Below are positions 1-64,000 of a stretch of DNA of 64,000 nt, piece by piece. The first letter of the stretch is position 1, and every line of letters begins with the position of its first letter. The position numbers were made by a program, and so were the translations under genes. A model generated the notes under the pieces. The model saw only the letters and a list, made by a program, of their open reading frames with translations, was not told where the DNA came from and did no database searches. The stretch spans positions 1 through 64,000 of the forward strand of contig JASJAN010000015.1 of NCBI GenBank assembly GCA_030066985.1, written 5' to 3'. The DNA is from Desulfobacterales bacterium. Lineage in GTDB: Bacteria; Desulfobacterota; Desulfobacteria; Desulfobacterales; JAHEIW01.

Positions 1-105
1 AAATGCGGCTACGATGATACGGCCACGCTGGAAATATTTTCAGAAGACCGCCAGGCGCTGGTTCAAAGCAGGGATCGGTTTGATGAGATGCTAAAAAACA
101 GCTGA
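1..105 (+). CDS. 3' end of an unidentified gene (partial)
   Basis: An open frame enters from the left edge and ends with TGA at 103-105, giving the last 34 residues (ending DEMLKNS). The piece is hydrophilic with no recognisable motif, so no function can be given. It lies on the same strand as the dehydrogenase at 341 but 235 bases away. Confidence 0.5.
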   Translation, partial: KCGYDDTATLEIFSEDRQALVQSRDRFDEMLKNS

Positions 106-143
106 GGCAGATCGTTAAAGAACAGAAACATGGTATCATTGTT

Positions 144-158
144 TCCGCCGAAGGCGGA
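144..158. repeat. Short palindrome TCCGCC-gaa-GGCGGA
   Basis: A perfect 6-bp inverted repeat around a 3-nt loop, in the gap after the partial gene. The same palindrome with other loops occurs at 14599-14613 and 18697-18711, and imperfectly at 18783-18797, so it is a small dispersed REP-like unit. Confidence 0.55.
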
Positions 159-340
159 TCAGGTGTCAGGCCGCTATGTGTCAACTCGAAAACTAAAATT
201 TTCATAGGGCCCTATTCAGCCCAGGGACTTGAAGAACGAAGGGCGACCCTCCGGGCCACAGACTGACACCCGAAACCCTATTAATTAGAAAGCTGTCAGC
301 TGAACCCTGTTCATGAATAGCAGAAAAGAGAGTGCAAAAT

Positions 341-1270
341 ATGGCCCTAATGATCATCGCACCGGACACCAAAGTCACCTCCTGGGTGAAACATCTCGGC
401 CAGTTGGCGCCGGAAATCGACATTCGCATCTGGCCCGATACGGGCAACGCAGATGAAATTGAATTTGCCCTCAGCTGGAATCACCCGCCCGGCGAGCTCA
501 AAAAGTACAGGAATCTCAAGTGCATTGCCTCTTTGGGTGCCGGGGTTGACCACCTCATGGCCGATCCAGAATTGCCCGCCGGGGTGCCCATTACCCGGGT
601 GGTGGACCATTCCATGGCCCAGTCGATGAGCGAATATGCGGTTTTAGCGGTTCTCAATCACTGTCGTCAGTTTGATATCTACCGGACCGATCAATCCCAA
701 AAAAAATGGCAGCCCCGCATACCGCTGCTGGCGGCTCAGACGCGCATCGGCATCATGGGTCTGGGCCAGCTCGGTCAAGATGCTGCCGACAAACTGAGCG
801 CGCTGGGTTTTCCAGTCTGCGGCTGGAGTCGGACACCCAAAAACATTGCAGGGGTCGCGTGTCTGGCCGGAGAGGACGCCTTCGATGAATTTTTATCTCA
901 GGCCCGCATCCTGATCTGCATGTTGCCGTTAACACCGTCAACAAAAGGCATTTTAAATCGTAACACATTTGATCGTCTGCCCGGCGGCGCCTATGTAATC
1001 AACGTGGCCCGCGGGGCGCACCTGGTCGAAAAAGATCTGCTGGCCGCCCTGGACGACGGGCAGCTGTCCGGAGCCTGTCTGGACGTCTTTTCAACCGAAC
1101 CTCTGCCGCCCGACCACCCTTTCTGGGATCACCCGAAAATAGCGGTGACCCCCCACATCTCCAGCATCACCTTTTCCAGGGAAGTGGCGCCGCAAATCAT
1201 TGATAACTATCGGCGCAGCCAAAACGGCCAGCCCCTGGTAAATATCGTGGACACAGAACGCGGATATTAG
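341..1270 (+). CDS. D-2-hydroxyacid dehydrogenase, GhrA-like (glyoxylate/hydroxypyruvate reductase family)
   Basis: A 309-aa cytoplasmic NAD(P)H-dependent oxidoreductase expected to reduce 2-oxoacids such as glyoxylate or hydroxypyruvate. Visible: the Rossmann motif GLGQLGQ near residue 147, the catalytic Arg in VINVARG, the Glu in DVFSTEPLP and the His in TPHISS, in family order. The YRTDQSQKKWQP segment is typical of the GhrA branch. ATG 341 is preferred because AGAGA lies about 9 nt upstream; a GTG at 332 would overlap that site. It stands alone, so the physiological substrate is open. Confidence 0.85.
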   Translation: MALMIIAPDTKVTSWVKHLGQLAPEIDIRIWPDTGNADEIEFALSWNHPPGELKKYRNLKCIASLGAGVDHLMADPELPAGVPITRVVDHSMAQSMSEYAVLAVLNHCRQFDIYRTDQSQKKWQPRIPLLAAQTRIGIMGLGQLGQDAADKLSALGFPVCGWSRTPKNIAGVACLAGEDAFDEFLSQARILICMLPLTPSTKGILNRNTFDRLPGGAYVINVARGAHLVEKDLLAALDDGQLSGACLDVFSTEPLPPDHPFWDHPKIAVTPHISSITFSREVAPQIIDNYRRSQNGQPLVNIVDTERGY

Positions 1271-1595
1271 TGCTTCCGCACATCTTTAGGCATCTATTCT
1301 TTTGGCACCGTCGCGAAATCCAAGCATGCTCAGCCGGTGTTCGTGTTACCAGGGGTCTAAATTGCCTCTCAAAGGGAAAAATGGGCATGTCCTGCCTGGC
1401 CAACTCATTTAAAAAATAATGCCATACAACATAACTGTTTGAAAATAAATGATTTAATAGCAAATTCAAATAATGGACTGGATTTTGCTAAATAAGGTCT
1501 AATCCTCTACCCGATATCGCAATTGCTCTCTGCAACGGCATTTGACCAGACAGAATTTGAACTGCAACGGAAAAATAGAATAGAACGGAGGAATG
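1271..1595. other. Gene-free gap, 325 bases
   Basis: AT-rich toward its right half. No convincing coding frame, strong hairpin or promoter seen; it presumably holds the promoter of the small exported-protein gene at 1596. Confidence 0.4.
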
Positions 1596-2012
1596 ATGAG
1601 AAAAAAAGCAGCGCTCGCGATCTTGGGGCTGGCACTATGTTTGTCCATCGCATTTATGACCTCATCAACTGCCAGCATCAACCCCGAAATTCCAGGCATC
1701 ATCACCGGCAAATGGCAATATACCACCCATGGTACGACCAAGGGCCAGATCCGATTTGACGGTATTACCGCCGGGCAAATTTTTGATCCGCGGATCGGAA
1801 CCGGGACCTTTGGCGGCGGCGCATGGACGATCGAGCAAAATCAGATGAATTCACCAATCACATTTGCTCCCGGCTCGATGCCGGCCGGCAGCACGGACGC
1901 TCGCATCTGGATTTATTTTTATAAAACCGGCAACGGGTGGATGTTTAAAGGCCAGGTTCTGTGGAACCGAGACCAGCGGATGCTGCACCTGTTTGAAGGC
2001 CGCAAATTGTAA
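1596..2012 (+). CDS. Small exported protein of unknown function
   Basis: A 138-aa protein beginning MRKKAALAILGLALCLSIAF, a basic N-terminus plus hydrophobic core that reads as a signal peptide cleaved after TSSTAS. The mature part is polar, with many Gly/Trp/Phe residues (FGGGAWTIEQ, WIYFYKTGNGW) suggesting a compact beta-rich periplasmic domain. GGAGG at 1587-1591 suits ATG 1596 better than ATG 1593. I do not recognise the family. It is followed by a clear terminator, so it is probably a single-gene unit. Confidence 0.7.
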   Translation: MRKKAALAILGLALCLSIAFMTSSTASINPEIPGIITGKWQYTTHGTTKGQIRFDGITAGQIFDPRIGTGTFGGGAWTIEQNQMNSPITFAPGSMPAGSTDARIWIYFYKTGNGWMFKGQVLWNRDQRMLHLFEGRKL

Positions 2013-2039
2013 GACCCAGCAGAACATCAACAAAAAAAG

Positions 2040-2069
2040 GGCCGGGGAAACTCCCGGCCTTTTTTGTTT
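2040..2069 (+). terminator. Rho-independent terminator
   Basis: Stem GGCCGGG (2040-2046) pairs with CCCGGCC (2053-2059) and is followed by a T-run (2060-2065). It lies 28 nt past the stop of the exported-protein gene. Confidence 0.85.
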
Positions 2070-2205
2070 TCAATTTCAATCACTGTTTTAGATATTTGGA
2101 GATGGTATATGTGCCGGCAGCTGCATCATGTCATAAGATCCCCGGTTTCGTATATTCCCAATCAGTTCTTTGCTCATCCTCGGATACTAATCAAAATCAG
2201 CTGTT

Positions 2206-2592
2206 TTAGGTGCTAATGAGCTCAATGCGCGTCATTAGTTTTTCAAAGTCAGCGGGGGGAATTTGCTCCCAGGGCTGGGAGGGTCTGAATTGAATCGATG
2301 ATCTGGCATCCGGGGCAAAGAATTTGCCGGATTGGAGCTCGGGTTTTTTGAGCCGGTATTGAAACGCGTCTCCCAGATCAAGGATCAGGTCCAGGTCGTC
2401 GGTGTCTTCGAGCAGCTCCACCAGCAAGATATTTTGAACCCGGCCGCTGCCTTTCAGATGGCGCTGGCCGCCGGCGGTGGTGAAAATTTCGATGACCGCA
2501 TTTTCAATGGCAACCGCACGCTCATCGGGTGTGATGATCAGGGCCTGATCGACGATATATTCACCTTCGGCAAACGGAATCCAGTTTTCCAT
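2206..2592 (-). CDS. Conserved-looking protein of unknown function
   Basis: A 128-aa acidic soluble protein (starts MENWIPFAEGEY) with no signal peptide or membrane segment. The chosen ATG at 2592 has GGAAAG about 9 nt upstream; an in-frame upstream extension lacks a site. The long acidic stretch LLEDTDDLDLILDLGDAF is distinctive. I do not recognise the family. It is convergent with the preceding exported-protein gene. Confidence 0.55.
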   Translation of the reverse strand: MENWIPFAEGEYIVDQALIITPDERAVAIENAVIEIFTTAGGQRHLKGSGRVQNILLVELLEDTDDLDLILDLGDAFQYRLKKPELQSGKFFAPDARSSIQFRPSQPWEQIPPADFEKLMTRIELIST

Positions 2593-2670
2593 ATCACTTA
2601 CTTTCCGTGTCTGGTGGGATTTCTTTTCGCTCCCGTTTATCATTTGCTATAAAGTTCAAGTCATTATGTT

Positions 2671-2702
2671 TGCCCGTTTCCCGTTAAGCCCGTTGAGCCC
2701 CT
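2671..2702. repeat. CCCGTT-rich short-period repeat
   Basis: The motif CCCGTT recurs at 7-9 base spacing upstream of the unknown minus-strand gene. Related CCGGTT/CCCGTT tracts occur at 20255-20293, 20448-20484, 26143-26175 and 31346-31376. Confidence 0.4.
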
Positions 2703-2922
2703 TTAAAAGCTACCCATAATTATATAAGAATGGATCAATTCAGTTGCAAGCCAATCCATTTATTATGGACCTTCAGCAGGTTTTAGACCCGGTCGGGAAT
2801 TCCGATCTACTGCCCATCATCATGCCGGCGGATAAAAGTGCGGCGCTTGCTATTCTATGCCGGCATCTGATATGCATTTGCCGATTACCGGATATGAATG
2901 CTGATCACCGCCTGCAGTGCGA

Positions 2923-4215
2923 ATGAAAGCAGAACCGAATCGCATGACCCCATCTAAAAAAAATAGCGCCTCTTCGCGTATCTTTTATGGCTGGTATGTG
3001 CTGGCCGCCGGTTTTTTCCTCCTTTTTTTTCAGGCCGGTGCCCGTTTTTCCTTCGGAATCATGTTCAAGCCCATGATTGCCGAGCTGGGTTGGAACCGCG
3101 CATCGATCTCATCGGCATTTTTTCTGTATATGGTGTTTTTCGCCCTAAGCATGAGTGTGGCCGGCAAGCTTTATGACCGCTATGGACCCCGCTGGGTCAT
3201 CTTTATATCAACCATTCTGCTGGCAGCAGGCTATATCAGTACCGCCTGGGTTGATCGCCTGTGGCATTTTTATCTTTTCTACGGCCTTTTAACGGCAGTG
3301 GGCACCGGTGGTGCCTCGGTTCCTTTGATTGCGGCCTTGATGAGCAGGTGGTTTGCCCGGCGCCGAGGCCTGGTGATCAGCCTGGCCCTTTCGGGCAATT
3401 GTCTGGGCCAGTTTGCGCTGGTGCCGGTGATCAATTGGTTTGTTTTAACATATGGCTGGCGGCTGTCATACATCATGATGGGTGTTGTTATTCTGGCCGG
3501 AAATACCCTGCTGGCCTTTGCGGTCATCAAAGGCGATCCGGAAGATATGGGCCTCAAACCCTATGGGGTTGACGCGCCGGATGAGGGTGGTTCATCGCGA
3601 CAACCGGAAGATCGGCCGTCACAGCCCGATGACTTAAACCTGCCCCAAGCGGCTAAAACGCGTTCATTCTGGCTTTTCTTGACGATGATGTTTGTGTGCG
3701 GCAGTGGAGATTTTCTGGTCGCCGCTCACCTGATCCCTTTTGTCACCGATTATGGCGTTTCCCCCACCGCGGCTGCCAACATGATGGCCTGGTTTGGCCT
3801 CATGAGCATGGGGGGTATTCTGATCGCCGGGCCGGCCTCGGATCTGATCGGCAACAAAATTCCCATTGCCCTCACCTTTGCTTTGCGGCTGGTGTTGTTT
3901 CTGATGGTTTTAAAATATCACAGCCCCACCGTGTTATTCATATTTGCCGCCGGTTTCGGATTCACCCTATTGATCACCGCGCCGCTGACCACAACCCTGA
4001 CAGGACGGCTTTACGGGTTCACGCATGTGGGCCTGATTTCCGGGTTTATTACCACGATCCACCATCTGGGCGGCGGTTTCTGGGCTTATGTTGGAGGGGT
4101 GCTGTTTGACAAAACCGGCAGTTATCAGGTGGTGTTTCTGCTATCGGCCGCACTGTCGGTAATCGCTATAATCAGCACTCTGGCCATTAATGAAAAAAGA
4201 CAACGCCTTAACTGA
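2923..4215 (+). CDS. Major facilitator superfamily transporter, monocarboxylate/oxalate-formate type
   Basis: A 430-aa inner-membrane carrier with about twelve hydrophobic segments in two halves. FYGWYVLAAGFF is the first helix as in MCT/OxlT-like carriers; LYDRYGPRWV is the loop 2-3 MFS signature, and a hydrophilic linker near residues 215-245 (DEGGSSRQPEDRPSQP) joins the halves. Family knowledge points to small organic acids, but the substrate cannot be read from sequence. ATG 2923 was taken; GTG 2917 and ATG 2944 are alternatives. Confidence 0.8.
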   Translation: MKAEPNRMTPSKKNSASSRIFYGWYVLAAGFFLLFFQAGARFSFGIMFKPMIAELGWNRASISSAFFLYMVFFALSMSVAGKLYDRYGPRWVIFISTILLAAGYISTAWVDRLWHFYLFYGLLTAVGTGGASVPLIAALMSRWFARRRGLVISLALSGNCLGQFALVPVINWFVLTYGWRLSYIMMGVVILAGNTLLAFAVIKGDPEDMGLKPYGVDAPDEGGSSRQPEDRPSQPDDLNLPQAAKTRSFWLFLTMMFVCGSGDFLVAAHLIPFVTDYGVSPTAAANMMAWFGLMSMGGILIAGPASDLIGNKIPIALTFALRLVLFLMVLKYHSPTVLFIFAAGFGFTLLITAPLTTTLTGRLYGFTHVGLISGFITTIHHLGGGFWAYVGGVLFDKTGSYQVVFLLSAALSVIAIISTLAINEKRQRLN

Positions 4216-4279
4216 GGGACCGCGTCTGATCGTGGCGGTATCGATTGGCGGTCACAGACAGTCAGCGGCGTAAAAATAA

Positions 4280-4307
4280 TTGACATTCAAAAATGGATTT
4301 ATATGTT
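4280..4307 (+). promoter_or_regulatory. Sigma70-type promoter candidate
   Basis: TTGACA at 4280-4285, a 16-bp spacer, then TATGTT at 4302-4307. It lies about 50 nt before the start of the DinB-like gene and would drive the three-gene overlap operon 4354-5770. Confidence 0.6.
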
Positions 4308-4353
4308 ACCTTCTGCAACAGCCCGAGGGTTGCGTTGGTGAGGTGAAAAGGCC

Positions 4354-4917
4354 ATGAATAGCGTTATTGAAAAAAAGATTGCTGACCTGGAAAACCAACG
4401 CCAAATGATTTTCCTGCAGCTGGATGCCATACCCACAGCCCATCTAACACACAAGGCCGGCCCTGACAGGTGGTCAGTGGTGGAGGTGATTCAGCACCTG
4501 GTGATCGTGGAGCAGCTGATCATGAAACAGGCCGAATCAACACCAACACCAGCTGGCACCGAGCCCCAGCCTTACTCCCGCGAAAGGCTGGAAATGGTTC
4601 TGGAAATTTTGGAAACAGATGTGGCGGTCGATGTACCGGCCGCCAGCATGGCGCCCGATGGCCGGATCTCTTTAGCTACACTCCTTGATCAATGGGCTGA
4701 GACACGCCGGCAGCTCCAGCGTTTTCTCAGACAGGTGCCAGTTGACCGTTATGAAGCGCTGCTATTCAGCCACCCGGTAGCGGGACCTCTGAGCGTAGTG
4801 GATATGTTGGATCTGGCCAACGTGCATCTGGGTTATCATATGCGGCAGATTCAGCGCCTTCGGGAAACATTTGACCAACCGACGAACGTTGACGCAAATA
4901 GAGGAAAACGTGAATGA
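4354..4917 (+). CDS. DinB-like four-helix protein
   Basis: A 187-aa mostly helical protein with DinB superfamily features: early His-containing helix (PTAHLTHKAGPDRWSVVEV), IQHLVIVEQL, and a C-terminal HLGYHMRQIQRL helix. The three His positions are typical metal ligands of the fold. Members include thiol-dependent transferases, but activity is unassigned. A GAGGTG site precedes the ATG. Its stop overlaps the next start as ATGA (4914-4917), so translation is probably coupled. Confidence 0.75.
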   Translation: MNSVIEKKIADLENQRQMIFLQLDAIPTAHLTHKAGPDRWSVVEVIQHLVIVEQLIMKQAESTPTPAGTEPQPYSRERLEMVLEILETDVAVDVPAASMAPDGRISLATLLDQWAETRRQLQRFLRQVPVDRYEALLFSHPVAGPLSVVDMLDLANVHLGYHMRQIQRLRETFDQPTNVDANRGKRE

Positions 4918-5084
4918 GCGCAGAATTAAATGAAGCCCAACTGCTGACAATTGTCAAAAACACGGTTGAACAGCACGGTTGCCAATTGGTTGAAATTGAC
5001 CTGGAAAACAAGATCCTCCACCTGGAAGGCCCGGAGGCTGCCAAGGTTAAATGCGCCCAGGCGCTGGCCAAAGTGCTGGATTGA
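4914..5084 (+). CDS. 56-aa small protein, translationally coupled
   Basis: A short frame (starts MSAELNEAQL, ends QALAKVLD) sharing ATGA with the DinB-like gene upstream and a TGATG overlap with the acyltransferase gene downstream. Back-to-back overlaps on both sides argue it is truly translated. It has one Cys near each half (HGCQLVEIDL, KVKCAQAL), and a beta-hairpin-like HGCQLVEIDLENKILHLEGP stretch. Function unknown. Confidence 0.7.
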   Translation: MSAELNEAQLLTIVKNTVEQHGCQLVEIDLENKILHLEGPEAAKVKCAQALAKVLD

Positions 5085-5770
5085 TGCAAAGCAGTCAAAA
5101 ACCCACCAGCAAGAAAGGGGCGGATGCCGTGGGCCCGTCGCCGGGGGAGCAAAAACGCGCCTCGGCACCTCACCTGCCGGCACAAAAACAAGGGTTTTAC
5201 CGGCTCATACGGTTCATCGCCTGGATCCTGCTGTGGCCCTTTTTTCGCCTCGAGGTTAACGGCGTTCAGCACCTGCCGCGGAATAGTGCCTTTATCTTGC
5301 TGGTGAAACATCAGCGCTGGGAAGATATTCCGCTGGTGGCCATCGCAACGCCCCTGCCGCTTTACTACATTGCCAAGTATGAGCTTTTTCAAAACAGACT
5401 TGGCAGCTGGTTTTTTACCGCTTTGGGCGGTATCCCCCTCAACCGTCAGCGCCCCCTCGAAAGCCGGCGTTTTTTACAATCCGCTATTGCCCTGCTTAAA
5501 AAAGGAGAAGGTATCGTCATCTTTCCGGAAGGCACCTATTACCCTGAAAGAATGGGGCCCGGTCAGGCGGGTATGATCAAATTTGTGCAGTCGCGTCTGA
5601 ACCTGCCATTCATTCCGGTTGGCATTCGGTATATCCGCGACAGCAGGCGAACCCGTGTACGCATCAATTTCGGCAAAGCGGTCCATGCGGGGCCGACTCA
5701 GGCCGCAAATGCGCTGCTTGAGCGCATGATGGCCGAAATTGCAGCACTTTCAAAATTACCAATCCATTAA
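5084..5770 (+). CDS. 1-acyl-glycerol-3-phosphate acyltransferase family (PlsC-like)
   Basis: A 228-aa membrane-associated acyltransferase expected to acylate a lysophospholipid or similar acceptor. Motif I is present as HQRWED (HX4D) and motif III as FPEGTYYPE; a hydrophobic N-terminal helix (LIRFIAWILLWPFF) anchors it. ATG 5084 overlaps the stop of the 56-aa gene, so it was preferred over ATG 5051. The first 40 residues are Lys/Pro/Gln-rich and probably a flexible tail. Exact acceptor unknown. Confidence 0.85.
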   Translation: MQSSQKPTSKKGADAVGPSPGEQKRASAPHLPAQKQGFYRLIRFIAWILLWPFFRLEVNGVQHLPRNSAFILLVKHQRWEDIPLVAIATPLPLYYIAKYELFQNRLGSWFFTALGGIPLNRQRPLESRRFLQSAIALLKKGEGIVIFPEGTYYPERMGPGQAGMIKFVQSRLNLPFIPVGIRYIRDSRRTRVRINFGKAVHAGPTQAANALLERMMAEIAALSKLPIH

Positions 5771-6108
5771 AAAACACCCGGCATTAGGCATAGACCCTAT
5801 TGTTTTTTCCCTTCACGCCCTACCATCCACCACTTGCAAATTGGTAATCGTCCCTACCCAACAATGAATTGTAATTATGTTTTAGAGGAACATTTTAGTT
5901 ATTTAGGAATAATTTAAATAACTGCATTTAAATTTAGTAAATAAATCAAAAAAAGGTTGATTCGCACGAAATAGTCCTATATGGAAAGTCAGCGGACAAA
6001 GGCCAGTTCTACCCCAATTACGCATTACTCCCTCCAAGTTATTAGGCTAGTCAAGAGAAGCAAGGAAGTCAAAATTTATCGGCTGAACCTTAGCCAGATG
6101 GTGAGAAA
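5771..6108. other. Gene-free gap, 338 bases
   Basis: AT-rich around 5870-5960; no hairpin with a T-run and no convincing frame. It presumably includes the promoter for the small DRR-motif gene at 6109. Confidence 0.4.
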
Positions 6109-6339
6109 ATGGACGCGATACTGAAACCGTTGCGTGAAGCTGTCCCGGCAATCAAGTATATTCACGACAATTGGGGGACACGATCCGGTCTGGATCGTCG
6201 ACAAAACAGTGGGATATACTTGGGTCCGGAAAGAAGGGTACGCACCGAACGCCGCAGTGGATTTGACCGCCGCAGACTTTCTTTTGTCCAAAGAAGAGCA
6301 GTAATGGACTTAAGAGAAGCCTTTCGAGACCTCGCATAA
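6109..6339 (+). CDS. Small Arg-rich protein with RSGxDRR motifs
   Basis: A 76-aa very basic protein. After a short helix (MDAILKPLREAV) come GTRSGLDRR, GPERRVRTERR and SGFDRRRL, a repetition of [DE]RR blocks. A 66-aa protein at 38475 has the same layout (GTRSGSERR, DRRSGADRRR), and the membrane protein at 17707 carries RSGQDRR near its N-terminus. GGTGAG precedes the ATG. Role unknown; binding to an acidic partner or nucleic acid is a guess. Confidence 0.7.
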   Translation: MDAILKPLREAVPAIKYIHDNWGTRSGLDRRQNSGIYLGPERRVRTERRSGFDRRRLSFVQRRAVMDLREAFRDLA

Positions 6340-6394
6340 TACCGCCTTAACATTTTTCGTGCTAAAAGGCAGGGGGCCGAATAGCTTCTTTCTT

Positions 6395-6454
6395 TTTGAC
6401 TTTACTTTACTCTATTTGACTTATCTTTACTCTATTTTACTTCACTTTACTCTA
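6395..6454. repeat. Three tandem 20-bp imperfect repeats
   Basis: Units 6395-6414, 6415-6434 and 6435-6454 all end in CTTTACTCTA and begin TTTGAC or TTTTAC. They lie in the gap between the DRR-motif gene and the DUF1015 gene. The pyrimidine-rich, near-7-bp rhythm resembles the heptad arrays elsewhere in the window. Confidence 0.75.
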
Positions 6455-6651
6455 TTATTCAGTATTTACCCCTGATCGAATTCAAATCCCATAATCCGCA
6501 ACGCTGTCGCCCAACGGGTTAATATCCTTTCAAACCGCATGCTGCTTGACACCCGATGATTTTGTTGCTTGAATGTAGCGCCAGACAACCGTATAATGGC
6601 TGACCGTCAGATACCGATCACAAAGACCGTCAAGCAGGAGTTGGTCAACTC

Positions 6652-7914
6652 ATGGCCGAAATTAAACCATTCAGAGCGTGGCGTTACCGCCCATCATTGT
6701 TAAAACATATCGGTGAGCTCACCTCACCGCTGTTTGACGTTGCTTCTGAAAAACAACGCATGGCGCTTTACAACAATCCGTTAAACAGCATTCACTTGTC
6801 GATTCCCCGGGGGGAACAGCCGGCTAAAAACGCGGCCGCTGCTTTAGCTGAATGGAAGCGCAACAATATTATCATGCGGGATGGGGTGCCGGGGATCTAT
6901 GTCTATTACCAATATTTTTCATTACCGTCGGATCCGGTACCGTATTGCCGCAAGGGATTTATCTGCAAGATCAGAATCCATGACTGGCAGGACAACGTCA
7001 TTTTAAGACACGAAAATACCATGAATGATGCCGTGGACGGTCAACTCGAGCTGCTGGCTGAAACCCGATTGAACGCCAGTCCGACACATGGGCTGTATAC
7101 CGATGAATCATTTGAACTGGAGTCGTATATGGATGCCTGCATCCAGGAACCGATTTGTAAAGCCGAGGATTACCAGGGCGTCATCGATGCCATGGGTATT
7201 ATCCAGGATGAACGCATTATCGCCAAATTTGTGGAACGCATAAAAAACGAGCGCATCATTTTAGCTGACGGTCACCACCGCTATGCCGGTTCTCTGGCTT
7301 ATATGCAGCAGCAAATGAGGGCCAACCCGGACCATACGGGCAATGAGGGCTATAATTATCACCTGATGTGGTTAACCAATACCGAAGGAAATGATCTGCG
7401 CATATTGCCTACCCACCGACTGATCAAGGGGCTGGAGAATTTTGATGAAACCACCATTATGAAAAAATTTGAAAATCATTTTAAGATTAAACCGGTGGTA
7501 GATGCGGGCGAAATTAACGAGGTCATTGTGGGCAAGCCATGGACATTCGGGATTATTTTTGCGGAAAATGCCTATGCGGTAAGCTTGAAACCGGCAGCCT
7601 TAGCAGAATTGAAATGGAATTTCCCGGAACAAATCAAGAAGCTGGATCTGACAGTGGCACATTATTTTATCATTGAGGAGATCCTGGGTATTCCAGGCCG
7701 AATACAAAATACATCCGGCAACATCGAATATGAGAGAAATTTCACAAAGTGTATGACGGCGGTTATGAAGGCCGAAGCACAGATGGCTATTTTAACCAAT
7801 GATGTCGGCATCGAAGATGTAAAACGCGTCTGCGGCTGCGGCTGCACAATGCCCCCCAAATCCACCTTTTTTTACCCGAAGGCTATTTGCGGATTCCTCT
7901 ATTGTAGTCTATGA
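6652..7914 (+). CDS. DUF1015 family protein
   Basis: A 420-aa soluble protein of the DUF1015 family. Characteristic blocks are KPFRAWRYRP at the N-terminus, the invariant-looking LADGHHRYAGSLAY near residue 205, and NYHLMWLTNTEG. The family has been linked by others to serine metabolism, but this copy has no helpful neighbours and I assign no reaction. The C-terminus is unusual, with VCGCGCTMPPKSTFF. AGGAG lies about 11 nt before the ATG. A long repeat-rich gap follows. Confidence 0.8.
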   Translation: MAEIKPFRAWRYRPSLLKHIGELTSPLFDVASEKQRMALYNNPLNSIHLSIPRGEQPAKNAAAALAEWKRNNIIMRDGVPGIYVYYQYFSLPSDPVPYCRKGFICKIRIHDWQDNVILRHENTMNDAVDGQLELLAETRLNASPTHGLYTDESFELESYMDACIQEPICKAEDYQGVIDAMGIIQDERIIAKFVERIKNERIILADGHHRYAGSLAYMQQQMRANPDHTGNEGYNYHLMWLTNTEGNDLRILPTHRLIKGLENFDETTIMKKFENHFKIKPVVDAGEINEVIVGKPWTFGIIFAENAYAVSLKPAALAELKWNFPEQIKKLDLTVAHYFIIEEILGIPGRIQNTSGNIEYERNFTKCMTAVMKAEAQMAILTNDVGIEDVKRVCGCGCTMPPKSTFFYPKAICGFLYCSL

Positions 7915-8036
7915 ACCGGTTTCCTAACCCTCATATTTTTCTCGAGGCCCGTGTTTCCCCGCTAATGCGGCATCTCACCTCGGTTTTTATGAATATTAAG
8001 GTGTTCGTCAATTCGGTTCAAAATGCTCACATAAAC

Positions 8037-8155
8037 AAGTGCCTAAAATGATCTAAAGTGACTAAAGTTATGGTGTCGCTTAGCTCCATCTTCTGAAAAA
8101 GACAGAATTCCTTAACTTTAGGCACTTCAAACTTTAGTTCACTTTAGTCACTTTT
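8037..8155. repeat. Inverted repeat with TTTAGT/ACTAAA rhythm
   Basis: AAGTGCCTAAA (8037-8047) is the exact reverse complement of TTTAGGCACTT (8117-8127), and CTAAAGTTA (8062-8070) of TAACTTTAG (8113-8121). The right side continues as CTTTAGT/CACTTTAGTCACTTT. It lies between the convergent DUF1015 and ornithine aminotransferase genes. Confidence 0.7.
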
Positions 8156-8260
8156 TAGTTGGATTTTCCAGTGGGACACCGGCACCACGAAAATCATATC
8201 GCCTAGCGGAAAATGATATGGCCGCTTCAATCGCTTGGTGTCAGAAACCGTTTCCCTTTT

Positions 8261-9466
8261 TTAATTCGGTTGGGTCAGGACAGCCTCGATGCGTTCTAAT
8301 GCCCAGTCGATTTCTTCTTGCGTGATCACCAGCGGCGGGGCAAATCGAATCGTGTTTTCATGGGTCTCTTTGCACAACAGGCCCTTGGCCATCAATTGCT
8401 CGCAATACTGGCGGGCACCACCGGCATCGTCGGTCATTTCAACAGCCAGCATAAGCCCCCTGCCGCGTACCGTCTTGATGTGGGGTGCCTGAATGCCGGC
8501 AAGATTCGATAAAAAATAATCCCCCATCTTGGCAGCATTTTCGATCATCCCCTCTTCGACCAACACCTTGAGCGCTATCCGCGCAATGGCGCAGGCCAAT
8601 GGGTTGCCGCCAAAAGTGCTGCCGTGCTCGCCGGGACGCAATACATCCATAACCTCTTTGTTGGAAAGCACCGCCGATATGGGATAAAATCCACCCGAGA
8701 GGGCTTTGCCGATCAGCGTCAGATCGGCTTCAATGCCTTCATGTTCTTCAGCCAACAGTTTTCCGGTGCGCCCCAGGCCCGTCTGGATTTCATCGAGGAT
8801 CAGAACAACATTGTGTTGCGAGCAGATCGATCTGGCTTTGCGTAGGAAACCATCGGGCGGAATAATCACCCCGGCTTCACCTTGAATGGGCTCGGTCAGA
8901 AACGCCACTGTATTTGGCGTTATGGCCGCTTCTAGAGCACCGCTGTCGCCAAAGGGAATAATTTTAAAACCGGGCGTAAAGGGGCCGAAATTTTCACGAG
9001 ACGGCTGATCGGTGCTAAACCCCACGATGGTTATGGTGCGCCCGTGAAAATTATTTTCACACACAATGATTTCTGCCTGATTCTCAGGAACCCCTTTGAC
9101 CTGATAACCCCACTTGCGAACCGCTTTAATAACCGTTTCCACTGCCTCGGCACCACTGTTCATCGGTAATACTTTGTGTGAATTGGTTAAATCACAAAGC
9201 TCTTTGTACAGCAGACCCAGTTGATCATTGCGAAAGGCCCTGGAGGTAAGCGTCAGGTTCTGTGATTGTTCGATCATGGTGCCCATGATTTTCGGATGGC
9301 AATGGCCCTGATTAACCGCCGAATAAGCTGACAGGCAATCCATATATTTATTGCCCTCAACATCCCAGACCCATATGCCTTCACCGCGCTGTAAGACCAC
9401 ATCCAACGGCTTGTAGTTATGGGCGCCGTGCTCATCCTCCAGATTAATGTAGTCCTGAGGTTTCAT
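8261..9466 (-). CDS. rocD: Ornithine aminotransferase (ornithine-oxo-acid transaminase)
   Basis: A 401-aa PLP-dependent class III aminotransferase converting ornithine and 2-oxoglutarate to glutamate-semialdehyde and glutamate. The order matches RocD closely: [17 protein letters not shown] near residue 42, [49 protein letters not shown], the PLP lysine in [12 protein letters not shown], and [16 protein letters not shown] strong AGGAGG site precedes the ATG. It stands alone, consistent with arginine/ornithine catabolism or proline supply. Confidence 0.92.
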
Positions 9467-9776
9467 GCCACGTCCTCCTGGTTAAGGCGTTGATAAAACA
9501 AAATGTTAACCCCGTTTGCGCCCATTATTTCACACATGACGGGGCGGGTCAATACAATGAGTTTTTGGCGGTCATCTCTGTTGTCAGGGTTTTCAGGACT
9601 CCGGAATTGTCGGACATGGTCATGTTGCCGAGATACATCAAATCAGCAAGGCAGGTAACAGGAAAGGCATACCGGCTGCTGTTTAACCGGTCACATCAAT
9701 GGGCACACGGATTTAGCAAAGAAACGCCCAGACGGCAATTATCAGATCAAAGGAGGAAGCAAATCCTGGTTTTAGG
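9467..9776. other. Gap without a supported gene
   Basis: A 96-codon TTG-initiated frame crosses this stretch on the plus strand, but it has no ribosome site and no family resemblance. It is treated as non-coding, probably holding the promoter of the aminotransferase gene. Confidence 0.4.
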
Positions 9777-9980
9777 CTAGTCTATTTCCCACTGGGGGCT
9801 GTTCCGACCGGGATTTAAAAAATTGCGGTAGCAGTCTTCGCAAATAAGGTGCCGATCACCGCGAATCCATTCTGATTCAGAAGTCAGGTGTCGTTGACAA
9901 TAATCGCACCGTGTTGCGTCAACCGTACCGGGTTGCACTGTACGATCTTTATCTTTTTTTAGTCTTGGATTCATCATCAA
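9777..9980 (-). CDS. Small four-cysteine zinc-finger-like protein
   Basis: A 67-aa basic protein with CDYCQRHL and CEDCYRNFL, a CxxC pair repeated about 20 residues apart as in treble-clef/LIM-like zinc ribbons. The N-terminal tail is Lys/Arg-rich. GAGG sits 5 nt before the ATG. Probably a Zn-binding protein; partner and role unknown. Confidence 0.6.
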   Translation of the reverse strand: MMMNPRLKKDKDRTVQPGTVDATRCDYCQRHLTSESEWIRGDRHLICEDCYRNFLNPGRNSPQWEID

Positions 9981-10333
9981 GCCTCAGTTCTAGTTCCGGG
10001 TGAGTTCTGGTAAGCGCGTATGGGTCTGTCTGAAGTTAATATGGCAAATTCAATGCCAGATCGAAGAATGATGCCTTTTCGTTATGATCTAATATGATTT
10101 TATAATGTTAGCTAACGATGCGCCGTTGATGGAGAGGGATTAAATGTGACAGAAGTGCAATAAATAAGGTGTTTGCCCAACAAAATTGTAATAAATATCT
10201 TTCGATTGGGTTTGATGTTTGGTTGAATGCAGCCTAACTGATCCGGACGGCTTTAATTATGTCTTGCCCGTTGCAACAGAAACAGTTAAAGGATCACATT
10301 CGCCGATCAGAATCTATTTCAGGAGGAGCAACC
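9981..10333. other. Gene-free gap, 353 bases
   Basis: Between divergent genes, so likely to hold both promoters. AT-rich around 10080-10210. In-frame extensions of the DUF2284 gene into this gap lack a ribosome site. Confidence 0.4.
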
Positions 10334-10897
10334 ATGACAGACAAGTCAAAAAGCAGTGCAACAGCCCGCAAAAAATTAGACAACCTAATTCGTGCCAAGG
10401 GGTACAGCGATTATAAATGGATAGATCCGCAAAAAATAATTGTTTCGCAATGGGTTCGTATGAAATGCATGTATGGCTGTGGCGAATACGGCCATAATGC
10501 GTGTTGCCCACCGAATGTGCCTTCTGTTTCCGAATGCGAGCGGTTTTTTCATGAATACAGCGATGCGATCATTTTTCGGTTTGAAAAAACAGTCGATAAG
10601 CCGGAAGATCGCCATGCATGGTCTAAGAAAGTAAACAACCAATTGGCCAAGCTTGAACGGGAAGTGTTTTTAGGCGGTTTCGAAAGGGCTTTTATGCTGT
10701 TTATGGACAGCTGCGGAATCTGCAAAGAATGCAGAGCAACCCGCGAGGAATGCAAGCAGCCCCGGGCCGCCCGCCCTTCTCCGGAGGCCATGGCCGTTGA
10801 TGTGTATTCAACGGTAAAGCAATTCGGATTTCCGATTGCGGTGCGCACGGATGTTACGCAGGAAATGAACCGTTATGCGCTTTTGATGATTCGATAA
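10334..10897 (+). CDS. DUF2284 predicted metal-binding protein
   Basis: A 187-aa Cys-rich protein of the DUF2284 family, common in anaerobes. Visible clusters: MKCMYGCGEYGHNACCPPNV near residue 45 and SCGICKECRATREECKQP near residue 140, likely ligating Fe-S or another metal. Mechanism is not established and no redox partner is adjacent. The start is fixed by AGGAGGAGCAACC directly before ATG 10334. Confidence 0.8.
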   Translation: MTDKSKSSATARKKLDNLIRAKGYSDYKWIDPQKIIVSQWVRMKCMYGCGEYGHNACCPPNVPSVSECERFFHEYSDAIIFRFEKTVDKPEDRHAWSKKVNNQLAKLEREVFLGGFERAFMLFMDSCGICKECRATREECKQPRAARPSPEAMAVDVYSTVKQFGFPIAVRTDVTQEMNRYALLMIR

Positions 10898-11064
10898 ATG
10901 CAAAAATTTCCACCCTTTTGGGCTTCAGCTGTGCGCAATGGTTGAAAATTTATAGGCAGTGTTTTATAATACCAGGATTAATTCATAATGCAGGGACATA
11001 ACAAAGACTGTGCCCTGTAAATCTCAGAGTTTATTTTTTTAGCAAAATATCACATTTTTCTTAA

Positions 11065-11094
11065 AAGAAGGGGCTCTTCGGGGTCCCTTTTCTT
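11065..11094 (+). terminator. UUCG-loop hairpin followed by T-rich tract
   Basis: Stem 11066-11076 pairs with 11081-11091 (two or three G-T wobbles) around a TTCG loop, ending in TTTTCTT. It lies 168 nt after the DUF2284 gene and 26 nt before the parvulin start, so it may terminate the former or act in the leader of the latter. Confidence 0.55.
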
Positions 11095-11119
11095 AGGCAC
11101 CTTCAAAGGAGATAACTAA

Positions 11120-12103
11120 ATGAAGTCTTCCCAGATCCGGCCGGCTATTTATATCCTGACGCTGTTGGCGTTTGTTCTGGTGTCAGCGATAGCTTTGGCC
11201 GCCGAGAAAAAAGCACCCGCAGATAAAGCGGCGTCTGTCAACGGGGTCGCCATCAGCAAAAACGATTTTGATCGCGAATTGGGGTTTTTCATCAAACGCG
11301 CAAACCGGAGCGGGCAACAGGTACCTGAAGCTCAAATGGGAGCGATGAAAAACGAAGTGCTAAATAGTCTTATCGACCGTGAATTGCTTTATCAGGAAAG
11401 CCAGAAAAAAGGCATCAAAGTTGATCCCAAAGAAGTTTCCGATCAATTACAAAAAATCAAGCAACGCTATCCCAGCGGAGACGAATTTAAAAAACTGCTG
11501 GCCGATATGGAACTCACTGAATCAGACGTACAGAAACAGATTGAACGCGGCATGGCTATTCAAGAGCTGATCGACAAGGAAGTAGCGGCAAAGATAAAAA
11601 TTGGTGATGAAGAGGTTAAATCCTACTACGATGACAATCCAAAACTCTTTCAACAGCCCGAGCAAGTCAAAGCCAGCCATATCCTCATCAAAGTGGATGC
11701 CGATGCACCTCAGACGAAAAAGGATGAAGCCCGCAAAAAAATTGAATCGGTGCGTGAAAAAGCCAAAAAGGGCGAAGATTTTGCTACCCTGGCCAAAACC
11801 TATTCCGAAGGCCCCAGCGGACCAAGTGGCGGTGATCTGGGCTATTTCAGGCGTGGTCAGATGGTCAAACCCTTTGAAGAGGCTGCCTTTAGCCTGAAAA
11901 CCAATGAGACCAGTGACATTGTTGAAACCCGATTCGGGTATCATCTGATCAAAGTCGTTGATAAAAAACCTGCCCAAAAGGTCGCCTATGCCGAGGTCAA
12001 GGAGCGGCTTTCCGAGCACCTCAAACAGCAAAAAATGGATTCAGAGACCGTAACTTACATTCAAGGCCTTAGAAGTGGGGCAAAAATCGAAAAATTCTTA
12101 TAG
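11120..12103 (+). CDS. Exported peptidyl-prolyl isomerase, SurA/PrsA-like parvulin
   Basis: A 327-aa periplasmic folding catalyst. Residues 1-28 form a signal peptide (LTLLAFVLVSAIALAAE). A SurA-N-like helical chaperone domain covers about 35-160, starting SVNGVAISKNDFDRELGF. A parvulin rotamase domain follows at about 180-275, with VKASHILIKV, GEDFATLAKTYSEGPSG, GGDLGYFRRGQMVKPFE and TRFGYHLIKVVDK. AAAGGAGATAACTAA precedes the ATG. Expected to help outer-membrane or exported proteins fold. The next gene starts 30 nt on and may be co-transcribed. Confidence 0.9.
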   Translation: MKSSQIRPAIYILTLLAFVLVSAIALAAEKKAPADKAASVNGVAISKNDFDRELGFFIKRANRSGQQVPEAQMGAMKNEVLNSLIDRELLYQESQKKGIKVDPKEVSDQLQKIKQRYPSGDEFKKLLADMELTESDVQKQIERGMAIQELIDKEVAAKIKIGDEEVKSYYDDNPKLFQQPEQVKASHILIKVDADAPQTKKDEARKKIESVREKAKKGEDFATLAKTYSEGPSGPSGGDLGYFRRGQMVKPFEEAAFSLKTNETSDIVETRFGYHLIKVVDKKPAQKVAYAEVKERLSEHLKQQKMDSETVTYIQGLRSGAKIEKFL

Positions 12104-12133
12104 GCATTACCGTTGATTGAAAGGAGGGCTGAA

Positions 12134-12817
12134 ATGACAATTAAAGTTACCTGGTACAGTCATGCCTGCTTTCTCATCGAAACCGACCAAACCCGTCTGC
12201 TGATCGATCCATTTCTGAGTGACAACCCATTAGCATCCAATACGGCCGATGAGATTCAAACCGACTATATTCTGGTATCTCATGGACATGGTGATCATCT
12301 GGGCGACACCATTAGCATTGCCAAACGAACCCAGGCCACCGTCATCTCCAATTATGAGATCCAAAACTGGCTGATCGGACAGGGAGTCGAGAATACGCAC
12401 CCGCAGCACATTGGCGGCGGCTTCGATTACCCCTGGGGCAGGGTCAAGCTGACGATTGCCCAGCACGGATCTGCGCTGCCGGATGGATCCTACGGCGGCA
12501 ACCCCTGTGGTTTTCTGCTGTATATCGCCGACAAAAAAATCTATCACGCTTGTGATACCGGGCTATTTTATGACATGAAGCTGATCGGTGAAGAGGGCAT
12601 CGATCTGGCGATTTTGCCGATCGGCGATAACTTTACCATGGGCCCTGATGATGCGCTTCGTGCTGTCAAGCTGATCGAACCGCGGCAGGTGGTTCCGATT
12701 CATTACGACACTTTTGATGTCATCGAACAAGACCCCCACGCCTGGGCCGCACGGGTAAAAGAAGAAACCTCAGCCCAAGCAACCGTGCTGAACCCCGGCG
12801 AATCGATCGAGCTGTAA
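12134..12817 (+). CDS. UPF0173 metal-dependent hydrolase (metallo-beta-lactamase fold)
   Basis: A 227-aa cytoplasmic beta-lactamase-fold protein of the UPF0173/YtkL-like group. Metal ligands are visible: TWYSHACFLIE near the start, SHGHGDHLGD (HxHxDH), AQHGSA and HACDTGLFYDM, ending in VPIHYDTF. Substrate unknown. ATG 12134 follows AAAGGAGGGCTGAA, which excludes the in-frame ATG at 12113. Confidence 0.85.
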   Translation: MTIKVTWYSHACFLIETDQTRLLIDPFLSDNPLASNTADEIQTDYILVSHGHGDHLGDTISIAKRTQATVISNYEIQNWLIGQGVENTHPQHIGGGFDYPWGRVKLTIAQHGSALPDGSYGGNPCGFLLYIADKKIYHACDTGLFYDMKLIGEEGIDLAILPIGDNFTMGPDDALRAVKLIEPRQVVPIHYDTFDVIEQDPHAWAARVKEETSAQATVLNPGESIEL

Positions 12818-12838
12818 TTCAGCTCACATCAAAAAGTT

Positions 12839-12887
12839 AAACGGGCCTTTCCGGTCGTTCATCTGCCGGAAACAGCCCGTTTTTTTA
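12839..12887 (+). terminator. Two-tier terminator hairpin
   Basis: Outer stem ACGGGC (12841-12846) with GCCCGT (12875-12880), inner stem TTCCGG (12849-12854) with CCGGAA (12866-12871), then seven T. It terminates the UPF0173 gene. Confidence 0.85.
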
Positions 12888-12895
12888 GTTACGTT

Positions 12896-13040
12896 GAAAT
12901 GGCTTTTAAACCTTTAGATATTGATCGAGGGCAAGGCTTGATTCGATTCAAAAACGGAGCGTACACGGTAGTACGCGAGTATTTTGGATCGAATTGTAAC
13001 GCAGCCATCGGCCAAGAGATGAGGGTTTAAAAGCCACTTC
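12896..13040. repeat. MITE-like element with 13-bp terminal inverted repeats
   Basis: TGGCTTTTAAACC (12900-12912) is the exact reverse complement of GGTTTAAAAGCCA (13024-13036), and flanking GAAA/CTTC extends the match with one mismatch. Inside, ATTCGATTCAAAA pairs with TTTTGGATCGAAT (one mismatch) and GCGTAC with GTACGC, so the whole 140 bp can fold into one long hairpin. The right terminal repeat supplies the stop codon of the SpoU methyltransferase gene. Confidence 0.75.
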
Positions 13041-13581
13041 CGTGCTGACGATTATATTCATACATAACAATAGACGCCGCTACGCTCACATTCAAACTTT
13101 CCACCTTGCCCACCTGATGAATCTTTAATGATTTGATGTTAGGATAAAGCTCTTTGTTAATTTGGGGCCCGAATTCTTCGTTGCCGAAGATAAATGCACT
13201 TTTTTTAGGCAGGTTTGCCGCGGCAAGATCTTCGCCGTGGGAGGCCTCCATGACATACAGCGTATATTGACACGCCACTAATTCAGCGTAGCAACTGGCA
13301 AAATCGGCATGGAATTTTGCCGGCACCCATTTAAAGGAGCCTTTGGCCGGTGCCGGATCGAAAAAATCGGTTGCGATTAAATGCACTTCGGCCGCTCCAA
13401 AAGCATCGGCACTGCGAAAAATTTTACCAATGTTAAAAAACGGTTTTAAATGATCGAGCACAATAATAAATTGGTGTCTGCCGGAGGGTGCCAGTAGATT
13501 TAAACGTTTCTGTTTTCTGAACCGCCGAATGGCAGACTGCCGCTCTTTTTGAAGATGTCTACGGATACGCCTCAATCCCAT
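13027..13581 (-). CDS. SpoU/TrmH-family RNA 2'-O-methyltransferase
   Basis: A 184-aa SPOUT-class enzyme that would methylate a ribose in tRNA or rRNA using AdoMet. Its three motifs are clear: NIGKIFRSADAFG (motif 1), AFIFGNEEFGP (motif 2) and KVESLNVSVAASIVMYE (motif 3), which form the knot and AdoMet site. The basic N-terminus (IRRHLQKERQSAIRRFRKQK) may bind RNA. ATG 13581 is preferred over TTG 13596. Its stop codon and last residues lie in the terminal repeat of the element at 12896-13040, so the C-terminus may have been altered by insertion. Confidence 0.85.
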   Translation of the reverse strand: MGLRRIRRHLQKERQSAIRRFRKQKRLNLLAPSGRHQFIIVLDHLKPFFNIGKIFRSADAFGAAEVHLIATDFFDPAPAKGSFKWVPAKFHADFASCYAELVACQYTLYVMEASHGEDLAAANLPKKSAFIFGNEEFGPQINKELYPNIKSLKIHQVGKVESLNVSVAASIVMYEYNRQHGSGF

Positions 13582-13847
13582 CAAGTTAACTTTCAAATAA
13601 CAATAAGATAATAGCCGACCCGATCTAAAGATCTCTCCTTTTCAAACCCGAGCGCATGTAACGTTGCCAGCGGATTTAAGGGGTGGTTGTTAATCAGAGA
13701 TAAGCACTTATGTTTAACAGTAGATTAACGACTTCCAGCAATATACTTTGGTATAATCTAGCTGAGGCTGCGGAGCAAGGGCAAAAACAGGCTCACACAA
13801 TTGAATGCTCCAATTGGGATTGCTAAAATTTGGGGAAAGGAGGCACA

Positions 13848-14141
13848 ATGAGTGGACCATATGAAGCAAAGATTCTAAAAGAAATCCGCAGACGCACTCT
13901 GCAACATGCCGATGCATTACGGCAAGAAAAACAATTCATCGCAAAAACGCAACACACACTTGCTGCATTACAGGAGGTAACGGGGCTGCATCGAAATGAA
14001 TTGGAATTGATAGCCGATGCTGCAAAGCGATCTGTTCACGTTTCGCACGATGATTTCTTTTCCATTAAGAGACAAATGCTGATTACCTTCGGTATCTTAG
14101 GCTTAATATTGATTTTATGCGGGTTTGTGGCGATCATCTAA
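13848..14141 (+). CDS. Small C-tail-anchored coiled-coil protein
   Basis: A 97-aa protein with a long helical N-terminal part (ILKEIRRRTLQHADALRQEK) and one C-terminal membrane helix (MLITFGILGLILILCGFVAII) ending almost at the stop. It therefore looks tail-anchored with most of the chain in the cytoplasm. AAAGGAGGCACA precedes ATG 13848. Family not recognised. Confidence 0.65.
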   Translation: MSGPYEAKILKEIRRRTLQHADALRQEKQFIAKTQHTLAALQEVTGLHRNELELIADAAKRSVHVSHDDFFSIKRQMLITFGILGLILILCGFVAII

Positions 14142-14191
14142 TTGGTCAAGCTGGTAATTCATTGAGCGTCCCCGATTGAAAGGAGCGGCAA

Positions 14192-14563
14192 ATGGCAGAT
14201 ATCGTCAAGGTAAATGCAAATGATCTAAAATCTTTTGGTGAGCAAAATTTTGCGCCCAACGTTGTCTACCACGGCAGCGACATCAAGGTTGTGCTGGCGT
14301 ATTTCAAAAAAGATCAGTTTATACCCGTGCATACGCCCCAGGTTGATCTGATACTATATATCCTCGATGGGCAGGCCGAGGTTGTGGCTGGGGATGACCG
14401 TGTGACGGCCGCTGAAGGTGATTTACTCATCATCCCAAAGGGTTTAAAAAGAGGAATCAAGGCAACCAGCGAGTTGTCCATATTGCATGTGGTCCAACCA
14501 CCACCGGCGGCCGAAGATCATAATGAGGTGCATGCAAAGCTTGCCCAGGGTATATTTGAATAA
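14192..14563 (+). CDS. Single-domain cupin protein
   Basis: A 123-aa small beta-barrel protein. Cupin motifs are weak but present: PVHTPQVDLILYILDGQAEV (motif 1 region) and EGDLLIIPKGLKRGIKAT (motif 2 region). Only some of the usual metal-binding His/Glu are kept, so it may be a binding protein rather than an enzyme. GAAAGGAGCGGCAA gives a strong start. Function not assignable. Confidence 0.75.
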   Translation: MADIVKVNANDLKSFGEQNFAPNVVYHGSDIKVVLAYFKKDQFIPVHTPQVDLILYILDGQAEVVAGDDRVTAAEGDLLIIPKGLKRGIKATSELSILHVVQPPPAAEDHNEVHAKLAQGIFE

Positions 14564-14598
14564 AAGCTGTCCCAAAAACAGCAGATCACGTCCAAGGA

Positions 14599-14613
14599 TC
14601 CGCCTCCGGCGGA
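14599..14613. repeat. Short palindrome TCCGCC-tcc-GGCGGA
   Basis: Perfect 6-bp stem with a 3-nt loop, same unit as at 144-158 and 18697-18711. It lies between the convergent cupin and radical SAM genes; no T-run follows directly. Confidence 0.5.
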
Positions 14614-14646
14614 TTAGATGCATTTTTGAGATAGCTTTCAGTCATA

Positions 14647-16554
14647 TTAGATCCAGTTGAGGGCTTTGACCGTGTAATCATCCGGCATCGTCAGCATCAA
14701 CCAGCGTCTTTGAAGCCGCACATTTGCAAAGCTGATAAACGGAAGATCTTCAGCGTGCCCGGCCATTCGATCCTGCCAGGCCTTAATTTCTTCATCCCCA
14801 GCGGAAACATCGACCAAAATGCCATCCAAATCAGACAACTCAGATAAGTCCGTTAGTTCCGGAAAGCGCTTTTTCTGCCACCAGAAAACCTGGCGCTCCA
14901 TATCACGGTTAAATCTGATGTTCGCGTCCTGCGTCACCAGGGTAAATAGGACCGCTCGGTTACCGGCCGCCGGAAAAAGGTAGCGCAAATCCTGATCCAG
15001 AAAATGCGGCCGCTGCAATTTAACAGCTGACAGGATCGATAGGCTCTGGGGCATGCTCGGGGGCTCCATGAAGATCATCTCAAAAGGCGTGAACGGATTG
15101 ATTTCGGTTAGAACACCCACAGCTGATTTGATATACGCTAATGACGACAGCGTCGGCTGGATGAAAACCTGATAGGGCTGGGTTAGTCGTTTTGCCAGTG
15201 CGGTCAATTCAGAAAGCGGTCGCTTAGAGTGCAGCTGAAGCTTGTTGATAAACGGCTCATTTGCAATCTTAACGGCAATATCATTTGGATGCGTTTGCGA
15301 CCCTTCCGCCCCGGACTTCCAGGAAACATCCAAATCTGGCATAGGGTACAAAACGACATCAAAACGCACCTCGGCATGATCGATGGCCAGTAAAAGATCT
15401 TCAGCAGGAAATGAGTTACTTTCCATCAAGGTATACGGTGGTTTAGGATTATAGCGCAGCCCCAGCACGGTGCTGTTGCGTCGAAAATCAGTTCCCGGTA
15501 AAACCGACAGCGGAAAGACCTGAATATCATCAGCCAGATGATGTTCAGCCACAAACTCAATCGAACGGCTAACGCCCTGCAAATCGTCACCTGGCAGCCC
15601 TACAATCAGATCAATGGCCGGCACGATACCGCGCTGTTTTAACATCTGGGCACCATTAGCAAATTGTTCCAGGCGAGTGGGCCGGTTCATGATCTTCAGC
15701 GCCCGGGGGTTGGTGCTTTGCAAGCCGATTTCAAACCAGGAAAAGCCTGCGGCGGCAAACAAATCCGCCAACTCGGCATCAATGCTTTCAGCGCGAATTT
15801 CGCTGATGATTTCAAGATCCCGTTTGCGGTTTATTCGACTGATTTTGGCTAAGAGCTCTTTAAGTCCGGGGTGGACGTTCAGGGAAGGGTCCAGCAGATA
15901 TAGCTCTTTAACCCCATGATCAAGCGCCCATTGGACCCCTTGCAGCAAATGGGTCTCATCGGCAAAAGACACCCCTTTATGTGATTTGTTATAGTAACAG
16001 TAGCCGCAGCGGTACGGGCATCCCCGTTGGGTTTCCAGCAGCATCACATTCTCAATTTCCGGCTCTAAAAGATTCAGCAAATAAGGGCTCGGGCTTGCCT
16101 CAAAAAGCGCTCCGGCCGGCTCCTGCGCGCTGCCGGCTTTCCAGGTTGACGGATCCTCAAGAAGTTTAGCGAAGATGGTTTCGCCTTCACCATAAACATA
16201 GAAATCAACTGCATCTGAAATGACTGCCGGGTTGTCCGGGGTGATTTCAGGACCACCAAAGACAATTCTTGACGCAGTTAATTGCTTTAGTTTCTGGGCG
16301 AAATACAGAGACCGCTCCAGATTCCAGCAGTATACCGTAAAACCAATGACATCCGGCTTGCGTTCAAGCAGAATTTCCAGCAAAGCCGCATCGCCGACAT
16401 AGGCGGCGATACTTTCAGGCAAGATATCAACCTGTGCCCCGGGCACACGCCGGGCGGCCTGTTTGAGACAGGCGGCACCCAAAGGAATATTGCCGGTATG
16501 GACACCGTAGTTTAAACGCGGCACCGGGAGCTGCACCAGCAGAGCATGGACCAT
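14647..16554 (-). CDS. B12-binding-domain radical SAM protein
   Basis: A 635-aa protein. The N-terminal 150 residues match a cobalamin-binding-like Rossmann domain (HTGNIPLGAACLKQAA, DVIGFTVYCWN, IVFGGPEITPDN). The radical SAM core follows with ETQRGCPYRCGYCYYNKSHK carrying CX3CX2C, then LLDPSLNVHP, FEIGLQSTNPRAL and DLIVGLPGDD. Such proteins methylate or rearrange unactivated carbons, but the substrate cannot be inferred. It may form an operon with the YkgJ-type gene 28 nt upstream on the same strand. Confidence 0.88.
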   Translation of the reverse strand: MVHALLVQLPVPRLNYGVHTGNIPLGAACLKQAARRVPGAQVDILPESIAAYVGDAALLEILLERKPDVIGFTVYCWNLERSLYFAQKLKQLTASRIVFGGPEITPDNPAVISDAVDFYVYGEGETIFAKLLEDPSTWKAGSAQEPAGALFEASPSPYLLNLLEPEIENVMLLETQRGCPYRCGYCYYNKSHKGVSFADETHLLQGVQWALDHGVKELYLLDPSLNVHPGLKELLAKISRINRKRDLEIISEIRAESIDAELADLFAAAGFSWFEIGLQSTNPRALKIMNRPTRLEQFANGAQMLKQRGIVPAIDLIVGLPGDDLQGVSRSIEFVAEHHLADDIQVFPLSVLPGTDFRRNSTVLGLRYNPKPPYTLMESNSFPAEDLLLAIDHAEVRFDVVLYPMPDLDVSWKSGAEGSQTHPNDIAVKIANEPFINKLQLHSKRPLSELTALAKRLTQPYQVFIQPTLSSLAYIKSAVGVLTEINPFTPFEMIFMEPPSMPQSLSILSAVKLQRPHFLDQDLRYLFPAAGNRAVLFTLVTQDANIRFNRDMERQVFWWQKKRFPELTDLSELSDLDGILVDVSAGDEEIKAWQDRMAGHAEDLPFISFANVRLQRRWLMLTMPDDYTVKALNWI

Positions 16555-16582
16555 GGAGGTGGCTCTTTCGGTTTTTAAAACA

Positions 16583-17137
16583 TTAAGATGGCAGGCGGTC
16601 TAATAAAACCGCTGCGGCAATGGACAAACGCACAGGCAACTGCACATTCACCCGCCTTATAAAAGCCGTGTTGATGGCTCTTAGCGAGCAGTTGATTCGG
16701 TCCAGATCGGTGATGGCGTCCTGCGGAACGCCTGACTTATCTTTAAAATTGTGACGGCAATACCCGATTGACGGCTGCCCGTTGTAAATTGTCTGCAATG
16801 GAAATCCATGGGTTCGGCAGATGATCGGCCGAAATGGGTACAACCCGCAGGCCCTCTCTTTGAGCAAAGGGCAATTCCAAAAAGTATCCGCTTGCGCCCG
16901 TTGTCGGATGGCAGCAGCGGTATTTGCGGGCAGCTCCTGGAGGGCGATGAAAACCGATAGGGCTTCGACGGGAAAAATCGATAAATTACGGCAACCGCAG
17001 TCACACCCCTTACGGCAGAAGATATCTGTGGGATATCGACTGCGCACACCGTCCAACATGCGGTCCACTTGGGCCACTAATTCACGGTATGACCTCAGGC
17101 AGTTGTTTAATCGGATATCCATATCGATATCATACAT
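16583..17137 (-). CDS. YkgJ-family cysteine-cluster protein
   Basis: A 184-aa protein with the YkgJ/CxxCxxCC pattern: FCRKGCDCGCRNLSIFPVEA near residue 40, CPLLKERACGLYPFRPIICR near residue 90, then a late GYCRHNF. It probably binds Fe-S or zinc; biochemical role unknown. ATG 17137 (MYDIDMDIRLNN) was chosen because an upstream extension would run into the FmdB-like gene. It lies directly upstream of the radical SAM gene on the same strand, which may be functional. Confidence 0.75.
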   Translation of the reverse strand: MYDIDMDIRLNNCLRSYRELVAQVDRMLDGVRSRYPTDIFCRKGCDCGCRNLSIFPVEALSVFIALQELPANTAAAIRQRAQADTFWNCPLLKERACGLYPFRPIICRTHGFPLQTIYNGQPSIGYCRHNFKDKSGVPQDAITDLDRINCSLRAINTAFIRRVNVQLPVRLSIAAAVLLDRLPS

Positions 17138-17294
17138 CTTCGCTGGAGTCTGACAACAAACGTTTAGGGCTTGATTTTGATTGGATCGAACACTGTTTGA
17201 TAGGCAGAAGGCCTTTGCGTCTAAAGACAATAACTGGCGAAGGGCGTTTGAACAATATAGTTTCCTCAAACTGAGGAAAGACGAATTAAATTCC

Positions 17295-17498
17295 TCAGCC
17301 GGAAGGCTTGCAGGCCGGCGCATTGAACCCGCCCGAGCCGGAGGCGATGCCCTGGGCTCTGATACACCCTGCTGACATTAGCTTCTCAACATCGCCGCAT
17401 TGACATTCAGGACATTCAGGGTCAGGATCTTTGGAAGACATCATCAGTGCTTCAAAACAATGACAGCAGGCCTTACATTGATATTCGTAGATTGGCAT
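17295..17498 (-). CDS. FmdB-type zinc-ribbon protein
   Basis: A 67-aa protein beginning MPIYEYQCKACCHCFEAL, the hallmark of the FmdB family, with a second knuckle CPECQCGDVEKL. FmdB was named as a putative regulator of formamidase and is widespread as a small zinc ribbon. AGGAG precedes the ATG. The C-terminal 25 residues are Gly/Ala-rich and flexible. Confidence 0.85.
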   Translation of the reverse strand: MPIYEYQCKACCHCFEALMMSSKDPDPECPECQCGDVEKLMSAGCIRAQGIASGSGGFNAPACKPSG

Positions 17499-17637
17499 TC
17501 AATGCTCCTCATAGCTTAATTTCGGAATATAATAGTCGCTATCGCCCAAAAGTCAATACAGCAAACCTGAAAAGGTAACTATTATATAAAATCTCACCTT
17601 AACATGGATTCATTTATTTACATTTTTTTAATAATCT

Positions 17638-17705
17638 TTGCGACTTTGCGTCCCACGCCCGCCATGCGAGACCGCAAGGCGAGGCGGGCGGGTTTGGGTG
17701 AGGCT
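17638..17705 (-). repeat. Dispersed palindromic repeat directly past a stop codon (copy 1 of 2)
   Basis: About 68 bp, roughly 85% identical by eye to the reverse complement of 35709-35778. The ends pair (CCCACGCCCGCC with GGCGGGCGGG), giving a GC-rich hairpin. It begins one base past the stop of the DUF5658 gene and has the same orientation relative to its gene as the other copy. Confidence 0.75.
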
Positions 17706-17706
17706 A

Positions 17707-18207
17707 CTACGACACCACAAAAAATATCAAATACAATTCCCACACAATCACAGTGGTGAAGGTCGCGATGATATATGAGAAAAGGTTCTGGGCGTGGGTA
17801 ATCGATCTTTTCCGCAGAACATTCCGAAATAACAGTAGAATCACAACACCGAAACAGGTCAGAAAATACTTAGCCCCCATGAATACAAAAGGGCCGTATT
17901 GGAGGAAATAGGACATGACCGGATTGAGTTCGGTTGATCCTTTGCTGATCAAATGCAACGTCAGTAGGGCGTCGAGGACGCTCAACAGCAGGATGGCCAC
18001 AATGGCCGCAAAAAGGCTTGAACTGTAGCGATCAAAATAGAAGGTATGGTGCAGATCTTCCTTGCGGCGGACGTTGGCCCGTTTGCCGGCAAATAGCAGA
18101 TATTTAAGTTTTGGGAACTGATGGGTGCGCCGGTCTTGACCGGAACGCTTTTCAAAAGCATCTGATTTTATACCACCAATATTATTGGAATCATCTGAGC
18201 TGGTCAT
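17707..18207 (-). CDS. DUF5658-type membrane protein with N-terminal RSGQDRR tail
   Basis: A 166-aa inner-membrane protein. The first 70 residues are polar and basic, including EKRSGQDRR and RANVRRKED, followed by three membrane helices (around residues 75-97, 110-132 and 143-165). STELNPVM between the first two helices is typical of DUF5658. GAGGGG precedes the ATG. Function unknown. The RSGxDRR tail echoes the small proteins at 6109 and 38475, suggesting a shared binding motif. Confidence 0.75.
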   Translation of the reverse strand: MTSSDDSNNIGGIKSDAFEKRSGQDRRTHQFPKLKYLLFAGKRANVRRKEDLHHTFYFDRYSSSLFAAIVAILLLSVLDALLTLHLISKGSTELNPVMSYFLQYGPFVFMGAKYFLTCFGVVILLLFRNVLRKRSITHAQNLFSYIIATFTTVIVWELYLIFFVVS

Positions 18208-18638
18208 TTTTCCCCTCTATAATATAGATCCGCAATTGCACAATTACCTATACCCTATCATTTTTTGGGATTAATGAAAAAAATCGCGTGACCAATGGTA
18301 ACTATTTTAAAATCATCCGCCCCCCCTGCCACCGGCCTGATCTGTATCATCTATTTTCATGCTATTTTGCACAAAAATACACTACCTTTAATATCGGCAT
18401 TTTTTTCCATAACTTTAGTCTCGGATACACCCATAATTGATATTTAATCAGTACGTTGGACAATCATTCAGGCTATGGACAACACCGATACCGAACTTTG
18501 ACAGAGGTATGCATTTAAGTTAATACCTAAACCTTGCATGAAAATTAATGAGAGGTTAAGAATATGTTAAATGAAAGGTTGCTAGCCAAACTATAGAAGC
18601 CATCCTAAATACCAATCTGGTACTAAGGATGAAAATCA
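18208..18638. other. Gene-free gap before repeat copy A
   Basis: AT-rich stretch with no convincing frame, hairpin or promoter recognised. It presumably holds the promoter of the DUF5658 gene. Confidence 0.4.
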
Positions 18639-18808
18639 TTTTATCTCATTAGTTTTCACCCTGGAGACAACGCGGCAAGCCGGAGACTTACATCGGTCCG
18701 CCTCAGGCGGATTATTAAGGGCTCGAAGTAGTATACTACAACTTCACCCTTAAATGCCTTGCAGATAAAAGCCGCAGACTTGTCCGCCTCTGGAGGACTC
18801 GTGCAAAA
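18639..18808 (-). repeat. Dispersed palindromic repeat, copy A
   Basis: About 170 bp whose reverse complement matches 62666-62804: both share TTTGCACGAGTC, CTGCAAGG-type and AAGGG blocks, a central palindrome around GTATAC/GTGTAC, and the end block CCGCGTTGTCTCCAGGGTG. Copy A is longer because it holds two extra TCCGCC/GGCGGA-type palindromes (18697-18711 and 18783-18797). A shadow frame through it is not a gene. Confidence 0.8.
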
Positions 18809-18904
18809 TTCAGGTATTATGAAGCCGCTTTGAAGCCAAAAATTTAAAAACAGGGCACCGGTAGGCTGCAACCAGCCTGTTTACCATTGAAGGGCTTTTG
18901 ACAA

Positions 18905-19489
18905 ATGAAATTGAAAATTAAAGGCTCACGCAAACTGACCGCCGGACGTTGGTTAAATTTGTTTGATGTCAATTATGTCGCTAAAACCGGGCTTGAAAAA
19001 TTTTGGCAAATTGTGACCCGCCAAAAAGAGCCCAAATGCATCAGCGGCAGTTTCGGACAACCGGATGCAGTCGTCATAGTGCCCTATCACGTGAGCGAAA
19101 AAAAAATGGTCGTCCTGCGGGAGTATCGGGTGCCGTTAAATGATGTTGAATACGGCTTTCCGGCCGGTCTGGTTGATCAGGGTGAATCCATTGAGCAGGC
19201 CACACGCCGCGAACTAAAAGAGGAAACCGGCCTAACCGTCAGTCGATTCATCAAGGCCAGCCCGCCGATTTATTCTTCCGCCGGAATGACTGATGAATCC
19301 GTGGCGATGGTGTATGTGGAATGCGATGGCGCGCCGTCAACTGCGGCCAATACCGCTTCGGAATTGATTGACATCCTGCTTGTCTCACCCGATGAGGCCA
19401 TGATTTTGCTTAAGGATAAAAGCCTTAAATTCGACGCTAAAGCCTGGCTGGTAATCTCCCAGTTTGCTGAAGGCAACTATTCCACCTGA
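18905..19489 (+). CDS. Nudix hydrolase, ADP-ribose pyrophosphatase-like
   Basis: A 194-aa cytoplasmic hydrolase. The Nudix box is complete: GLVDQGESIEQATRRELKEE followed by TGL, fitting GX5EX7REUXEEXGU and binding Mg. REYRVPLNDVEYGFPAGLVD just before it resembles ADP-sugar pyrophosphatases, which cleave ADP-ribose to AMP and ribose-5-phosphate. GAAGGG lies about 10 nt before the ATG. The transporter gene starts 31 nt downstream and may be co-transcribed. Confidence 0.85.
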   Translation: MKLKIKGSRKLTAGRWLNLFDVNYVAKTGLEKFWQIVTRQKEPKCISGSFGQPDAVVIVPYHVSEKKMVVLREYRVPLNDVEYGFPAGLVDQGESIEQATRRELKEETGLTVSRFIKASPPIYSSAGMTDESVAMVYVECDGAPSTAANTASELIDILLVSPDEAMILLKDKSLKFDAKAWLVISQFAEGNYST

Positions 19490-19520
19490 GGCGACTAGCT
19501 GAAATTGGCATAAAATTTAT

Positions 19521-20168
19521 ATGGATAGCAAAATATCAAAATCAGGTTCTGATAACCCCGTCGCCACATCGGCGGTGGTGATCATTTCTGTATATATCGC
19601 CGCTCAGCTGCTGTCAGATATCGGCAGTCTAAAAATTGCCCGGTTGGCGGGCTTTAGTATCGATGCCGGGACATTCATCTACCCCCTGACATTTACCATT
19701 CGCGACCTGGTCCATAAACAGCTTGGCAAAAAAATTGCCCGCACCGTTATTGTTTTGGCGGCAGGCATAAATCTGTTTATGGTGGCCTTCTTTCAGTTTG
19801 CTGCCTGGTTACCGCAGGACCCTGCCTGGGGATTGGGCAAAGAGTTCGGGATCATTCTGGGACCGGTGTGGCGAATCGTCATCGCCAGTATTACAGCAGA
19901 AGTCATTGCCGAATTGATTGACACCGAAGTGTACCATTTCTGGGTCACCCGTATCACACGAAAATACCAGTGGGCGCGGGTGTTAACCAGCAATGCAATT
20001 AGCATCCCCATTGACACGCTCATTTTTTGCTGGTTGGCATTTGGGTTTACACTACCGCATGCGGTGGTCTGGTCTATTTTTTCTGCCAATATTATCGTCA
20101 AAGGCCTGGTGACGCTTATCAGCCTCCCCGCCATTTATTTGGTAAAAGAAAAGCATAACGCTTCATGA
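19521..20168 (+). CDS. yhhQ: Queuosine-precursor transporter, VUT/YhhQ family
   Basis: A 215-aa inner-membrane protein with about six helices. Family marks are IYPLTFTIRDLVHKQLG near residue 55, ASITAEVIAELIDTEVYHFW near residue 115 and TSNAISIPIDTLIF near residue 155. YhhQ proteins import preQ0/preQ1 for queuosine in tRNA; this role is by family. The ribosome site is weak. Confidence 0.85.
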   Translation: MDSKISKSGSDNPVATSAVVIISVYIAAQLLSDIGSLKIARLAGFSIDAGTFIYPLTFTIRDLVHKQLGKKIARTVIVLAAGINLFMVAFFQFAAWLPQDPAWGLGKEFGIILGPVWRIVIASITAEVIAELIDTEVYHFWVTRITRKYQWARVLTSNAISIPIDTLIFCWLAFGFTLPHAVVWSIFSANIIVKGLVTLISLPAIYLVKEKHNAS

Positions 20169-20500
20169 TTTCTACACTCAAGAACCACAGAGAAGGTTGA
20201 ATAAAGACAGGAGATCCGATAGGTATTATATTAAATTGAGATATAAGTTAAGTCAGTTGGCCGATTAACCCGTTTGCCCGTTAACAGGTTGACGCATTAT
20301 TTCATTTGAAGAAGTCCAGTTGGAAAACTGCGAAGCCGGGATGCCGCAGGGCTGCAAAGCTTCCGAGCTTTCTGGCCTCCACGCCTGCCAGCTTTCAAAT
20401 TTCCTAACGTCCCAGTCTCCTGGCCAAAAGCCTTTGCTTTATCGTATAACCGGCTCAACCGGCTAAACAGGCAACCGGCCAACCTAAAAGGGAGATGCAA
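20169..20500. other. Gap with CCGGTT/CCCGTT repeats, 332 bases
   Basis: Holds two short-period repeat tracts (20255-20293 and 20448-20484) and a run of GC-rich short palindromic words at 20330-20440. No gene supported. Confidence 0.45.
20448..20484. repeat. AACCGGC-type short-period repeat
   Basis: AACCGGC recurs three times with one degenerate unit at 8-9 base steps immediately before the TPR gene. Similar tracts are at 31346-31376 and, less regularly, 20255-20293. Confidence 0.5.
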
Positions 20501-21412
20501 ATGAAGTACGTATGTCCGGTTTGTGAAACCGCCGGCAATATTCCGGAAAACGATACCACCCCGCCAGAAACACAGACAACATGCCACCAGTGCGGATCGA
20601 TCTTGACCATTGAGCACGAGACCGGGCGGGTTGAAGCGATCAGTAAAGCGTCCAGCAAGCCGGCCGGTAGGAAGCCCCCCAGGCAGCGACCAAAATATGA
20701 AATGTCGCCGGTACTGTCTTCAAGGCCGCAGGAAAAGGGGCGCAAAGATTATCTGGCCATTGGTGTTTTTGTGCTGGTGTTGTGTGTATTGATTGCCACC
20801 GGTATTTATTTTTCGCTGAACATCAATCGGGGGGCTTTGAATCAACCACTGGAGATGGTCTCCGAACTGGTAGACGATGTTACCGAATACGGCAAGTCCA
20901 TATGGGGCCAGATTCAAAAAGAACGGCAATCCCAAAGCACAGAAGCGCGCCAGGCGCGCAAACACCTGCGCAAGGGCTATGATTACTATAAAGCCAATCG
21001 GCTCAAAGAAGCGCTGGAGAAACTAAGCCTGGCCATAAAGAGCAACCCTGATATTTATGAAGCCTATTTCTGGCGGGCCCGAACCTACATTCGAATGGAG
21101 CAGTATGAAAACGCCATAACGGATTTGAATCGAGTGGTGGATATCAACCCGCGCTACAGCCCTGCATATGATAACCTTGGCTGGCTGTTTATGCGCCGCA
21201 ATAAATTTGATGAAAGCCTTTCCTACCTCGATAAATCCATTGAGTTAAAGCCCGATAACGGCTGGGCGCACTATATGCGCGGCCGGGTTTTTTTCAATAA
21301 AGGCGATCTGCAAAAAGCCCACCAAAATGCCACGACAGCCTGTAAGTTGGGATATAAAGACGGCTGCCGCGATGCCAGGCGCTATGAATCGAAGTTAACT
21401 CAAAACGGTTGA
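20501..21412 (+). CDS. Membrane-anchored zinc-ribbon TPR protein
   Basis: A 303-aa protein. The N-terminus is a zinc ribbon ([10 protein letters not shown] and TTCHQCGSI), followed by a basic linker, one membrane helix around residues 83-105 ([20 protein letters not shown]), then TPR repeats from about residue 155 to the end ([38 protein letters not shown]). It probably scaffolds a complex at the membrane. ATG 20501 suits the GGGAG site better than ATG 20495. The DnaJ-like gene follows 58 nt later. Confidence 0.8.
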
Positions 21413-21470
21413 TACGGTCTTTAAAGCAACTGGTTTTGCAGTTTTTCAGATTGAAAGACGAAAAGGACGC

Positions 21471-22274
21471 ATGTCACAACACGACTATTATCAGATTTTG
21501 GGCATAAATCAGAACGCCAGCGCCAAACAGATCAAAGATGCCTACCGCAAGCTTGCTTTTCAATACCATCCGGATCGAAACGAAAAAAATCCAGAGGCCG
21601 CCGAAAAAATGAAAAGTGTCAATGAGGCTTATGCCGTTTTGTCGGACGCCGCCAAGCGGCGCAAATATGATACCCTGCGGCAACAATTCGGCTCATCGGC
21701 GTACAGCCAGTTCAGACAGAATTACTCCGAACAGGATATCTTCAGCGGCTCAGACATCAACCAGGTATTGGAACAAATGGCCCGGGCTTTCGGATTAAGA
21801 GGGTTCGATGAAATTTTCAAAGAATTTTATGGCCAAGGCTACCGGAAATATGAATTTCGCAAACCCGGCTTCTTTGCAAACAGCTTTATATTTACAGGGC
21901 CCCGTCAGAGCGGCAAATCGGACCCCTCCGGACTTCGCTCTCAAGTCGGTCTTGGCAAGCTCGCCCGGTTTTTATTAAAGCAGTTTAGCGGGATTGAATT
22001 TCCGGAAAACGGCACCGATATCCACGATACGATATGGCTGGATCCTGAACTGGCCCAGCACGGCGGACCATATGCCTACCATTTACGCAAGAAAGACAAG
22101 AAGCTGGTGGTCAAAATACCACCGGGCACCAAATCCAATCAGCAAATCCGATTGACAGGCATGGGAGAGGACGGCAAAGGCGGTGGCCAGACAGGGAACC
22201 TGTATTTGAGAGTTCGAATCCGAAAACCGCTGCTGCAGCAGATTAAAGATTTTATTTCAAAATTGCACAAATGA
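21471..22274 (+). CDS. DnaJ-like co-chaperone (CbpA-type, no zinc finger)
   Basis: A 267-aa protein. The N-terminal 70 residues are a J-domain with the HPD tripeptide ([18 protein letters not shown]), which stimulates DnaK ATPase. There is no Cys-rich zinc domain; the C-terminal 80 residues resemble a substrate-binding sandwich ([38 protein letters not shown]). The middle is less conserved. Its stop overlaps the start of the SGNH hydrolase gene (ATGA). Confidence 0.85.
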
Positions 22275-22861
22275 TTAATATATTGATATGCCACGGCGAC
22301 AGCCTGACAGAAGGGTCTGACCTGGACCGCGCGGCAACCTGGCCGTCACAGGTTGCGAACCGCTTGAATATAAAAGTTATCAACAGCGGTGTCGGCGGTG
22401 ATACCACCGGTGGACTTTTGAGCCGCTTTTACCCTGATGTGGTTCGACATCACCCGGATGCGGTTCTTATCATGGGCGGCACCAATGACCTGTGGTGGGA
22501 CCTGGACCTCAAATTGGTTCGGGCCCATATATTTACGATGACATGCCAGGCCGAACACCATGACATCACTCCACTGGTGGGCCTGCCACTTCCTATCATC
22601 GCTGAAAAGGCGCAGGGTCAGGATTTCGCCGGGCCTGAAGGCGGCTACCAGCAATTTACGGCACATTTAGAAACACTCGTCAGCGCCCTGGCGCTGGCAG
22701 CCGAACAAAACGATGTCACCTGCCTGGATTTCTACCACCCCTTTCTTGATAGCGCCGGCAGTCCCTTCGAAAAATACTTTTTGGATGACGGCCTGCACCC
22801 CAATGAGGCCGGTCACAGGCTCATGGCCGACATTGCCATTGGAAAGCTGAGCGGACTCTGA
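22271..22861 (+). CDS. SGNH/GDSL hydrolase (lipase/esterase-like)
   Basis: A 196-aa hydrolase. Block I is [11 protein letters not shown] with the nucleophilic Ser, block [13 protein letters not shown], block [12 protein letters not shown], and block [12 protein letters not shown] with catalytic Asp and His, so the active site is intact. Substrate could be an ester or thioester. No signal peptide is visible, so it acts in the cytoplasm. Translation is coupled to the DnaJ-like gene by a 4-nt overlap. Confidence 0.85.
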
Positions 22862-22983
22862 GATTAAGTGCATGATGAATGGCAGCGCCTTCTTGATTGA
22901 GTCGCTGCATGAACGCTCAGTTCGCCTGCGGCAGATCCAAACGCCTACATGTTATGGCAAACGGGAATCGTTTTATCGGTGGG

Positions 22984-23571
22984 TTAGTCGTTGGTGCTTT
23001 TGATATCATTAACAAAACTGATGAGGTCGGGGAAAAAGATTAGAAAATTGGCCTCCAACTGACGGTAATGAACTTTTATTTCATCAATTGCCCCCGGTAG
23101 TCTATCACCGTTGGTCACTCGCTTGGACAGCCGCCCCAACGCTTGTTCAACACCTTTTAAATCTCGATAGGAACCCAGCCAATCATCGCGTATCATAAAA
23201 GGGATCATGGCCTGCAGGCGTTCGGGCAGCATCGATTGATTTTTTTTCAAAATATCATATGCGTTTAGAATAAAGGAGTCCAGAGCCGTATCCGCATATG
23301 TTGACCAGTGCCGGTATAAAAAATGATCGTAACACAGGTCGACGATGATACCGGCGAAGCGACGCCGCTTCGGGCTGTAAAGCTGCCGGCAGGCCCGTGT
23401 CATCGCATGAGCATCGGTATAGGTGTCTATTTTACGATGAAGCTCAATGCCCTGTTTGATCTTATTTGGGTATTGATCTTTTAGAGTTCCTTTGACAAAG
23501 TCTCCCAGGATGCTTCCGATCATCAACTCGACAGAATCTTTTGCCAGATAAAGATGCGCCAGGTAATTCAT
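22984..23571 (-). CDS. acpH: Acyl carrier protein phosphodiesterase
   Basis: A 195-aa AcpH-family (DUF479) protein that removes the 4'-phosphopantetheine arm from ACP. The start MNYLAHLYLAKDS, MIGSILGDFVKG, QGIELHRKIDTYTDAH and IIVDLCYDHFLYRHW match the family closely, including the HD-like metal site residues. Length is normal. It is convergent with the SGNH hydrolase gene. Confidence 0.9.
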   Translation of the reverse strand: MNYLAHLYLAKDSVELMIGSILGDFVKGTLKDQYPNKIKQGIELHRKIDTYTDAHAMTRACRQLYSPKRRRFAGIIVDLCYDHFLYRHWSTYADTALDSFILNAYDILKKNQSMLPERLQAMIPFMIRDDWLGSYRDLKGVEQALGRLSKRVTNGDRLPGAIDEIKVHYRQLEANFLIFFPDLISFVNDIKSTND

Positions 23572-23611
23572 GTGTTAAAAATCCTTATGGTTTTTTAACT
23601 GACCCAATAAA

Positions 23612-23639
23612 TTGACATGCAGATATAGCGTGTTAGTAT
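23612..23639 (+). promoter_or_regulatory. Sigma70-type promoter candidate
   Basis: TTGACA at 23612-23617, a 16-bp spacer, then TAGTAT at 23634-23639, about 150 nt upstream of the exported-protein gene at 23786. Confidence 0.5.
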
Positions 23640-23785
23640 AGGGATTACACAAAAATCGATATGGGTTCAAATAAATTATGCGCTGCTTTTAGACGTCCAG
23701 ACGGAAGCCGGCTACAGAATCTCAGACTGTCCGATCAAAGTGGATCGCACTCGATTTGACTGTACTAACGAAAAGGAACTGAACA

Positions 23786-24277
23786 ATGCTTGCAGCTACC
23801 TTAACATTTCGCACAAAGACCATTATCCTCATCGCCATCGGCGTTCTTTTGCCCATGCTTTGCGCGGCGATCGATTTGGAATTGCCGGGAGGAATTAAAT
23901 TAAAATACGGCAAATTGGAGCGCAGCAAAGAAATTACCAAGGTATTTCAAACACCCCAGATTTTACCGAATCATAAGTACTATGTCAGCGGCTGGGGCTC
24001 TGTTCCTTACGCCATCATTGCCATTGACAGCCAGTTCAAATTGCGCAAGGGTTTGTGGAGTCCTGTTGAAGCGACCGTGCCTATTCTCAGAAACTGGGTT
24101 CGTGAAATGGACATCATCTACGGGTATCCGCCTTCTGGTTCCAGGATATTAGACCACAAAGGCCAGCAACTGGGCGTGTGGTATTCCAGCAAACAATGGA
24201 CCACCATTATCATCGAAGAGGAAAATGAAATTGCCGTCTTTGCACCTGAAGCGCCTGGTTTTCGTGGCGGAAATTAG
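23786..24277 (+). CDS. Exported or membrane-anchored protein of unknown function
   Basis: A 163-aa protein with an N-terminal hydrophobic helix (TIILIAIGVLLPMLCAAIDL), either signal peptide or anchor. The rest is polar and beta-rich with many aromatics (HKYYVSGWGSVPYAII, REMDIIYGYPPSGSRIL, LGVWYSSKQWTTIII). AAGGAACTGAACA precedes the ATG. I do not recognise the family. Confidence 0.65.
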   Translation: MLAATLTFRTKTIILIAIGVLLPMLCAAIDLELPGGIKLKYGKLERSKEITKVFQTPQILPNHKYYVSGWGSVPYAIIAIDSQFKLRKGLWSPVEATVPILRNWVREMDIIYGYPPSGSRILDHKGQQLGVWYSSKQWTTIIIEEENEIAVFAPEAPGFRGGN

Positions 24278-24471
24278 CCAAACGATCGAATCGTGCAATC
24301 ATCCGAAAAGAACGTAAACCGTGAACTTGTTGGTGACTTAGCAAAAAAAACTGCTCATCCCAAACTGATCATTTAAATCTGCACATTTGATGCCCCGATC
24401 GCAAACATCTCTTTGATATATCTTTCAGATTGTGATAGCCATGGTTGAACCCAACCCATACCGCTGTCGCA

Positions 24472-25440
24472 ATGAAAGCCAGCCGATCAAGAACCGAAAA
24501 ACGATATCGTTCATTATTGCAAAAAGCCGTCAGACGGGGCAATGTCGAACTGGTCTTTACCACCAGCGCCTTTCTTGAATCCCTTGGATCGCAGGATCGG
24601 AATTGGTATCGCTCCCAAGCGGCGATTATTACTTTTGAAGAGTGTTGGCCGCTGGGGACCGAGCTTATCTTCAATAAAAAATTTCACAGCAAAGTGGCAG
24701 CCTTGATCCAGGTAACCCGCGCCGCCAAAGCGCGTGATGCCACCGGTCTGGGATACCTGGCTTTTGCCCTTTCACAGGGTGACGATACGGTATACACCCT
24801 AACCGACGACGACAAAGCCATCAAGATCGTAGCTTCGGCAATTCAGCGCCCCGACGATTTCTGGCAATGGATCGGCTGGCAGCAAACAACCGACACTGAA
24901 AAAACACTACTCGACAATGCCACGCGCTTTAAAAACGCCGGTCTACCGCATGACAAAGCCGTTATGCAAGCCGCTGCCTATTTAACGGCAACCGGTCAAT
25001 TGCCAGACCTCACCGAGGGTCAAGCGCCGGATCCAAAATTCCCTTACTGGATCGTCTTTGATAACCACACGGTTGTCGGCCGACAGGTGCTACGGGATAT
25101 CGCCCGAGACCTTCATATTCCCCTGCTTCAACTGGAATGGACGTATTTTTATTTCGAAGGTGCGAAAACCAACGGCGCCAATTCTTCAAAATGGTGGGAT
25201 CTTTACTGCAACTGGCAATTTAACAAAATCGATCTGGCCGCCAATGAAGCGCATCTGCTATGGGACCCGGCCAAGGTTCAAGTGATGGAAGCGCTGGCGC
25301 AGGAAAGTCGTCAGCTGAAAAATGATCTTTATCGCTGGAAACTGGCCAACACAGATCGTATTACTGGGCTTAAAAGACAGGTTGAACTGTATATCGATCA
25401 TTTGGATGAGGTTCAGCGCGACCAAAGAAGCTTGTTCTAG
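24472..25440 (+). CDS. Helical protein resembling the C-terminal region of RarA/MgsA, without an ATPase domain
   Basis: A 322-aa soluble protein. The first 150 residues (RYRSLLQKAVRRGNVELVF, SQAAIITFEECWPLG, KAVMQAAAYLTAT) recall the helical domains after the AAA+ module of RarA-type clamp-loader relatives, but no Walker A or B is present. The second half is Trp-rich (WKLANTDRITGLKRQVEL near the end) and unfamiliar. ATG 24472 is used; TTG 24445 is possible and neither has a clear site. The RarA link is a resemblance only. Confidence 0.55.
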   Translation: MKASRSRTEKRYRSLLQKAVRRGNVELVFTTSAFLESLGSQDRNWYRSQAAIITFEECWPLGTELIFNKKFHSKVAALIQVTRAAKARDATGLGYLAFALSQGDDTVYTLTDDDKAIKIVASAIQRPDDFWQWIGWQQTTDTEKTLLDNATRFKNAGLPHDKAVMQAAAYLTATGQLPDLTEGQAPDPKFPYWIVFDNHTVVGRQVLRDIARDLHIPLLQLEWTYFYFEGAKTNGANSSKWWDLYCNWQFNKIDLAANEAHLLWDPAKVQVMEALAQESRQLKNDLYRWKLANTDRITGLKRQVELYIDHLDEVQRDQRSLF

Positions 25441-25509
25441 GTGCCCTGCGCTGATCAGAAACCCACTGCCAAGTTAGCGACGGCCCAAGTCGAATACCGA
25501 GGAGGTACC

Positions 25510-26124
25510 ATGTCCGCCATTGTTGATAATCCCGATGCGTATTTTTCGCAGTTTGTTCCAAAAAGAGATAAGTTATTGCTGGAGCTCGAAGCGGAAGCCC
25601 AGCGTGATGCCATACCCATCGTCGGCCCTGTGGTTGGGGAATTGCTATTCATTTTGGCCCATGTGTGCGGGGCCAAACGTATCCTGGAATTGGGCACGGC
25701 CACCGGGTATTCGACCATTTTTCTGGCCAATGCCTGCGATGATGTCGCCGGTCGGGTGGTCACCCTGGAGCAGGATGAGGCCATGGCTGAAAAAGCGCTC
25801 AATAATTTCAAAAAAGCCGGGTTGCAGCATCGTATCGAGCTGCGCGTTTGCGATGCGCTGCAGGAGCTGGCGACCCTGGACACCTTTTTCGATCTGATAT
25901 TTATGGATATTGAAAAGGAAGATTATCTGCGTGCGCTGCCGCATTTCCGCAATTGTATTCGAAAAGGCGGCTTGCTGGTCGTCGATAATGTGGCATTCAA
26001 AGGTGCCGACGGGTTTAATCGCGCAATTGTCGAGCAGGCGGATTGGCGCTCGGTCTCGCTCTTTTCGTATTTACCTCACCATTCGCCCGAATATGATGGA
26101 ATATGTCTGGCAATCCGCAAATGA
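25510..26124 (+). CDS. Class I SAM-dependent O-methyltransferase (caffeoyl-CoA OMT-like)
   Basis: A 204-aa methyltransferase of the Methyltransf_3/COMT-like family. AdoMet motif I is RILELGTATGYSTIFLANAC; VVTLEQDEAMAEKALNNF follows; the metal/catalytic Asp lies in DLIFMDIEKEDY and LLVVDNVAFKG. The acceptor is a hydroxyl, identity unknown. GGAGG directly before ATG 25510 fixes the start. Confidence 0.85.
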   Translation: MSAIVDNPDAYFSQFVPKRDKLLLELEAEAQRDAIPIVGPVVGELLFILAHVCGAKRILELGTATGYSTIFLANACDDVAGRVVTLEQDEAMAEKALNNFKKAGLQHRIELRVCDALQELATLDTFFDLIFMDIEKEDYLRALPHFRNCIRKGGLLVVDNVAFKGADGFNRAIVEQADWRSVSLFSYLPHHSPEYDGICLAIRK

Positions 26125-26277
26125 CTAAATCAAAAGGGTTGAGCCCGTTTCCCATCTGCCATTTTACCGGTTGACGTGCTATCTTTTCAAATTTGCATAT
26201 CGACAATTTGCAAAATCATAGATCATAGATATCAAGTCATCTTTATACAGTAACACGTCTACAAGTAGGAGATTGCC

Positions 26278-26730
26278 ATGATGATCACTGCCCAAAGCAA
26301 AAGCGTTATTCCTTTTCGTCCCAATGATGCCAAACGGGTTGGCAAAGAATGCTATTATCTTGATTTAATAATTTGGTTAAATGGTGAGTTCGCAGAATTA
26401 GGTGACTTCGTGGGTTTCAACTATGGCGTCTACGTCAACGCCTATGGCGGATTCTTCATTGATGACTATTCGATGATCGGCCCTTATTCGATGATTCACA
26501 CCGCCAATCATGAGACCGACCCAAGCAAACCTCTGCAGCAACAAGGATGGACCAAGCAACCTGTTACGATTGGAAAATGGGTCTGGGTTGGAGCGGCAGT
26601 GATGATTTTACCGGGCGTTACAATCGGAGACGGGGCTATCGTCGGTGCAGGAAGCGTGGTTGCCAAGGATATACCGCCGTGGACAGTAGCAGTAGGCAAT
26701 CCCTGTAAAGTGATCAAAAAGCGGAAATAA
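26278..26730 (+). CDS. Left-handed beta-helix (hexapeptide) acyltransferase, paralog 1
   Basis: A 150-aa acyltransferase of the LbetaH fold, usually acetylating a sugar with acetyl-CoA. IHTANHETD holds the catalytic-type His; VWVGAAVMILPGVTIGDGAI and GAGSVVAKDIPPWTVAVGNP are the hexapeptide coils, and it ends CKVIKKRK. It is about 60% identical by eye to the protein at 27998-28453 on the other side of the glycosyltransferase. AGGAG lies 7 nt before the ATG. Confidence 0.88.
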   Translation: MMITAQSKSVIPFRPNDAKRVGKECYYLDLIIWLNGEFAELGDFVGFNYGVYVNAYGGFFIDDYSMIGPYSMIHTANHETDPSKPLQQQGWTKQPVTIGKWVWVGAAVMILPGVTIGDGAIVGAGSVVAKDIPPWTVAVGNPCKVIKKRK

Positions 26731-26816
26731 AAGGCTGGGGCATCTGCAATTTCAGAGATATGCAGAGCGTCCTTGTGCCATCTCACATTCAAAAAAAAAC
26801 ACATCCATTTGAGACC

Positions 26817-27944
26817 ATGCACATACTCTTTGTTCAACCTCAACCATGCGTTCGTGCTCTTAAATATGCCGAAGGACTTTGCAAGATCCATTCGGATATT
26901 CGCCTTTCGTTCGCATATTCGGGTAAAACGCTTACCGAGCTTTACGGACATGGTGACGAATGTTTTGGAGCCTGGTTTCCACTCGGTGACAATCCGGCAG
27001 CCGAGCTGCGCAAACTTGTCGATACACATGATGTCAATCTTATCCATTCTCACAATGCACCTGATACGTTAACGAATTTGTGTATCGATCTGTTTGGTGG
27101 AAAAATACCGATTGTGCACGACATCCACGATCTAATGAGCGCTCGTAATACAGCCTATGAGGATGGTCTGAATAAAAAGATCGACGTTTTGAATTGGCGC
27201 AAAGAGGAACGGCGGGCCATCGAACGCAGTGATGCCATAATTGCCGTTTCGGATTTTATCCTTCATATAGCGAGGCAGAAGGGCTATCGTCTTCCTAAGA
27301 TTGCACACGTCTATGAAAATTTTATCCCAGAACGTTTCATTCCTAAAATTCTGCCACAGATAAAACAAAACTTTTCTGACCGGCCGATTCGTATTGTTTA
27401 CGAAGGCTTTATTAGCAGCAATGGAGGCCACTATGATATGCGCTCCATCTTTCAAGCACTCGCAGCAGAGGGGCTTGAAGTGCATATATATCCATCACGC
27501 GAAAATTTAGACTATCAGACGCTATCAGATACCGTACCAAACATCTTCTATCATCCAAGTCTCCCACCGGATAAGCTTTTAAATGAGATCGCGCAGTATG
27601 ATTTCGGCTGGGCTGGGTTCAACGATACGCTCAACAGGGTGCATATGAATACGGCTTTACCGAACAAGCTATTTGAGTACATAGCCTGTGGCTTGCCAGT
27701 CATCAGTTTCCCCCATGAGGCACTTAAGCGCTTTTTGGAGACACATAACTTAGGTCTTGTTATTAATACCGTATCAGGATTGACAGAACGGTTGCGGAAT
27801 CCAGGAATGGCAGTCATACGGGAAAATGTCGGTGCTCACCGTTTAAATTTCACAGTTGAGGCCAATATTGGAGTTATAGTAGACATGTATTTAGAGTTGT
27901 GCGAAGAAACCGTTTCATTCTGCAATGAGCAAAGATACATTTAA
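26817..27944 (+). CDS. GT4-type glycosyltransferase
   Basis: A 375-aa GT-B glycosyltransferase. The N-terminal domain opens MHILFVQPQPCVRALKYAEG, with IVHDIHDLMSARNTAYED; the C-terminal nucleotide-sugar domain shows IRIVYEGFISSNGGHYDM and ALPNKLFEYIACGLPVISFP, the EX7E-like GT4 signature. Donor and acceptor cannot be read. ATG 26817 was chosen for the family-like start; ATG 26760 is in frame. It lies 86 nt after acyltransferase 1, so the two are probably co-transcribed for surface-glycan modification. Confidence 0.85.
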   Translation: MHILFVQPQPCVRALKYAEGLCKIHSDIRLSFAYSGKTLTELYGHGDECFGAWFPLGDNPAAELRKLVDTHDVNLIHSHNAPDTLTNLCIDLFGGKIPIVHDIHDLMSARNTAYEDGLNKKIDVLNWRKEERRAIERSDAIIAVSDFILHIARQKGYRLPKIAHVYENFIPERFIPKILPQIKQNFSDRPIRIVYEGFISSNGGHYDMRSIFQALAAEGLEVHIYPSRENLDYQTLSDTVPNIFYHPSLPPDKLLNEIAQYDFGWAGFNDTLNRVHMNTALPNKLFEYIACGLPVISFPHEALKRFLETHNLGLVINTVSGLTERLRNPGMAVIRENVGAHRLNFTVEANIGVIVDMYLELCEETVSFCNEQRYI

Positions 27945-27997
27945 ATGAAAGCTCGACGGCTGTGAAATCAAAGCCGGATCCTCTCAGCTGGAATGGT

Positions 27998-28453
27998 TTA
28001 CTTCCTTGATTTAATGACTTTACACGGATTGCCTACCGCAATGCTGTATGGCGGTATGTCTTTGGTAACGACGCTGCCGGCACCGATTAAACTCCCTTCT
28101 CCAATGCGCACTCCTGGGAGAATGATTACGCCCATGGTCACCCCCACATCCTTTTCAATATGAACGGGTTTTTTGATCCAGCCCTGACCGTCGATACCCG
28201 CGTCAACATTATCGATCATGTGGTTAGCGGTGTGTATCATGGTCATTGGGCCGAATCGGCTGCCTTCTTCGATAATCAATCCCCCAAAACCATTGACGTA
28301 GCACCCATAATTAAACCCGATATTATCTCCCAGCTCAATCTGGTCTCCGTTAAGCCACACGATCATGTCAACATAGTAACATTCTTTTCCAACCTTCTTG
28401 GCATCCCTTTGCCGGAAAGGGATAATACTTTTATTAAATTCAGTGAATTTCAT
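27998..28453 (-). CDS. Left-handed beta-helix (hexapeptide) acyltransferase, paralog 2
   Basis: A 151-aa partner of the enzyme at 26278, sharing DAKKVGKECYYVDMIVWLNG, IHTANHMID, ILPGVRIGEGSLIGAGSVV and NPCKVIKSRK. It is on the opposite strand, convergent with the glycosyltransferase. Differences cluster in the loop after the catalytic His, which may change acceptor choice. GGAGG lies 4 nt before the ATG. Likely an O- or N-acetyltransferase of a sugar. Confidence 0.88.
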   Translation of the reverse strand: MKFTEFNKSIIPFRQRDAKKVGKECYYVDMIVWLNGDQIELGDNIGFNYGCYVNGFGGLIIEEGSRFGPMTMIHTANHMIDNVDAGIDGQGWIKKPVHIEKDVGVTMGVIILPGVRIGEGSLIGAGSVVTKDIPPYSIAVGNPCKVIKSRK

Positions 28454-28535
28454 AAGTCCTCCATTTTCAGTTATTAAATCAAGTAACGGAAGTGCCGAAG
28501 AATCGAATCCGGATAGATTACTTAATAGGGTACGC

Positions 28536-29210
28536 TCAGGAAAGTATCTTCATCAGCCAGGCGCGGATATCTGAGATTTCTTCGGCGCACACGCTGTGGG
28601 GTATGGGGTATTCATGCCAGTCGACGGTGTATCCGAGGTCGTTAAGCGCCTGCCGGGTTTCAACGGCTTTTACCAGCGGAATTACCGGATCCGACTGGCC
28701 ATGGGCCATCATGATGGGCACCTGTTTTGCGGCTGAGCTGAATTCGGCGGCCGACTGTGCTACTGTGGGCAGGTGCATGGACATGGCCAGAATTCCCGCC
28801 AGCGGTTTATGGTAATGCAGGCCGGTATGCAGCACAATGGCGCCTCCCTGTGAAAATCCGGCCAGTACGATTCGCTCAGCAGCCATTCCGGATCGCAGTT
28901 CGTTCTCAATTAAAGCGGTGACCATATCTGCCGATTGACGGAATTGGTCCCGGTCGATGGAATCGGCAGTCAGCTCCACATCAAAGAGATCAAACCAGGC
29001 CCGCATAACCAAACCGCCATTGATGGTGACTGCCCGCAAGGGTGCATGCGGAAAGACATAACGCACAGCAAGCGAGTCGGGTAGACGCAGCTCAGGGACA
29101 ATGGCTTCAAAATCATGGCCGTCGGCCCCCAGACCGTGCAGCCAGATAATCACCGCTGCGGGATCGCCAGATGGATTAATCTCAATGCATTCGGGAAGTT
29201 CTGAATTCAA
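28536..29210 (-). CDS. Alpha/beta-hydrolase, carboxylesterase/phospholipase family
   Basis: A 224-aa cytoplasmic serine esterase of the YpfH/EstB type. VIIWLHGLGADGHDFEAIV forms the oxyanion region, the nucleophile elbow is LAGFSQGGAIVLHT, AHGQSDPVIPLVKA carries the Asp and YPIPHSVCAEE the His. The start is decided by AAGGAGG lying 7 nt before TTG 29210; the upstream GTG 29237 would overlap that site. Confidence 0.85.
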   Translation of the reverse strand: MNSELPECIEINPSGDPAAVIIWLHGLGADGHDFEAIVPELRLPDSLAVRYVFPHAPLRAVTINGGLVMRAWFDLFDVELTADSIDRDQFRQSADMVTALIENELRSGMAAERIVLAGFSQGGAIVLHTGLHYHKPLAGILAMSMHLPTVAQSAAEFSSAAKQVPIMMAHGQSDPVIPLVKAVETRQALNDLGYTVDWHEYPIPHSVCAEEISDIRAWLMKILS

Positions 29211-29236
29211 TTGGATGCCTCCTTCTTTGCTACGCA

Positions 29237-29338
29237 CCAGAAGACAGAGGACAGAGAACAGAAGTCAGAATGGATGATTCATGTTCCTGTTTTTCGTCAG
29301 TTTTCTGACCTCTGACATCTGACCTCTGTCTTCTGTTC
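29237..29338. repeat. Inverted pair of five-unit heptad arrays
   Basis: 29237-29271 is five consecutive 7-mers of the form NCAGANN; after a 32-nt spacer, 29304-29338 is five 7-mers of the form TCTGNNN, the reverse complement class. It lies between the divergent esterase and PAC2 genes. Confidence 0.85.
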
Positions 29339-29389
29339 TTATTTGGTGATTACCTTGACAATTACGAAGGCGAATGTCAAATTGCACCT

Positions 29390-30256
29390 ATGCGATCAGA
29401 AGGTATCCATATCCAGGAAACGCCGGATTTGAAAAACCCGTTGTTGATCGCCGGGTTTGACGGCTGGGGTAATGCGCTCAAAATTTCGAGCGGCATGACC
29501 GCTTACCTCATTCGTTCGTTTAAAGCAAAACCATTTGCCGTCATGGACCCCGATGCCTTTTATCGCTATGATGAATTGCGGCCGGTGGTGCAAATAGAGC
29601 ACGGTGTCATGAAGCGTATCTCACCGCCGGAAGGCGTTTTTTATGCCGCACAGACAGCACAAAATGAACCCGACCTGGTGATTCTGCAGGCCGATGAGCC
29701 CAACCTCCGGTGGCTTGGCTTTGTTGAGGAATTTTACAGCCTTTGCGAAAAACTCATGGTTAAATCCGTTATCACCATGGGCAGCATGTATGACCATGTG
29801 CTGCATACAGACAGAATCATTTCGGCAATTGCATCCAACGAGACCCTGTCTTCGGTCTTGCAGCAAAAGGGCGTAACATCAATAACCTACCAAGGGCCCA
29901 GCGCCATTCATTCCATCATCCATTCCGAGGGAACGAAAAGAAATCTGGCCTGTATGAGCTTGTGGTGCCACTGCCCGTATTATTTACAGGGGACCACCCA
30001 CTTTGGCATTTTAGCTCATCTGGGCAAATTGCTTGGTGCCTTGGGCGACTTTGAACTCGACACGGAAGATCTGGAAACCAGTTGGGAAAAATTGCATGTT
30101 CAGATAGATCAGCTGATCGAAGACAATGCCGAGTTGCAGTCCATCGTCAAGCAAATACGCAAAGCCAAGGTCAGAGGGACAGCGGCTCAAATGAAGGGCA
30201 CACTGCAATCAGACGATAAAATCATCAATATTGAGGACTTTTTGCAACCCAAGTAA
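29390..30256 (+). CDS. PAC2 family protein
   Basis: A 288-aa soluble protein of the PAC2 (proteasome assembly chaperone 2-like) family found in many bacteria without proteasomes. LLIAGFDGWGNALKISSGM at residue 18 and YRYDELRPVV are family marks, followed by VITMGSMYDHV and SLWCHCPYYLQGT. The last 60 residues are helical (LHVQIDQLIEDNAELQSIVK). Role in this organism is unknown. Confidence 0.8.
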   Translation: MRSEGIHIQETPDLKNPLLIAGFDGWGNALKISSGMTAYLIRSFKAKPFAVMDPDAFYRYDELRPVVQIEHGVMKRISPPEGVFYAAQTAQNEPDLVILQADEPNLRWLGFVEEFYSLCEKLMVKSVITMGSMYDHVLHTDRIISAIASNETLSSVLQQKGVTSITYQGPSAIHSIIHSEGTKRNLACMSLWCHCPYYLQGTTHFGILAHLGKLLGALGDFELDTEDLETSWEKLHVQIDQLIEDNAELQSIVKQIRKAKVRGTAAQMKGTLQSDDKIINIEDFLQPK

Positions 30257-30321
30257 CAGCCGCTTCGAGGCTGCTCTCTTCCATCTCCCCCGGTACCAGC
30301 GACATCATCAAATATATGCTA

Positions 30322-31125
30322 TCAGAAGCGGCCATGCCGCCCTCGAAAGGCTGCCGCCCTCGAGTGGTGGGATGTATATCGACCGCGCGTTAGGGAATGA
30401 TGTCTTCTGACGCTATGGGTGCGGTAGTGACGATTGTTGTAGAGTCCTTTTGATCGATGGCGGGTATAATGCTTATGTTTTGAGTAATGTCGCCGGTGTT
30501 TGTTGCTGTGCCCGTACTTGGAAGAATGCCGGCGATGCTTCTTATAGTGCCCATATTTGCTGCCATGACGGCTGTGTTTTTTATGGTGCCCGTATTTGTG
30601 ATGGCGTCTGTGTTTGTAGTGATGCTTGCGATACAGCCCCAGGTTATGGCGCTTATAGCTTGAAGAATAGGTTCTATGGCCAGTGCGGTAATAGGGATAA
30701 TAGTATCCATACCCGTACCCGTAACTGCCCCAACGATCATCATCGTAATAATCGGCGGCGGCTTCAGCTTCCCGCAAAATCTCGTCAGCTTCTCGCACCG
30801 CCGCTTCAGCGCGTGCTGCAGCAGCCGCAATTCGCCGCTCGGCCTCCAACTGCTGTTGCAATAACTGCGCTTGTCTTTCCGCCAGTTCTTGCTTGGCTGC
30901 TGCTAAACGCTCTTCTGCAAGACGCTCTTCATGAGCCGCTTCATCAAAGGGAATTTCAGGGGATTTGATTAAGAGTTCGGCATGTTTAGGGGGTTGCTGG
31001 TTGGTAAAATACCGCACACCGTTTTCATCCGTCCAGGAATAAATGTCGGCGCCGGCATTGGGTATCATAAACCCGGCAAGCCCCAGAGCTGCCAGGGTTA
31101 AGGCTATCAGATTAAACCGATCCAT
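30322..31125 (-). CDS. Exported DUF4124 protein with His-rich C-terminal repeats
   Basis: A 267-aa exported protein. Residues 1-26 are a signal peptide; ADIYSWTDENGVRYFTNQQP is the DUF4124 domain. Residues about 60-120 form an Ala/Glu/Arg coiled coil, then comes a Gly/Tyr patch (YGYGYGYYYPYY). The last 110 residues are His/Lys/Arg-rich with tandem units like KYGHYKKHRRH. The tail could bind metal ions or nucleic acid or polyanions at the envelope. GGGAGG precedes the ATG. Confidence 0.75.
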   Translation of the reverse strand: MDRFNLIALTLAALGLAGFMIPNAGADIYSWTDENGVRYFTNQQPPKHAELLIKSPEIPFDEAAHEERLAEERLAAAKQELAERQAQLLQQQLEAERRIAAAAARAEAAVREADEILREAEAAADYYDDDRWGSYGYGYGYYYPYYRTGHRTYSSSYKRHNLGLYRKHHYKHRRHHKYGHHKKHSRHGSKYGHYKKHRRHSSKYGHSNKHRRHYSKHKHYTRHRSKGLYNNRHYRTHSVRRHHSLTRGRYTSHHSRAAAFRGRHGRF

Positions 31126-31345
31126 GAGTGCCTCCCTTCAGCCTTTTCAAGCTTCGCTGATGCACATTCGGTATAGGATTCAAATCAATAACATTTAACA
31201 TAACCATCAAATGATTGCTGTAAATTAAAAAGCTCCGGTCTCTGTCTGATTCTATTGACGCATCAGACGCCCAACCCGTCGACATTTTTCTTAATGGCGG
31301 ATTTTGCCCGTTAAATCCGTGAAAAAGCGAAGACGTTTGATTATT

Positions 31346-31376
31346 GGACCGGCTAAATGGGCCAACCGGCTCAACC
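31346..31376. repeat. CCGGTT-type short-period repeat
   Basis: Reverse strand reads as GGTTGAGCCGGTTGG and then TAGCCGG; the same words occur at 20448-20484. It lies just past the stop of the acyl-CoA dehydrogenase gene. Confidence 0.45.
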
Positions 31377-31386
31377 TAATAACCTT

Positions 31387-33114
31387 TTAGTGGGCTTCCT
31401 GGGTAGCACCCGTACCCTCAAAATCACCAACCATTTCATCCGGCGTTTCATCCGCCTGCCCCCTATCACGCAAAATCTCAGATGCAATTTTGTGGTGCAG
31501 CTGTTCCTGGCGAGAGGAAAACAATCGACGATTCACTTTACGCGCCTGACGGGCTTCTTCAAGAAAATAGGCCAGGACATCAAGATCGTCAGATACCGCC
31601 TGTCCGGATTTTCGAGCGGTCTCGATTTTGGCCATAAGGGTGATAAGTCCATAAAGATACAAGCTTAAAGTGGTCATCCGACGCAAAAAAAATTGCTTTT
31701 GCATGATTGAGCGCCCGAAAAATAGGAATCCTGTTAAGATCATCAAGCGAATACGACGGGCGCTAGAGCGGGCAAAACGGGCAGCGCGATTCATGCGTTT
31801 ATCATAAAAGACCAGCGGCCAGTTGCTGCGGCGAAACATCTCCTTAAGCAGTGTACCCAATTGCGCCAGCCTTCCGGAAGTTCCCCCTTGAAGGCGTTTG
31901 CTTAAGGTTCGCAAGACAAACATGGCCGGATACATTGAATGAATCTCGGTGGTGCCTTCAAAAATGGTGGTCACTCGAAAATCTCGCATACGTTTTTCAT
32001 ATGGCTGTGTGGTCAGATATCCCGAGCCGCCAGCAACCTGGAGAGCATCGTATATTGTGTCCCAAGCGCGCGTCGTGCCAAACAATTTACAATGTGAGCT
32101 TTCCATGGCCACCAGGGCGGTGGGGTTGGCTTCCAGCATCCCGGCGGTAAAGGCGGTCATCGCAGAGGCGACATGTCCGTGGACTTTGGCTTTCACCATT
32201 TTCTCCTGAATAAGCTCGAACTGGTTGATGGGAACACCAAACTGTGTCCGACTGGCGGCTCGCTCGGCCATATCCTGCAACGACTGTTTCATCATACCCG
32301 CCGAAGCAGCGCCCAGCGCCATTCGTCCATAATTTAGGATGACCATGGCAATTTTAAATCCATCACCGGGCTGGCCCAATAGATTTTCACGCGGAACCTT
32401 TACGTCTTTAAATTGGATCGATGCGGTGGAGCTGGCCTTGAGTCCCATCTTGGGCATATCTTTACCGATTTTGACACCATCCCAGGTTGTTTCGGCGATA
32501 AAGGCACCCATGAACCCGGGCCGAGCCGGATCCATCTGTGCAAATACGGTTAATCCCCCTGCATAATTGGCATTGGTAATGTAGGTCTTGGTTCCGTTTA
32601 GAATGTAGTGACGGCCATCTTCTGATGGGGTGGCGACGGTTTCGATGTTTGCCGCGTCCGAACCTGTCTGGGGTTCGGTCAAGGCATAAGAAAAGATCAT
32701 ATCCCCGCTGGCCGCCGGAGCTAAATACTTACGCTTTTGCTCTTCGGAGCCAAACAGCACGATGCCCTTGATCCCAATCGAGAGATGTGCCAGCGCCAGT
32801 ATTCCCAGCGACATGTTATGACTGGCCAGTGTCTCGACAACATGCAAATACTGGTTTAAACTCAGTCCGACCCCGCCGAATTCCCGCGGAATGGTAAGAC
32901 CGAAAAAATCATTGCGGCCTAATTTCTCCATCAATTCTGCCGGCACTGTTTCCTGTTCTTCTAATAGCGACGGTGGGTATTCCGAACTCGCCTCAAGAAA
33001 TTTATCAATGATATGACGGGTGGTTTCAGTGGCCTCAAAATCCTTGAAGCCATCAAACGGTTCAGTGTTCAGTTGCCCGAAATAGGTATTGATCAGAAAA
33101 TTTTCATAATCCAT
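31387..33114 (-). CDS. Acyl-CoA dehydrogenase with C-terminal extension
   Basis: A 575-aa flavoenzyme for the first step of fatty-acid beta-oxidation or a related acyl-CoA oxidation. FAD/substrate motifs are YALTEPQTGSDAANIETVA and PKMGLKASSTASIQFKDV; the catalytic-type Glu is in TTIFEGTTEIHSM. About 170 extra C-terminal residues after the core form a helical extension (RSNWPLVFYDKRMNRAARFA) seen in larger ACADs. AGGAG before ATG 33114 excludes the TTG two codons earlier. No ETF gene is adjacent. Confidence 0.88.
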   Translation of the reverse strand: MDYENFLINTYFGQLNTEPFDGFKDFEATETTRHIIDKFLEASSEYPPSLLEEQETVPAELMEKLGRNDFFGLTIPREFGGVGLSLNQYLHVVETLASHNMSLGILALAHLSIGIKGIVLFGSEEQKRKYLAPAASGDMIFSYALTEPQTGSDAANIETVATPSEDGRHYILNGTKTYITNANYAGGLTVFAQMDPARPGFMGAFIAETTWDGVKIGKDMPKMGLKASSTASIQFKDVKVPRENLLGQPGDGFKIAMVILNYGRMALGAASAGMMKQSLQDMAERAASRTQFGVPINQFELIQEKMVKAKVHGHVASAMTAFTAGMLEANPTALVAMESSHCKLFGTTRAWDTIYDALQVAGGSGYLTTQPYEKRMRDFRVTTIFEGTTEIHSMYPAMFVLRTLSKRLQGGTSGRLAQLGTLLKEMFRRSNWPLVFYDKRMNRAARFARSSARRIRLMILTGFLFFGRSIMQKQFFLRRMTTLSLYLYGLITLMAKIETARKSGQAVSDDLDVLAYFLEEARQARKVNRRLFSSRQEQLHHKIASEILRDRGQADETPDEMVGDFEGTGATQEAH

Positions 33115-33375
33115 TTGCAACTCCTTATAGGGGACATTAGCAGCGTCATGCGGTTTCAGCAGCAGCCAGAATTGATTGCTGCTTCAATCGTTCATATGGT
33201 ATACAGTAAGCATTTCGATTTAGGGGTCAATTTAAGCCGCCTATCGGTTTTGCGCTGATCGACGGCAACTAAGCCTGGCCGACACTGATGCTTCTCGGTT
33301 TGGTCCGATGCTCGGGTTAAGTGGTCAAAATGGTGCAAAGATGCTCAAAATAAACTGGCGAAGGGAAAAGGTTTG

Positions 33376-33981
33376 ATGGCTAAGAATAAAAGCGATCTGG
33401 TAGTTAAACAATTTGTATCACCATCGGGTCAAAATCAGTATTTGTTGATCAGCGGCAGCGAAGCGGCCACCATTGATGTTTCCGGAGCAATCGATGATGT
33501 CGCTAAGATACTGGCAGACAGATCATTGCCACTGAAATACGTGCTGGTAACCCATGCGCATCAATCGCACGTCCAGACGCTGCCGGATCTCAAACAAAAA
33601 TTCGGTTCAACCTTTTGTTTGCATGAATTTGAATACCAGCATCTCAAAGAAACAGATGTCGACATTGAGCCGGATCAGATTCTAAATGATAACGATACCC
33701 TCATGCTGGGTGCGACGAAGATAAGGGTTTTGCTGACAGCCGGCCACACGAAAGGCTCGGTTTGCTATTGGATCAAAGAAGCCAATGCCCTGTTTAGCGG
33801 CAGCACCCTGCTAAAAAAAGGCTATGGACAAATCTGGGGGCCCAGCAGCATGTCACTGATGCATTTCAGCTTGAAGCGCCTGGGTTCCACCATACCGGCA
33901 AAAACCACTATTTATACCGGCAGCGGCGAATTGACCCGAATGGCCAATGAGGGCTGGATCCACTGCATGCGCTCAGCCTAA
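33376..33981 (+). CDS. Metallo-beta-lactamase-fold protein with degraded metal site
   Basis: A 201-aa glyoxalase-II-like fold. The order is kept, but ligands are lost: HxHxDH reads VTHAHQSHVQTL (Asp to Ser), GHTxGS is intact in TAGHTKGSVCYW, FxGD reads LFSGSTLL (Asp to Ser), and the usual YPGHG reads IYTGSGEL (His to Ser). It is probably a pseudo-enzyme or binds one metal at most. ATG 33376 follows AAGGGAAAAGG; TTG 33373 is the alternative. Confidence 0.8.
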   Translation: MAKNKSDLVVKQFVSPSGQNQYLLISGSEAATIDVSGAIDDVAKILADRSLPLKYVLVTHAHQSHVQTLPDLKQKFGSTFCLHEFEYQHLKETDVDIEPDQILNDNDTLMLGATKIRVLLTAGHTKGSVCYWIKEANALFSGSTLLKKGYGQIWGPSSMSLMHFSLKRLGSTIPAKTTIYTGSGELTRMANEGWIHCMRSA

Positions 33982-34034
33982 TTCAGGGAAAATGAGGACT
34001 GCGCCGGTGGCATAACCCGCCCTTCCAGGTTCAA

Positions 34035-34919
34035 CTAAGCCGGTTTAACCTGAGATATGATCTTCCAGGCTTCTTCTGCAGTTTCAACATATTGAAAAAG
34101 ATCTAAATCCTTGGGAGAAATTGTGCCGGCCTCCACCAGGGCATCAAAATTGATGACGCGCTCCCAAAATTCCCTGCCAAAAAGCAGAACCGGTATGGGG
34201 GTGACTTTTTGGGTTTGGATCAACGTCATGGTCTCAAAAAGCTCATCCAGGGTTCCAAATCCTCCCGGAAAAACCGCCAAGGCACGGGCCCGCATAAGGA
34301 GATGCATTTTACGGATCGCAAAATAATGAAACTGAAAGCATAGTTCAGGCGTGATATACGCGTTGGGGGCCTGTTCAAAAGGCAGCACAATGTTCATTCC
34401 GATGCTGGGTACACCGGCCTCATGAGCGCCGCGGTTGGCGGCCTCCATGATGCCAGGCCCGCCACCGGTGATGACCACCATCTTGTCTTTGCCGGTGTTG
34501 TTGGAGATCAGACCGCCGAGTTTGCGGGCCTCGTCGTAATATTTGCTGTTGGCCGCAGCACGCCGGGCGCTTTCAAGTTTTTGTTTGAGGTCATCGTCGT
34601 TTTTATTTTTACGGTACTCGGCTTCGGCGGAAACCAACTGGGCTTCAGCTGTTTCCGGGTCCAGTGTGCGTGCACTGCCGAAGATGACCACTGTTGATTC
34701 GATATGGTTTTCCTGCAAAATCAGCTCCGGCTTCAACAATTCCAACTGTAAGCGCACCGGACGTAACTCATCTCGCAATATAAAGTCATCATCCTGGTAT
34801 GCCAGTTTATAGGAGGATGAAAGGGATTGAGGCGATTCTACATGTAGAAGTGCTGATTTGGCAGCATCTAACGCTGATATAAAAAATCGTGACTTAAGCT
34901 TCGGCTTTTTAAAAGACAT
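34035..34919 (-). CDS. LOG family protein (TIGR00730-type nucleotide phosphoribohydrolase)
   Basis: A 294-aa Rossmann-fold enzyme. ITGGGPGIMEAANRGAHEAG and VFPGGFGTLDELFETMTLIQ are the two LOG signatures, PGGxGTxxE being the AMP-binding/catalytic motif. LOG proteins release the base from nucleoside 5'-monophosphates (cytokinin-type or PpnN-like); the bacterial substrate is uncertain. An extra N-terminal region of about 80 residues includes a possible coiled coil. AGGAG lies 8 nt before ATG 34919. Confidence 0.85.
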   Translation of the reverse strand: MSFKKPKLKSRFFISALDAAKSALLHVESPQSLSSSYKLAYQDDDFILRDELRPVRLQLELLKPELILQENHIESTVVIFGSARTLDPETAEAQLVSAEAEYRKNKNDDDLKQKLESARRAAANSKYYDEARKLGGLISNNTGKDKMVVITGGGPGIMEAANRGAHEAGVPSIGMNIVLPFEQAPNAYITPELCFQFHYFAIRKMHLLMRARALAVFPGGFGTLDELFETMTLIQTQKVTPIPVLLFGREFWERVINFDALVEAGTISPKDLDLFQYVETAEEAWKIISQVKPA

Positions 34920-35196
34920 CGATGACACTCCTTTTCTGATTGTTAAGTGAATGCTCAGATGTTGATTTGAAAGTTGTCATGCACCGCTGTTTAATATACG
35001 ATTAGTGGAAAAGCAACCCTGCATAAGATGACCCCAGGTATTTGAAAAAATGTTCGTGTGAGGCAGAAGCAGCGATGGGTGAAAGGTTTGGGCTGCTGAT
35101 GACGACTAAGTTTTTGGCGTCAGGGTGCATCAGACCTAACCAAATGTTTTTTCACACAAATTAAAAAGCAGACAACAGAGGAGATGGTCCACCACG

Positions 35197-35697
35197 ATGT
35201 TTCTGATGAGCGACATAATTGATTTGGCCATACAAATTGAGAAAAATGCGGAAAGCATCTATCGAAATGCCCTGTCTAAAATATCAAACCCGGCTTTGGT
35301 TTCGGTACTGGATTGGCTCATCGATGAGGAAGTCGCCCATGCCGCCTGGTTTCGGCAGTTGAAGAATAGCACCGGTACCCAGATCAAAGACCCGGCGGTC
35401 GAAGCGATGGGAAAATCCCTGCTCAGTGAGGTGCTGGGCAAACAAAGTTTTTCGCTCAAAGAAGCCGATTTCAGTGAGATTGAGCGGCTGGCGGATTTAC
35501 TTTTGCTGGCGATTGAATTTGAAGAGGACAAGGTCTTATTCTACAAAATGTTAAAACCTTTTATTTCCAATTCTGAAACCCTTGATTTCCTTGAAAAAAT
35601 TATTAGTGAAGAAAATTACCACATTCAGGAATTAAAGAAATTGGTGGATCGTCATACAGAAAATGGCACGATAATATCTGGAAACGAATCTAGATAA
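35197..35697 (+). CDS. Ferritin-like/rubrerythrin-like di-iron protein
   Basis: A 166-aa four-helix protein. Iron ligands are placed as in rubrerythrin: IEKNAESIY (Glu, helix 1), DEEVAHAAWF (ExxH, helix 2), IEFEEDKVLFY (Glu, helix 3) and SEENYHIQEL (ExxH, helix 4). There is no rubredoxin domain, so an outside electron donor is needed. Likely role: peroxide reduction or iron handling. GGAGAT precedes the ATG at a long spacing. A palindromic repeat begins 12 nt after its stop. Confidence 0.82.
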   Translation: MFLMSDIIDLAIQIEKNAESIYRNALSKISNPALVSVLDWLIDEEVAHAAWFRQLKNSTGTQIKDPAVEAMGKSLLSEVLGKQSFSLKEADFSEIERLADLLLLAIEFEEDKVLFYKMLKPFISNSETLDFLEKIISEENYHIQELKKLVDRHTENGTIISGNESR

Positions 35698-35708
35698 ATC
35701 TAAAAAAA

Positions 35709-35778
35709 AGCCTCACGCAATCCCGCCCGCCTCGCCTGAGCGGCTCGCGATGGCGGGCGTGGGTCGCAAAGGCGCAAG
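35709..35778 (+). repeat. Dispersed palindromic repeat directly past a stop codon (copy 2 of 2)
   Basis: Starts AGCCTCACGCAATCCCG and ends GGGTCGCAAAGGCGCAA, matching the reverse complement of 17638-17705. Relative to the gene it follows it has the same orientation as copy 1. The inner CCCGCCCGCC can pair with GGCGGGCGTGGG. Confidence 0.75.
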
Positions 35779-35887
35779 GAAATAAAAATTATAAATTAAC
35801 TTATAGTTGTTGGTATTTGATTACCCATAAACGGGTTATTGGTGGACGGACTCAACCCAAAATGCCGTTTATTGAGAAGCGGCATTT

Positions 35888-36241
35888 TCAACCGACGATA
35901 TCCAGCAAGGAGCCCAGCATCTCTTCCTGGGTGTCGATTGTTTTTAAATTCGCCTGATAGGCGCGTTTGGTAAGCATTAAATCCGGAATCTCTTCCGCCA
36001 GGTTGACATTGGAGGTCTCTTTTTCAACTTTTTCCCCGTTTTCAATAGCATCGTACCGCAGGCCCGGGCTTTCGTCCTTTTTGATATTCACCCGAACGCC
36101 CCCATTGACATCTTCATGCAAGTAGGCGCGATTACGCTTGAATCCATCTGTGTTGACGTTGGCAATGTTGTCGGCTGTAACCCCCAGTTTCGTAACAAAT
36201 GCTCTTAAAGCGGATATGGTGCTGTTCACTGCTGAAATCAT
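35888..36241 (-). CDS. Orphan flagellar rod-type protein (FlgB/FlgC/FlgG family ends)
   Basis: A 117-aa protein with both ends of a flagellar axial protein: N-terminal VTKLGVTADNIANVNTDGFK and C-terminal SNVNLAEEIPDLMLTKRAYQ with LKTIDTQEEMLGSLLD. These form the coiled-coil that lets rod subunits polymerise. The domain between is very short. No other flagellar genes are in the window. GGGGGGCAA precedes ATG 36241; upstream in-frame extension is unlikely. Confidence 0.8.
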   Translation of the reverse strand: MISAVNSTISALRAFVTKLGVTADNIANVNTDGFKRNRAYLHEDVNGGVRVNIKKDESPGLRYDAIENGEKVEKETSNVNLAEEIPDLMLTKRAYQANLKTIDTQEEMLGSLLDIVG

Positions 36242-36748
36242 TTGCCCCCCAAGGTCGCTGAAATGGTTGCCGTTCTGTAAAAAAATTAAAACTTCCCTAA
36301 ATGCCGTTATTCCAACCGGAACATACTCCATCAAGTATAGTTGTGAGAGCCCGAATAAGAAGATGCACGTACATCTGGGAAGTTTTAAACTATTTTCATT
36401 TTTCCAATTATAAATACAATAATTGTGCCAAAACTGCTTATTGCATATTATATAATTATATTAGTATTTTATTATATATACCGGTAGAATAAAATGGTTA
36501 AAAATGACAATTATCGTCAATTATTTTGCCCTAAAATGTCAATCTGCCAGCTACAGCCTTGCTGCCTGCAGTCAGAACGCTAAATGACACTGGTTGGCGG
36601 CAGAAATTGCCGGTTAACGTTCATGCGGGTCTTCTTTGATGGGGATGTTTGCCTTAGGAAAATCAAGCCAAATGCGAATGGCAGCGGTGACGCATTAATC
36701 GAAAAGGGCGGCGATAGGAGATCTTGTAGCAGGTTATTTCAGGTGGCC

Positions 36749-37024
36749 TTATCTGAATACAAAAGGAGGGGTATCATCATCGAGGGTGACATGCTTTTTC
36801 GCCCGGTTGGGTGGTTTGAGATCCTTTTTCTTACGCGGCCGGTCCCGACCGGCGAACAATCCGGACAAGATGTAAAACGAAACGCGGTAAAACAGTCGCC
36901 AAAGCTGTAATACCAAATAAAACAGGCCCATACCGAGGGCTACCTGCACAAATGTCGGTTGGGCGGAGGTCCAGATACTAAATGCCTTCCATGCTTCTAC
37001 CAGCCAATTTAAGGTAAGGTCCAT
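36749..37024 (-). CDS. Small single-helix membrane protein
   Basis: A 91-aa protein with one central membrane helix (VQVALGMGLFYLVLQLWRLF) and a basic/Pro tail (GRDRPRKKKDLKPPNRAKKH). GGAAAG lies 8 nt before the ATG. Its start overlaps the end of a candidate gene at 37009-37215. Function unknown. Confidence 0.55.
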   Translation of the reverse strand: MDLTLNWLVEAWKAFSIWTSAQPTFVQVALGMGLFYLVLQLWRLFYRVSFYILSGLFAGRDRPRKKKDLKPPNRAKKHVTLDDDTPPFVFR

Positions 37025-37215
37025 GGTATCAATCTTTCCAGCTTCGTTTCCTGATATCCTCGTCCTGTCTCAATGTCAAGAAAACAATCATCGGCCTTTG
37101 CGGTCAAAATTTTGACAGAACACAAGGTGTTTCCATTGCAACCCATCTGGTATCCGACCTGGGTGCCCGCAGGCCAGGGGTTTTTGAAGATTGCATTGCC
37201 GTATTTAATTGGCAT
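37009..37215 (-). CDS. Candidate 68-aa protein overlapping the next gene
   Basis: A frame starting MPIKYGNAIFKNP and ending LERLIPWTLP, sharing its last 16 nt with the start of the membrane-protein gene at 36749-37024. The text CSVKILTAKADDCFLDIETG looks protein-like rather than random. A 95-aa version would start at 37296. The overlap supports a small operon, but evidence is thin. Confidence 0.4.
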   Translation of the reverse strand: MPIKYGNAIFKNPWPAGTQVGYQMGCNGNTLCSVKILTAKADDCFLDIETGRGYQETKLERLIPWTLP

Positions 37216-37323
37216 GAAAGTTGAATAATACGTTGGATAGTTCGCAGTGGTGCTTAGGCAGTATAAAACCCTGCGGCATCCGTCCCAAAGCGTCACATAC
37301 TGAGGGACGCTCCTCCTTTATAT

Positions 37324-37352
37324 GCCCCCGGGGCTTAGCTCACCCCGGGGGC
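37324..37352. other. Strong GC hairpin, 10-bp stem
   Basis: GCCCCCGGGG (37324-37333) pairs with CCCCGGGGGC (37343-37352) around a 9-nt loop. No T-run follows on either strand, so it is not a classic terminator. It lies between two divergent small genes. Confidence 0.6.
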
Positions 37353-37409
37353 TGCATCGGATGTGCGAGATGAAAGTTACAGCCCCAGTGGCGAAAGGAT
37401 GAAGCAATC

Positions 37410-37601
37410 ATGATTTGTGTAGTAGAGTATGGCAAACACATCGGAACCCTTCGAAACCTGTTTTCCGACAAGCAGCAGGCCCTGGCTTTTGCCCAACGAA
37501 TAATTGCCCTTTCCGATGGTGAATACCGCAGTATCGGGCCACATCAGTGGTATTGCCAGGAAAAAAAAGAGTATGTCAAAATAGAAGCCATGCGGAATTG
37601 A
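37410..37601 (+). CDS. Small protein of unknown function
   Basis: A 63-aa protein (MICVVEYGKHIGTLRNLFSD and then QQALAFAQRIIALSDGEYRS). AAGGATG lies about 8 nt before the ATG. Composition looks like a compact alpha-beta fold. Not recognised. A strong terminator follows about 125 nt later. Confidence 0.55.
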   Translation: MICVVEYGKHIGTLRNLFSDKQQALAFAQRIIALSDGEYRSIGPHQWYCQEKKEYVKIEAMRN

Positions 37602-37726
37602 CATCCGATCAGGATCTCAAAAGAGGTGCTGTCTAAAAATTCAAGGTAAAGTTTTATAAAATAATACCGATAATTAAAACAACAGTGTGCAGGCGGGCAC
37701 GCTGTTTGATATAATTCCTTAGGGAG

Positions 37727-37760
37727 GGGGCGGCTCATGGTGAGCCGCCCCTACTTTTTT
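37727..37760 (+). terminator. Terminator hairpin
   Basis: GGGGCGGCTCA (37727-37737), a TGG loop, TGAGCCGCCCC (37741-37751), then CTAC and six T. An 11-bp perfect stem, about 125 nt after the 63-aa gene and 190 nt before the rhodanese gene. Confidence 0.75.
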
Positions 37761-37952
37761 GGCGTGTGGTTTGTTTGACTACACCGGTTGGACGTCACCT
37801 CATTAATTTGGCGTAGAGGTACCCGCCTTTATTATCTTTCCTTTGCTGCTGTTGACCCCCCTGAATTTGCGCCCTATACTTATACCGTTCGACATTGATT
37901 GGCGAAACCAGTTGTTTTTTTGGCTCTTAACAGCAGCGCAGATAGGTAAAGT

Positions 37953-38369
37953 ATGTATAAATTCAACAAAATTATCAGTATCTTAGCCTCCATATTGACA
38001 TTTTTCATCGTTTACGGGTCGCCGGTTCAGGCAGCTGCGATCGAGGTGCCGCGAATTTCAAATCACGCGGCCAAACAGATGGTTGACGACCCGGCTGTAA
38101 TTTTCATCGATGTCCGCTCAGCAAAGTCGTATTGGCGGAGCACCTCGAAAATAACCCGTGCGGTGCGTGAAGATCCCAACGCTGTGATCCAATGGACAGC
38201 TAAATATACCAAAGATAAGACCCTCATATTTTATTGTACCTGAAAAAATGAAAGAACCAGTGCCCGGGCGGCGCGTCATTTCATTGAAAATGGCTACCCA
38301 AAGGTTTACGCCCTCAAAGGCGGCTGGGCCGCCTGGAAAAAGGCCGGCTATCCAATTCAAAAAAAATAG
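37953..38369 (+). CDS. Exported rhodanese-domain protein, probable selenoprotein (TGA 38241-38243 read as Sec)
   Basis: A 138-codon frame that is interrupted only by TGA at codon 97 and ends with TAG at 38367-38369. Residues 1-28 form a signal peptide. Rhodanese blocks are FIDVRSAKSYW (52-61), LIFYCT (91-96), then after the TGA KNERTSARAARHF, and YALKGGWAAWKKAGYPI at the C-terminus. Related rhodaneses carry YCxCPNEATSAR, so the TGA sits on the catalytic Cys position, giving a C-x-U motif. A SECIS-like hairpin follows the TGA. A plain nonsense mutation is the alternative. AGG lies 6 nt before the ATG. Confidence 0.78.
38247..38285 (+). promoter_or_regulatory. Bacterial SECIS-like stem-loop
   Basis: AATGAAA (38247-38253) pairs with TTTCATT (38279-38285); an internal loop leads to GTGCC (38260-38264) pairing with GGCGC (38270-38274) around the apical loop CGGGC (38265-38269). 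The loop starts 21 nt after the TGA and has G among its first two bases, as published bacterial SECIS models require. Confidence 0.7.
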
Positions 38370-38474
38370 CACCGCCAATAGACTTTAGCCTTGCAAGATA
38401 CCTTTTTAGTATTTATGATAGTTAATTCAAGGTATTATAAACTTAATCAAAAATTGAGTTTGAGAGATAGCCCC

Positions 38475-38675
38475 ATGAGCGGTGTAGATAACCTGATTGC
38501 TTATATCGATAACGGCGGCACCCGCTCCGGTTCGGAACGGCGACACGCTTCCAAAACGGCGCATCTGCCCGACAGAAGAATCCAGTACGATCGCAGAAGC
38601 GGCGCCGATCGTAGAAGGATTCTCAACAAAAAAAGGAAAATGGGAAAAGAGCGCCGGACGACGTTTTACGATTAA
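38475..38675 (+). CDS. Small Arg-rich protein with RSGxDRR motifs, second copy
   Basis: A 66-aa basic protein: MSGVDNLIAYIDNGGTRSG, then SERRHASK, PDRRIQYDRRSGADRRR and KERRTTFYD. It shares its plan with the 76-aa protein at 6109 (GTRSG plus [DE]RR, then RRSGxDRRR). GAGAGAT lies 7 nt before ATG 38475; a longer frame from 38391 has no site. It starts 105 nt after the rhodanese TAG. Function unknown. Confidence 0.7.
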   Translation: MSGVDNLIAYIDNGGTRSGSERRHASKTAHLPDRRIQYDRRSGADRRRILNKKRKMGKERRTTFYD

Positions 38676-39205
38676 AGATTTGATTGAAATACAATCCACA
38701 TTAACATTACCCAAAGTTAAACTGCTGCACCCCATTTTAGATATCTGAATGAACATGCCCGGGATATAGATCAGGCTGCTGCCGAGCAGCTAAGCAAGGA
38801 TCGATTGAACGTCTGTAACTTCCCTTTCACAAATGTCTCTTCACAATAGCCGGTCATGATATTGCTGCATGCTAAAACCGGTTATGATTGCCCTCTATTT
38901 GTATTTTCTGACAAATGAATTCGTTTTAATCATTTCATATCAAATGTTTAGGGTGCGGCATCATTCTACCGCAGCATCTTATGCGATGCACAGATGTCAA
39001 CGGTTTGGCGTCTTAAAGCGTCTTTTGATTCAGGTCAATCATTTGGATGGGATATCGATGATATATGGTGCAAAAGGCGCTTACCGACTACGGTGGTGTC
39101 CGAACGTAACCATTCGATTTAGTGACGATATACGAAAAGCAAGCAGCAGTTGCATTGAATGCCGTTCAATAGCTCAAACGAAATCTGCCGGGGTTGATAA
39201 AGATA
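38676..39205. other. Gap without a supported gene, 530 bases
   Basis: A 119-codon frame (38869-39228) runs through it, with a stretch faintly like a GGDEF start (LIQVNHLDGISMIYG), but no ribosome site and no catalytic motif. It may be a decayed remnant. Otherwise nothing recognised. Confidence 0.35.
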
Positions 39206-39478
39206 ATGAAAAAATGCTTACCACATGAAAAAAAGAATTGTCTACTGCACGAGGATAAACCCGATCTTCGACTGGTCAGGACGAATTATTGCGTGCCGGG
39301 GGTCATGTCGCGCTGCAGTGCCGGTGAAATCTGGCATGACCAGAAGAGATGCAAATTTGCCGATAAATCGACGGTCCAAAATCGTTGTATGTATTATATT
39401 GAAACCATCGGCGGCCATTGCGATTGTGTTGATGCGCAGCGGGAAATGAAAAATATTGCCGATAAAGGGAGGGGCTAA
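39206..39478 (+). CDS. Candidate small Cys-rich protein
   Basis: A 90-aa frame with nine Cys, including MKKCLPHEKKNCLLHED and NRCMYYIETIGGHCDCVDAQ. Spacing suggests a metal or Fe-S site. The ribosome site is weak. A bidirectional terminator-like hairpin lies about 50 nt after the stop, which supports a real transcript. Not recognised. Confidence 0.45.
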   Translation: MKKCLPHEKKNCLLHEDKPDLRLVRTNYCVPGVMSRCSAGEIWHDQKRCKFADKSTVQNRCMYYIETIGGHCDCVDAQREMKNIADKGRG

Positions 39479-39523
39479 ACCAAAAGGATTCAACAGCGAG
39501 CTGTGGCACCATCGAGATGCATT

Positions 39524-39570
39524 AAAAAACCCCCGAGCAGCCCTCACACTACCCGGGGGAGTTTTAATTT
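39524..39570. terminator. Terminator-like hairpin, possibly bidirectional
   Basis: CCCCCG (39530-39535) pairs with CGGGGG (39554-39559), with six A before and a T-rich tract after, so it could act on both strands. It follows the Cys-rich candidate gene. Confidence 0.6.
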
Positions 39571-39775
39571 TGGCCATAGTGAAACATTGTATAACCTGAT
39601 TTCAACGCGTATAAAATGTACGATGCCCAGTCGCCATCCACTATGACCAATGTGGGCAAGATCCAAAATGGATCTTGCCCTGCCTGCCCTCAAATGATTA
39701 TTACCAATGGCCAGCAACAATCATTGACATGCTGGTATGACTCTATCACAATATATTGATAAATGTCAAGAAAAA

Positions 39776-39791
39776 ATACCATATATGGTAT
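39776..39791. promoter_or_regulatory. 16-bp perfect palindrome, possible operator
   Basis: ATACCATATATGGTAT is its own reverse complement and sits in an AT-rich gap 380 nt upstream of the protease-TPR gene. A dimeric regulator could bind it; no regulator gene is adjacent. Confidence 0.3.
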
Positions 39792-40169
39792 ATTCGCACA
39801 TTTATCAGTCGCAATCGATAGCACTGAATCCAGGTTCAAGCCGTAAAGATTCACCAAAACTGTTGGCGAAATTTGCAGAAATAATTCAATATGGGCTTTA
39901 ATCTGATTATTTTATGCTTATTGTTGTTCTCTAAACTCATTTAATTCGTCTAAAGAGCAAAATTATCGAAGAAAACGGGCATTTTACTAGCGGCGATCGA
40001 TATCCCCGCAGAAGTACGAAATCGTAAGGTTTGTATGGCAGCTGCGACTTAGGGAAAAGTTTTCACTAGATCAAGGCTTTCTGATGGCTTGCAGGCCATC
40101 GGGTGACACCTGATAACGATGGCTGCCTGCCGCTGAGTTTTGTGCATACACCAAATAAATGAAAAACCA

Positions 40170-41612
40170 ATGAGATCTAAAATACAAACATGTTTGATCG
40201 CTGTCTTGCTGCTAGCCACGACAACGGTCACTGTGGCAGCAGCCAATTTGACCGATTTGGTGAAGACCATCCAGCCCGCAGTGGCCACGGTAGTCGCATA
40301 TGATGTGAACAACAATGTCGCCAATATCGGTACTGGTTTCTTTGTAAACAAATACGGGCATTTAATAACCAACCACCATGTGCTTATCGGAAGATTCAGC
40401 GCGGAGATCAGAACCGCTGATGGCGGCATCTATCGCATCAGAACGATTGTGGCCGAGAACCAAGACACCGATTTGATTAAGGTAAGTGTCGATATCCCCC
40501 AGGATAAAGTTCGCTGGTTAAAGCTGAGCGATGAGGTGCCTCCCGTGGCCCAGCGCGTGGTGGTCGTGGGCAGCCCGATGGGACTGGAGCAAACTGTCAG
40601 TGACGGGATTATATCCTCGGTGCGTGAAATACCCGGTCTGGGAACTTTCTTTCAGATGTCGGCTCCCATATCCCCCGGTTCAAGCGGCAGCCCGGTGGTC
40701 AACATGCAAGGCAAGGTGGTGGGCGTAGCCAGTTTTCAATTTTTAAGGGGCCAGAACCTTAATTTTGCTGTGTCGAGCAGATCGATCAAAGACCTCAAAA
40801 TTAAAACAACCGCGCAATCTCTGTCAGAATGGACTTTCGGTCGCAGCAAACAAAAACCGCGCTTGGCGGCGGAACTGTGCCGCAAAGGGTATAGCCTTTC
40901 GATAAACGGGCAAGAACAACAGGCCTTGCAGTATTTTAAACTGGCCGCCGAAAATGATCCCGGCAGCACCGCCGCCTGGTACGGTCTCGGATACTGTTAT
41001 GCCGGAAAAAATTCGTACACAGAAGCCATCGCGGCCTACAAGCAGGCCATTCAGACAAACCCGGCCAATGAGGTTTCCCATTATCATCTGGGAAATTACT
41101 ACAGCAAAATCGGTCGCTACAATGAGGCCATTGAATCCCTGCAGCAGGTGGTCACATTAAATCCGAAATTCGAAGCTGCCTATTTTAATCTCGGCATTAT
41201 TTACAACAAAATGGGCCGGTACAATGAAGGGCGCGAAGCCTTTGAGAGAGTCGTCATCATTAATCCACAAGCACAAAATGCTTATTATAATATAGGGGTG
41301 ACCTATACCAAACAGGGCCAATACGCGTTGGCCGTCCTGGCCTATCAAAAGGCCATTGAAATTCATCCTGAATTTCCGGAGGCCATATTCAACCTGGGTG
41401 TTATACATGGCGAACTCGGCAACGCCAGAGACGAAATGCAGGCCTATCAAAAGGTCATTCGGATTAATCCGGATTTTGCCCCCGCCCATTTTGCCATGGG
41501 GCAAGCCTATTTACAGCAGGGAGACAAAGCCGCTGCGCTGGATCAGTATAAAATCCTAAAAAATTTGGATGACGAACTTGCGGAAAAACTATTTAAAAAA
41601 ATCTACCATTAG
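40170..41612 (+). CDS. Exported S1C (DegP-type) serine protease with TPR domain
   Basis: A 480-aa protein. A signal peptide (IQTCLIAVLLLATTTVTVAA) is followed by a trypsin-like domain with the triad His70 (ITNHHV), Asp101 (NQDTDL) and Ser171 (SPGSSGSPVV), numbered from ATG 40170. There is no PDZ domain; instead about seven TPR repeats fill residues 225-470 (AWYGLGYCYAGKNSYTEAIA, AYYNIGVTYTKQGQYALAVL). It may process or guard partner proteins in the periplasm. The ribosome site is weak. The thioesterase gene starts 10 nt later. Confidence 0.85.
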   Translation: MRSKIQTCLIAVLLLATTTVTVAAANLTDLVKTIQPAVATVVAYDVNNNVANIGTGFFVNKYGHLITNHHVLIGRFSAEIRTADGGIYRIRTIVAENQDTDLIKVSVDIPQDKVRWLKLSDEVPPVAQRVVVVGSPMGLEQTVSDGIISSVREIPGLGTFFQMSAPISPGSSGSPVVNMQGKVVGVASFQFLRGQNLNFAVSSRSIKDLKIKTTAQSLSEWTFGRSKQKPRLAAELCRKGYSLSINGQEQQALQYFKLAAENDPGSTAAWYGLGYCYAGKNSYTEAIAAYKQAIQTNPANEVSHYHLGNYYSKIGRYNEAIESLQQVVTLNPKFEAAYFNLGIIYNKMGRYNEGREAFERVVIINPQAQNAYYNIGVTYTKQGQYALAVLAYQKAIEIHPEFPEAIFNLGVIHGELGNARDEMQAYQKVIRINPDFAPAHFAMGQAYLQQGDKAAALDQYKILKNLDDELAEKLFKKIYH

Positions 41613-41622
41613 CCTGATCTGA

Positions 41623-42126
41623 ATGGATCCCCAAAAAACCGCCTATAAAAAGCTGCCCAACAATCGTGATCATAACTGTTTTGGTTGCAGCCAGACCAAT
41701 CCTTCCGGTTTGCAAATGGCCTTTTGGGCTGATGAGAATACCGTCACATCAAATGTCACCGTTCCCCAACACCTGTGCGGCTGGAACAATCTGGTCCATG
41801 GGGGTGTCCTGAGCACGATTCTAGATGAAATCATGAGCTGGGCCACGATCCATTTGCTCAAACAGATCCCCATGACCAAGTCAATATCGATAGATTTTAT
41901 CAAACCGGTGTTTGTCGGCAACCCGCTGAAAGTTGAGGGTCGTGTACTGAAAAAAATCGACCGGCGCGAAGCCTTAATGGAGGGGACCATTCTAAACGCG
42001 GACGATGTTTGCTGTGCCCGGGCCACCGGAACTTTTGCCATCTTTTCACCGGCGGTGGCCGAACGACTCCAAATTACAGATAGCGAATCGCTGAAATGGT
42101 TTGAGCAGGTGTTTAAGCTCAAGTAA
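41623..42126 (+). CDS. Hotdog-fold thioesterase, PaaI family
   Basis: A 167-aa acyl-CoA thioesterase candidate. LVHGGVLSTILDEIMSWAT is the PaaI/4HBT signature with the HGG and the catalytic-type Asp; SISIDFIKPVFVGNPLKVEG forms the beta-sheet. CFGCSQTNPSGLQM at residues 19-32 is a Cys pair seen in one subgroup. Substrate unknown. It starts 10 nt after the protease gene and is probably in the same transcript. Confidence 0.85.
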   Translation: MDPQKTAYKKLPNNRDHNCFGCSQTNPSGLQMAFWADENTVTSNVTVPQHLCGWNNLVHGGVLSTILDEIMSWATIHLLKQIPMTKSISIDFIKPVFVGNPLKVEGRVLKKIDRREALMEGTILNADDVCCARATGTFAIFSPAVAERLQITDSESLKWFEQVFKLK

Positions 42127-42154
42127 GGTTCTGGGTTCAGGGTTCACAGGTTCC
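42127..42154. repeat. GGTTCNN heptad array
   Basis: GGTTCTG, GGTTCAG, GGTTCAC and a shifted AGGTTCC follow one another right after the thioesterase stop. A GCTACT/AGTAGC plus CTGGC/GCCAG hairpin comes next (about 42161-42211), in the convergent gap before the NTPase gene. Confidence 0.65.
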
Positions 42155-42254
42155 GGACACAGCTACTGGCGGCTGGCCTTTTGTCTGAAAGTCAGCCAGA
42201 AACAAGTAGCGCGCAGCAAGGAGCAAAAAGGGCTAAAACCTTATTTAGTTGAGA

Positions 42255-42779
42255 TTAATCTGGCCCCTGAAAAAAAGAACAAACTTCTGTTAAAATTTGG
42301 TCTTGATTCTGACGCGTCAGCTCAAACAGCCGTACATCTGGTCGTCTCTTCAATTCCGCGATCAGGCCGCCGCCCTTCTGTGCAATGGTTGCCACCAGGT
42401 GTTTGTCTGACGCTAATATGGCCTTAATGATGTCGATAAACCGCACGGATAAACATTCCATTTTACCGATTTCATCGATCATCACCACACTGGTTTTCGA
42501 AGTCGAAAATGGCAGCATATCCAGAAAAATCTCAAGTCCCTTAACATCCACGCCATATTTTCCCACCCGGTAGCCGGTGTTCAAATCCACATGTGCCAGT
42601 GTGCCGGTGCGGCCGTCTAAACTGCAAAGGCCAAAGCCCTGGCGGGATTTACCCTTGCGGATTTCGGCTGTGTAGAACCCGATCGGATTCAGGTGCTGCA
42701 ATTCATCCACCAGCCGCCGAAAAAGGGTTGTCTTGCCCGACCCCGGCAGTCCGGTTATCAGAATGTGTCGGTTACTCAT
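42255..42779 (-). CDS. THEP1-type nucleoside-triphosphatase
   Basis: A 174-aa P-loop NTPase of the NTPase_1/THEP1 family. Walker A is ITGLPGSGKTTLFRRL, GFYTAEIRKGKSRQGFGL and RVGKYGVDV are family blocks, and VVMIDEIGKMECLS is Walker B. These hydrolyse several NTPs slowly; cellular role is unclear. GGGAAAA lies 7 nt before ATG 42779. It shares a strand with the radical SAM gene upstream, separated by a heptad array. Confidence 0.85.
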   Translation of the reverse strand: MSNRHILITGLPGSGKTTLFRRLVDELQHLNPIGFYTAEIRKGKSRQGFGLCSLDGRTGTLAHVDLNTGYRVGKYGVDVKGLEIFLDMLPFSTSKTSVVMIDEIGKMECLSVRFIDIIKAILASDKHLVATIAQKGGGLIAELKRRPDVRLFELTRQNQDQILTEVCSFFQGPD

Positions 42780-42837
42780 ACTAATTTTTCCCTGTTTATA
42801 TCGTATTCTCCATGTGTGCACCGCAAATATTCAAACC

Positions 42838-42914
42838 GTTGCGAGTTGCGTGTTCCGCGTTTCGGGTCGACAGCTCAGAATTATTAAACTCGTAACACGA
42901 AACCCGCAACCCGT
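42838..42914. repeat. Inverted pair of four-unit heptad arrays
   Basis: 42838-42865 is four 7-mers of the form GTTNCGN; after 21 nt, 42887-42914 is four 7-mers of the form AACNCGN, the complementary class. It sits between the NTPase and radical SAM genes on the minus strand. Confidence 0.85.
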
Positions 42915-42984
42915 AACAGCAAATAAAACCCGACAATCAGTTTCAAGCCCTTAAGAGGGATTTCTCGCATTTCATATTGTAAGC

Positions 42985-44085
42985 CTAAACCAGCAGATGC
43001 TCATTCCCAAGACGCACACGGGTTAACCCGGCATCCCGGGCGGCCTGCAGACATTCTGTCGCCAGCGCTGTTGAGGTTATAGGCAAATCGGACATTAGGA
43101 ATTGAGGGTGAAAGGCCAGCAGATTGAAGGGAATGTCGGGGTTGATCCCGGTGATGAACTCGGCAATTGCGGCAATCTCCTGCGGATCGATATACCCCGG
43201 CATCAGCAGAGTGCTGGCAACCAGCAGCGGCGGAACCGGCCGCTGTGAGATTTTTTCAGCTGCGCGCCTAAAGTTGTCCAGTGTGGGCTGCTGGGAAACA
43301 CCGGTGAGCACCCTGTGCAGCACCGGGTCCCAGGCTTTAAGATCAAACTTAACACAGCCGCCGGTTTCCAGTGCCATTTCCATCATCTGATCGAGCCGAT
43401 TCGGACTGAGGGAGCCATTGGTTTCCCAGCAGATTCGCAAAATCCGCTCAGCGCCTTTTTGCCGCGCCAGCTTTGACGCTTTCAAAGAAAAGGGCATCTG
43501 CGGAGCAGGATCGCCGCCGAAATAGCAAATACAGGAGGTCCGTTCATCCACATCTGCAACCAAATCCTCAACTGTTTGAAAAGGCGCTGCCAAAGTTTGG
43601 TTGCGAAAATGCCAGTTCTGGCAAAACAGGCAGTTTAATGAGCAGCCCTGGAAAAAAACCGCCAGATTTTTATAGCCGGTTTCGGGGCCGCGTCGATAAG
43701 CATAGTCGGGAAAGCCGCATCCGGTACCGCCGGCGCATACCCGGTCCGCCACGCAATTGGTCGGCAGGGGATCATGATACCAGGACAGTTTGCCGTTGGT
43801 GGAAGTGGCGCCCACCAAATGGCCATTTTCATTGCGCCGCAAGCCGCAGTATCCGATGTCATTTTCAGGTATGCGGCAGCAATTGGCGCAAACCCGGCAG
43901 AGCACACCCTCCGGATCGTCCGGGGGAGCAGGCGGCAGTCCGAATTCCAGCCGGCTCTGGCGGTGAACTTCGGCGGCAATTTCCAGCGCCTCCTTTGGCC
44001 GTCGGCGAATGCAGTTAAGACAGAGTCCCAGGGCTTTGGATATCTCCGGCGACTTCCGTTGGCATAAGGTGCAGTAGGCCATCAT
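42985..44085 (-). CDS. Radical SAM protein, PFL-activase-like (AmmeMemoRadiSam-type)
   Basis: A 366-aa protein. The radical SAM CX3CX2C is GCSLNCLFCQNW near residue 155, followed by CYFGGDPAPQ, RICWETNGSLS and KFDLKAWDPVLHRVLTGV. Before it lie extra Cys groups: CTLCQRKSP, LCLNCIRRR, and CRVCANCCRIPENDIGYCGL, which could hold zinc or more Fe-S clusters. The usual MEMO and AMMECR1 partners are not adjacent. GGAAAGA precedes ATG 44085. Substrate unknown. Confidence 0.82.
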   Translation of the reverse strand: MMAYCTLCQRKSPEISKALGLCLNCIRRRPKEALEIAAEVHRQSRLEFGLPPAPPDDPEGVLCRVCANCCRIPENDIGYCGLRRNENGHLVGATSTNGKLSWYHDPLPTNCVADRVCAGGTGCGFPDYAYRRGPETGYKNLAVFFQGCSLNCLFCQNWHFRNQTLAAPFQTVEDLVADVDERTSCICYFGGDPAPQMPFSLKASKLARQKGAERILRICWETNGSLSPNRLDQMMEMALETGGCVKFDLKAWDPVLHRVLTGVSQQPTLDNFRRAAEKISQRPVPPLLVASTLLMPGYIDPQEIAAIAEFITGINPDIPFNLLAFHPQFLMSDLPITSTALATECLQAARDAGLTRVRLGNEHLLV

Positions 44086-44096
44086 TCTTTCCAAAT

Positions 44097-44145
44097 AATC
44101 AGAGGTCAGAAGGCAGATGACAGAAGGCAGAAGTCGTATGTCAGC
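44097..44145. repeat. Direct NNNCAGA heptad array
   Basis: Seven consecutive 7-mers, five of them NNNCAGA and two degenerate, just upstream of the radical SAM start. On the other strand they read TCTGNNN, the unit of the arrays at 29304 and 58859. Confidence 0.8.
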
Positions 44146-44380
44146 GCTTTTATCATCTGTCCTGAATTATACTTAAATTGACAGAATCGGAAAGTGAGTC
44201 AAGACTTCGTTTGGCGCAATGATATCACAGCTTAATAGGAGTCTACCAGAGTTTAGATCCGTTTATATTATCTGTAATTTTTTTGGACGGAATATCTTGC
44301 AGACAGGCGTAACAAATCCACAATAAAAGGGAATTGGTGGTTCAGGCACGAAATCTAAAAAGAGAATCAACTGTATAATT

Positions 44381-44557
44381 TTGAGATGTGATTACGAAAT
44401 CTATCCAACCCGCGACACCTATCGCATCAAGTCCTTTGATGGCCCGTTCAAGGATATCTTCGAACTTGATTTAGTACCGGATCAGCATTTATTTGAGTTC
44501 GCAAGATCAGGTTTGAGTTTAAGCAGTTTGCAGCGGACTCGCGATCGTCTTCGATAA
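44381..44557 (+). CDS. Possible 58-aa protein or gene remnant
   Basis: A TTG-initiated frame with protein-like text (YEIYPTRDTYRIKSFDG, LVPDQHLFEFARSG). No ATG and no ribosome site, so it may be a leftover of a longer gene. It lies in a 500-base gap that otherwise shows nothing. Confidence 0.3.
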   Translation: MRCDYEIYPTRDTYRIKSFDGPFKDIFELDLVPDQHLFEFARSGLSLSSLQRTRDRLR

Positions 44558-44581
44558 TACCAATTTATTATTAAGAGGGTG

Positions 44582-44965
44582 TCAAGTCCCAGATTCAGGG
44601 CCCTTCAGCTTCCGCTTTTTGAACACTGGCACGTAGGTGCCAGGGGGGATGTCGATGCGAACCGAGTCGTTTTTACCGGCGTCCCGGTAATAACGCTCCA
44701 ATACCCGCCGCAGTATGTCGGCCTGTATGCTTACGATAGGGTCGATATTGCGGTCGTAGTCCGCGTCTCGGCCGAATACCTTCGCCGCAACGGCTTCATC
44801 TTTTATTTCACGGGCTTTACCGGCCAGGTTCTGGTTCACAATATATTTTAATATGGCTGTTTGCTGCGGCGTGGCGTGAAAATCCGGACTGGCCAGCATG
44901 TGCTCGAGCTGGCTAATGATGTCGTTTTTAGTGGGTGGGGGCAGCTCTCGGCCCTGTTTCGCCAT
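44582..44965 (-). CDS. Stand-alone copy of a domain usually N-terminal in TPR or cyclase proteins
   Basis: A 127-aa soluble protein: LEHMLASPDFHATPQQTAIL, YIVNQNLAGKAREIKDEAV, VFGRDADYDRNIDPIVSIQA and VRIDIPPGTYVPVF. This pattern is familiar as the N-terminal module of large TPR/adenylate-cyclase-like proteins, where it looks like a DNA-binding or signalling input domain. Here it ends ten residues later, so it is solitary or truncated. GGAAA precedes ATG 44965. Confidence 0.6.
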   Translation of the reverse strand: MAKQGRELPPPTKNDIISQLEHMLASPDFHATPQQTAILKYIVNQNLAGKAREIKDEAVAAKVFGRDADYDRNIDPIVSIQADILRRVLERYYRDAGKNDSVRIDIPPGTYVPVFKKRKLKGPESGT

Positions 44966-45702
44966 AAATAAATTTCCAGAAGGAGCCTTGCACCCTGCTG
45001 AATAGCTCACAAAAGTGCAAAAATTAAAATGGTCATACTATTAAATTAAAATATTAGAAGATGCGTCTTTTAAGCATTACAGGTATCAGTGTTCCCCTCT
45101 TCGCCATTAAGGCTGCGCAGGTCTGGAAGGTGTCAGGAATCCCGATGTTTGCTAATATAACTTTCTGAATGATCTCCATCAATCTTACTGAATCATGAAA
45201 TCCGATTGTGCAAACGCCTGTTTTAAAAAACAAATTAATGAACGCTCCACTATGAGCTTCGGAAAATATTCATTAGATATATTATGTCTATTTCTAACTA
45301 AATAAGAGATATATTATAGGTTTTTCAAATTAAATTTCAAGTCATGGATATGGCGTATAGGGATAAAACGCTTTTGTCCTGTTATTTCGTGAGAATCATT
45401 TCCCCTTAATACCATTTGTTTATCCTAAATTTAGTACACGGTCCTCAAGATATCATTTAAAGATAGATGTCAAAATAGGCCAAATATTTTCTGACTTTTG
45501 TTAGCATGGAATATAGTGTTACTATTTTGAGCGCTGCGAATCCGTCAAACCCAATAATACCGGTTTCTTTTAGAAAACCATTATTTCACAGGCACTTATT
45601 AACAGTCAGCTAAGTAACAAAATTAATTATGGCCATATGCAACGGGTCTATTCCAAATTTAACCGATCTAAAATTGTTAATCATGACTGAAGGGAGTTTA
45701 AT
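44966..45702. other. Gene-free gap, 737 bases
   Basis: AT-rich throughout with no supported frame, array or strong hairpin. It separates divergent genes and must carry the promoter of the betaine-transporter operon; I cannot pick one with confidence. Confidence 0.4.
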
Positions 45703-47283
45703 ATGGAAGAAAAGCCTGCACGCGTAGATCATGTCCTGATGTGGCCCGGTATTGTTATCACAGGCGTACTCGGGCTGTTGCTGTCCATTTTCCCCGAATC
45801 GGGGAAAGCGGTTGTTGATGTGTTATTCGCCGGCATAACACACAATTTCAAATGGCTGTTTCTGCTTTTCGGCATTTTTTGCGTTATCGTGCTTATCTGG
45901 CTTGCATCCTCGAGGTGGGGCACTATCAAACTCGGTGATCCCGACGACGAGCCTGAATTTTCAACCTATTCCTGGGTGGCCATGATATTTTGTGCCGGTA
46001 TCGGGATTGCCATTGTCTACTGGGCATTTATCGAGCCAGTTTACTACCTGAATGCCAGCATGCTCCATGCGGACCCGGACAAACAAAAGGGACTCATAGG
46101 TGAGCTGGCGGGCATGTATGGGCAGTTCCACTGGGGGATAACACCGTGGGCCATTTATGCCCTTCCAACATTTCCAATTGCCTATGCCATCCATGTTAAA
46201 AAGGTGCCGGCCCTGCGCCTGAGCGCAGCCTGTCGTGGCATCATCGGCAAGCATGCTGATGGATTGTTTGGAAAATTAATCGATATAATCGTTATTTTCG
46301 CCATGATCGGCGGTGTCGCCACAAGTCTTGGCCTTGCAGTGCCGCTTGGAACGGCACTGGTTTCCAAAATGACAGGGCTGGCTGAAACCTTCGCCTTGCA
46401 GGTGACGGTTTTGATCATCTGGACGACGCTGTTCACCATTACAGTTTGGGCCGGGCTTAAAAAAGGCATCTCAAAGCTTGCCGACATCAATACCTATATC
46501 GCTTTTTTCTTGCTGCTTTATGTATTTGTCATCGGGCCGACAACGTTTATCCTGAATACATGGTGCAACAGCCTTGGGCTGATGCTCAGCGAGTATTTTA
46601 GACTGAGCCTCTGGACAGATCCTATTTCAAACGGTGGTTTTCCTGAAACCTGGACAGTCATCTACTGGGCCTGGTGGGTCGCCTATGCCCCCTTGATGGG
46701 ACTTTTCGTTGCGCGCATATCGAGGGGCCGAACCATCCGTCAGGTCGTGTTGGGCGAGTTGATCTGGGGAAGTCTGGGGTGCTGGGTCTTTTTTGCCGTT
46801 TGGGGCGGATATTCCATCCACCTGCAAACTTCCGGGGGCCTCGATGTCTATGCCATCCTGAAAGAATCCAACTGGTCCAATCATGTGACCATTGTGGCCA
46901 TTCTCGACACTCTGCCGGGCGCATCATATATATTTATTCCGGCATTTACGATTTTATGCTCCATTTTTCTGGCAACCACGATAAACTCTGCTGCCTATAC
47001 ATTATCTTCCCAGGTAACTACAGAGCTGGCCGGTGACCAGGAACCGCCCAGATGGAACAGGACGCTCTGGGGGCTGCTACTGGCCCTGCTTGCGCTGGGG
47101 CTTCTTTCGATCGGCGCATTAAAGGCAGTTGCCCTTTGTTCACTCGCTGTGGCATTGCCCTTGATCCCGGTCCTTATTCTCATGATGTTTTCAATGATGA
47201 AATGGATCAAAGAGGATTACGGGGACATTTTAAAAGTGCGTGTCGACGCGTTACCATATGAAAAAATAAAACCTGTAGAATGA
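45703..47283 (+). CDS. BCCT-family betaine/choline/carnitine transporter
   Basis: A 526-aa inner-membrane carrier with twelve helices. YSWVAMIFCAGIGIAIVYWA and the Trp-rich YWAWWVAYAPLMGLFVARIS are BCCT signatures, the latter lining the substrate site for trimethylammonium compounds. AGGGAG precedes the ATG. The short C-terminal tail suggests uptake not controlled by a long osmosensor tail. The two genes that follow (Fe-S protein, MetF) suggest uptake for methyl-group catabolism rather than only osmoprotection. Confidence 0.88.
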   Translation: MEEKPARVDHVLMWPGIVITGVLGLLLSIFPESGKAVVDVLFAGITHNFKWLFLLFGIFCVIVLIWLASSRWGTIKLGDPDDEPEFSTYSWVAMIFCAGIGIAIVYWAFIEPVYYLNASMLHADPDKQKGLIGELAGMYGQFHWGITPWAIYALPTFPIAYAIHVKKVPALRLSAACRGIIGKHADGLFGKLIDIIVIFAMIGGVATSLGLAVPLGTALVSKMTGLAETFALQVTVLIIWTTLFTITVWAGLKKGISKLADINTYIAFFLLLYVFVIGPTTFILNTWCNSLGLMLSEYFRLSLWTDPISNGGFPETWTVIYWAWWVAYAPLMGLFVARISRGRTIRQVVLGELIWGSLGCWVFFAVWGGYSIHLQTSGGLDVYAILKESNWSNHVTIVAILDTLPGASYIFIPAFTILCSIFLATTINSAAYTLSSQVTTELAGDQEPPRWNRTLWGLLLALLALGLLSIGALKAVALCSLAVALPLIPVLILMMFSMMKWIKEDYGDILKVRVDALPYEKIKPVE

Positions 47284-47311
47284 TACAGACAAAAATTTTA
47301 AGGAGAAAAAT

Positions 47312-48130
47312 ATGAATTACGCCAAAACATTGAAGGCCTCATCGGCCATCCTGAAAAAAGCCAAGGAATTCGGGGCGACATTGGCCGGCTTTGCCAATGT
47401 TGAGGAGCTTAAGCGTGCCCCGTCCTCTACCTTTGCACCCCAGATGCCTGATGCCGGCAAAGGTATCGGCACCCGCACCCGGGAAGGTAAGTCGGGGCTT
47501 AAACCGGGAGAAGTTGAATGGCCGTCGAATGCTGAAACAGTGCTCGTCATCGCGGTGGAACATCCGGCAGACAAACCCGAAATGGACTGGTGGTTTGGAA
47601 GGGTTGATCCGCCCGGCAACCGCGTGCTGGCAAAAACGGTCAAGGCACTTTGCCCCTGGATAACAGAGACATATGGTATCGATACGTTTCATTTGCCCTA
47701 TCATGTCGAAAAAGGCGGCATCTACTTGAAGGATGCAGCGGTAATGGCCGGATTAGGGTGTATCGGCAAGAGCAACATCCTTGTCACACCCGAGTACGGC
47801 CCCCGGATACGGCTCAGGGCGCTGACGCTCTCCGAGTCTTTTCCATCCACGGGACCGAGTCCGTTCAATCCCTGCGCCATATGTGACGGGCTATGCCGAA
47901 AAGCATGCCCCCAAAACGCTTTTGGGGAAATGATCTATCAAGCAGAAGATTATAATCAGGATATCCTGCCGGGTCGGGATGGGAATTTCAGCCGGCCCGT
48001 TTGTGGTGTTCAGATGGACATCGATAACGACGAGGCCGTCGAGCAGGACGTCGAGAGCTTTGAAGAGCCCGTCAAAGTCATAAAATATTGCCGGAAGTGC
48101 GAACTAACCTGTCCGGTAGGCAAGCGTTAA
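47312..48130 (+). CDS. [4Fe-4S] oxidoreductase, QueG/reductive-dehalogenase-like
   Basis: A 272-aa protein. GIYLKDAAVMAGLGCIGKSN and YGPRIRLRALTLSE match the cobalamin-side core of QueG-like and dehalogenase-like proteins. Two cluster motifs follow: CAICDGLCRKACP (near residue 189) and YCRKCELTCPVGK at the C-terminus. Lengths fit the short family without a HEAT domain. TAAGGAG precedes the ATG, 28 nt after the transporter. Probably an electron carrier for the one-carbon pathway of this operon; the partner is inferred. Confidence 0.75.
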   Translation: MNYAKTLKASSAILKKAKEFGATLAGFANVEELKRAPSSTFAPQMPDAGKGIGTRTREGKSGLKPGEVEWPSNAETVLVIAVEHPADKPEMDWWFGRVDPPGNRVLAKTVKALCPWITETYGIDTFHLPYHVEKGGIYLKDAAVMAGLGCIGKSNILVTPEYGPRIRLRALTLSESFPSTGPSPFNPCAICDGLCRKACPQNAFGEMIYQAEDYNQDILPGRDGNFSRPVCGVQMDIDNDEAVEQDVESFEEPVKVIKYCRKCELTCPVGKR

Positions 48131-48157
48131 CCTTTAAAATTTGATCGGGAAGCGACC

Positions 48158-49729
48158 ATGCTGCACACATTCAAGGACGATATGCAGAATCCATCAAAAT
48201 TCATGGTGACCCTGGAACTGGTCCCCGGGACTCAACCGACACGCCGCAAGCTGGATACAGTTCTTAAAATTGCCGCCGACGCCCTTAAAGACGGACGGGT
48301 GTCCGCCCTTTCCATCACGGACAATCCCGGCGGCAATCCGGCCTTGGCACCGGATGCATTGGGCGTTGAAATCATTGGTATGGGGATGGATGCCATCGTT
48401 CATTTTACCTGTCGTGACATCAATCGGGGCGGTATGCAAAGCCGCGCCCTGCAACTGGCCATGGTGGGGATGCACAACATTTTAGCACTCAGTGGAGACT
48501 ATACCAGCTCAGGCGGGGAACAGGGCACGCCAGTGTTTGATCTGGATTCGGTGAGTCTGATCTGCATGCTGAATATGCTCAAGCAAACCCAGGAATTAAA
48601 GGATCCGAAAGACCTGATTATCGGCTGTGCTGTTTCGCCGTTCAAATACACTGAGGCTGAGGTGTGGGCCCAGTATGCCAAAATGAGCAAAAAATTAGCT
48701 GCTGGCGCAGATTACGTCATCACCCAGCTTGGATTTGATGTGCGCAAATTTGAGGAACTCATCCGTGTTCAAAAACAGATGGGCTGTTCGGTGCCGACCC
48801 TGGCATCCTTATATGTGCTGACACCCGGGGCTGCCCGCATGATGAATCAGGGAAAGATCCCCGGCTGTGTGGTATCGGATGAGCTTCTCCAAAAGGTAAC
48901 CTCGGAATGGCAAAACAAAGAAGAGGGCCGCCAGGCTGCCCTGGAGAGAGCAGCGCGGCTGGGGGTTGTCCTTAAGGGCCTTGGTTACCGCGGCGTTCAT
49001 ATTGGTGGGCTTGACCAAAGCTTTGACCGCGTCGCCTGGATACTAGATCGAATGGAGGCCATTGAAGATCGTTGGCGTGAATTTTTGCCGGAATTCAACT
49101 ATGCCAATCCCTACGGCTACTATGCCTATCCCCGCCAATCGACAGAGCATGACCAACCGGCAAACCCGCTTCAAACGAAACAACCAATTTCAATAGCGGA
49201 AAGATTTCTGTTTGGTGTGATGCAAAAAATGCACGATCTATTCTTCAGTTTTGATTCTGCATGTAGATTCTTGCTCAGGCCGTTGGCTCGTGGGCTGGAT
49301 AAAAACCGTTTCGGCCGAGCATTGATGCATGTGATGGAACACCCTGTTAAAATATTGCTTTTTTCCTGCCAAAGGTGTGGAGACTGCGGGCTGCAGCACC
49401 TGGCCTTCCAGTGCCCCGAGTCCGGTTGCCCCAAACATACCCGCAACGGTGCCTGCGGCGGCAGTCTCAACGGTAAATGCGAGGTACGCCCCGAGCAACT
49501 ATGCGTGTGGGTAAGAGCCTATCGGCGCTGGTCAAACACGGGACAAACCCAGGAAATGTTCAGTGATTTTGTGCCGCCCCGTATGTGGGAACTGAACCAT
49601 TCCTCTTCCTGGCTCAATTTTCACCTTGGCCGAGACCACCAGACAGCCTCAAGCAAGATCGCTCCTTATTACGGCCCAGTCACCTGTCGTTTGGAAACCG
49701 ACAGTCATAATGCACACAATAAACATTGA
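48158..49729 (+). CDS. metF: Methylenetetrahydrofolate reductase with MetV-like zinc C-terminus
   Basis: A 523-aa enzyme. Residues 1-315 form the MetF barrel (VTLELVPGTQPTRRKLDTV, ITDNPGGNPALAPDALG, HNILALSGDYTSSGG). Residues 395-523 form an MTHFR_C domain with CQRCGDCGLQHLAFQCPESG and CPKHTRNGACGGSLNGKCEV, resembling acetogen MetV as a fusion. It interconverts methylene- and methyl-tetrahydrofolate. It starts 27 nt after the Fe-S gene, so one transcript with transporter and Fe-S protein is likely. Confidence 0.85.
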   Translation: MLHTFKDDMQNPSKFMVTLELVPGTQPTRRKLDTVLKIAADALKDGRVSALSITDNPGGNPALAPDALGVEIIGMGMDAIVHFTCRDINRGGMQSRALQLAMVGMHNILALSGDYTSSGGEQGTPVFDLDSVSLICMLNMLKQTQELKDPKDLIIGCAVSPFKYTEAEVWAQYAKMSKKLAAGADYVITQLGFDVRKFEELIRVQKQMGCSVPTLASLYVLTPGAARMMNQGKIPGCVVSDELLQKVTSEWQNKEEGRQAALERAARLGVVLKGLGYRGVHIGGLDQSFDRVAWILDRMEAIEDRWREFLPEFNYANPYGYYAYPRQSTEHDQPANPLQTKQPISIAERFLFGVMQKMHDLFFSFDSACRFLLRPLARGLDKNRFGRALMHVMEHPVKILLFSCQRCGDCGLQHLAFQCPESGCPKHTRNGACGGSLNGKCEVRPEQLCVWVRAYRRWSNTGQTQEMFSDFVPPRMWELNHSSSWLNFHLGRDHQTASSKIAPYYGPVTCRLETDSHNAHNKH

Positions 49730-50232
49730 TGCCGGGCGCTCACTACCTGAATTAAAGAGGTGATTATGGGCAGAAACACCTTAAAAATTTACCACCATTC
49801 CGAATCATTTTTACATTCTATATTAGGCTGCAATACTCACGTTGGCCAAATTGTGGACTTCGGCTATGCTGGTGCAATCTCAAAAAGCCGAAATTTTCCA
49901 GGTTAGCAAAAGAAATATAATAAATCAGAAAATTATGGATAAGTGGGGCAATGTTAAAATTGCATTGCCCCGTGCTTATTAGGCATACAGATTTTCGATC
50001 CACCTCATTGCTTCAATGTAGGTCATCACCCCGTTTCTCGCCCGGTTAGGCTTCTTGAGACTATAAATTTTGTCTATGGTCATAGTTTCATTCAAAATCT
50101 AAACGGACACGATATGCCCGGGGAATAATGCAGAGAACATAAAAGAAAGTTCTTGCCCAACCATTTAGTTTTTATGTAGAACAGCTGGCAAAAATAATGT
50201 TGGAAATATGAATATATCAGGAAAGGAAAAAG
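49730..50232. other. Gene-free gap, 503 bases
   Basis: A 46-codon frame near 49766 has no homologous look. No terminator or array recognised. AT-rich near 50180-50220 before the flavoprotein start. Confidence 0.4.
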
Positions 50233-50805
50233 ATGAAAGCTATCGCATTCAACGGCAGCGCTCGCAAAGACGGCAATACAGCCATTATGACTCGCTGGGT
50301 TTTTGATGAATTGGAAAAGGAAGGCATCGAAACTGAGCTCTACCAATTGAAAGGCAAGCAGATCAACGGCTGCATCGCCTGTTACAAATGTTTTGAAAAT
50401 AAAGATCAGCGATGCGCAGTGAAAAAAGATGATTTAAACGAATGCATTGAAAAGATGCTTGCTGCGGACTCGATCATTCTCGCCTCCCCGGTTTACTTTT
50501 CGAATGTAACGTCTCAAATCAAAGCTTTAATCGATCGAGCCGGGATGACAGCTATCGCTAATAATGCCATGTTTCGTCGCAAACTGGGGGCCTCAGTCGT
50601 TGTTGCACGCCGAGGTGGTGCCAGCCACACCTTCGCCTCATTGAACAACTTTTTCTTCATTAGCCAGATGATCGTGCCCGGTTCGAATTATTGGAATATG
50701 GGCTTTGGTCGCGATAAAGGTGATGTCGAAAAGGACAAAGAGGCCCAGGGCACTATGCGAACACTGGGACAGAACATGGCTTGGCTTCTAAAGCAGATTC
50801 AATAA
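50233..50805 (+). CDS. Iron-sulfur flavoprotein, NADPH-dependent FMN reductase family
   Basis: A 190-aa flavodoxin-like protein. AFNGSARKDGNTAIMT binds the FMN phosphate; GCIACYKCFENKDQRCAVKK supplies Cys for a [4Fe-4S] cluster as in Methanosarcina ISF; LASPVYFSNVTSQIKALIDR contacts FMN. It would transfer electrons in anaerobic metabolism or reduce O2/peroxide. AGGAAAGGAAAAAG precedes the ATG. It is a single gene. Confidence 0.88.
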   Translation: MKAIAFNGSARKDGNTAIMTRWVFDELEKEGIETELYQLKGKQINGCIACYKCFENKDQRCAVKKDDLNECIEKMLAADSIILASPVYFSNVTSQIKALIDRAGMTAIANNAMFRRKLGASVVVARRGGASHTFASLNNFFFISQMIVPGSNYWNMGFGRDKGDVEKDKEAQGTMRTLGQNMAWLLKQIQ

Positions 50806-51373
50806 TTGTGTCTGTGGGCCAGATATTTTCAGGTATATAAATTGGATTATTCTGGTAAAAACAACACATCATTATCAATTTCGTGAAAAAGGGGCGGAGA
50901 GAAATAGAAATTCGCTCCTTCTTTTATTTTCTATATTACCACACTTCCATCATATCAGTTGAGGCCAGCATTAGATTCGATTGTCCGATGCCGGTTTTTC
51001 AAATATTATAAATCCAAGATCCAGCCTGGAAATTTTAGGATTGGCAAATGAAATGTACAAAAATTTTTGTAGTGTTCCAAAGATTCGCATCAGGAACGGA
51101 ATCTACAATCTGATATCCTTCCAAGTAGCTTAGATTGGGAATAGTAAGGCAAAAACACCATGGTATTTGATTCAATTGAAATGTATCTAACATGAAACCC
51201 TTATCACGGATAAAGGTCCACTTCATTGTTTTTTTCATAATCCCGTCTGCATAAATCTCGAACTGAAAGCCAGTTGAAATGTACTGAAAAAAAAGTTAAT
51301 CTGTGCGCATTCAAACGAGGAATAATGAATAAAATACTTTTTAGAATTAGGTGGAATAAGAAAGAAGAAATCC
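50806..51373. other. Gene-free gap, 568 bases
   Basis: Weak minus-strand frames at 51035-51426 have low-complexity text and no sites. AT-rich. The promoter of the giant kinase gene is presumably here. Confidence 0.4.
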
Positions 51374-54300
51374 ATGAGCATACTATCCTGCGATAAAACG
51401 TGCAGTTTCCCAAAGAAATTACTCATTACACTTGAGCACTGCTTCAGCCGATACTACCGTCGGCTTGGAGTAGCACTGCTTGCAATAATAGTCGGGTTGC
51501 CTGTAGTTTCTTTTGCAAAAACATCGGCAACACAGATGAAATTCGAGTATGTATTCGATATCGGTGGCGAGCCCGGATTTGCTATTATTCAGGATCGCGA
51601 AGGTTTTCTATGGTTCACCTCTTTTTATAATGGAATGCTACGCTTTGACGGCTCCAGCAAATGGATGATTCGAGAAGGCGAGGATGGCATTTCCAGTGAC
51701 TTCGTAACCCAATTATTCGAAGATCGAGACGGTCATATCTGGGCGGGCACCAATCACGGCCTCAATCGCTACGACAAACGTACCAATACCATCACCCGGT
51801 TTTTTAAGGACCCCGCTCAGCCGGAATCCAGCCTGGCGGGCAATGTCTTCAACCTTTCATCGCGCACCATCATTCAAGATCGTCAGGGCTATCTGTGGTT
51901 TGGCACACAGGCCGGACTTTCCCGTTACGACCCGAAAACCGACCACTTCAACAATTATCAACATGATCCAGCAGACGCGCATTCGCTCTCAGATAACGAT
52001 ATATTCGGCCTGTTTGAGGATAGCGAGGGCTTCATCTGGGTGGCGACCAAAAACCACGGTGCGAATCGCCTCGACCCGAAGACAGGGCAAATCACCCGAT
52101 TTAGCCATGATCCAAACGATCCCGCCAGTTTGCCTGACAACGCAATCCAGTCCATCGTTCAGGACCGGGACGGTCACCTCTGGCTCGCCACCCGAGAGAA
52201 CGGCCTGATTCGCCGCGACCGTAACAGTGGATTTTTCAGTCATTTTAGACACCACCCCAATAATCCCGCCAGTCTGCCCCGAATGAGCATCTGGGATCTG
52301 GTGTTGTTGAAAAGCGGCGAGATCGCGCTGATAAGCGATTCATCCGCCGTCGGCCTGGTGCTGTTTGATCCTGGCACGTATAGACACCGCCAGTACCAGA
52401 AAAAACCGGGCGATCCATTCAGCCTTTCCACTAACACGGTGCACGGCGTATTCGAGGATCGAGACGGCACGCTGTGGATTATGCATAATAACGGCAAGGT
52501 GGATAAGGCCGATCCCCGCGGACAGAAATTCACCCTCTACCGCCACAACCCGCTTGATGAGCGTAGTTTGGCCAGTGATGCGGCTGTACCCGTGTATCAG
52601 GACCGCCATGGTCATGTTTGGGTGGGCCACTTCGGCTCGGGTCTGGACCGGTATAATCCCGAAACCGACGATTTCGCCCACCACAAGCCTGATTCCAAAG
52701 ACCCTGCAAGTTTGCCGCATGGCTATCCTGCTGGTTTCTTCGAGACCCACGATGGTAAGTTTATCGTCTCAACGGCCGCCGGCATGGTGTATTTTGATCC
52801 CGTCAATGGCAAAGTAACAGAGAGGATCACAGATGATACCTGGTTCTACACCATGATCCAAGACAAAGAGGACCCCGATGTCATCTGGGCCGTGGGCTGG
52901 GAACAGAGTCTAAACCGCTTCAATCTTCGCACCCGGGAGCGCAAGGTCTATCGTCATGATCCACAGAATCCGGACAGTTTCTCAGCCGTCACATCAGTGC
53001 GCTTCATCCGTGATAGCAATGATCCCGATATTTTCTGGATTGCTACATGGGGTGGTGGACTGGAAAAGTTTGATCGTCGGCGGGAAACCTTTACACACCA
53101 CCAGCACGAACCCGATGATCCCCGGAGCATCAGCTCCAACACCGTCTACGATGTGATGGAAGATTCCAGAGGCAACATCTGGGTTAGCACCGACAAAGGG
53201 TTGAACAAATTCGACAAACACGCCGGAACCTTCAAGCGGTTCGACAGGAGCGTTGGATTTAATGCCAAAATTGTCCATAACATACTGGAGGACCGCAGGG
53301 GCCGCCTGTGGATGGGGACCAATATCGGACTGGTGGAATTCGACATCGCCGACCAGCAGGTTATTAGAGTCTACACCGTTGAAGACGGCCTACACAGTCA
53401 CGACTTCTTTCCCACTGCAAGGGGCAAGACTCGCGATGGGCAGCTATGGTTCGGAGGCTTTAACGGGCTAAACCGTTTCGATCCGGGAAACTTAAAAGAA
53501 AACCCCAATCCACCACAGATATACCTCACCGAAATCAAACAGAGTGGTCAGCCGATCAAGTCTCCGACTGCCTTTGAGCTTTTGCGCGAGATTAACCTGG
53601 GATGGCGGGAAAACTTCTTCGAGTTTGAGTACGTCGCACTCAACTACACTGCCGCAAGCAAGAATCGGTACCGCTATAAACTCGAGGGTCTCGATCGAGA
53701 TTGGGTTGAGGCAGGCAAAAAGCGCTCCGGGCGATACTCCGGCCTGCAGGGCGGAACCTATACCCTGAGGATCAATGGTACTAATAACGACGGCATATGG
53801 AACAGACCCGAGCAGGAGGTAAAATTGAAGGTCAGCGTCAAGTCACCTCCCTGGCTGAGATTGTGGGCGCTGGTGTTGTATGTGCTGGCCGGCGTTTTGC
53901 TCTTTTACGGGGTTATTCGCTGGCGCCTATCGGCTTCCGAACGTCAACGCGTTTTGCTCCAGGATGAAGTAGATGCCCGCACCGCTGAACTTAGTTCTTC
54001 AGAGGAAAAATCCCGCCTGCTTTTAGAATCAGTCGGCGAGGGTATTTTTGGCGTTGACCTGGATGGTAAAGTGACCTTTATTAATCCGGCTGCTAATCGG
54101 TTGCTGGGCTACGGGCCTGAGGAACTTATCAGCGAGGAAATCCACGAGAAAATTCACCATTCATATGCAGACGGATCGCCCTATCCGAAAAGCGAATGCC
54201 CCATGTATTTAACGCGTGTTGACGGCACCAACCATTATATCGCCGACGAGGTACTCTGGCGAAAGGACGGCACGTCCTTTCCAGTTGCATACTCCAGCAC

Positions 54301-57058
54301 ACCGATAAAAAAAGACGAACAGATCGTTGGTGTCGTCGTTACATTTATGGACATCACCGAACAAAAGCGTGCTGAAGAGGTCATAAAAGAAAAGGAAACC
54401 CAATTGAGTACCGCCGTAAATAGTATGATCAACGGGATTTTCATGATCGATAAAGACCTTAATTTTCTGGTCACTAACAAACAATTTCACGAATTGTATG
54501 ATTTTCCCATTGAATTGGGAAATAAAGGGATGCCGTTTATTAACTTTTTACGCATTCGTGCCGAACGCGGTGACTATGGTCCGGGGGACCATGAAGCCTT
54601 GCTGGCAAAGCGTGTTGAAATGTACGAAGATGCAACCCAGGCCCCCAAAATGACGATATATGAAGATAAGATACCCGGCAATCGAACCACGGAAGTATAT
54701 CGTGCGCCAACGGAAGATGGTGGCTTTGTATTCGTGATCAACGACATTACGAAACAAAAAATGGCAGAAGATGAACTAAGAATCGCCAAAGAAACTGCCG
54801 TTGAAGCGACAAAAGCCAAGAGTGAATTTCTGGCGAACATGAGCCATGAAATCCGCACCCCCATGAACGCCATTATCGGAATGGCGCATCTGGCCCTGAA
54901 AACCAATCTCACTGCCAAGCAATACGACTATATCAAGAAAGTAGATAGCTCCGCCAAGTCCCTGCTTGGGATTATCAATGACATCCTGGATTTTTCAAAG
55001 ATCGAAGCCGGCAAGCTGGACATGGAGTCTGTGGACTTTCAACTTGAGGATACCCTTGACAACGTATCGACCCTGGTGGGCGTTAAAACCCAGGAAAAAG
55101 GGCTGGAACTTCTTTTTAAGATAGACCCAGCCGTGCCGGCAGCACTTGTAGGTGATCCGCTTCGCCTCGGGCAAATTCTGATTAATTTATCCAATAATGC
55201 CGTAAAATTTACCGAAGCGGGGGAGATCGTTGTCTCCTCCGAATTGGTCAAAAAAGACAACTCACAGGTCACCTTGAAATTTTCGGTTCAAGACACCGGT
55301 GTTGGCATGACCGCAGAACAGGCAGCCAAACTGTTTCAACCTTTTATGCAGGCAGACACATCTACTACCCGCAAATATGGTGGCACCGGACTGGGGTTAA
55401 CAATCAGCAAGCGGCTGGCAGAGATGATGGGTGGCCAAATTTGGGTCGAGAGCGCTAAAGGCCAGGGCAGTACCTTTAGCTTTACTGCCACCTTCGGACT
55501 GGGAAAAGAAAAAGCCAAAAAGCAATATAAACCCGCATCCGAATTGCGCGGCATGAGAGTTTTGGTAGTGGACGACAATGCAACCTCAAGGGACATTTTA
55601 CAGGAGATGCTGGAATCTTTTACTTTCGATGTCACCGTGGCTGCATCCGGACCGGAGGGAATCACAGAGCTCGAGAATGCTGCGGGAGATAAGCTTTTCG
55701 AGTTGGTTGTTATGGATTGGAAAATGCCAGGTATGGACGGTATCGAAGCAGCTAAACGGATCAAAGATCATAAGGATTTGAAAACAATTCCAGCTATCGT
55801 TTTGGTGACCGCCTATGGCCGGGAAGAGGTCATGCAACAGGCCGAGAAGGTTGGACTCGAGGGCTTTCTCCTTAAACCGATTAATCCATCTATGCTTTTT
55901 GACACCATAATGCAGGCATTTGGCAAAGCAGTGGCTGACACTTCGCAGATTGCGCAAAGACCTGAACAGGAAGCCGAGGCTTTGGAAAATTTGCGAGGGG
56001 CTCGCGTGCTGTTAGTAGAAGATAATCAGATTAACCAGCAAGTAGCAATGGAGATTCTGCAGGGTGTGGGGCTCGACGTTACAATAGCAAATAATGGCCA
56101 GGAAGGCGTCGACGCAGCGAAAAAAAATCCATATGATGTCGTCTTAATGGACATTCAAATGCCGGTAATGGATGGTTTAACCGCCACGCGTGAAATCCGA
56201 AAAGAACAAAAATTCATAGATTTACCGATTATTGCGATGACGGCTCATGCCATGGCCGGTGATGAAAATAAAAGTCTGGAGGCTGGCATGAACGGTCATG
56301 TCACCAAACCCATTGACCCTGAACAGCTGTTTTCAACTCTGCAGAAATGGATAAAACCGTGTGAGAAACGAACCCAGGTCGAGGCATCGGAAGCTCCTGT
56401 TAAGCAAGCTGAATCGGGCAAGGCGGCCCTTGCAGAAGATGAACTTCCGGAATTTTTGTCGGGATTTGATCTGGCAGATGGATTAAAGCGATTGCAGGGA
56501 AACAAAAAACTTTATCGGAAGCTGCTATTAAGTTTTGCTACAGACTATAACGAGGTAGCAAATAAAATCCGCCGGGCGCTTGATGCCGAAGATTTTGATC
56601 AAGCCCACAGCCTGGTGCACAATCTCAAAGGGTTGGCCGGTAATCTGGCGGCTACGGAGCTTCAGGCATCCGCGGTGAATTTAGAGAAACTTGTCAAAGG
56701 AGTTGAAAAGATAACCCCATCATCAAAAGAGCTAAATATAGAATTCTCAAAGCTTGAAGGTGCCCTCAATCAAGCCTTGGGGTCAGCCCAAAGCCTTGGT
56801 GCATCCGCTGAAGAAAACGCCGAACAACTTTCCGCTGATGATCTTATAGAAATCGCCACCGAATTATCTGAAGACTTTGCCAAACGTATCCGTGATGCGG
56901 CTGAAATGGGAGATGTCACCACGTTAAACACCATCGCAGAGGAAATTAAGGACCAATCAGATTCCTGCGCGCTACTCAGCAAAAAAATTATACAGATGGC
57001 CGAAGACTTTGACCTGGATGGTATCCAAAAATTAGCGGATGCATTAGATGCAGGTTGA
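51374..57058 (+). CDS. Giant hybrid histidine kinase with Reg_prop sensor
   Basis: An 1894-aa inner-membrane sensor. A signal/anchor helix near residues 33-50 precedes about a dozen Reg_prop beta-propeller repeats (pattern [20 protein letters not shown]) over residues 60-690, then a Y_Y_Y domain, a membrane helix near 815-840, and two PAS domains. The kinase has His1158 ([15 protein letters not shown]) and [10 protein letters not shown] in the ATPase. Receivers follow with Asp1448 ([12 protein letters not shown]) and Asp1593 ([12 protein letters not shown]), then an Hpt domain with His1749 ([10 protein letters not shown]). All phosphorelay residues are kept. No output protein is adjacent. Confidence 0.92.
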
Positions 57059-57410
57059 ATATCAGAGTTTTTGGATTGCCTACCGAAGTTTACAATTATG
57101 CCGGATTTTGGATTTCGGCTGATATGTTTGAAAGTGTCAATAAAAAACTACTTATCCACCCCTTTTATCAAGGTTAGCGATTTACGATGTTGGTCTCCAG
57201 ATTCCTAAAAGAGGCACGACTATTAGCGACGGTGGATCATGCTGATATACGCGGGTTGGTTACCGCAAGACTTGTATTCGTCGCGGAGCTGCCTCTGTCT
57301 ATGTGCGGGAGTTTTGCATTCCCTTAGCCGAAGCGAGGATTCTCCTTGCCGTGGTCGCGCCCCTACAAGGAATCTGGAGAACCATAATTTTTTAAAATAA
57401 TTTTATTGCC
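57059..57410. other. Gap between the kinase and transposase genes
   Basis: Holds the inverted repeat described at 57192-57383. The kinase gene has no clear terminator within it. Confidence 0.4.
57192..57383. repeat. 192-bp non-coding stretch bounded by inverted repeats
   Basis: TCTCCAGATTCCT (57194-57206) is the exact reverse complement of AGGAATCTGGAGA (57368-57380); the flanking GGT and ACC extend it. It is directly 3' of the IS110-family transposase gene. IS1111-type elements have their guide (bridge/seek) RNA in this position, but it could also be an unrelated MITE. Confidence 0.6.
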
Positions 57411-58616
57411 TCAAGCAGTTATTTGCTGCACCTGTTTATCGATGGCCCAGATAAAGGCACTTAATTCTCTTGCAATCGCGGTGGTAATGGCTTGCTTTGA
57501 TTTTCCCCGAGCAAAAAGGCGGCGATACTTACCGCACAAGCGCAGTTGAGCCTTCCAAGATATTTCACAAATTCGATCATCAAGACCTTGTTGCCGTTTC
57601 AGGATCGGTTTTGTTTTTCGCGCCCTCAAGTTATAGGTCCAGGCAGCTTCGATAAGCGCCCGGCGAACATGACTATTGCCGGTTTTGGTAATGGAACCGC
57701 GACGGATCCGATTGCCGCTTGAATGCTCAGAGGGTACAAGACCCAGATAAGCCATTAATTGTTTCGGATTTTTGAAACGATTCATATCACCGATCTCTGC
57801 GACAACGGTAGTTGCCACAATCAGCGATACACCCCGTAGCGCCTGGTAGGCCCTGACAAAAGGCGCACGGCTCCATTGAGCAACTAAGTCCTGGATTTGT
57901 TCTGTGATGCGTTTTATTCGACGCGTGCACTCATTAGCCGCATCAATGTATTCCTGTAAAACAATTTGCTGTGCTCGGTGAGCAGGTTTGAGCTCAGCAA
58001 GCCAATTCATATGCCCCTTTGTCCAGTTTTTCTTTCCCGGATAATAATGCCCATGGCGCAATAAAAAAGCCAGCAACTGCTGACGGGTTTTACGTTCGAT
58101 TCGTCTAATGTCAACACGGCAGCGAAGCAGATCCCGTATGGCCTCGTCTTCTGCGGTTGGCACATAAATGCTGGTCAGTTCTCCAGCACGAAACAAACGC
58201 ACCAGATTGAGCGCATCGCGCCGGTCGGTTTTAATACGATCGCCACTTCGTTTTGGAACAAGCGAAGGCGCCACCACTGAACAGCTATGACCTTTTGAGG
58301 TTAAATGACGATAAATCGGATAACCACAGGGGCCGGCCTCATAAACAAAATGAAGATCTGCCCCCGGTGATTTGAGTTTGCCTACCAGTTTGTCCAACGC
58401 TTGGAGTGTTCCATCAATTTTACCATAGGATCGAACCTTACCGTTGGCACGTGCGTCGGTGATGGCAACATCGATGCTTTTTTTGTGGACATCCAAGCCA
58501 ATATACAATATTTTCTTTTGCATGGTCTGCCTCCTTGGTTTTGGCTCTGAGCCGTTTTGACCTCTATAGGTCGCACAGCTTAACCCACGCCGCAAGGGGC
58601 AGACCTTTCAACTTTC
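57384..58616 (-). mobile_element. IS110/IS1111-family insertion sequence (ends unresolved)
   Basis: An intact transposase with non-coding sequence on both sides. IS110 elements lack long terminal inverted repeats and make no regular target duplication, so the ends cannot be set from one copy. If the inverted-repeat stretch at 57192-57383 belongs to it, the element is IS1111-like and extends left to that point. Confidence 0.55.
57411..58523 (-). CDS. IS110-family transposase (DEDD recombinase)
   Basis: A 370-aa enzyme. The N-terminal DEDD RuvC-like domain shows YIGLDVHKKSIDVAITDA (Asp11), FVYEAGPCGYPIYRHL and IKTDRRDALNLVRLF. The C-terminal Tnp_20 domain shows LRGVSLIVATTVVAEIGDM, LMAYLGLVPSEHSSGNRIRR and GNSHVRRALIEAAW with the catalytic Ser. 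All parts are present and in frame, so it may be active. AAGGAGGCAGACC fixes ATG 58523. Confidence 0.92.
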   Translation of the reverse strand: MQKKILYIGLDVHKKSIDVAITDARANGKVRSYGKIDGTLQALDKLVGKLKSPGADLHFVYEAGPCGYPIYRHLTSKGHSCSVVAPSLVPKRSGDRIKTDRRDALNLVRLFRAGELTSIYVPTAEDEAIRDLLRCRVDIRRIERKTRQQLLAFLLRHGHYYPGKKNWTKGHMNWLAELKPAHRAQQIVLQEYIDAANECTRRIKRITEQIQDLVAQWSRAPFVRAYQALRGVSLIVATTVVAEIGDMNRFKNPKQLMAYLGLVPSEHSSGNRIRRGSITKTGNSHVRRALIEAAWTYNLRARKTKPILKRQQGLDDRICEISWKAQLRLCGKYRRLFARGKSKQAITTAIARELSAFIWAIDKQVQQITA

Positions 58617-58892
58617 AAACATTATGTCTATGCATACAAAAGCTGATACGCTGAAAAAAATTTTAGATATTATGATGAAAACTGAAATTTAAAGGAATTG
58701 ATGATATGTAGATGATATCACTACTCTTGCTAACATACAGATATTGTTAGAGCGGGTTGTCAAGGCAAGTAAATACTGACTTTGACTATTGGTAAATCAT
58801 CTCCGTCTTCCGACATAGCTGTGTCTTCTATCTTCCGTCTTCAGTCTTCCGCCTTCCGTCATCTGTCATCTGTCATCTGTAAGCGTAACTTA
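58596..58892. other. Gap upstream of the transposase with a heptad array
   Basis: Holds the array at 58802-58879 and otherwise AT-rich sequence. The array ends 14 bases before the stop codon of the GTPase gene. Confidence 0.5.
58802..58879. repeat. Direct heptad array TCTTCCG/TCATCTG
   Basis: Eight unbroken 7-mers run from 58824 to 58879 (TCTTCTA, TCTTCCG, TCTTCAG, TCTTCCG, CCTTCCG and three TCATCTG), preceded at 58802-58815 by two more. It lies just past the GTPase gene's stop. Confidence 0.85.
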
Positions 58893-60674
58893 TCAACGAT
58901 CTGACTCCGCCAAAGCAGCAAGCGCAAGCACGGTATCTAGCTGAGCCTTGACCGGATTTTGATTGAGCTCTTGGAGATGGTCCATCTGATGCTTGAGTTT
59001 TTCAAAGGCTTTGGCCGTGATTCGGTTGGTGGAGGCCACGGCTCGGATGCACAACTGCAGAATAAAGAAGCTTAAAAATAAAACCAGACCGATGGCCCAG
59101 AAGGCGTGCATAAAAAAATCGCCGGAAAGGTACTCGCCGGTGAAAAAGGATTCCAGGGTCAACCAGCCGCAATACCCCAGAATACCGACGGCGGGCAAAT
59201 TGAAAAGAAATTGAACAAACAGGCCGCTGAGCTTGGTGGTCAAACGCTCGATCTGGCCGTCCAAAGCCCCGCTCCAGATGGCGGCCAGCTTTTCTTCAAA
59301 ACCGGCGGTGCCTGACAAGGCATCTTCTACTTTGCGAATCGAGCTGTCAAAGCCGCCCCTAACAAGGGATTTGGCAATTTCGGGCCAGCTTTCCAGCACC
59401 ACCAGACGGTAATTTCTGAAAGCCGCTATCATCTGCTGATCTTTTTGCGGATCGTCAAGGGCTGCCTGGCTATCTTTGGACTGTTTTATGGCCGACAAAC
59501 GGTTGAGCACCTGGCGCACCGGCCGGCCGAATCGCAGAACAGCCATGAGGCCGCTGCCAAAAATCAGCAGCCGCGCCCAGATGGCAATCATCCACCCCAT
59601 GGGCCCCAGCCAGCGCTGAGCCAGCTTCTGATACACCAGCACATTCAACCCGAACAATTGTTGTACCCCGCTTTCCTGCATGCCGGCCAGCGCATCCTCC
59701 AGCGCTTTTTTTTCAGTCGCAGCCATACGCTCAGCCGCATCTGATAAAACAGCCTGATGGCCTAAAACGTGGCGGCCGGCTTCTTCAAAGACAAAATCCC
59801 GCAGGCGCCGCACATTTTCAATTCGCCGGTCGATGACAAAGCCGGCCTGGTTGATGGTGTTGACCACCAGCTGCTGCAGCTCTTCAAATTCGTCAAAATC
59901 ATGCCGCGGTTCAGCAGCGGCATCCCAATTGGGATCGTTGAGATTGCGGCGGGCCGATATGCAAAACACCCGATCTGCCGGCACCTGCCAGCCCGTGCGG
60001 ATATGCTCTAAAAAATCGGGCACGATTTGATCCTTGAGCTCCGCTTTGTCCAGCCGGTCGCATTTATTGAGAACGCACACCAGGGATTCCCCACTGAAGT
60101 TGGGGATAAAGCGCGCCAGAAAATCAACATGGTCTCGTCGCTTGGGGTTCTCGGCATCAAATACGCAGATCAGCATATCTGATCGGGCGATGGTCTTTTC
60201 GACAATGGGGATATGTTTGCGAAATGCGCGGCTGTCAGTATCGGGGGTATCCACCAGAAGCACGTGCTCAAAGCGCACCGCCGCCGGGTTCGAGCGGGTT
60301 TCAACAATTTCACTGTTCAGCTCTTCCACCAATTGATCACTATCCCCGGCATTGGCGCTGAAAACAATCAAATGATCGGTGGTGGGCCGCTCATGACCGA
60401 TGTCGGAAAGGTCATCCACCCCGGCCAGGGCGTTTAGCAAAGTGGATTTGCCCGAGCCGCTGGGGCCGACAAGCGTGAGCACCAGCTTGCGCTCAAAGCG
60501 CTCAGCGATACCGTCGATCATGCCGGTGGCCTGATGGCACTGTTTTTCAAGCCCGCGGCCAGGCAGCCACATCGGTGCCTGTCCCAGCTCGGTGCTTAAG
60601 CGCTGCAGGTCATTTTTAGATTCGGCGATTTTACCCAGAGCCTTTAAAATGGCTGTATGACGATCAAAATTCAT
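58893..60674 (-). CDS. Dynamin-like large GTPase B
   Basis: A 593-aa membrane-linked GTPase. G1 is LVGPSGSGKSTLLNALAG (residues 69-86), G3 LLVDTPDTDSR (Asp142) and G4 VLNKCDRLDK (Asn203 to Asp206), all intact. After about 300 helical residues come hydrophobic segments near 355-380, 500-515 and 525-550 that could insert in the membrane. It starts 3 nt after the stop of GTPase A, so both come from one mRNA. Bacterial dynamins often work as such pairs in membrane remodelling; the role here is unproven. Confidence 0.82.
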   Translation of the reverse strand: MNFDRHTAILKALGKIAESKNDLQRLSTELGQAPMWLPGRGLEKQCHQATGMIDGIAERFERKLVLTLVGPSGSGKSTLLNALAGVDDLSDIGHERPTTDHLIVFSANAGDSDQLVEELNSEIVETRSNPAAVRFEHVLLVDTPDTDSRAFRKHIPIVEKTIARSDMLICVFDAENPKRRDHVDFLARFIPNFSGESLVCVLNKCDRLDKAELKDQIVPDFLEHIRTGWQVPADRVFCISARRNLNDPNWDAAAEPRHDFDEFEELQQLVVNTINQAGFVIDRRIENVRRLRDFVFEEAGRHVLGHQAVLSDAAERMAATEKKALEDALAGMQESGVQQLFGLNVLVYQKLAQRWLGPMGWMIAIWARLLIFGSGLMAVLRFGRPVRQVLNRLSAIKQSKDSQAALDDPQKDQQMIAAFRNYRLVVLESWPEIAKSLVRGGFDSSIRKVEDALSGTAGFEEKLAAIWSGALDGQIERLTTKLSGLFVQFLFNLPAVGILGYCGWLTLESFFTGEYLSGDFFMHAFWAIGLVLFLSFFILQLCIRAVASTNRITAKAFEKLKHQMDHLQELNQNPVKAQLDTVLALAALAESDR

Positions 60675-60677
60675 ATT

Positions 60678-62642
60678 TTACCCGAGCTCCTTTGCACAGA
60701 CATCCATACTGGTTTGCAGCGCTGTCAGCTCTGCGGTGACCCGCTCGATGGTTTCGCCGACCGTGCCAATCGTGGCGCCGGTGATGGTATCCTCAAAAAG
60801 CTGTTGCACCTTTTTGAGTTTATGATCAAACCAGGCCTCGGCAATGGGTCCCAGCATGGTCTGCAGCTGGTGTTGATCAGCCTTTTTCATCTGGGTGGTC
60901 ACCGGTATGGCCACCAGGGCATAGAGGTCTTTGGCCCCGAAAAGACCGGTCAGTTTCACCTTAATACCCGCAGCACCAACTGGATCGCCAGTGGACAGCA
61001 CATAGGTCACCGCCGCGGTGGCCGGCAAGACATTCAGCGATGCCCAGAAGGTCTGGCTGATTTTAGACCACAGACCCATCTGTCTGCGGAATTGGTTGGC
61101 CAGCTTTTTTAAATCTTTGAGCATGTCCGCGGGGATATCCAGCAATTCTTCTTTTTCAGACAGGATCATCTGCAGCATGGTCTTAAAATCCTGGTCCCGC
61201 AAGGCCGCCTGCTGCGGTAAGACCGCCGGGTGGGTATCCACAAAAAACCGCAGGATGCGGTCTTTGTCGGCAGATTCCGCCCGGGGGTTTTGGGTATCGG
61301 CGATCCGGCGCGCCATTCGAATGCGCTCAACACATCCGGCCATGCGCTCAACCACAGGATCGTTTAAAGAGCCGCTGACCGCTATCTGGGGGCCTATGGC
61401 CTGGGCATGCAGACTGGTCACCGCAGTCACCAGATCTTCTTCCAGCTTTTTATTAAAATCGGCGGCATCTTTTTTTCCTTCCGGGCCCGGTGCAATGCGC
61501 GCCTTGGCCCAAACAGCAGCTCCGAAAAGCATTTTAAGGGGAAATTCGATCACATTGCCGGTTTTGCGCATAACCTTAATATGGGCCGGGTCGGTTTTGG
61601 CCCAAATTTTGGCAAACCGTTTCATAACCCGATCCATCGGAAAATGTTTGAGGGCTTCATGCACATACTGGCTCTGAACGGTCTGAAACGCATCCAGATA
61701 AAGCTGCAGCTCATCAAGCGAGCAGCGTGCATCCGCCAGGAAATCTTGCGCTTTCTTGAAGGCATCCGCCAGGATGGAGCCATGCAGCTCAAGTCGCAAC
61801 TGTGGGGCGTCGATGGCAGCCAGCGCGGCATCAAAATCAGCGGCATTTTCGGTGACGGGCCGCAGCTTCATAAACTGCTCACCGGCCGCCACCTGGTTAT
61901 CTTCATCCGTGCGGTAGATACCCAGAATATGTTTATCAGCCTCAGCACCGTAAATACCGTCGGCCACGGTCATGGCATGCTCGCGTACCTCCGCATCGTT
62001 AAAATTGGGATAAACGCGGTAGATCAAAAAGCATTTGCGGGTGCCGATGCCGGTCAGCATTTCGGACATAAAGTCAGTGTTGTCGCGGTTGTTGTAATTG
62101 GAGTTGGTAAATATATAAATGAAAATATCGGAAGCCTCCAGCGCCATGCGGGTTACATCCCGGTTGGTGTATTCTCCTCTGGCGCCAGTGTCAAAATCGG
62201 GAGTATCCAATAAAACCAGATCCTGCGGTCCTGTGCGGTTGATCACATATAGCGGGTTGCCCGGACGGGTAAGCTCGGCGCTGTCTTTAAGCGGCTGCAG
62301 ATCGGCTTTAAACGGCTCGGCCAAATCTGACACCAGCCGGTTTTGTTTGACCAGGGTTTCCGGAACCGAAAACAGCACCCGGCGGTTCATACCGGCCCGG
62401 CCGCCGGCCGGCGCCAGGCGCTCTGCGGCCAGAGAGTTGAACAGGGTCGATTTGCCGGAGGAACCCCCGCCGCAAATGGCCGCGACAACCGGGAAATCGG
62501 TTGAAAACCGGGGTATTAATTTGGCTTCAACGATGTGGCGCCAAGAGGCGATCTCGGATGCCTGACCGCACTGCAGCAGCTGCGCCAGACGCGGGATGCC
62601 GTCTTTTAAATCCAACAGAGCGTTATGAAAAGTGGGTTCCAT
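60678..62642 (-). CDS. Dynamin-like large GTPase A
   Basis: A 654-aa GTPase. G1 is AAICGGGSSGKSTLFNSL (residues 54-71) and G3 VLLDTPDFDTG (Asp146). Where G4 should be, the chain reads CFLIYRVYPNFNDAEVR, with no NKxD. So it may bind GTP differently or mainly support its partner. The C-terminal half is helical, with a hydrophobic stretch ASLNVLPATAAVTYVLSTG that may touch the membrane. It is the first gene of the pair; the ribosome site is weak. Confidence 0.82.
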   Translation of the reverse strand: MEPTFHNALLDLKDGIPRLAQLLQCGQASEIASWRHIVEAKLIPRFSTDFPVVAAICGGGSSGKSTLFNSLAAERLAPAGGRAGMNRRVLFSVPETLVKQNRLVSDLAEPFKADLQPLKDSAELTRPGNPLYVINRTGPQDLVLLDTPDFDTGARGEYTNRDVTRMALEASDIFIYIFTNSNYNNRDNTDFMSEMLTGIGTRKCFLIYRVYPNFNDAEVREHAMTVADGIYGAEADKHILGIYRTDEDNQVAAGEQFMKLRPVTENAADFDAALAAIDAPQLRLELHGSILADAFKKAQDFLADARCSLDELQLYLDAFQTVQSQYVHEALKHFPMDRVMKRFAKIWAKTDPAHIKVMRKTGNVIEFPLKMLFGAAVWAKARIAPGPEGKKDAADFNKKLEEDLVTAVTSLHAQAIGPQIAVSGSLNDPVVERMAGCVERIRMARRIADTQNPRAESADKDRILRFFVDTHPAVLPQQAALRDQDFKTMLQMILSEKEELLDIPADMLKDLKKLANQFRRQMGLWSKISQTFWASLNVLPATAAVTYVLSTGDPVGAAGIKVKLTGLFGAKDLYALVAIPVTTQMKKADQHQLQTMLGPIAEAWFDHKLKKVQQLFEDTITGATIGTVGETIERVTAELTALQTSMDVCAKELG

Positions 62643-62665
62643 AGGCTATTTCTATTTAATTTAGC

Positions 62666-62804
62666 TTTGCACGAGTCGGAGGCTTTCATGTGCAAGGCAC
62701 TTAAGGGCGAGGTAATAGTGTACTATAACTCGGCCTTAATAACGCAGCAGATGGAAGCCTCCGCTCGCCGCGTTGTCTCCAGGGTGAAAAGTAATGAGAT
62801 CAAA
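62666..62804 (+). repeat. Dispersed palindromic repeat, copy B
   Basis: About 139 bp matching the reverse complement of 18639-18808. It starts TTTGCACGAGTCGGAGG, has the AAGGGCGAGGT ... ACTCGGCCTT palindrome around GTGTAC, and ends CGCGTTGTCTCCAGGGTG. It lies upstream of GTPase A. A shadow frame through it is not a gene. Confidence 0.8.
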
Positions 62805-63012
62805 TGACCACAATCCTTTTAGTTAAATTGGCAGCCAATTTATCGACGATAGATGTCTTAACACACTGCTTTTTGATATAATATGCTTTACTCATTACTT
62901 TTCATGCAAAGTTTAATTATTAACAAGCCGAGATCATTAATACAAATTATATTTAATAAACTTCAAATTTCAACCATTGAATTATTATCAGATTTCGTTA
63001 AAATCTCTTTTT

Positions 63013-63035
63013 CGGGCGGGGATAAACCCCGCCCG
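63013..63035. other. GC hairpin in the leader of the exonuclease-fusion gene
   Basis: CGGGCGGGG (63013-63021) pairs with CCCCGCCCG (63027-63035) around ATAAA. No T-run follows. It is 28 nt before ATG 63064, with AGGAG in between. Confidence 0.5.
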
Positions 63036-63063
63036 GGTACAATACCAGGAGCTTAGAACAATT

Positions 63064-64000
63064 ATGACCCTCGCCGATCTTGAAGTATTGACCTTAGACT
63101 GCCAGGCCACCGGTGCCAACCCGCAAAAAGGGCACCTGCTGGAAATCGGTTGGATTCAGACCTGTGCTGCCGCAAACGGCATACCGGATGATTTGACCGC
63201 CAGCGCCTATCGTGTAGCACTACCGGAGGATGTTGAGATCCCCCCGGCAGTGCAGCGTGTTACCGGCATCACACGGACAGAGGCTGAAGGGGCCCTTCCT
63301 GCCGCCGAGATCTGGCGCAAGCTCGCCCAGACCGCACAGCAGATAGCGGCTGCCGCTCAGACAGACAGATGCCCCACCATCATCCATTATTGCCGTTTTG
63401 AAAAAGCGTTTCTCAAGCACCTGCATGCGGCTGAGCAGCAGCCGGATGACTTTCCTTTGGACATCATCTGTACCCACGAAATCGCCAAACGCCTGCTGTT
63501 TAGCTTGCCGCGCAGAGGGCTGCGGGCCGTAGCCGGTTACTTCGGGCATTCGGTTCCCCAACTGCGCCGCAGCGGCGCTCATGCTGTGGCCACGGCCGTG
63601 ATCTGGCAGCATTTTGTTGAGCAGCTGGCCGCCGAACATGGTGTTACCGATTTAGATCAACTCAACAGCTGGCTGAAAGACACGACTCCGCGAACGCGAA
63701 CCGGTCGGGATTATCCCATGAAACCCGACATTCGTCTCAATTTGCCGGACAACCCCGGCGTCTATCGCATGCTGCGCTCCAACGGAGATTTGCTGTACAT
63801 CGGAAAGGCCACTTCCCTCAAACAGCGGGTCAACAGTTATTTTCGCCAAAAAGGGCCGCATGCAGAGCACACCCTTGAAATGCTCAGTCAGGCCGCCAAT
63901 CTAAAGGTGACCCGCACCGACTCGGCGTTGGAAGCTGCCGTGCTGGAATCAGATGAGATCAAACGCCACAATCCACCCTATAACATCGCTCTGCAAACCG
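63064..64000 (+). CDS. Exonuclease-like/GIY-YIG fusion protein (3' end outside window)
   Basis: The first 312 codons are in the window. Residues 1-185 resemble the DNA polymerase III epsilon DEDDh exonuclease: LTLDCQATG (Exo I), IIHYCRFEKAFL (Exo II) and RRSGAHAVATAV (Exo III). Canonical DxE, FD and HxxxxD are altered to DxQ, FE and Hx4A, so nuclease activity is doubtful. Residues 228-312 are a UvrC-like GIY-YIG domain with PGVYRMLRSNGDLLYIGKAT, LKQRVNSYF and the Glu in VLESDEIKRHNPPYN, apparently active. Such fusions act in DNA repair. Confidence 0.8.
   Translation, partial: MTLADLEVLTLDCQATGANPQKGHLLEIGWIQTCAAANGIPDDLTASAYRVALPEDVEIPPAVQRVTGITRTEAEGALPAAEIWRKLAQTAQQIAAAAQTDRCPTIIHYCRFEKAFLKHLHAAEQQPDDFPLDIICTHEIAKRLLFSLPRRGLRAVAGYFGHSVPQLRRSGAHAVATAVIWQHFVEQLAAEHGVTDLDQLNSWLKDTTPRTRTGRDYPMKPDIRLNLPDNPGVYRMLRSNGDLLYIGKATSLKQRVNSYFRQKGPHAEHTLEMLSQAANLKVTRTDSALEAAVLESDEIKRHNPPYNIALQT

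Follow-up and report, generated by a model that had tools for sequence, protein, structure and literature searches.

A rhodanese gene of a Desulfobacterales bacterium with a predicted selenocysteine codon, and its candidate Sec-x-Sec relatives

A 2026 review lists the family NF041203 as “Rhodanese-like domain-containing protein form 3”, with the motif CxU and one Sec, and in its accessible text cites a 2005 Bioinformatics paper for the CxU family (PMC13188914). The CxU form is also listed in the accessible part of PMC9312934, and a rhodanese-like domain is named among the selenoproteins in the accessible part of a Deltaproteobacteria genome paper (PMC8318568). The protein studied here passes the NCBIfam equivalog of this family (NF041203.1, rhodanese_LYCAU, “rhodanese-related (seleno)protein”) at 148.7 bits against a cut-off of 115, and it agrees with the family in the whole-protein match and in the Cys-x-Sec motif, with no weighty difference. 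On this match the gene is a member of an already catalogued selenoprotein family and is not new, which agrees with the remark in an earlier, sequence-only reading of this DNA that rhodanese-related selenoproteins have been reported. Some of its relatives differ from the family as catalogued in being Sec-x-Sec, a form missing from the table of PMC13188914 in its accessible part. TsoB (NF045694, a rhodanese/DsbD fusion-like selenoprotein) also has a Sec rhodanese domain, but it is a fusion with two Sec in a UxxxxU motif according to the accessible text of PMC13188914, whereas our gene encodes a single domain with CxU and matches the TsoB model weakly (33.6 bits, cut-off 805). The rhodanese domain is further shared with 6mxv, a rhodanese-like family protein (E 5.9e-27), and with GlpE (1gmx; profile match, E 1.6e-9), in both of which the catalytic residue is Cys, not Sec.

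The gene lies on the forward strand of the window, by which we mean the whole stretch of 64,000 nucleotides analysed here. Its features are as follows.

37953..38369, forward strand: predicted rhodanese selenoprotein gene, NF041203 member (translation, Pfam, NCBIfam 148.7 bits)
37953..38033, forward strand: probable signal peptide, residues 1-27, ending in SPVQA before AAIEVPR (by eye)
38235..38237, forward strand: codon 95, TGT, first Cys of Cys-x-Sec (TGA in 28 relatives, 16 from the order search and 12 from the phylum search)
38241..38243, forward strand: codon 97, TGA, predicted Sec (at the catalytic Cys position in the best alignment, with PDB 6mxv_A)
38247..38285, forward strand: whole two-tier hairpin (folding; lower tier variable among relatives)
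38260..38274, forward strand: apical SECIS hairpin with a 5-bp stem and a 5-nt loop, CGGGC (folding, comparison of relatives)

Translation confirmed a frame of 138 codons that ends in TAG and is interrupted solely by the TGA at codon 97, with no other stop and no frameshift. When stops are obeyed, the list of open reading frames holds a 96-aa product in place of 138 aa, the truncation that had been expected of standard gene callers. The 138-aa reading is a single PF00581 rhodanese domain (residues 38-131, E 1.3e-14, 54.9 bits, cut-off 22.2), so that rhodanese sequence does lie on both sides of the TGA, as had been proposed. The motif is YCTU, with Cys95 and a predicted Sec97 forming Cys-x-Sec, and it is followed at residue 98 by Lys, which is Pro in many relatives. 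By a crude test, 73 of 78 genes encode a hydrophobic stretch ahead of the rhodanese domain; export of the window protein is therefore likely, in keeping with the periplasmic location suggested earlier. An AlphaFold2 model built from a two-row alignment of the window protein and one relative has a mean pLDDT of 58.

The Pfam matches of the flanking reading frames (lysine-decarboxylase-like, rubrerythrin-like, flagellar rod-like, trypsin plus TPR, thioesterase, NTPase and metallo-beta-lactamase-like) give no hint of a pathway, and two small reading frames near the gene have no Pfam match. An ORF of 91 aa on the reverse strand (36749-37024), also with no Pfam match, resembles by eye a small opposite-strand ORF found upstream of the rhodanese gene in five relatives. 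Scans for promoters and terminators gave values close to those of shuffled sequence.

An in-frame TGA is what a dead allele would show, a decaying gene in which a Cys codon has mutated, and nearly the whole gene is missing from G005, a genome of the same family. Only about the last 22 codons are left there, at two places, which indicates that the rhodanese gene can be lost. The three genomes of the same genus all keep TGA at codon 97 in an open frame, at 63-65% identity, and G004, the sole same-family genome with the whole gene, has TGA at the same codon at 54% identity. Including the window gene, TGA occupies this codon in 76 distinct genes. Furthermore, over codons 98-138, dN is 0.05, 0.13, 0.14 and 0.20 and dS is 0.45, 0.86, 0.72 and 1.49 in comparisons with G001, G003, G002 and G004, respectively. 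A dN far below dS after the TGA means that this part is translated, and sequence evolution thus shows a frame that is read past the TGA. Together with the lack of any further stop or frameshift in the window gene and with a hairpin kept beyond codon demands (below), these results leave a decaying gene scarcely credible. The two remnants in G005 (L061 and L062) are 97% alike over 490 bp, and a terminator-like hairpin upstream of them is similar by eye to window positions 37726-37752.

Searches at several depths supplied the relatives. A database search with the window protein returned one, in a same-genus MAG (L050), and a protein search of 58 genomes gave some match at E <= 0.001 in 49. When 389 genomes of the order were searched with a profile, 84 had a match at E <= 1e-15; 102 matches were listed, of which 80 were examined and the 22 weaker ones left out. 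The examined matches comprise 61 Cys-x-Sec, 16 Sec-x-Sec, and one each of Cys-x-Cys, Cys-x-Thr and Cys-x-Ser. A profile search of 395 genomes of the phylum found matches at E <= 1e-20 in 85 genomes; here we examined all 12 listed matches with two TGA, 8 of the 13 listed that are stop-free, and 4 with one TGA. The eight stop-free genes divide into two Cys-x-Cys, five Cys-x-Ser and one Cys-x-Ala. TGC or TGT at the codon-97 position was found in three examined genes (L100, L188 and L190), all more distant relatives, so the TGA does fall where some relatives have the second Cys, as had been claimed, and none of these three versions gives a sign that the TGA copies are dead. Eight paralogues (L115, L117, L189 and L191-L195) lack the TGA and encode Ser, Thr or Ala in place of Sec; they are possibly non-catalytic rhodaneses.

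Decoding of UGA by SelB through a downstream hairpin is the established bacterial route to Sec. The genome of the window (5.07 Mb, 81 contigs, 97.8% complete) has all four components: tRNA-Sec (Rfam 75.2 bits, cut-off 47; called tRNA-SeC by ARAGORN, anticodon tca), SelB (376.4 bits, cut-off 242.25), SelA (614.1 bits, cut-off 267.9) and SelD (355.8 bits, cut-off 125). Within the SelD match (L068, C48:37903-38817) one TGA lies in frame, and SelD proteins that contain Sec are known. Alternatively, a near-cognate tRNA might read the UGA of the rhodanese gene as Trp or Cys, without any part for selenium, for which there is nothing positive beyond the fact that the identity of a residue is out of reach of sequence alone. 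This reading is very improbable, considering the complete Sec machinery, the position of the TGA at the Cys of other versions, and a SECIS-type hairpin that is mostly unpaired in two of the three Cys versions.

The sequence-only reading had described a two-tier hairpin. The 39 nt at 38247-38285 indeed fold, at -12.1 kcal/mol, and the loop CGGGC begins 21 nt past the TGA, as stated there; the lower tier differs from one relative to another, as some of 20 folded genes have a lower stem of their own and others have none, and the apical tier alone is shared. The accessible part of PMC13188914 gives constraints for bacterial SECIS elements (loop 3-9 nt, upper stem 4-16 bp, spacing 16-37 nt, energy <= -7.5, and a G among the first two loop bases), and the window hairpin falls within them, with a 5-nt loop, a 5-bp upper stem, an early loop G followed by another G, a spacing of 21 nt and -12.1. 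The second loop base, at +26 when counted from the T of the TGA codon, is G in every one of the 76 TGA genes. A scan of the window with Rfam at gathering thresholds returned 0 matches. The fold of the single hairpin is only mildly better than chance: four stretches were folded and gave z from -1.06 to -1.54 against dinucleotide shuffles, with 15 to 25 of 200 shuffles equally stable. The evidence for the hairpin is comparative.

For this comparison one exact duplicate was removed; TGA is present in 76 of the 78 rows that remained (60 Cys-x-Sec and 16 Sec-x-Sec, window gene included). All five apical pairs are present in 72 of the 76 genes and four pairs in the other 4, while synonymous redrawing of the same genes in 1000 runs left a mean of 2.34 genes, and at most 9, with all five; the 76 genes share ancestry and their counts are not independent. 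Sliding the pairing partner by 1-3 columns left 0 or 1 of 76 genes with all five pairs. When the window gene alone was recoded synonymously, all five pairs survived in 16 of 1000 cases, and 95 of 2000 recodings matched the stability of the real 39 nt. Columns 21/33 covary (T-A in 56 genes, C-G in 17, T-G in 3), as do columns 24/30 (C-G in 70, A-T in 6), and since the covarying pairs lie at third codon positions, protein constraint does not explain the covariation. In a 20-row subset the covariation score was 0.399 against a shuffled mean of 0.206, with 0 of 500 shuffles as high, and two of the five measures, pairs with two-sided change (271 of 500) and further pair types (290 of 500), were not above shuffles. 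The Cys-x-Cys genes L188 and L190 retain 2 and 1 of the five apical pairs; L100 retains all five and is placed inside a Cys-x-Sec group of the tree, which we tentatively read as a recent change from Sec to Cys. Sequence evolution, as compared across these genes, thus shows a hairpin under selection as RNA. These recoding and hairpin statistics, together with dN versus dS, were the main grounds for setting aside a pseudogene or a reassigned codon.

A SelB-type hairpin can allow selenium-dependent termination, and the 96-aa product might on that ground be the main functional form, with the tail of minor importance. That product would, however, stop at the active site, and the tail contains the conserved GGW region of the rhodanese domain and has a smaller share of differing residues than the part before the TGA in four of four comparisons, so that regulated termination as the principal role is most improbable. 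We infer from the machinery and the family that residue 97 is Sec. It is very probable that the UGA at codon 97 is read as Sec, and a selenoprotein with Cys-x-Sec, the central claim of the sequence-only reading, is well supported by sequence: the complete machinery, the TGA kept in relatives, the low dN relative to dS and the conserved apical hairpin all point to it. Neither of the two outcomes that would have spoken against that claim, a genome lacking Sec machinery or sister strains with a Cys codon plus frameshifts, turned up.

That reading had placed the TGA at the catalytic cysteine. The best alignment, a profile alignment with 6mxv_A, agrees, putting Sec97 on the Cys of YCGGGFRS with no gap and Cys95 opposite Phe, and the second domain of the same chain gives the same result. 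Two weaker alignments disagree and set Cys95 on the Cys of the solved protein: one made by phmmer from the single sequence, to domain 1 of 6mxv and with a gap of two residues, and one to 6kw0, a weak match of 8.1 bits. Judged by these alignments, Sec97 is more likely to be the nucleophile than Cys95.

In the mechanism we propose, SelA and SelD would make Sec-tRNA-Sec, which SelB bound to the hairpin just downstream of the UGA would deliver. The selenol of Sec97, two residues past Cys95, would then most likely take the place of the catalytic Cys in the rhodanese loop. Outside the cytoplasmic membrane it could attack a sulfane sulfur or an oxidised compound of sulfur or selenium, and Cys95 could resolve the adduct as a selenylsulfide. 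Such a cycle is suggested by a selenol in a rhodanese loop with Cys at -2. That attack by Sec97 and resolution by Cys95 would make the protein a redox-linked sulfur-handling enzyme, not a plain sulfurtransferase, is a tentative proposal that we hold somewhat doubtful.

The relatives with two TGA number 28 among the matches listed, 16 from the order (L022, L031 and L101-L114) and 12 from the phylum (L176-L187), and one of them belongs to the genus of the window. The second TGA falls exactly at the first Cys of the motif in 16 of 16 order and 12 of 12 phylum genes, and over the 78 rows the codon-95 position is TGC (44), TGT (18) or TGA (16), with no other codon. All five apical pairs are present in 15 of the 16 order genes and in all 12 phylum genes, and 27 nt separate the first UGA from the loop, a spacing inside the range of 16-37 nt in the accessible text of PMC13188914. 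Of eight Sec-x-Sec proteins scored against NF041203, seven exceed the cut-off (139.4 to 169.2 bits), whereas L114, on a side branch, reaches 70.8 bits. On a tree of the 78 rows the Sec-x-Sec label needs 9 changes, of which starred branches force 5, a rough count, as the tree rests on 110 columns, has 27 open forks and an unsettled bootstrap, leaves out the 12 phylum genes and cannot separate gain from loss of the second Sec. Two groups, of three and four rows, are entirely Sec-x-Sec, and the form therefore persists.

Four of the 28 (L031, L182, L184 and L186) encode a longer protein, whose C-terminal region of some 400 residues contains eight CxxCH motifs. These regions match solved hydroxylamine-oxidoreductase-like proteins (best E 3.2e-14, 5.5e-24, 8.6e-22 and 1.1e-29, respectively) and Pfam PF13447, and NCBIfam gave only weak partial matches, far under the cut-offs, for the three that were compared with it. 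The Cys-x-Sec gene L174 has a similar fusion to an eight-haem cytochrome region. As to context, nothing but the cytochrome fusions of relatives hints at electron transfer, and the window gene lacks such a fusion. A Sec-x-Sec rhodanese was not found in the published literature covered, which excludes most subscription papers, and the accessible text of PMC13188914 has no mention of “uxu”. Taken together, the Sec-x-Sec form probably exists, with one SECIS serving two UGAs spaced by six bases, at distances of 21 and 27 nt from its loop, and with the second Sec gained or lost several times by a one-base change between TGC/TGT and TGA, among families and within the genus of the window. Such a protein would have a diselenide or selenenyl-persulfide site, and in four genomes its Sec-x-Sec domain precedes, in one chain, an eight-haem HAO-like cytochrome that could plausibly serve as its electron partner.

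The window gene would accordingly be annotated correctly as 138 aa with Sec, not as a 96-aa fragment, and our comparison adds evidence at the RNA level for a family whose entry in the accessible part of the review gives its motif (PMC13188914). The family provides a natural series, from Cys-x-Cys through Cys-x-Sec to Sec-x-Sec, built on a single domain and a single hairpin; with it, one could test directly what a second selenium atom contributes and how one SECIS decodes two UGAs that lie close together.

At 27 loci (L025, L027, L033 and 24 others) the rhodanese gene is immediately preceded by an amino-acid-permease-like ORF with the same orientation, and the one of these that was tested matches PF13520; the ORF was seen at none of the nine genes of the window's clade in the tree, most of which were viewed with flanks of about 1.5 kb, in which it may have been missed. 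The window's own genome encodes a second Sec rhodanese on contig C3 (L002:1492-1812, reverse strand; 106 aa, FYCAUPKEAS), which has no evident N-terminal hydrophobic stretch and, at 56.5 bits to NF041203 (cut-off 115), falls outside the model. Genes like it are present in G002 (L054) and in G013 (L055), and G013 also carries a tandem pair of Sec rhodanese genes on the same strand (L052, C104:82577-83420).
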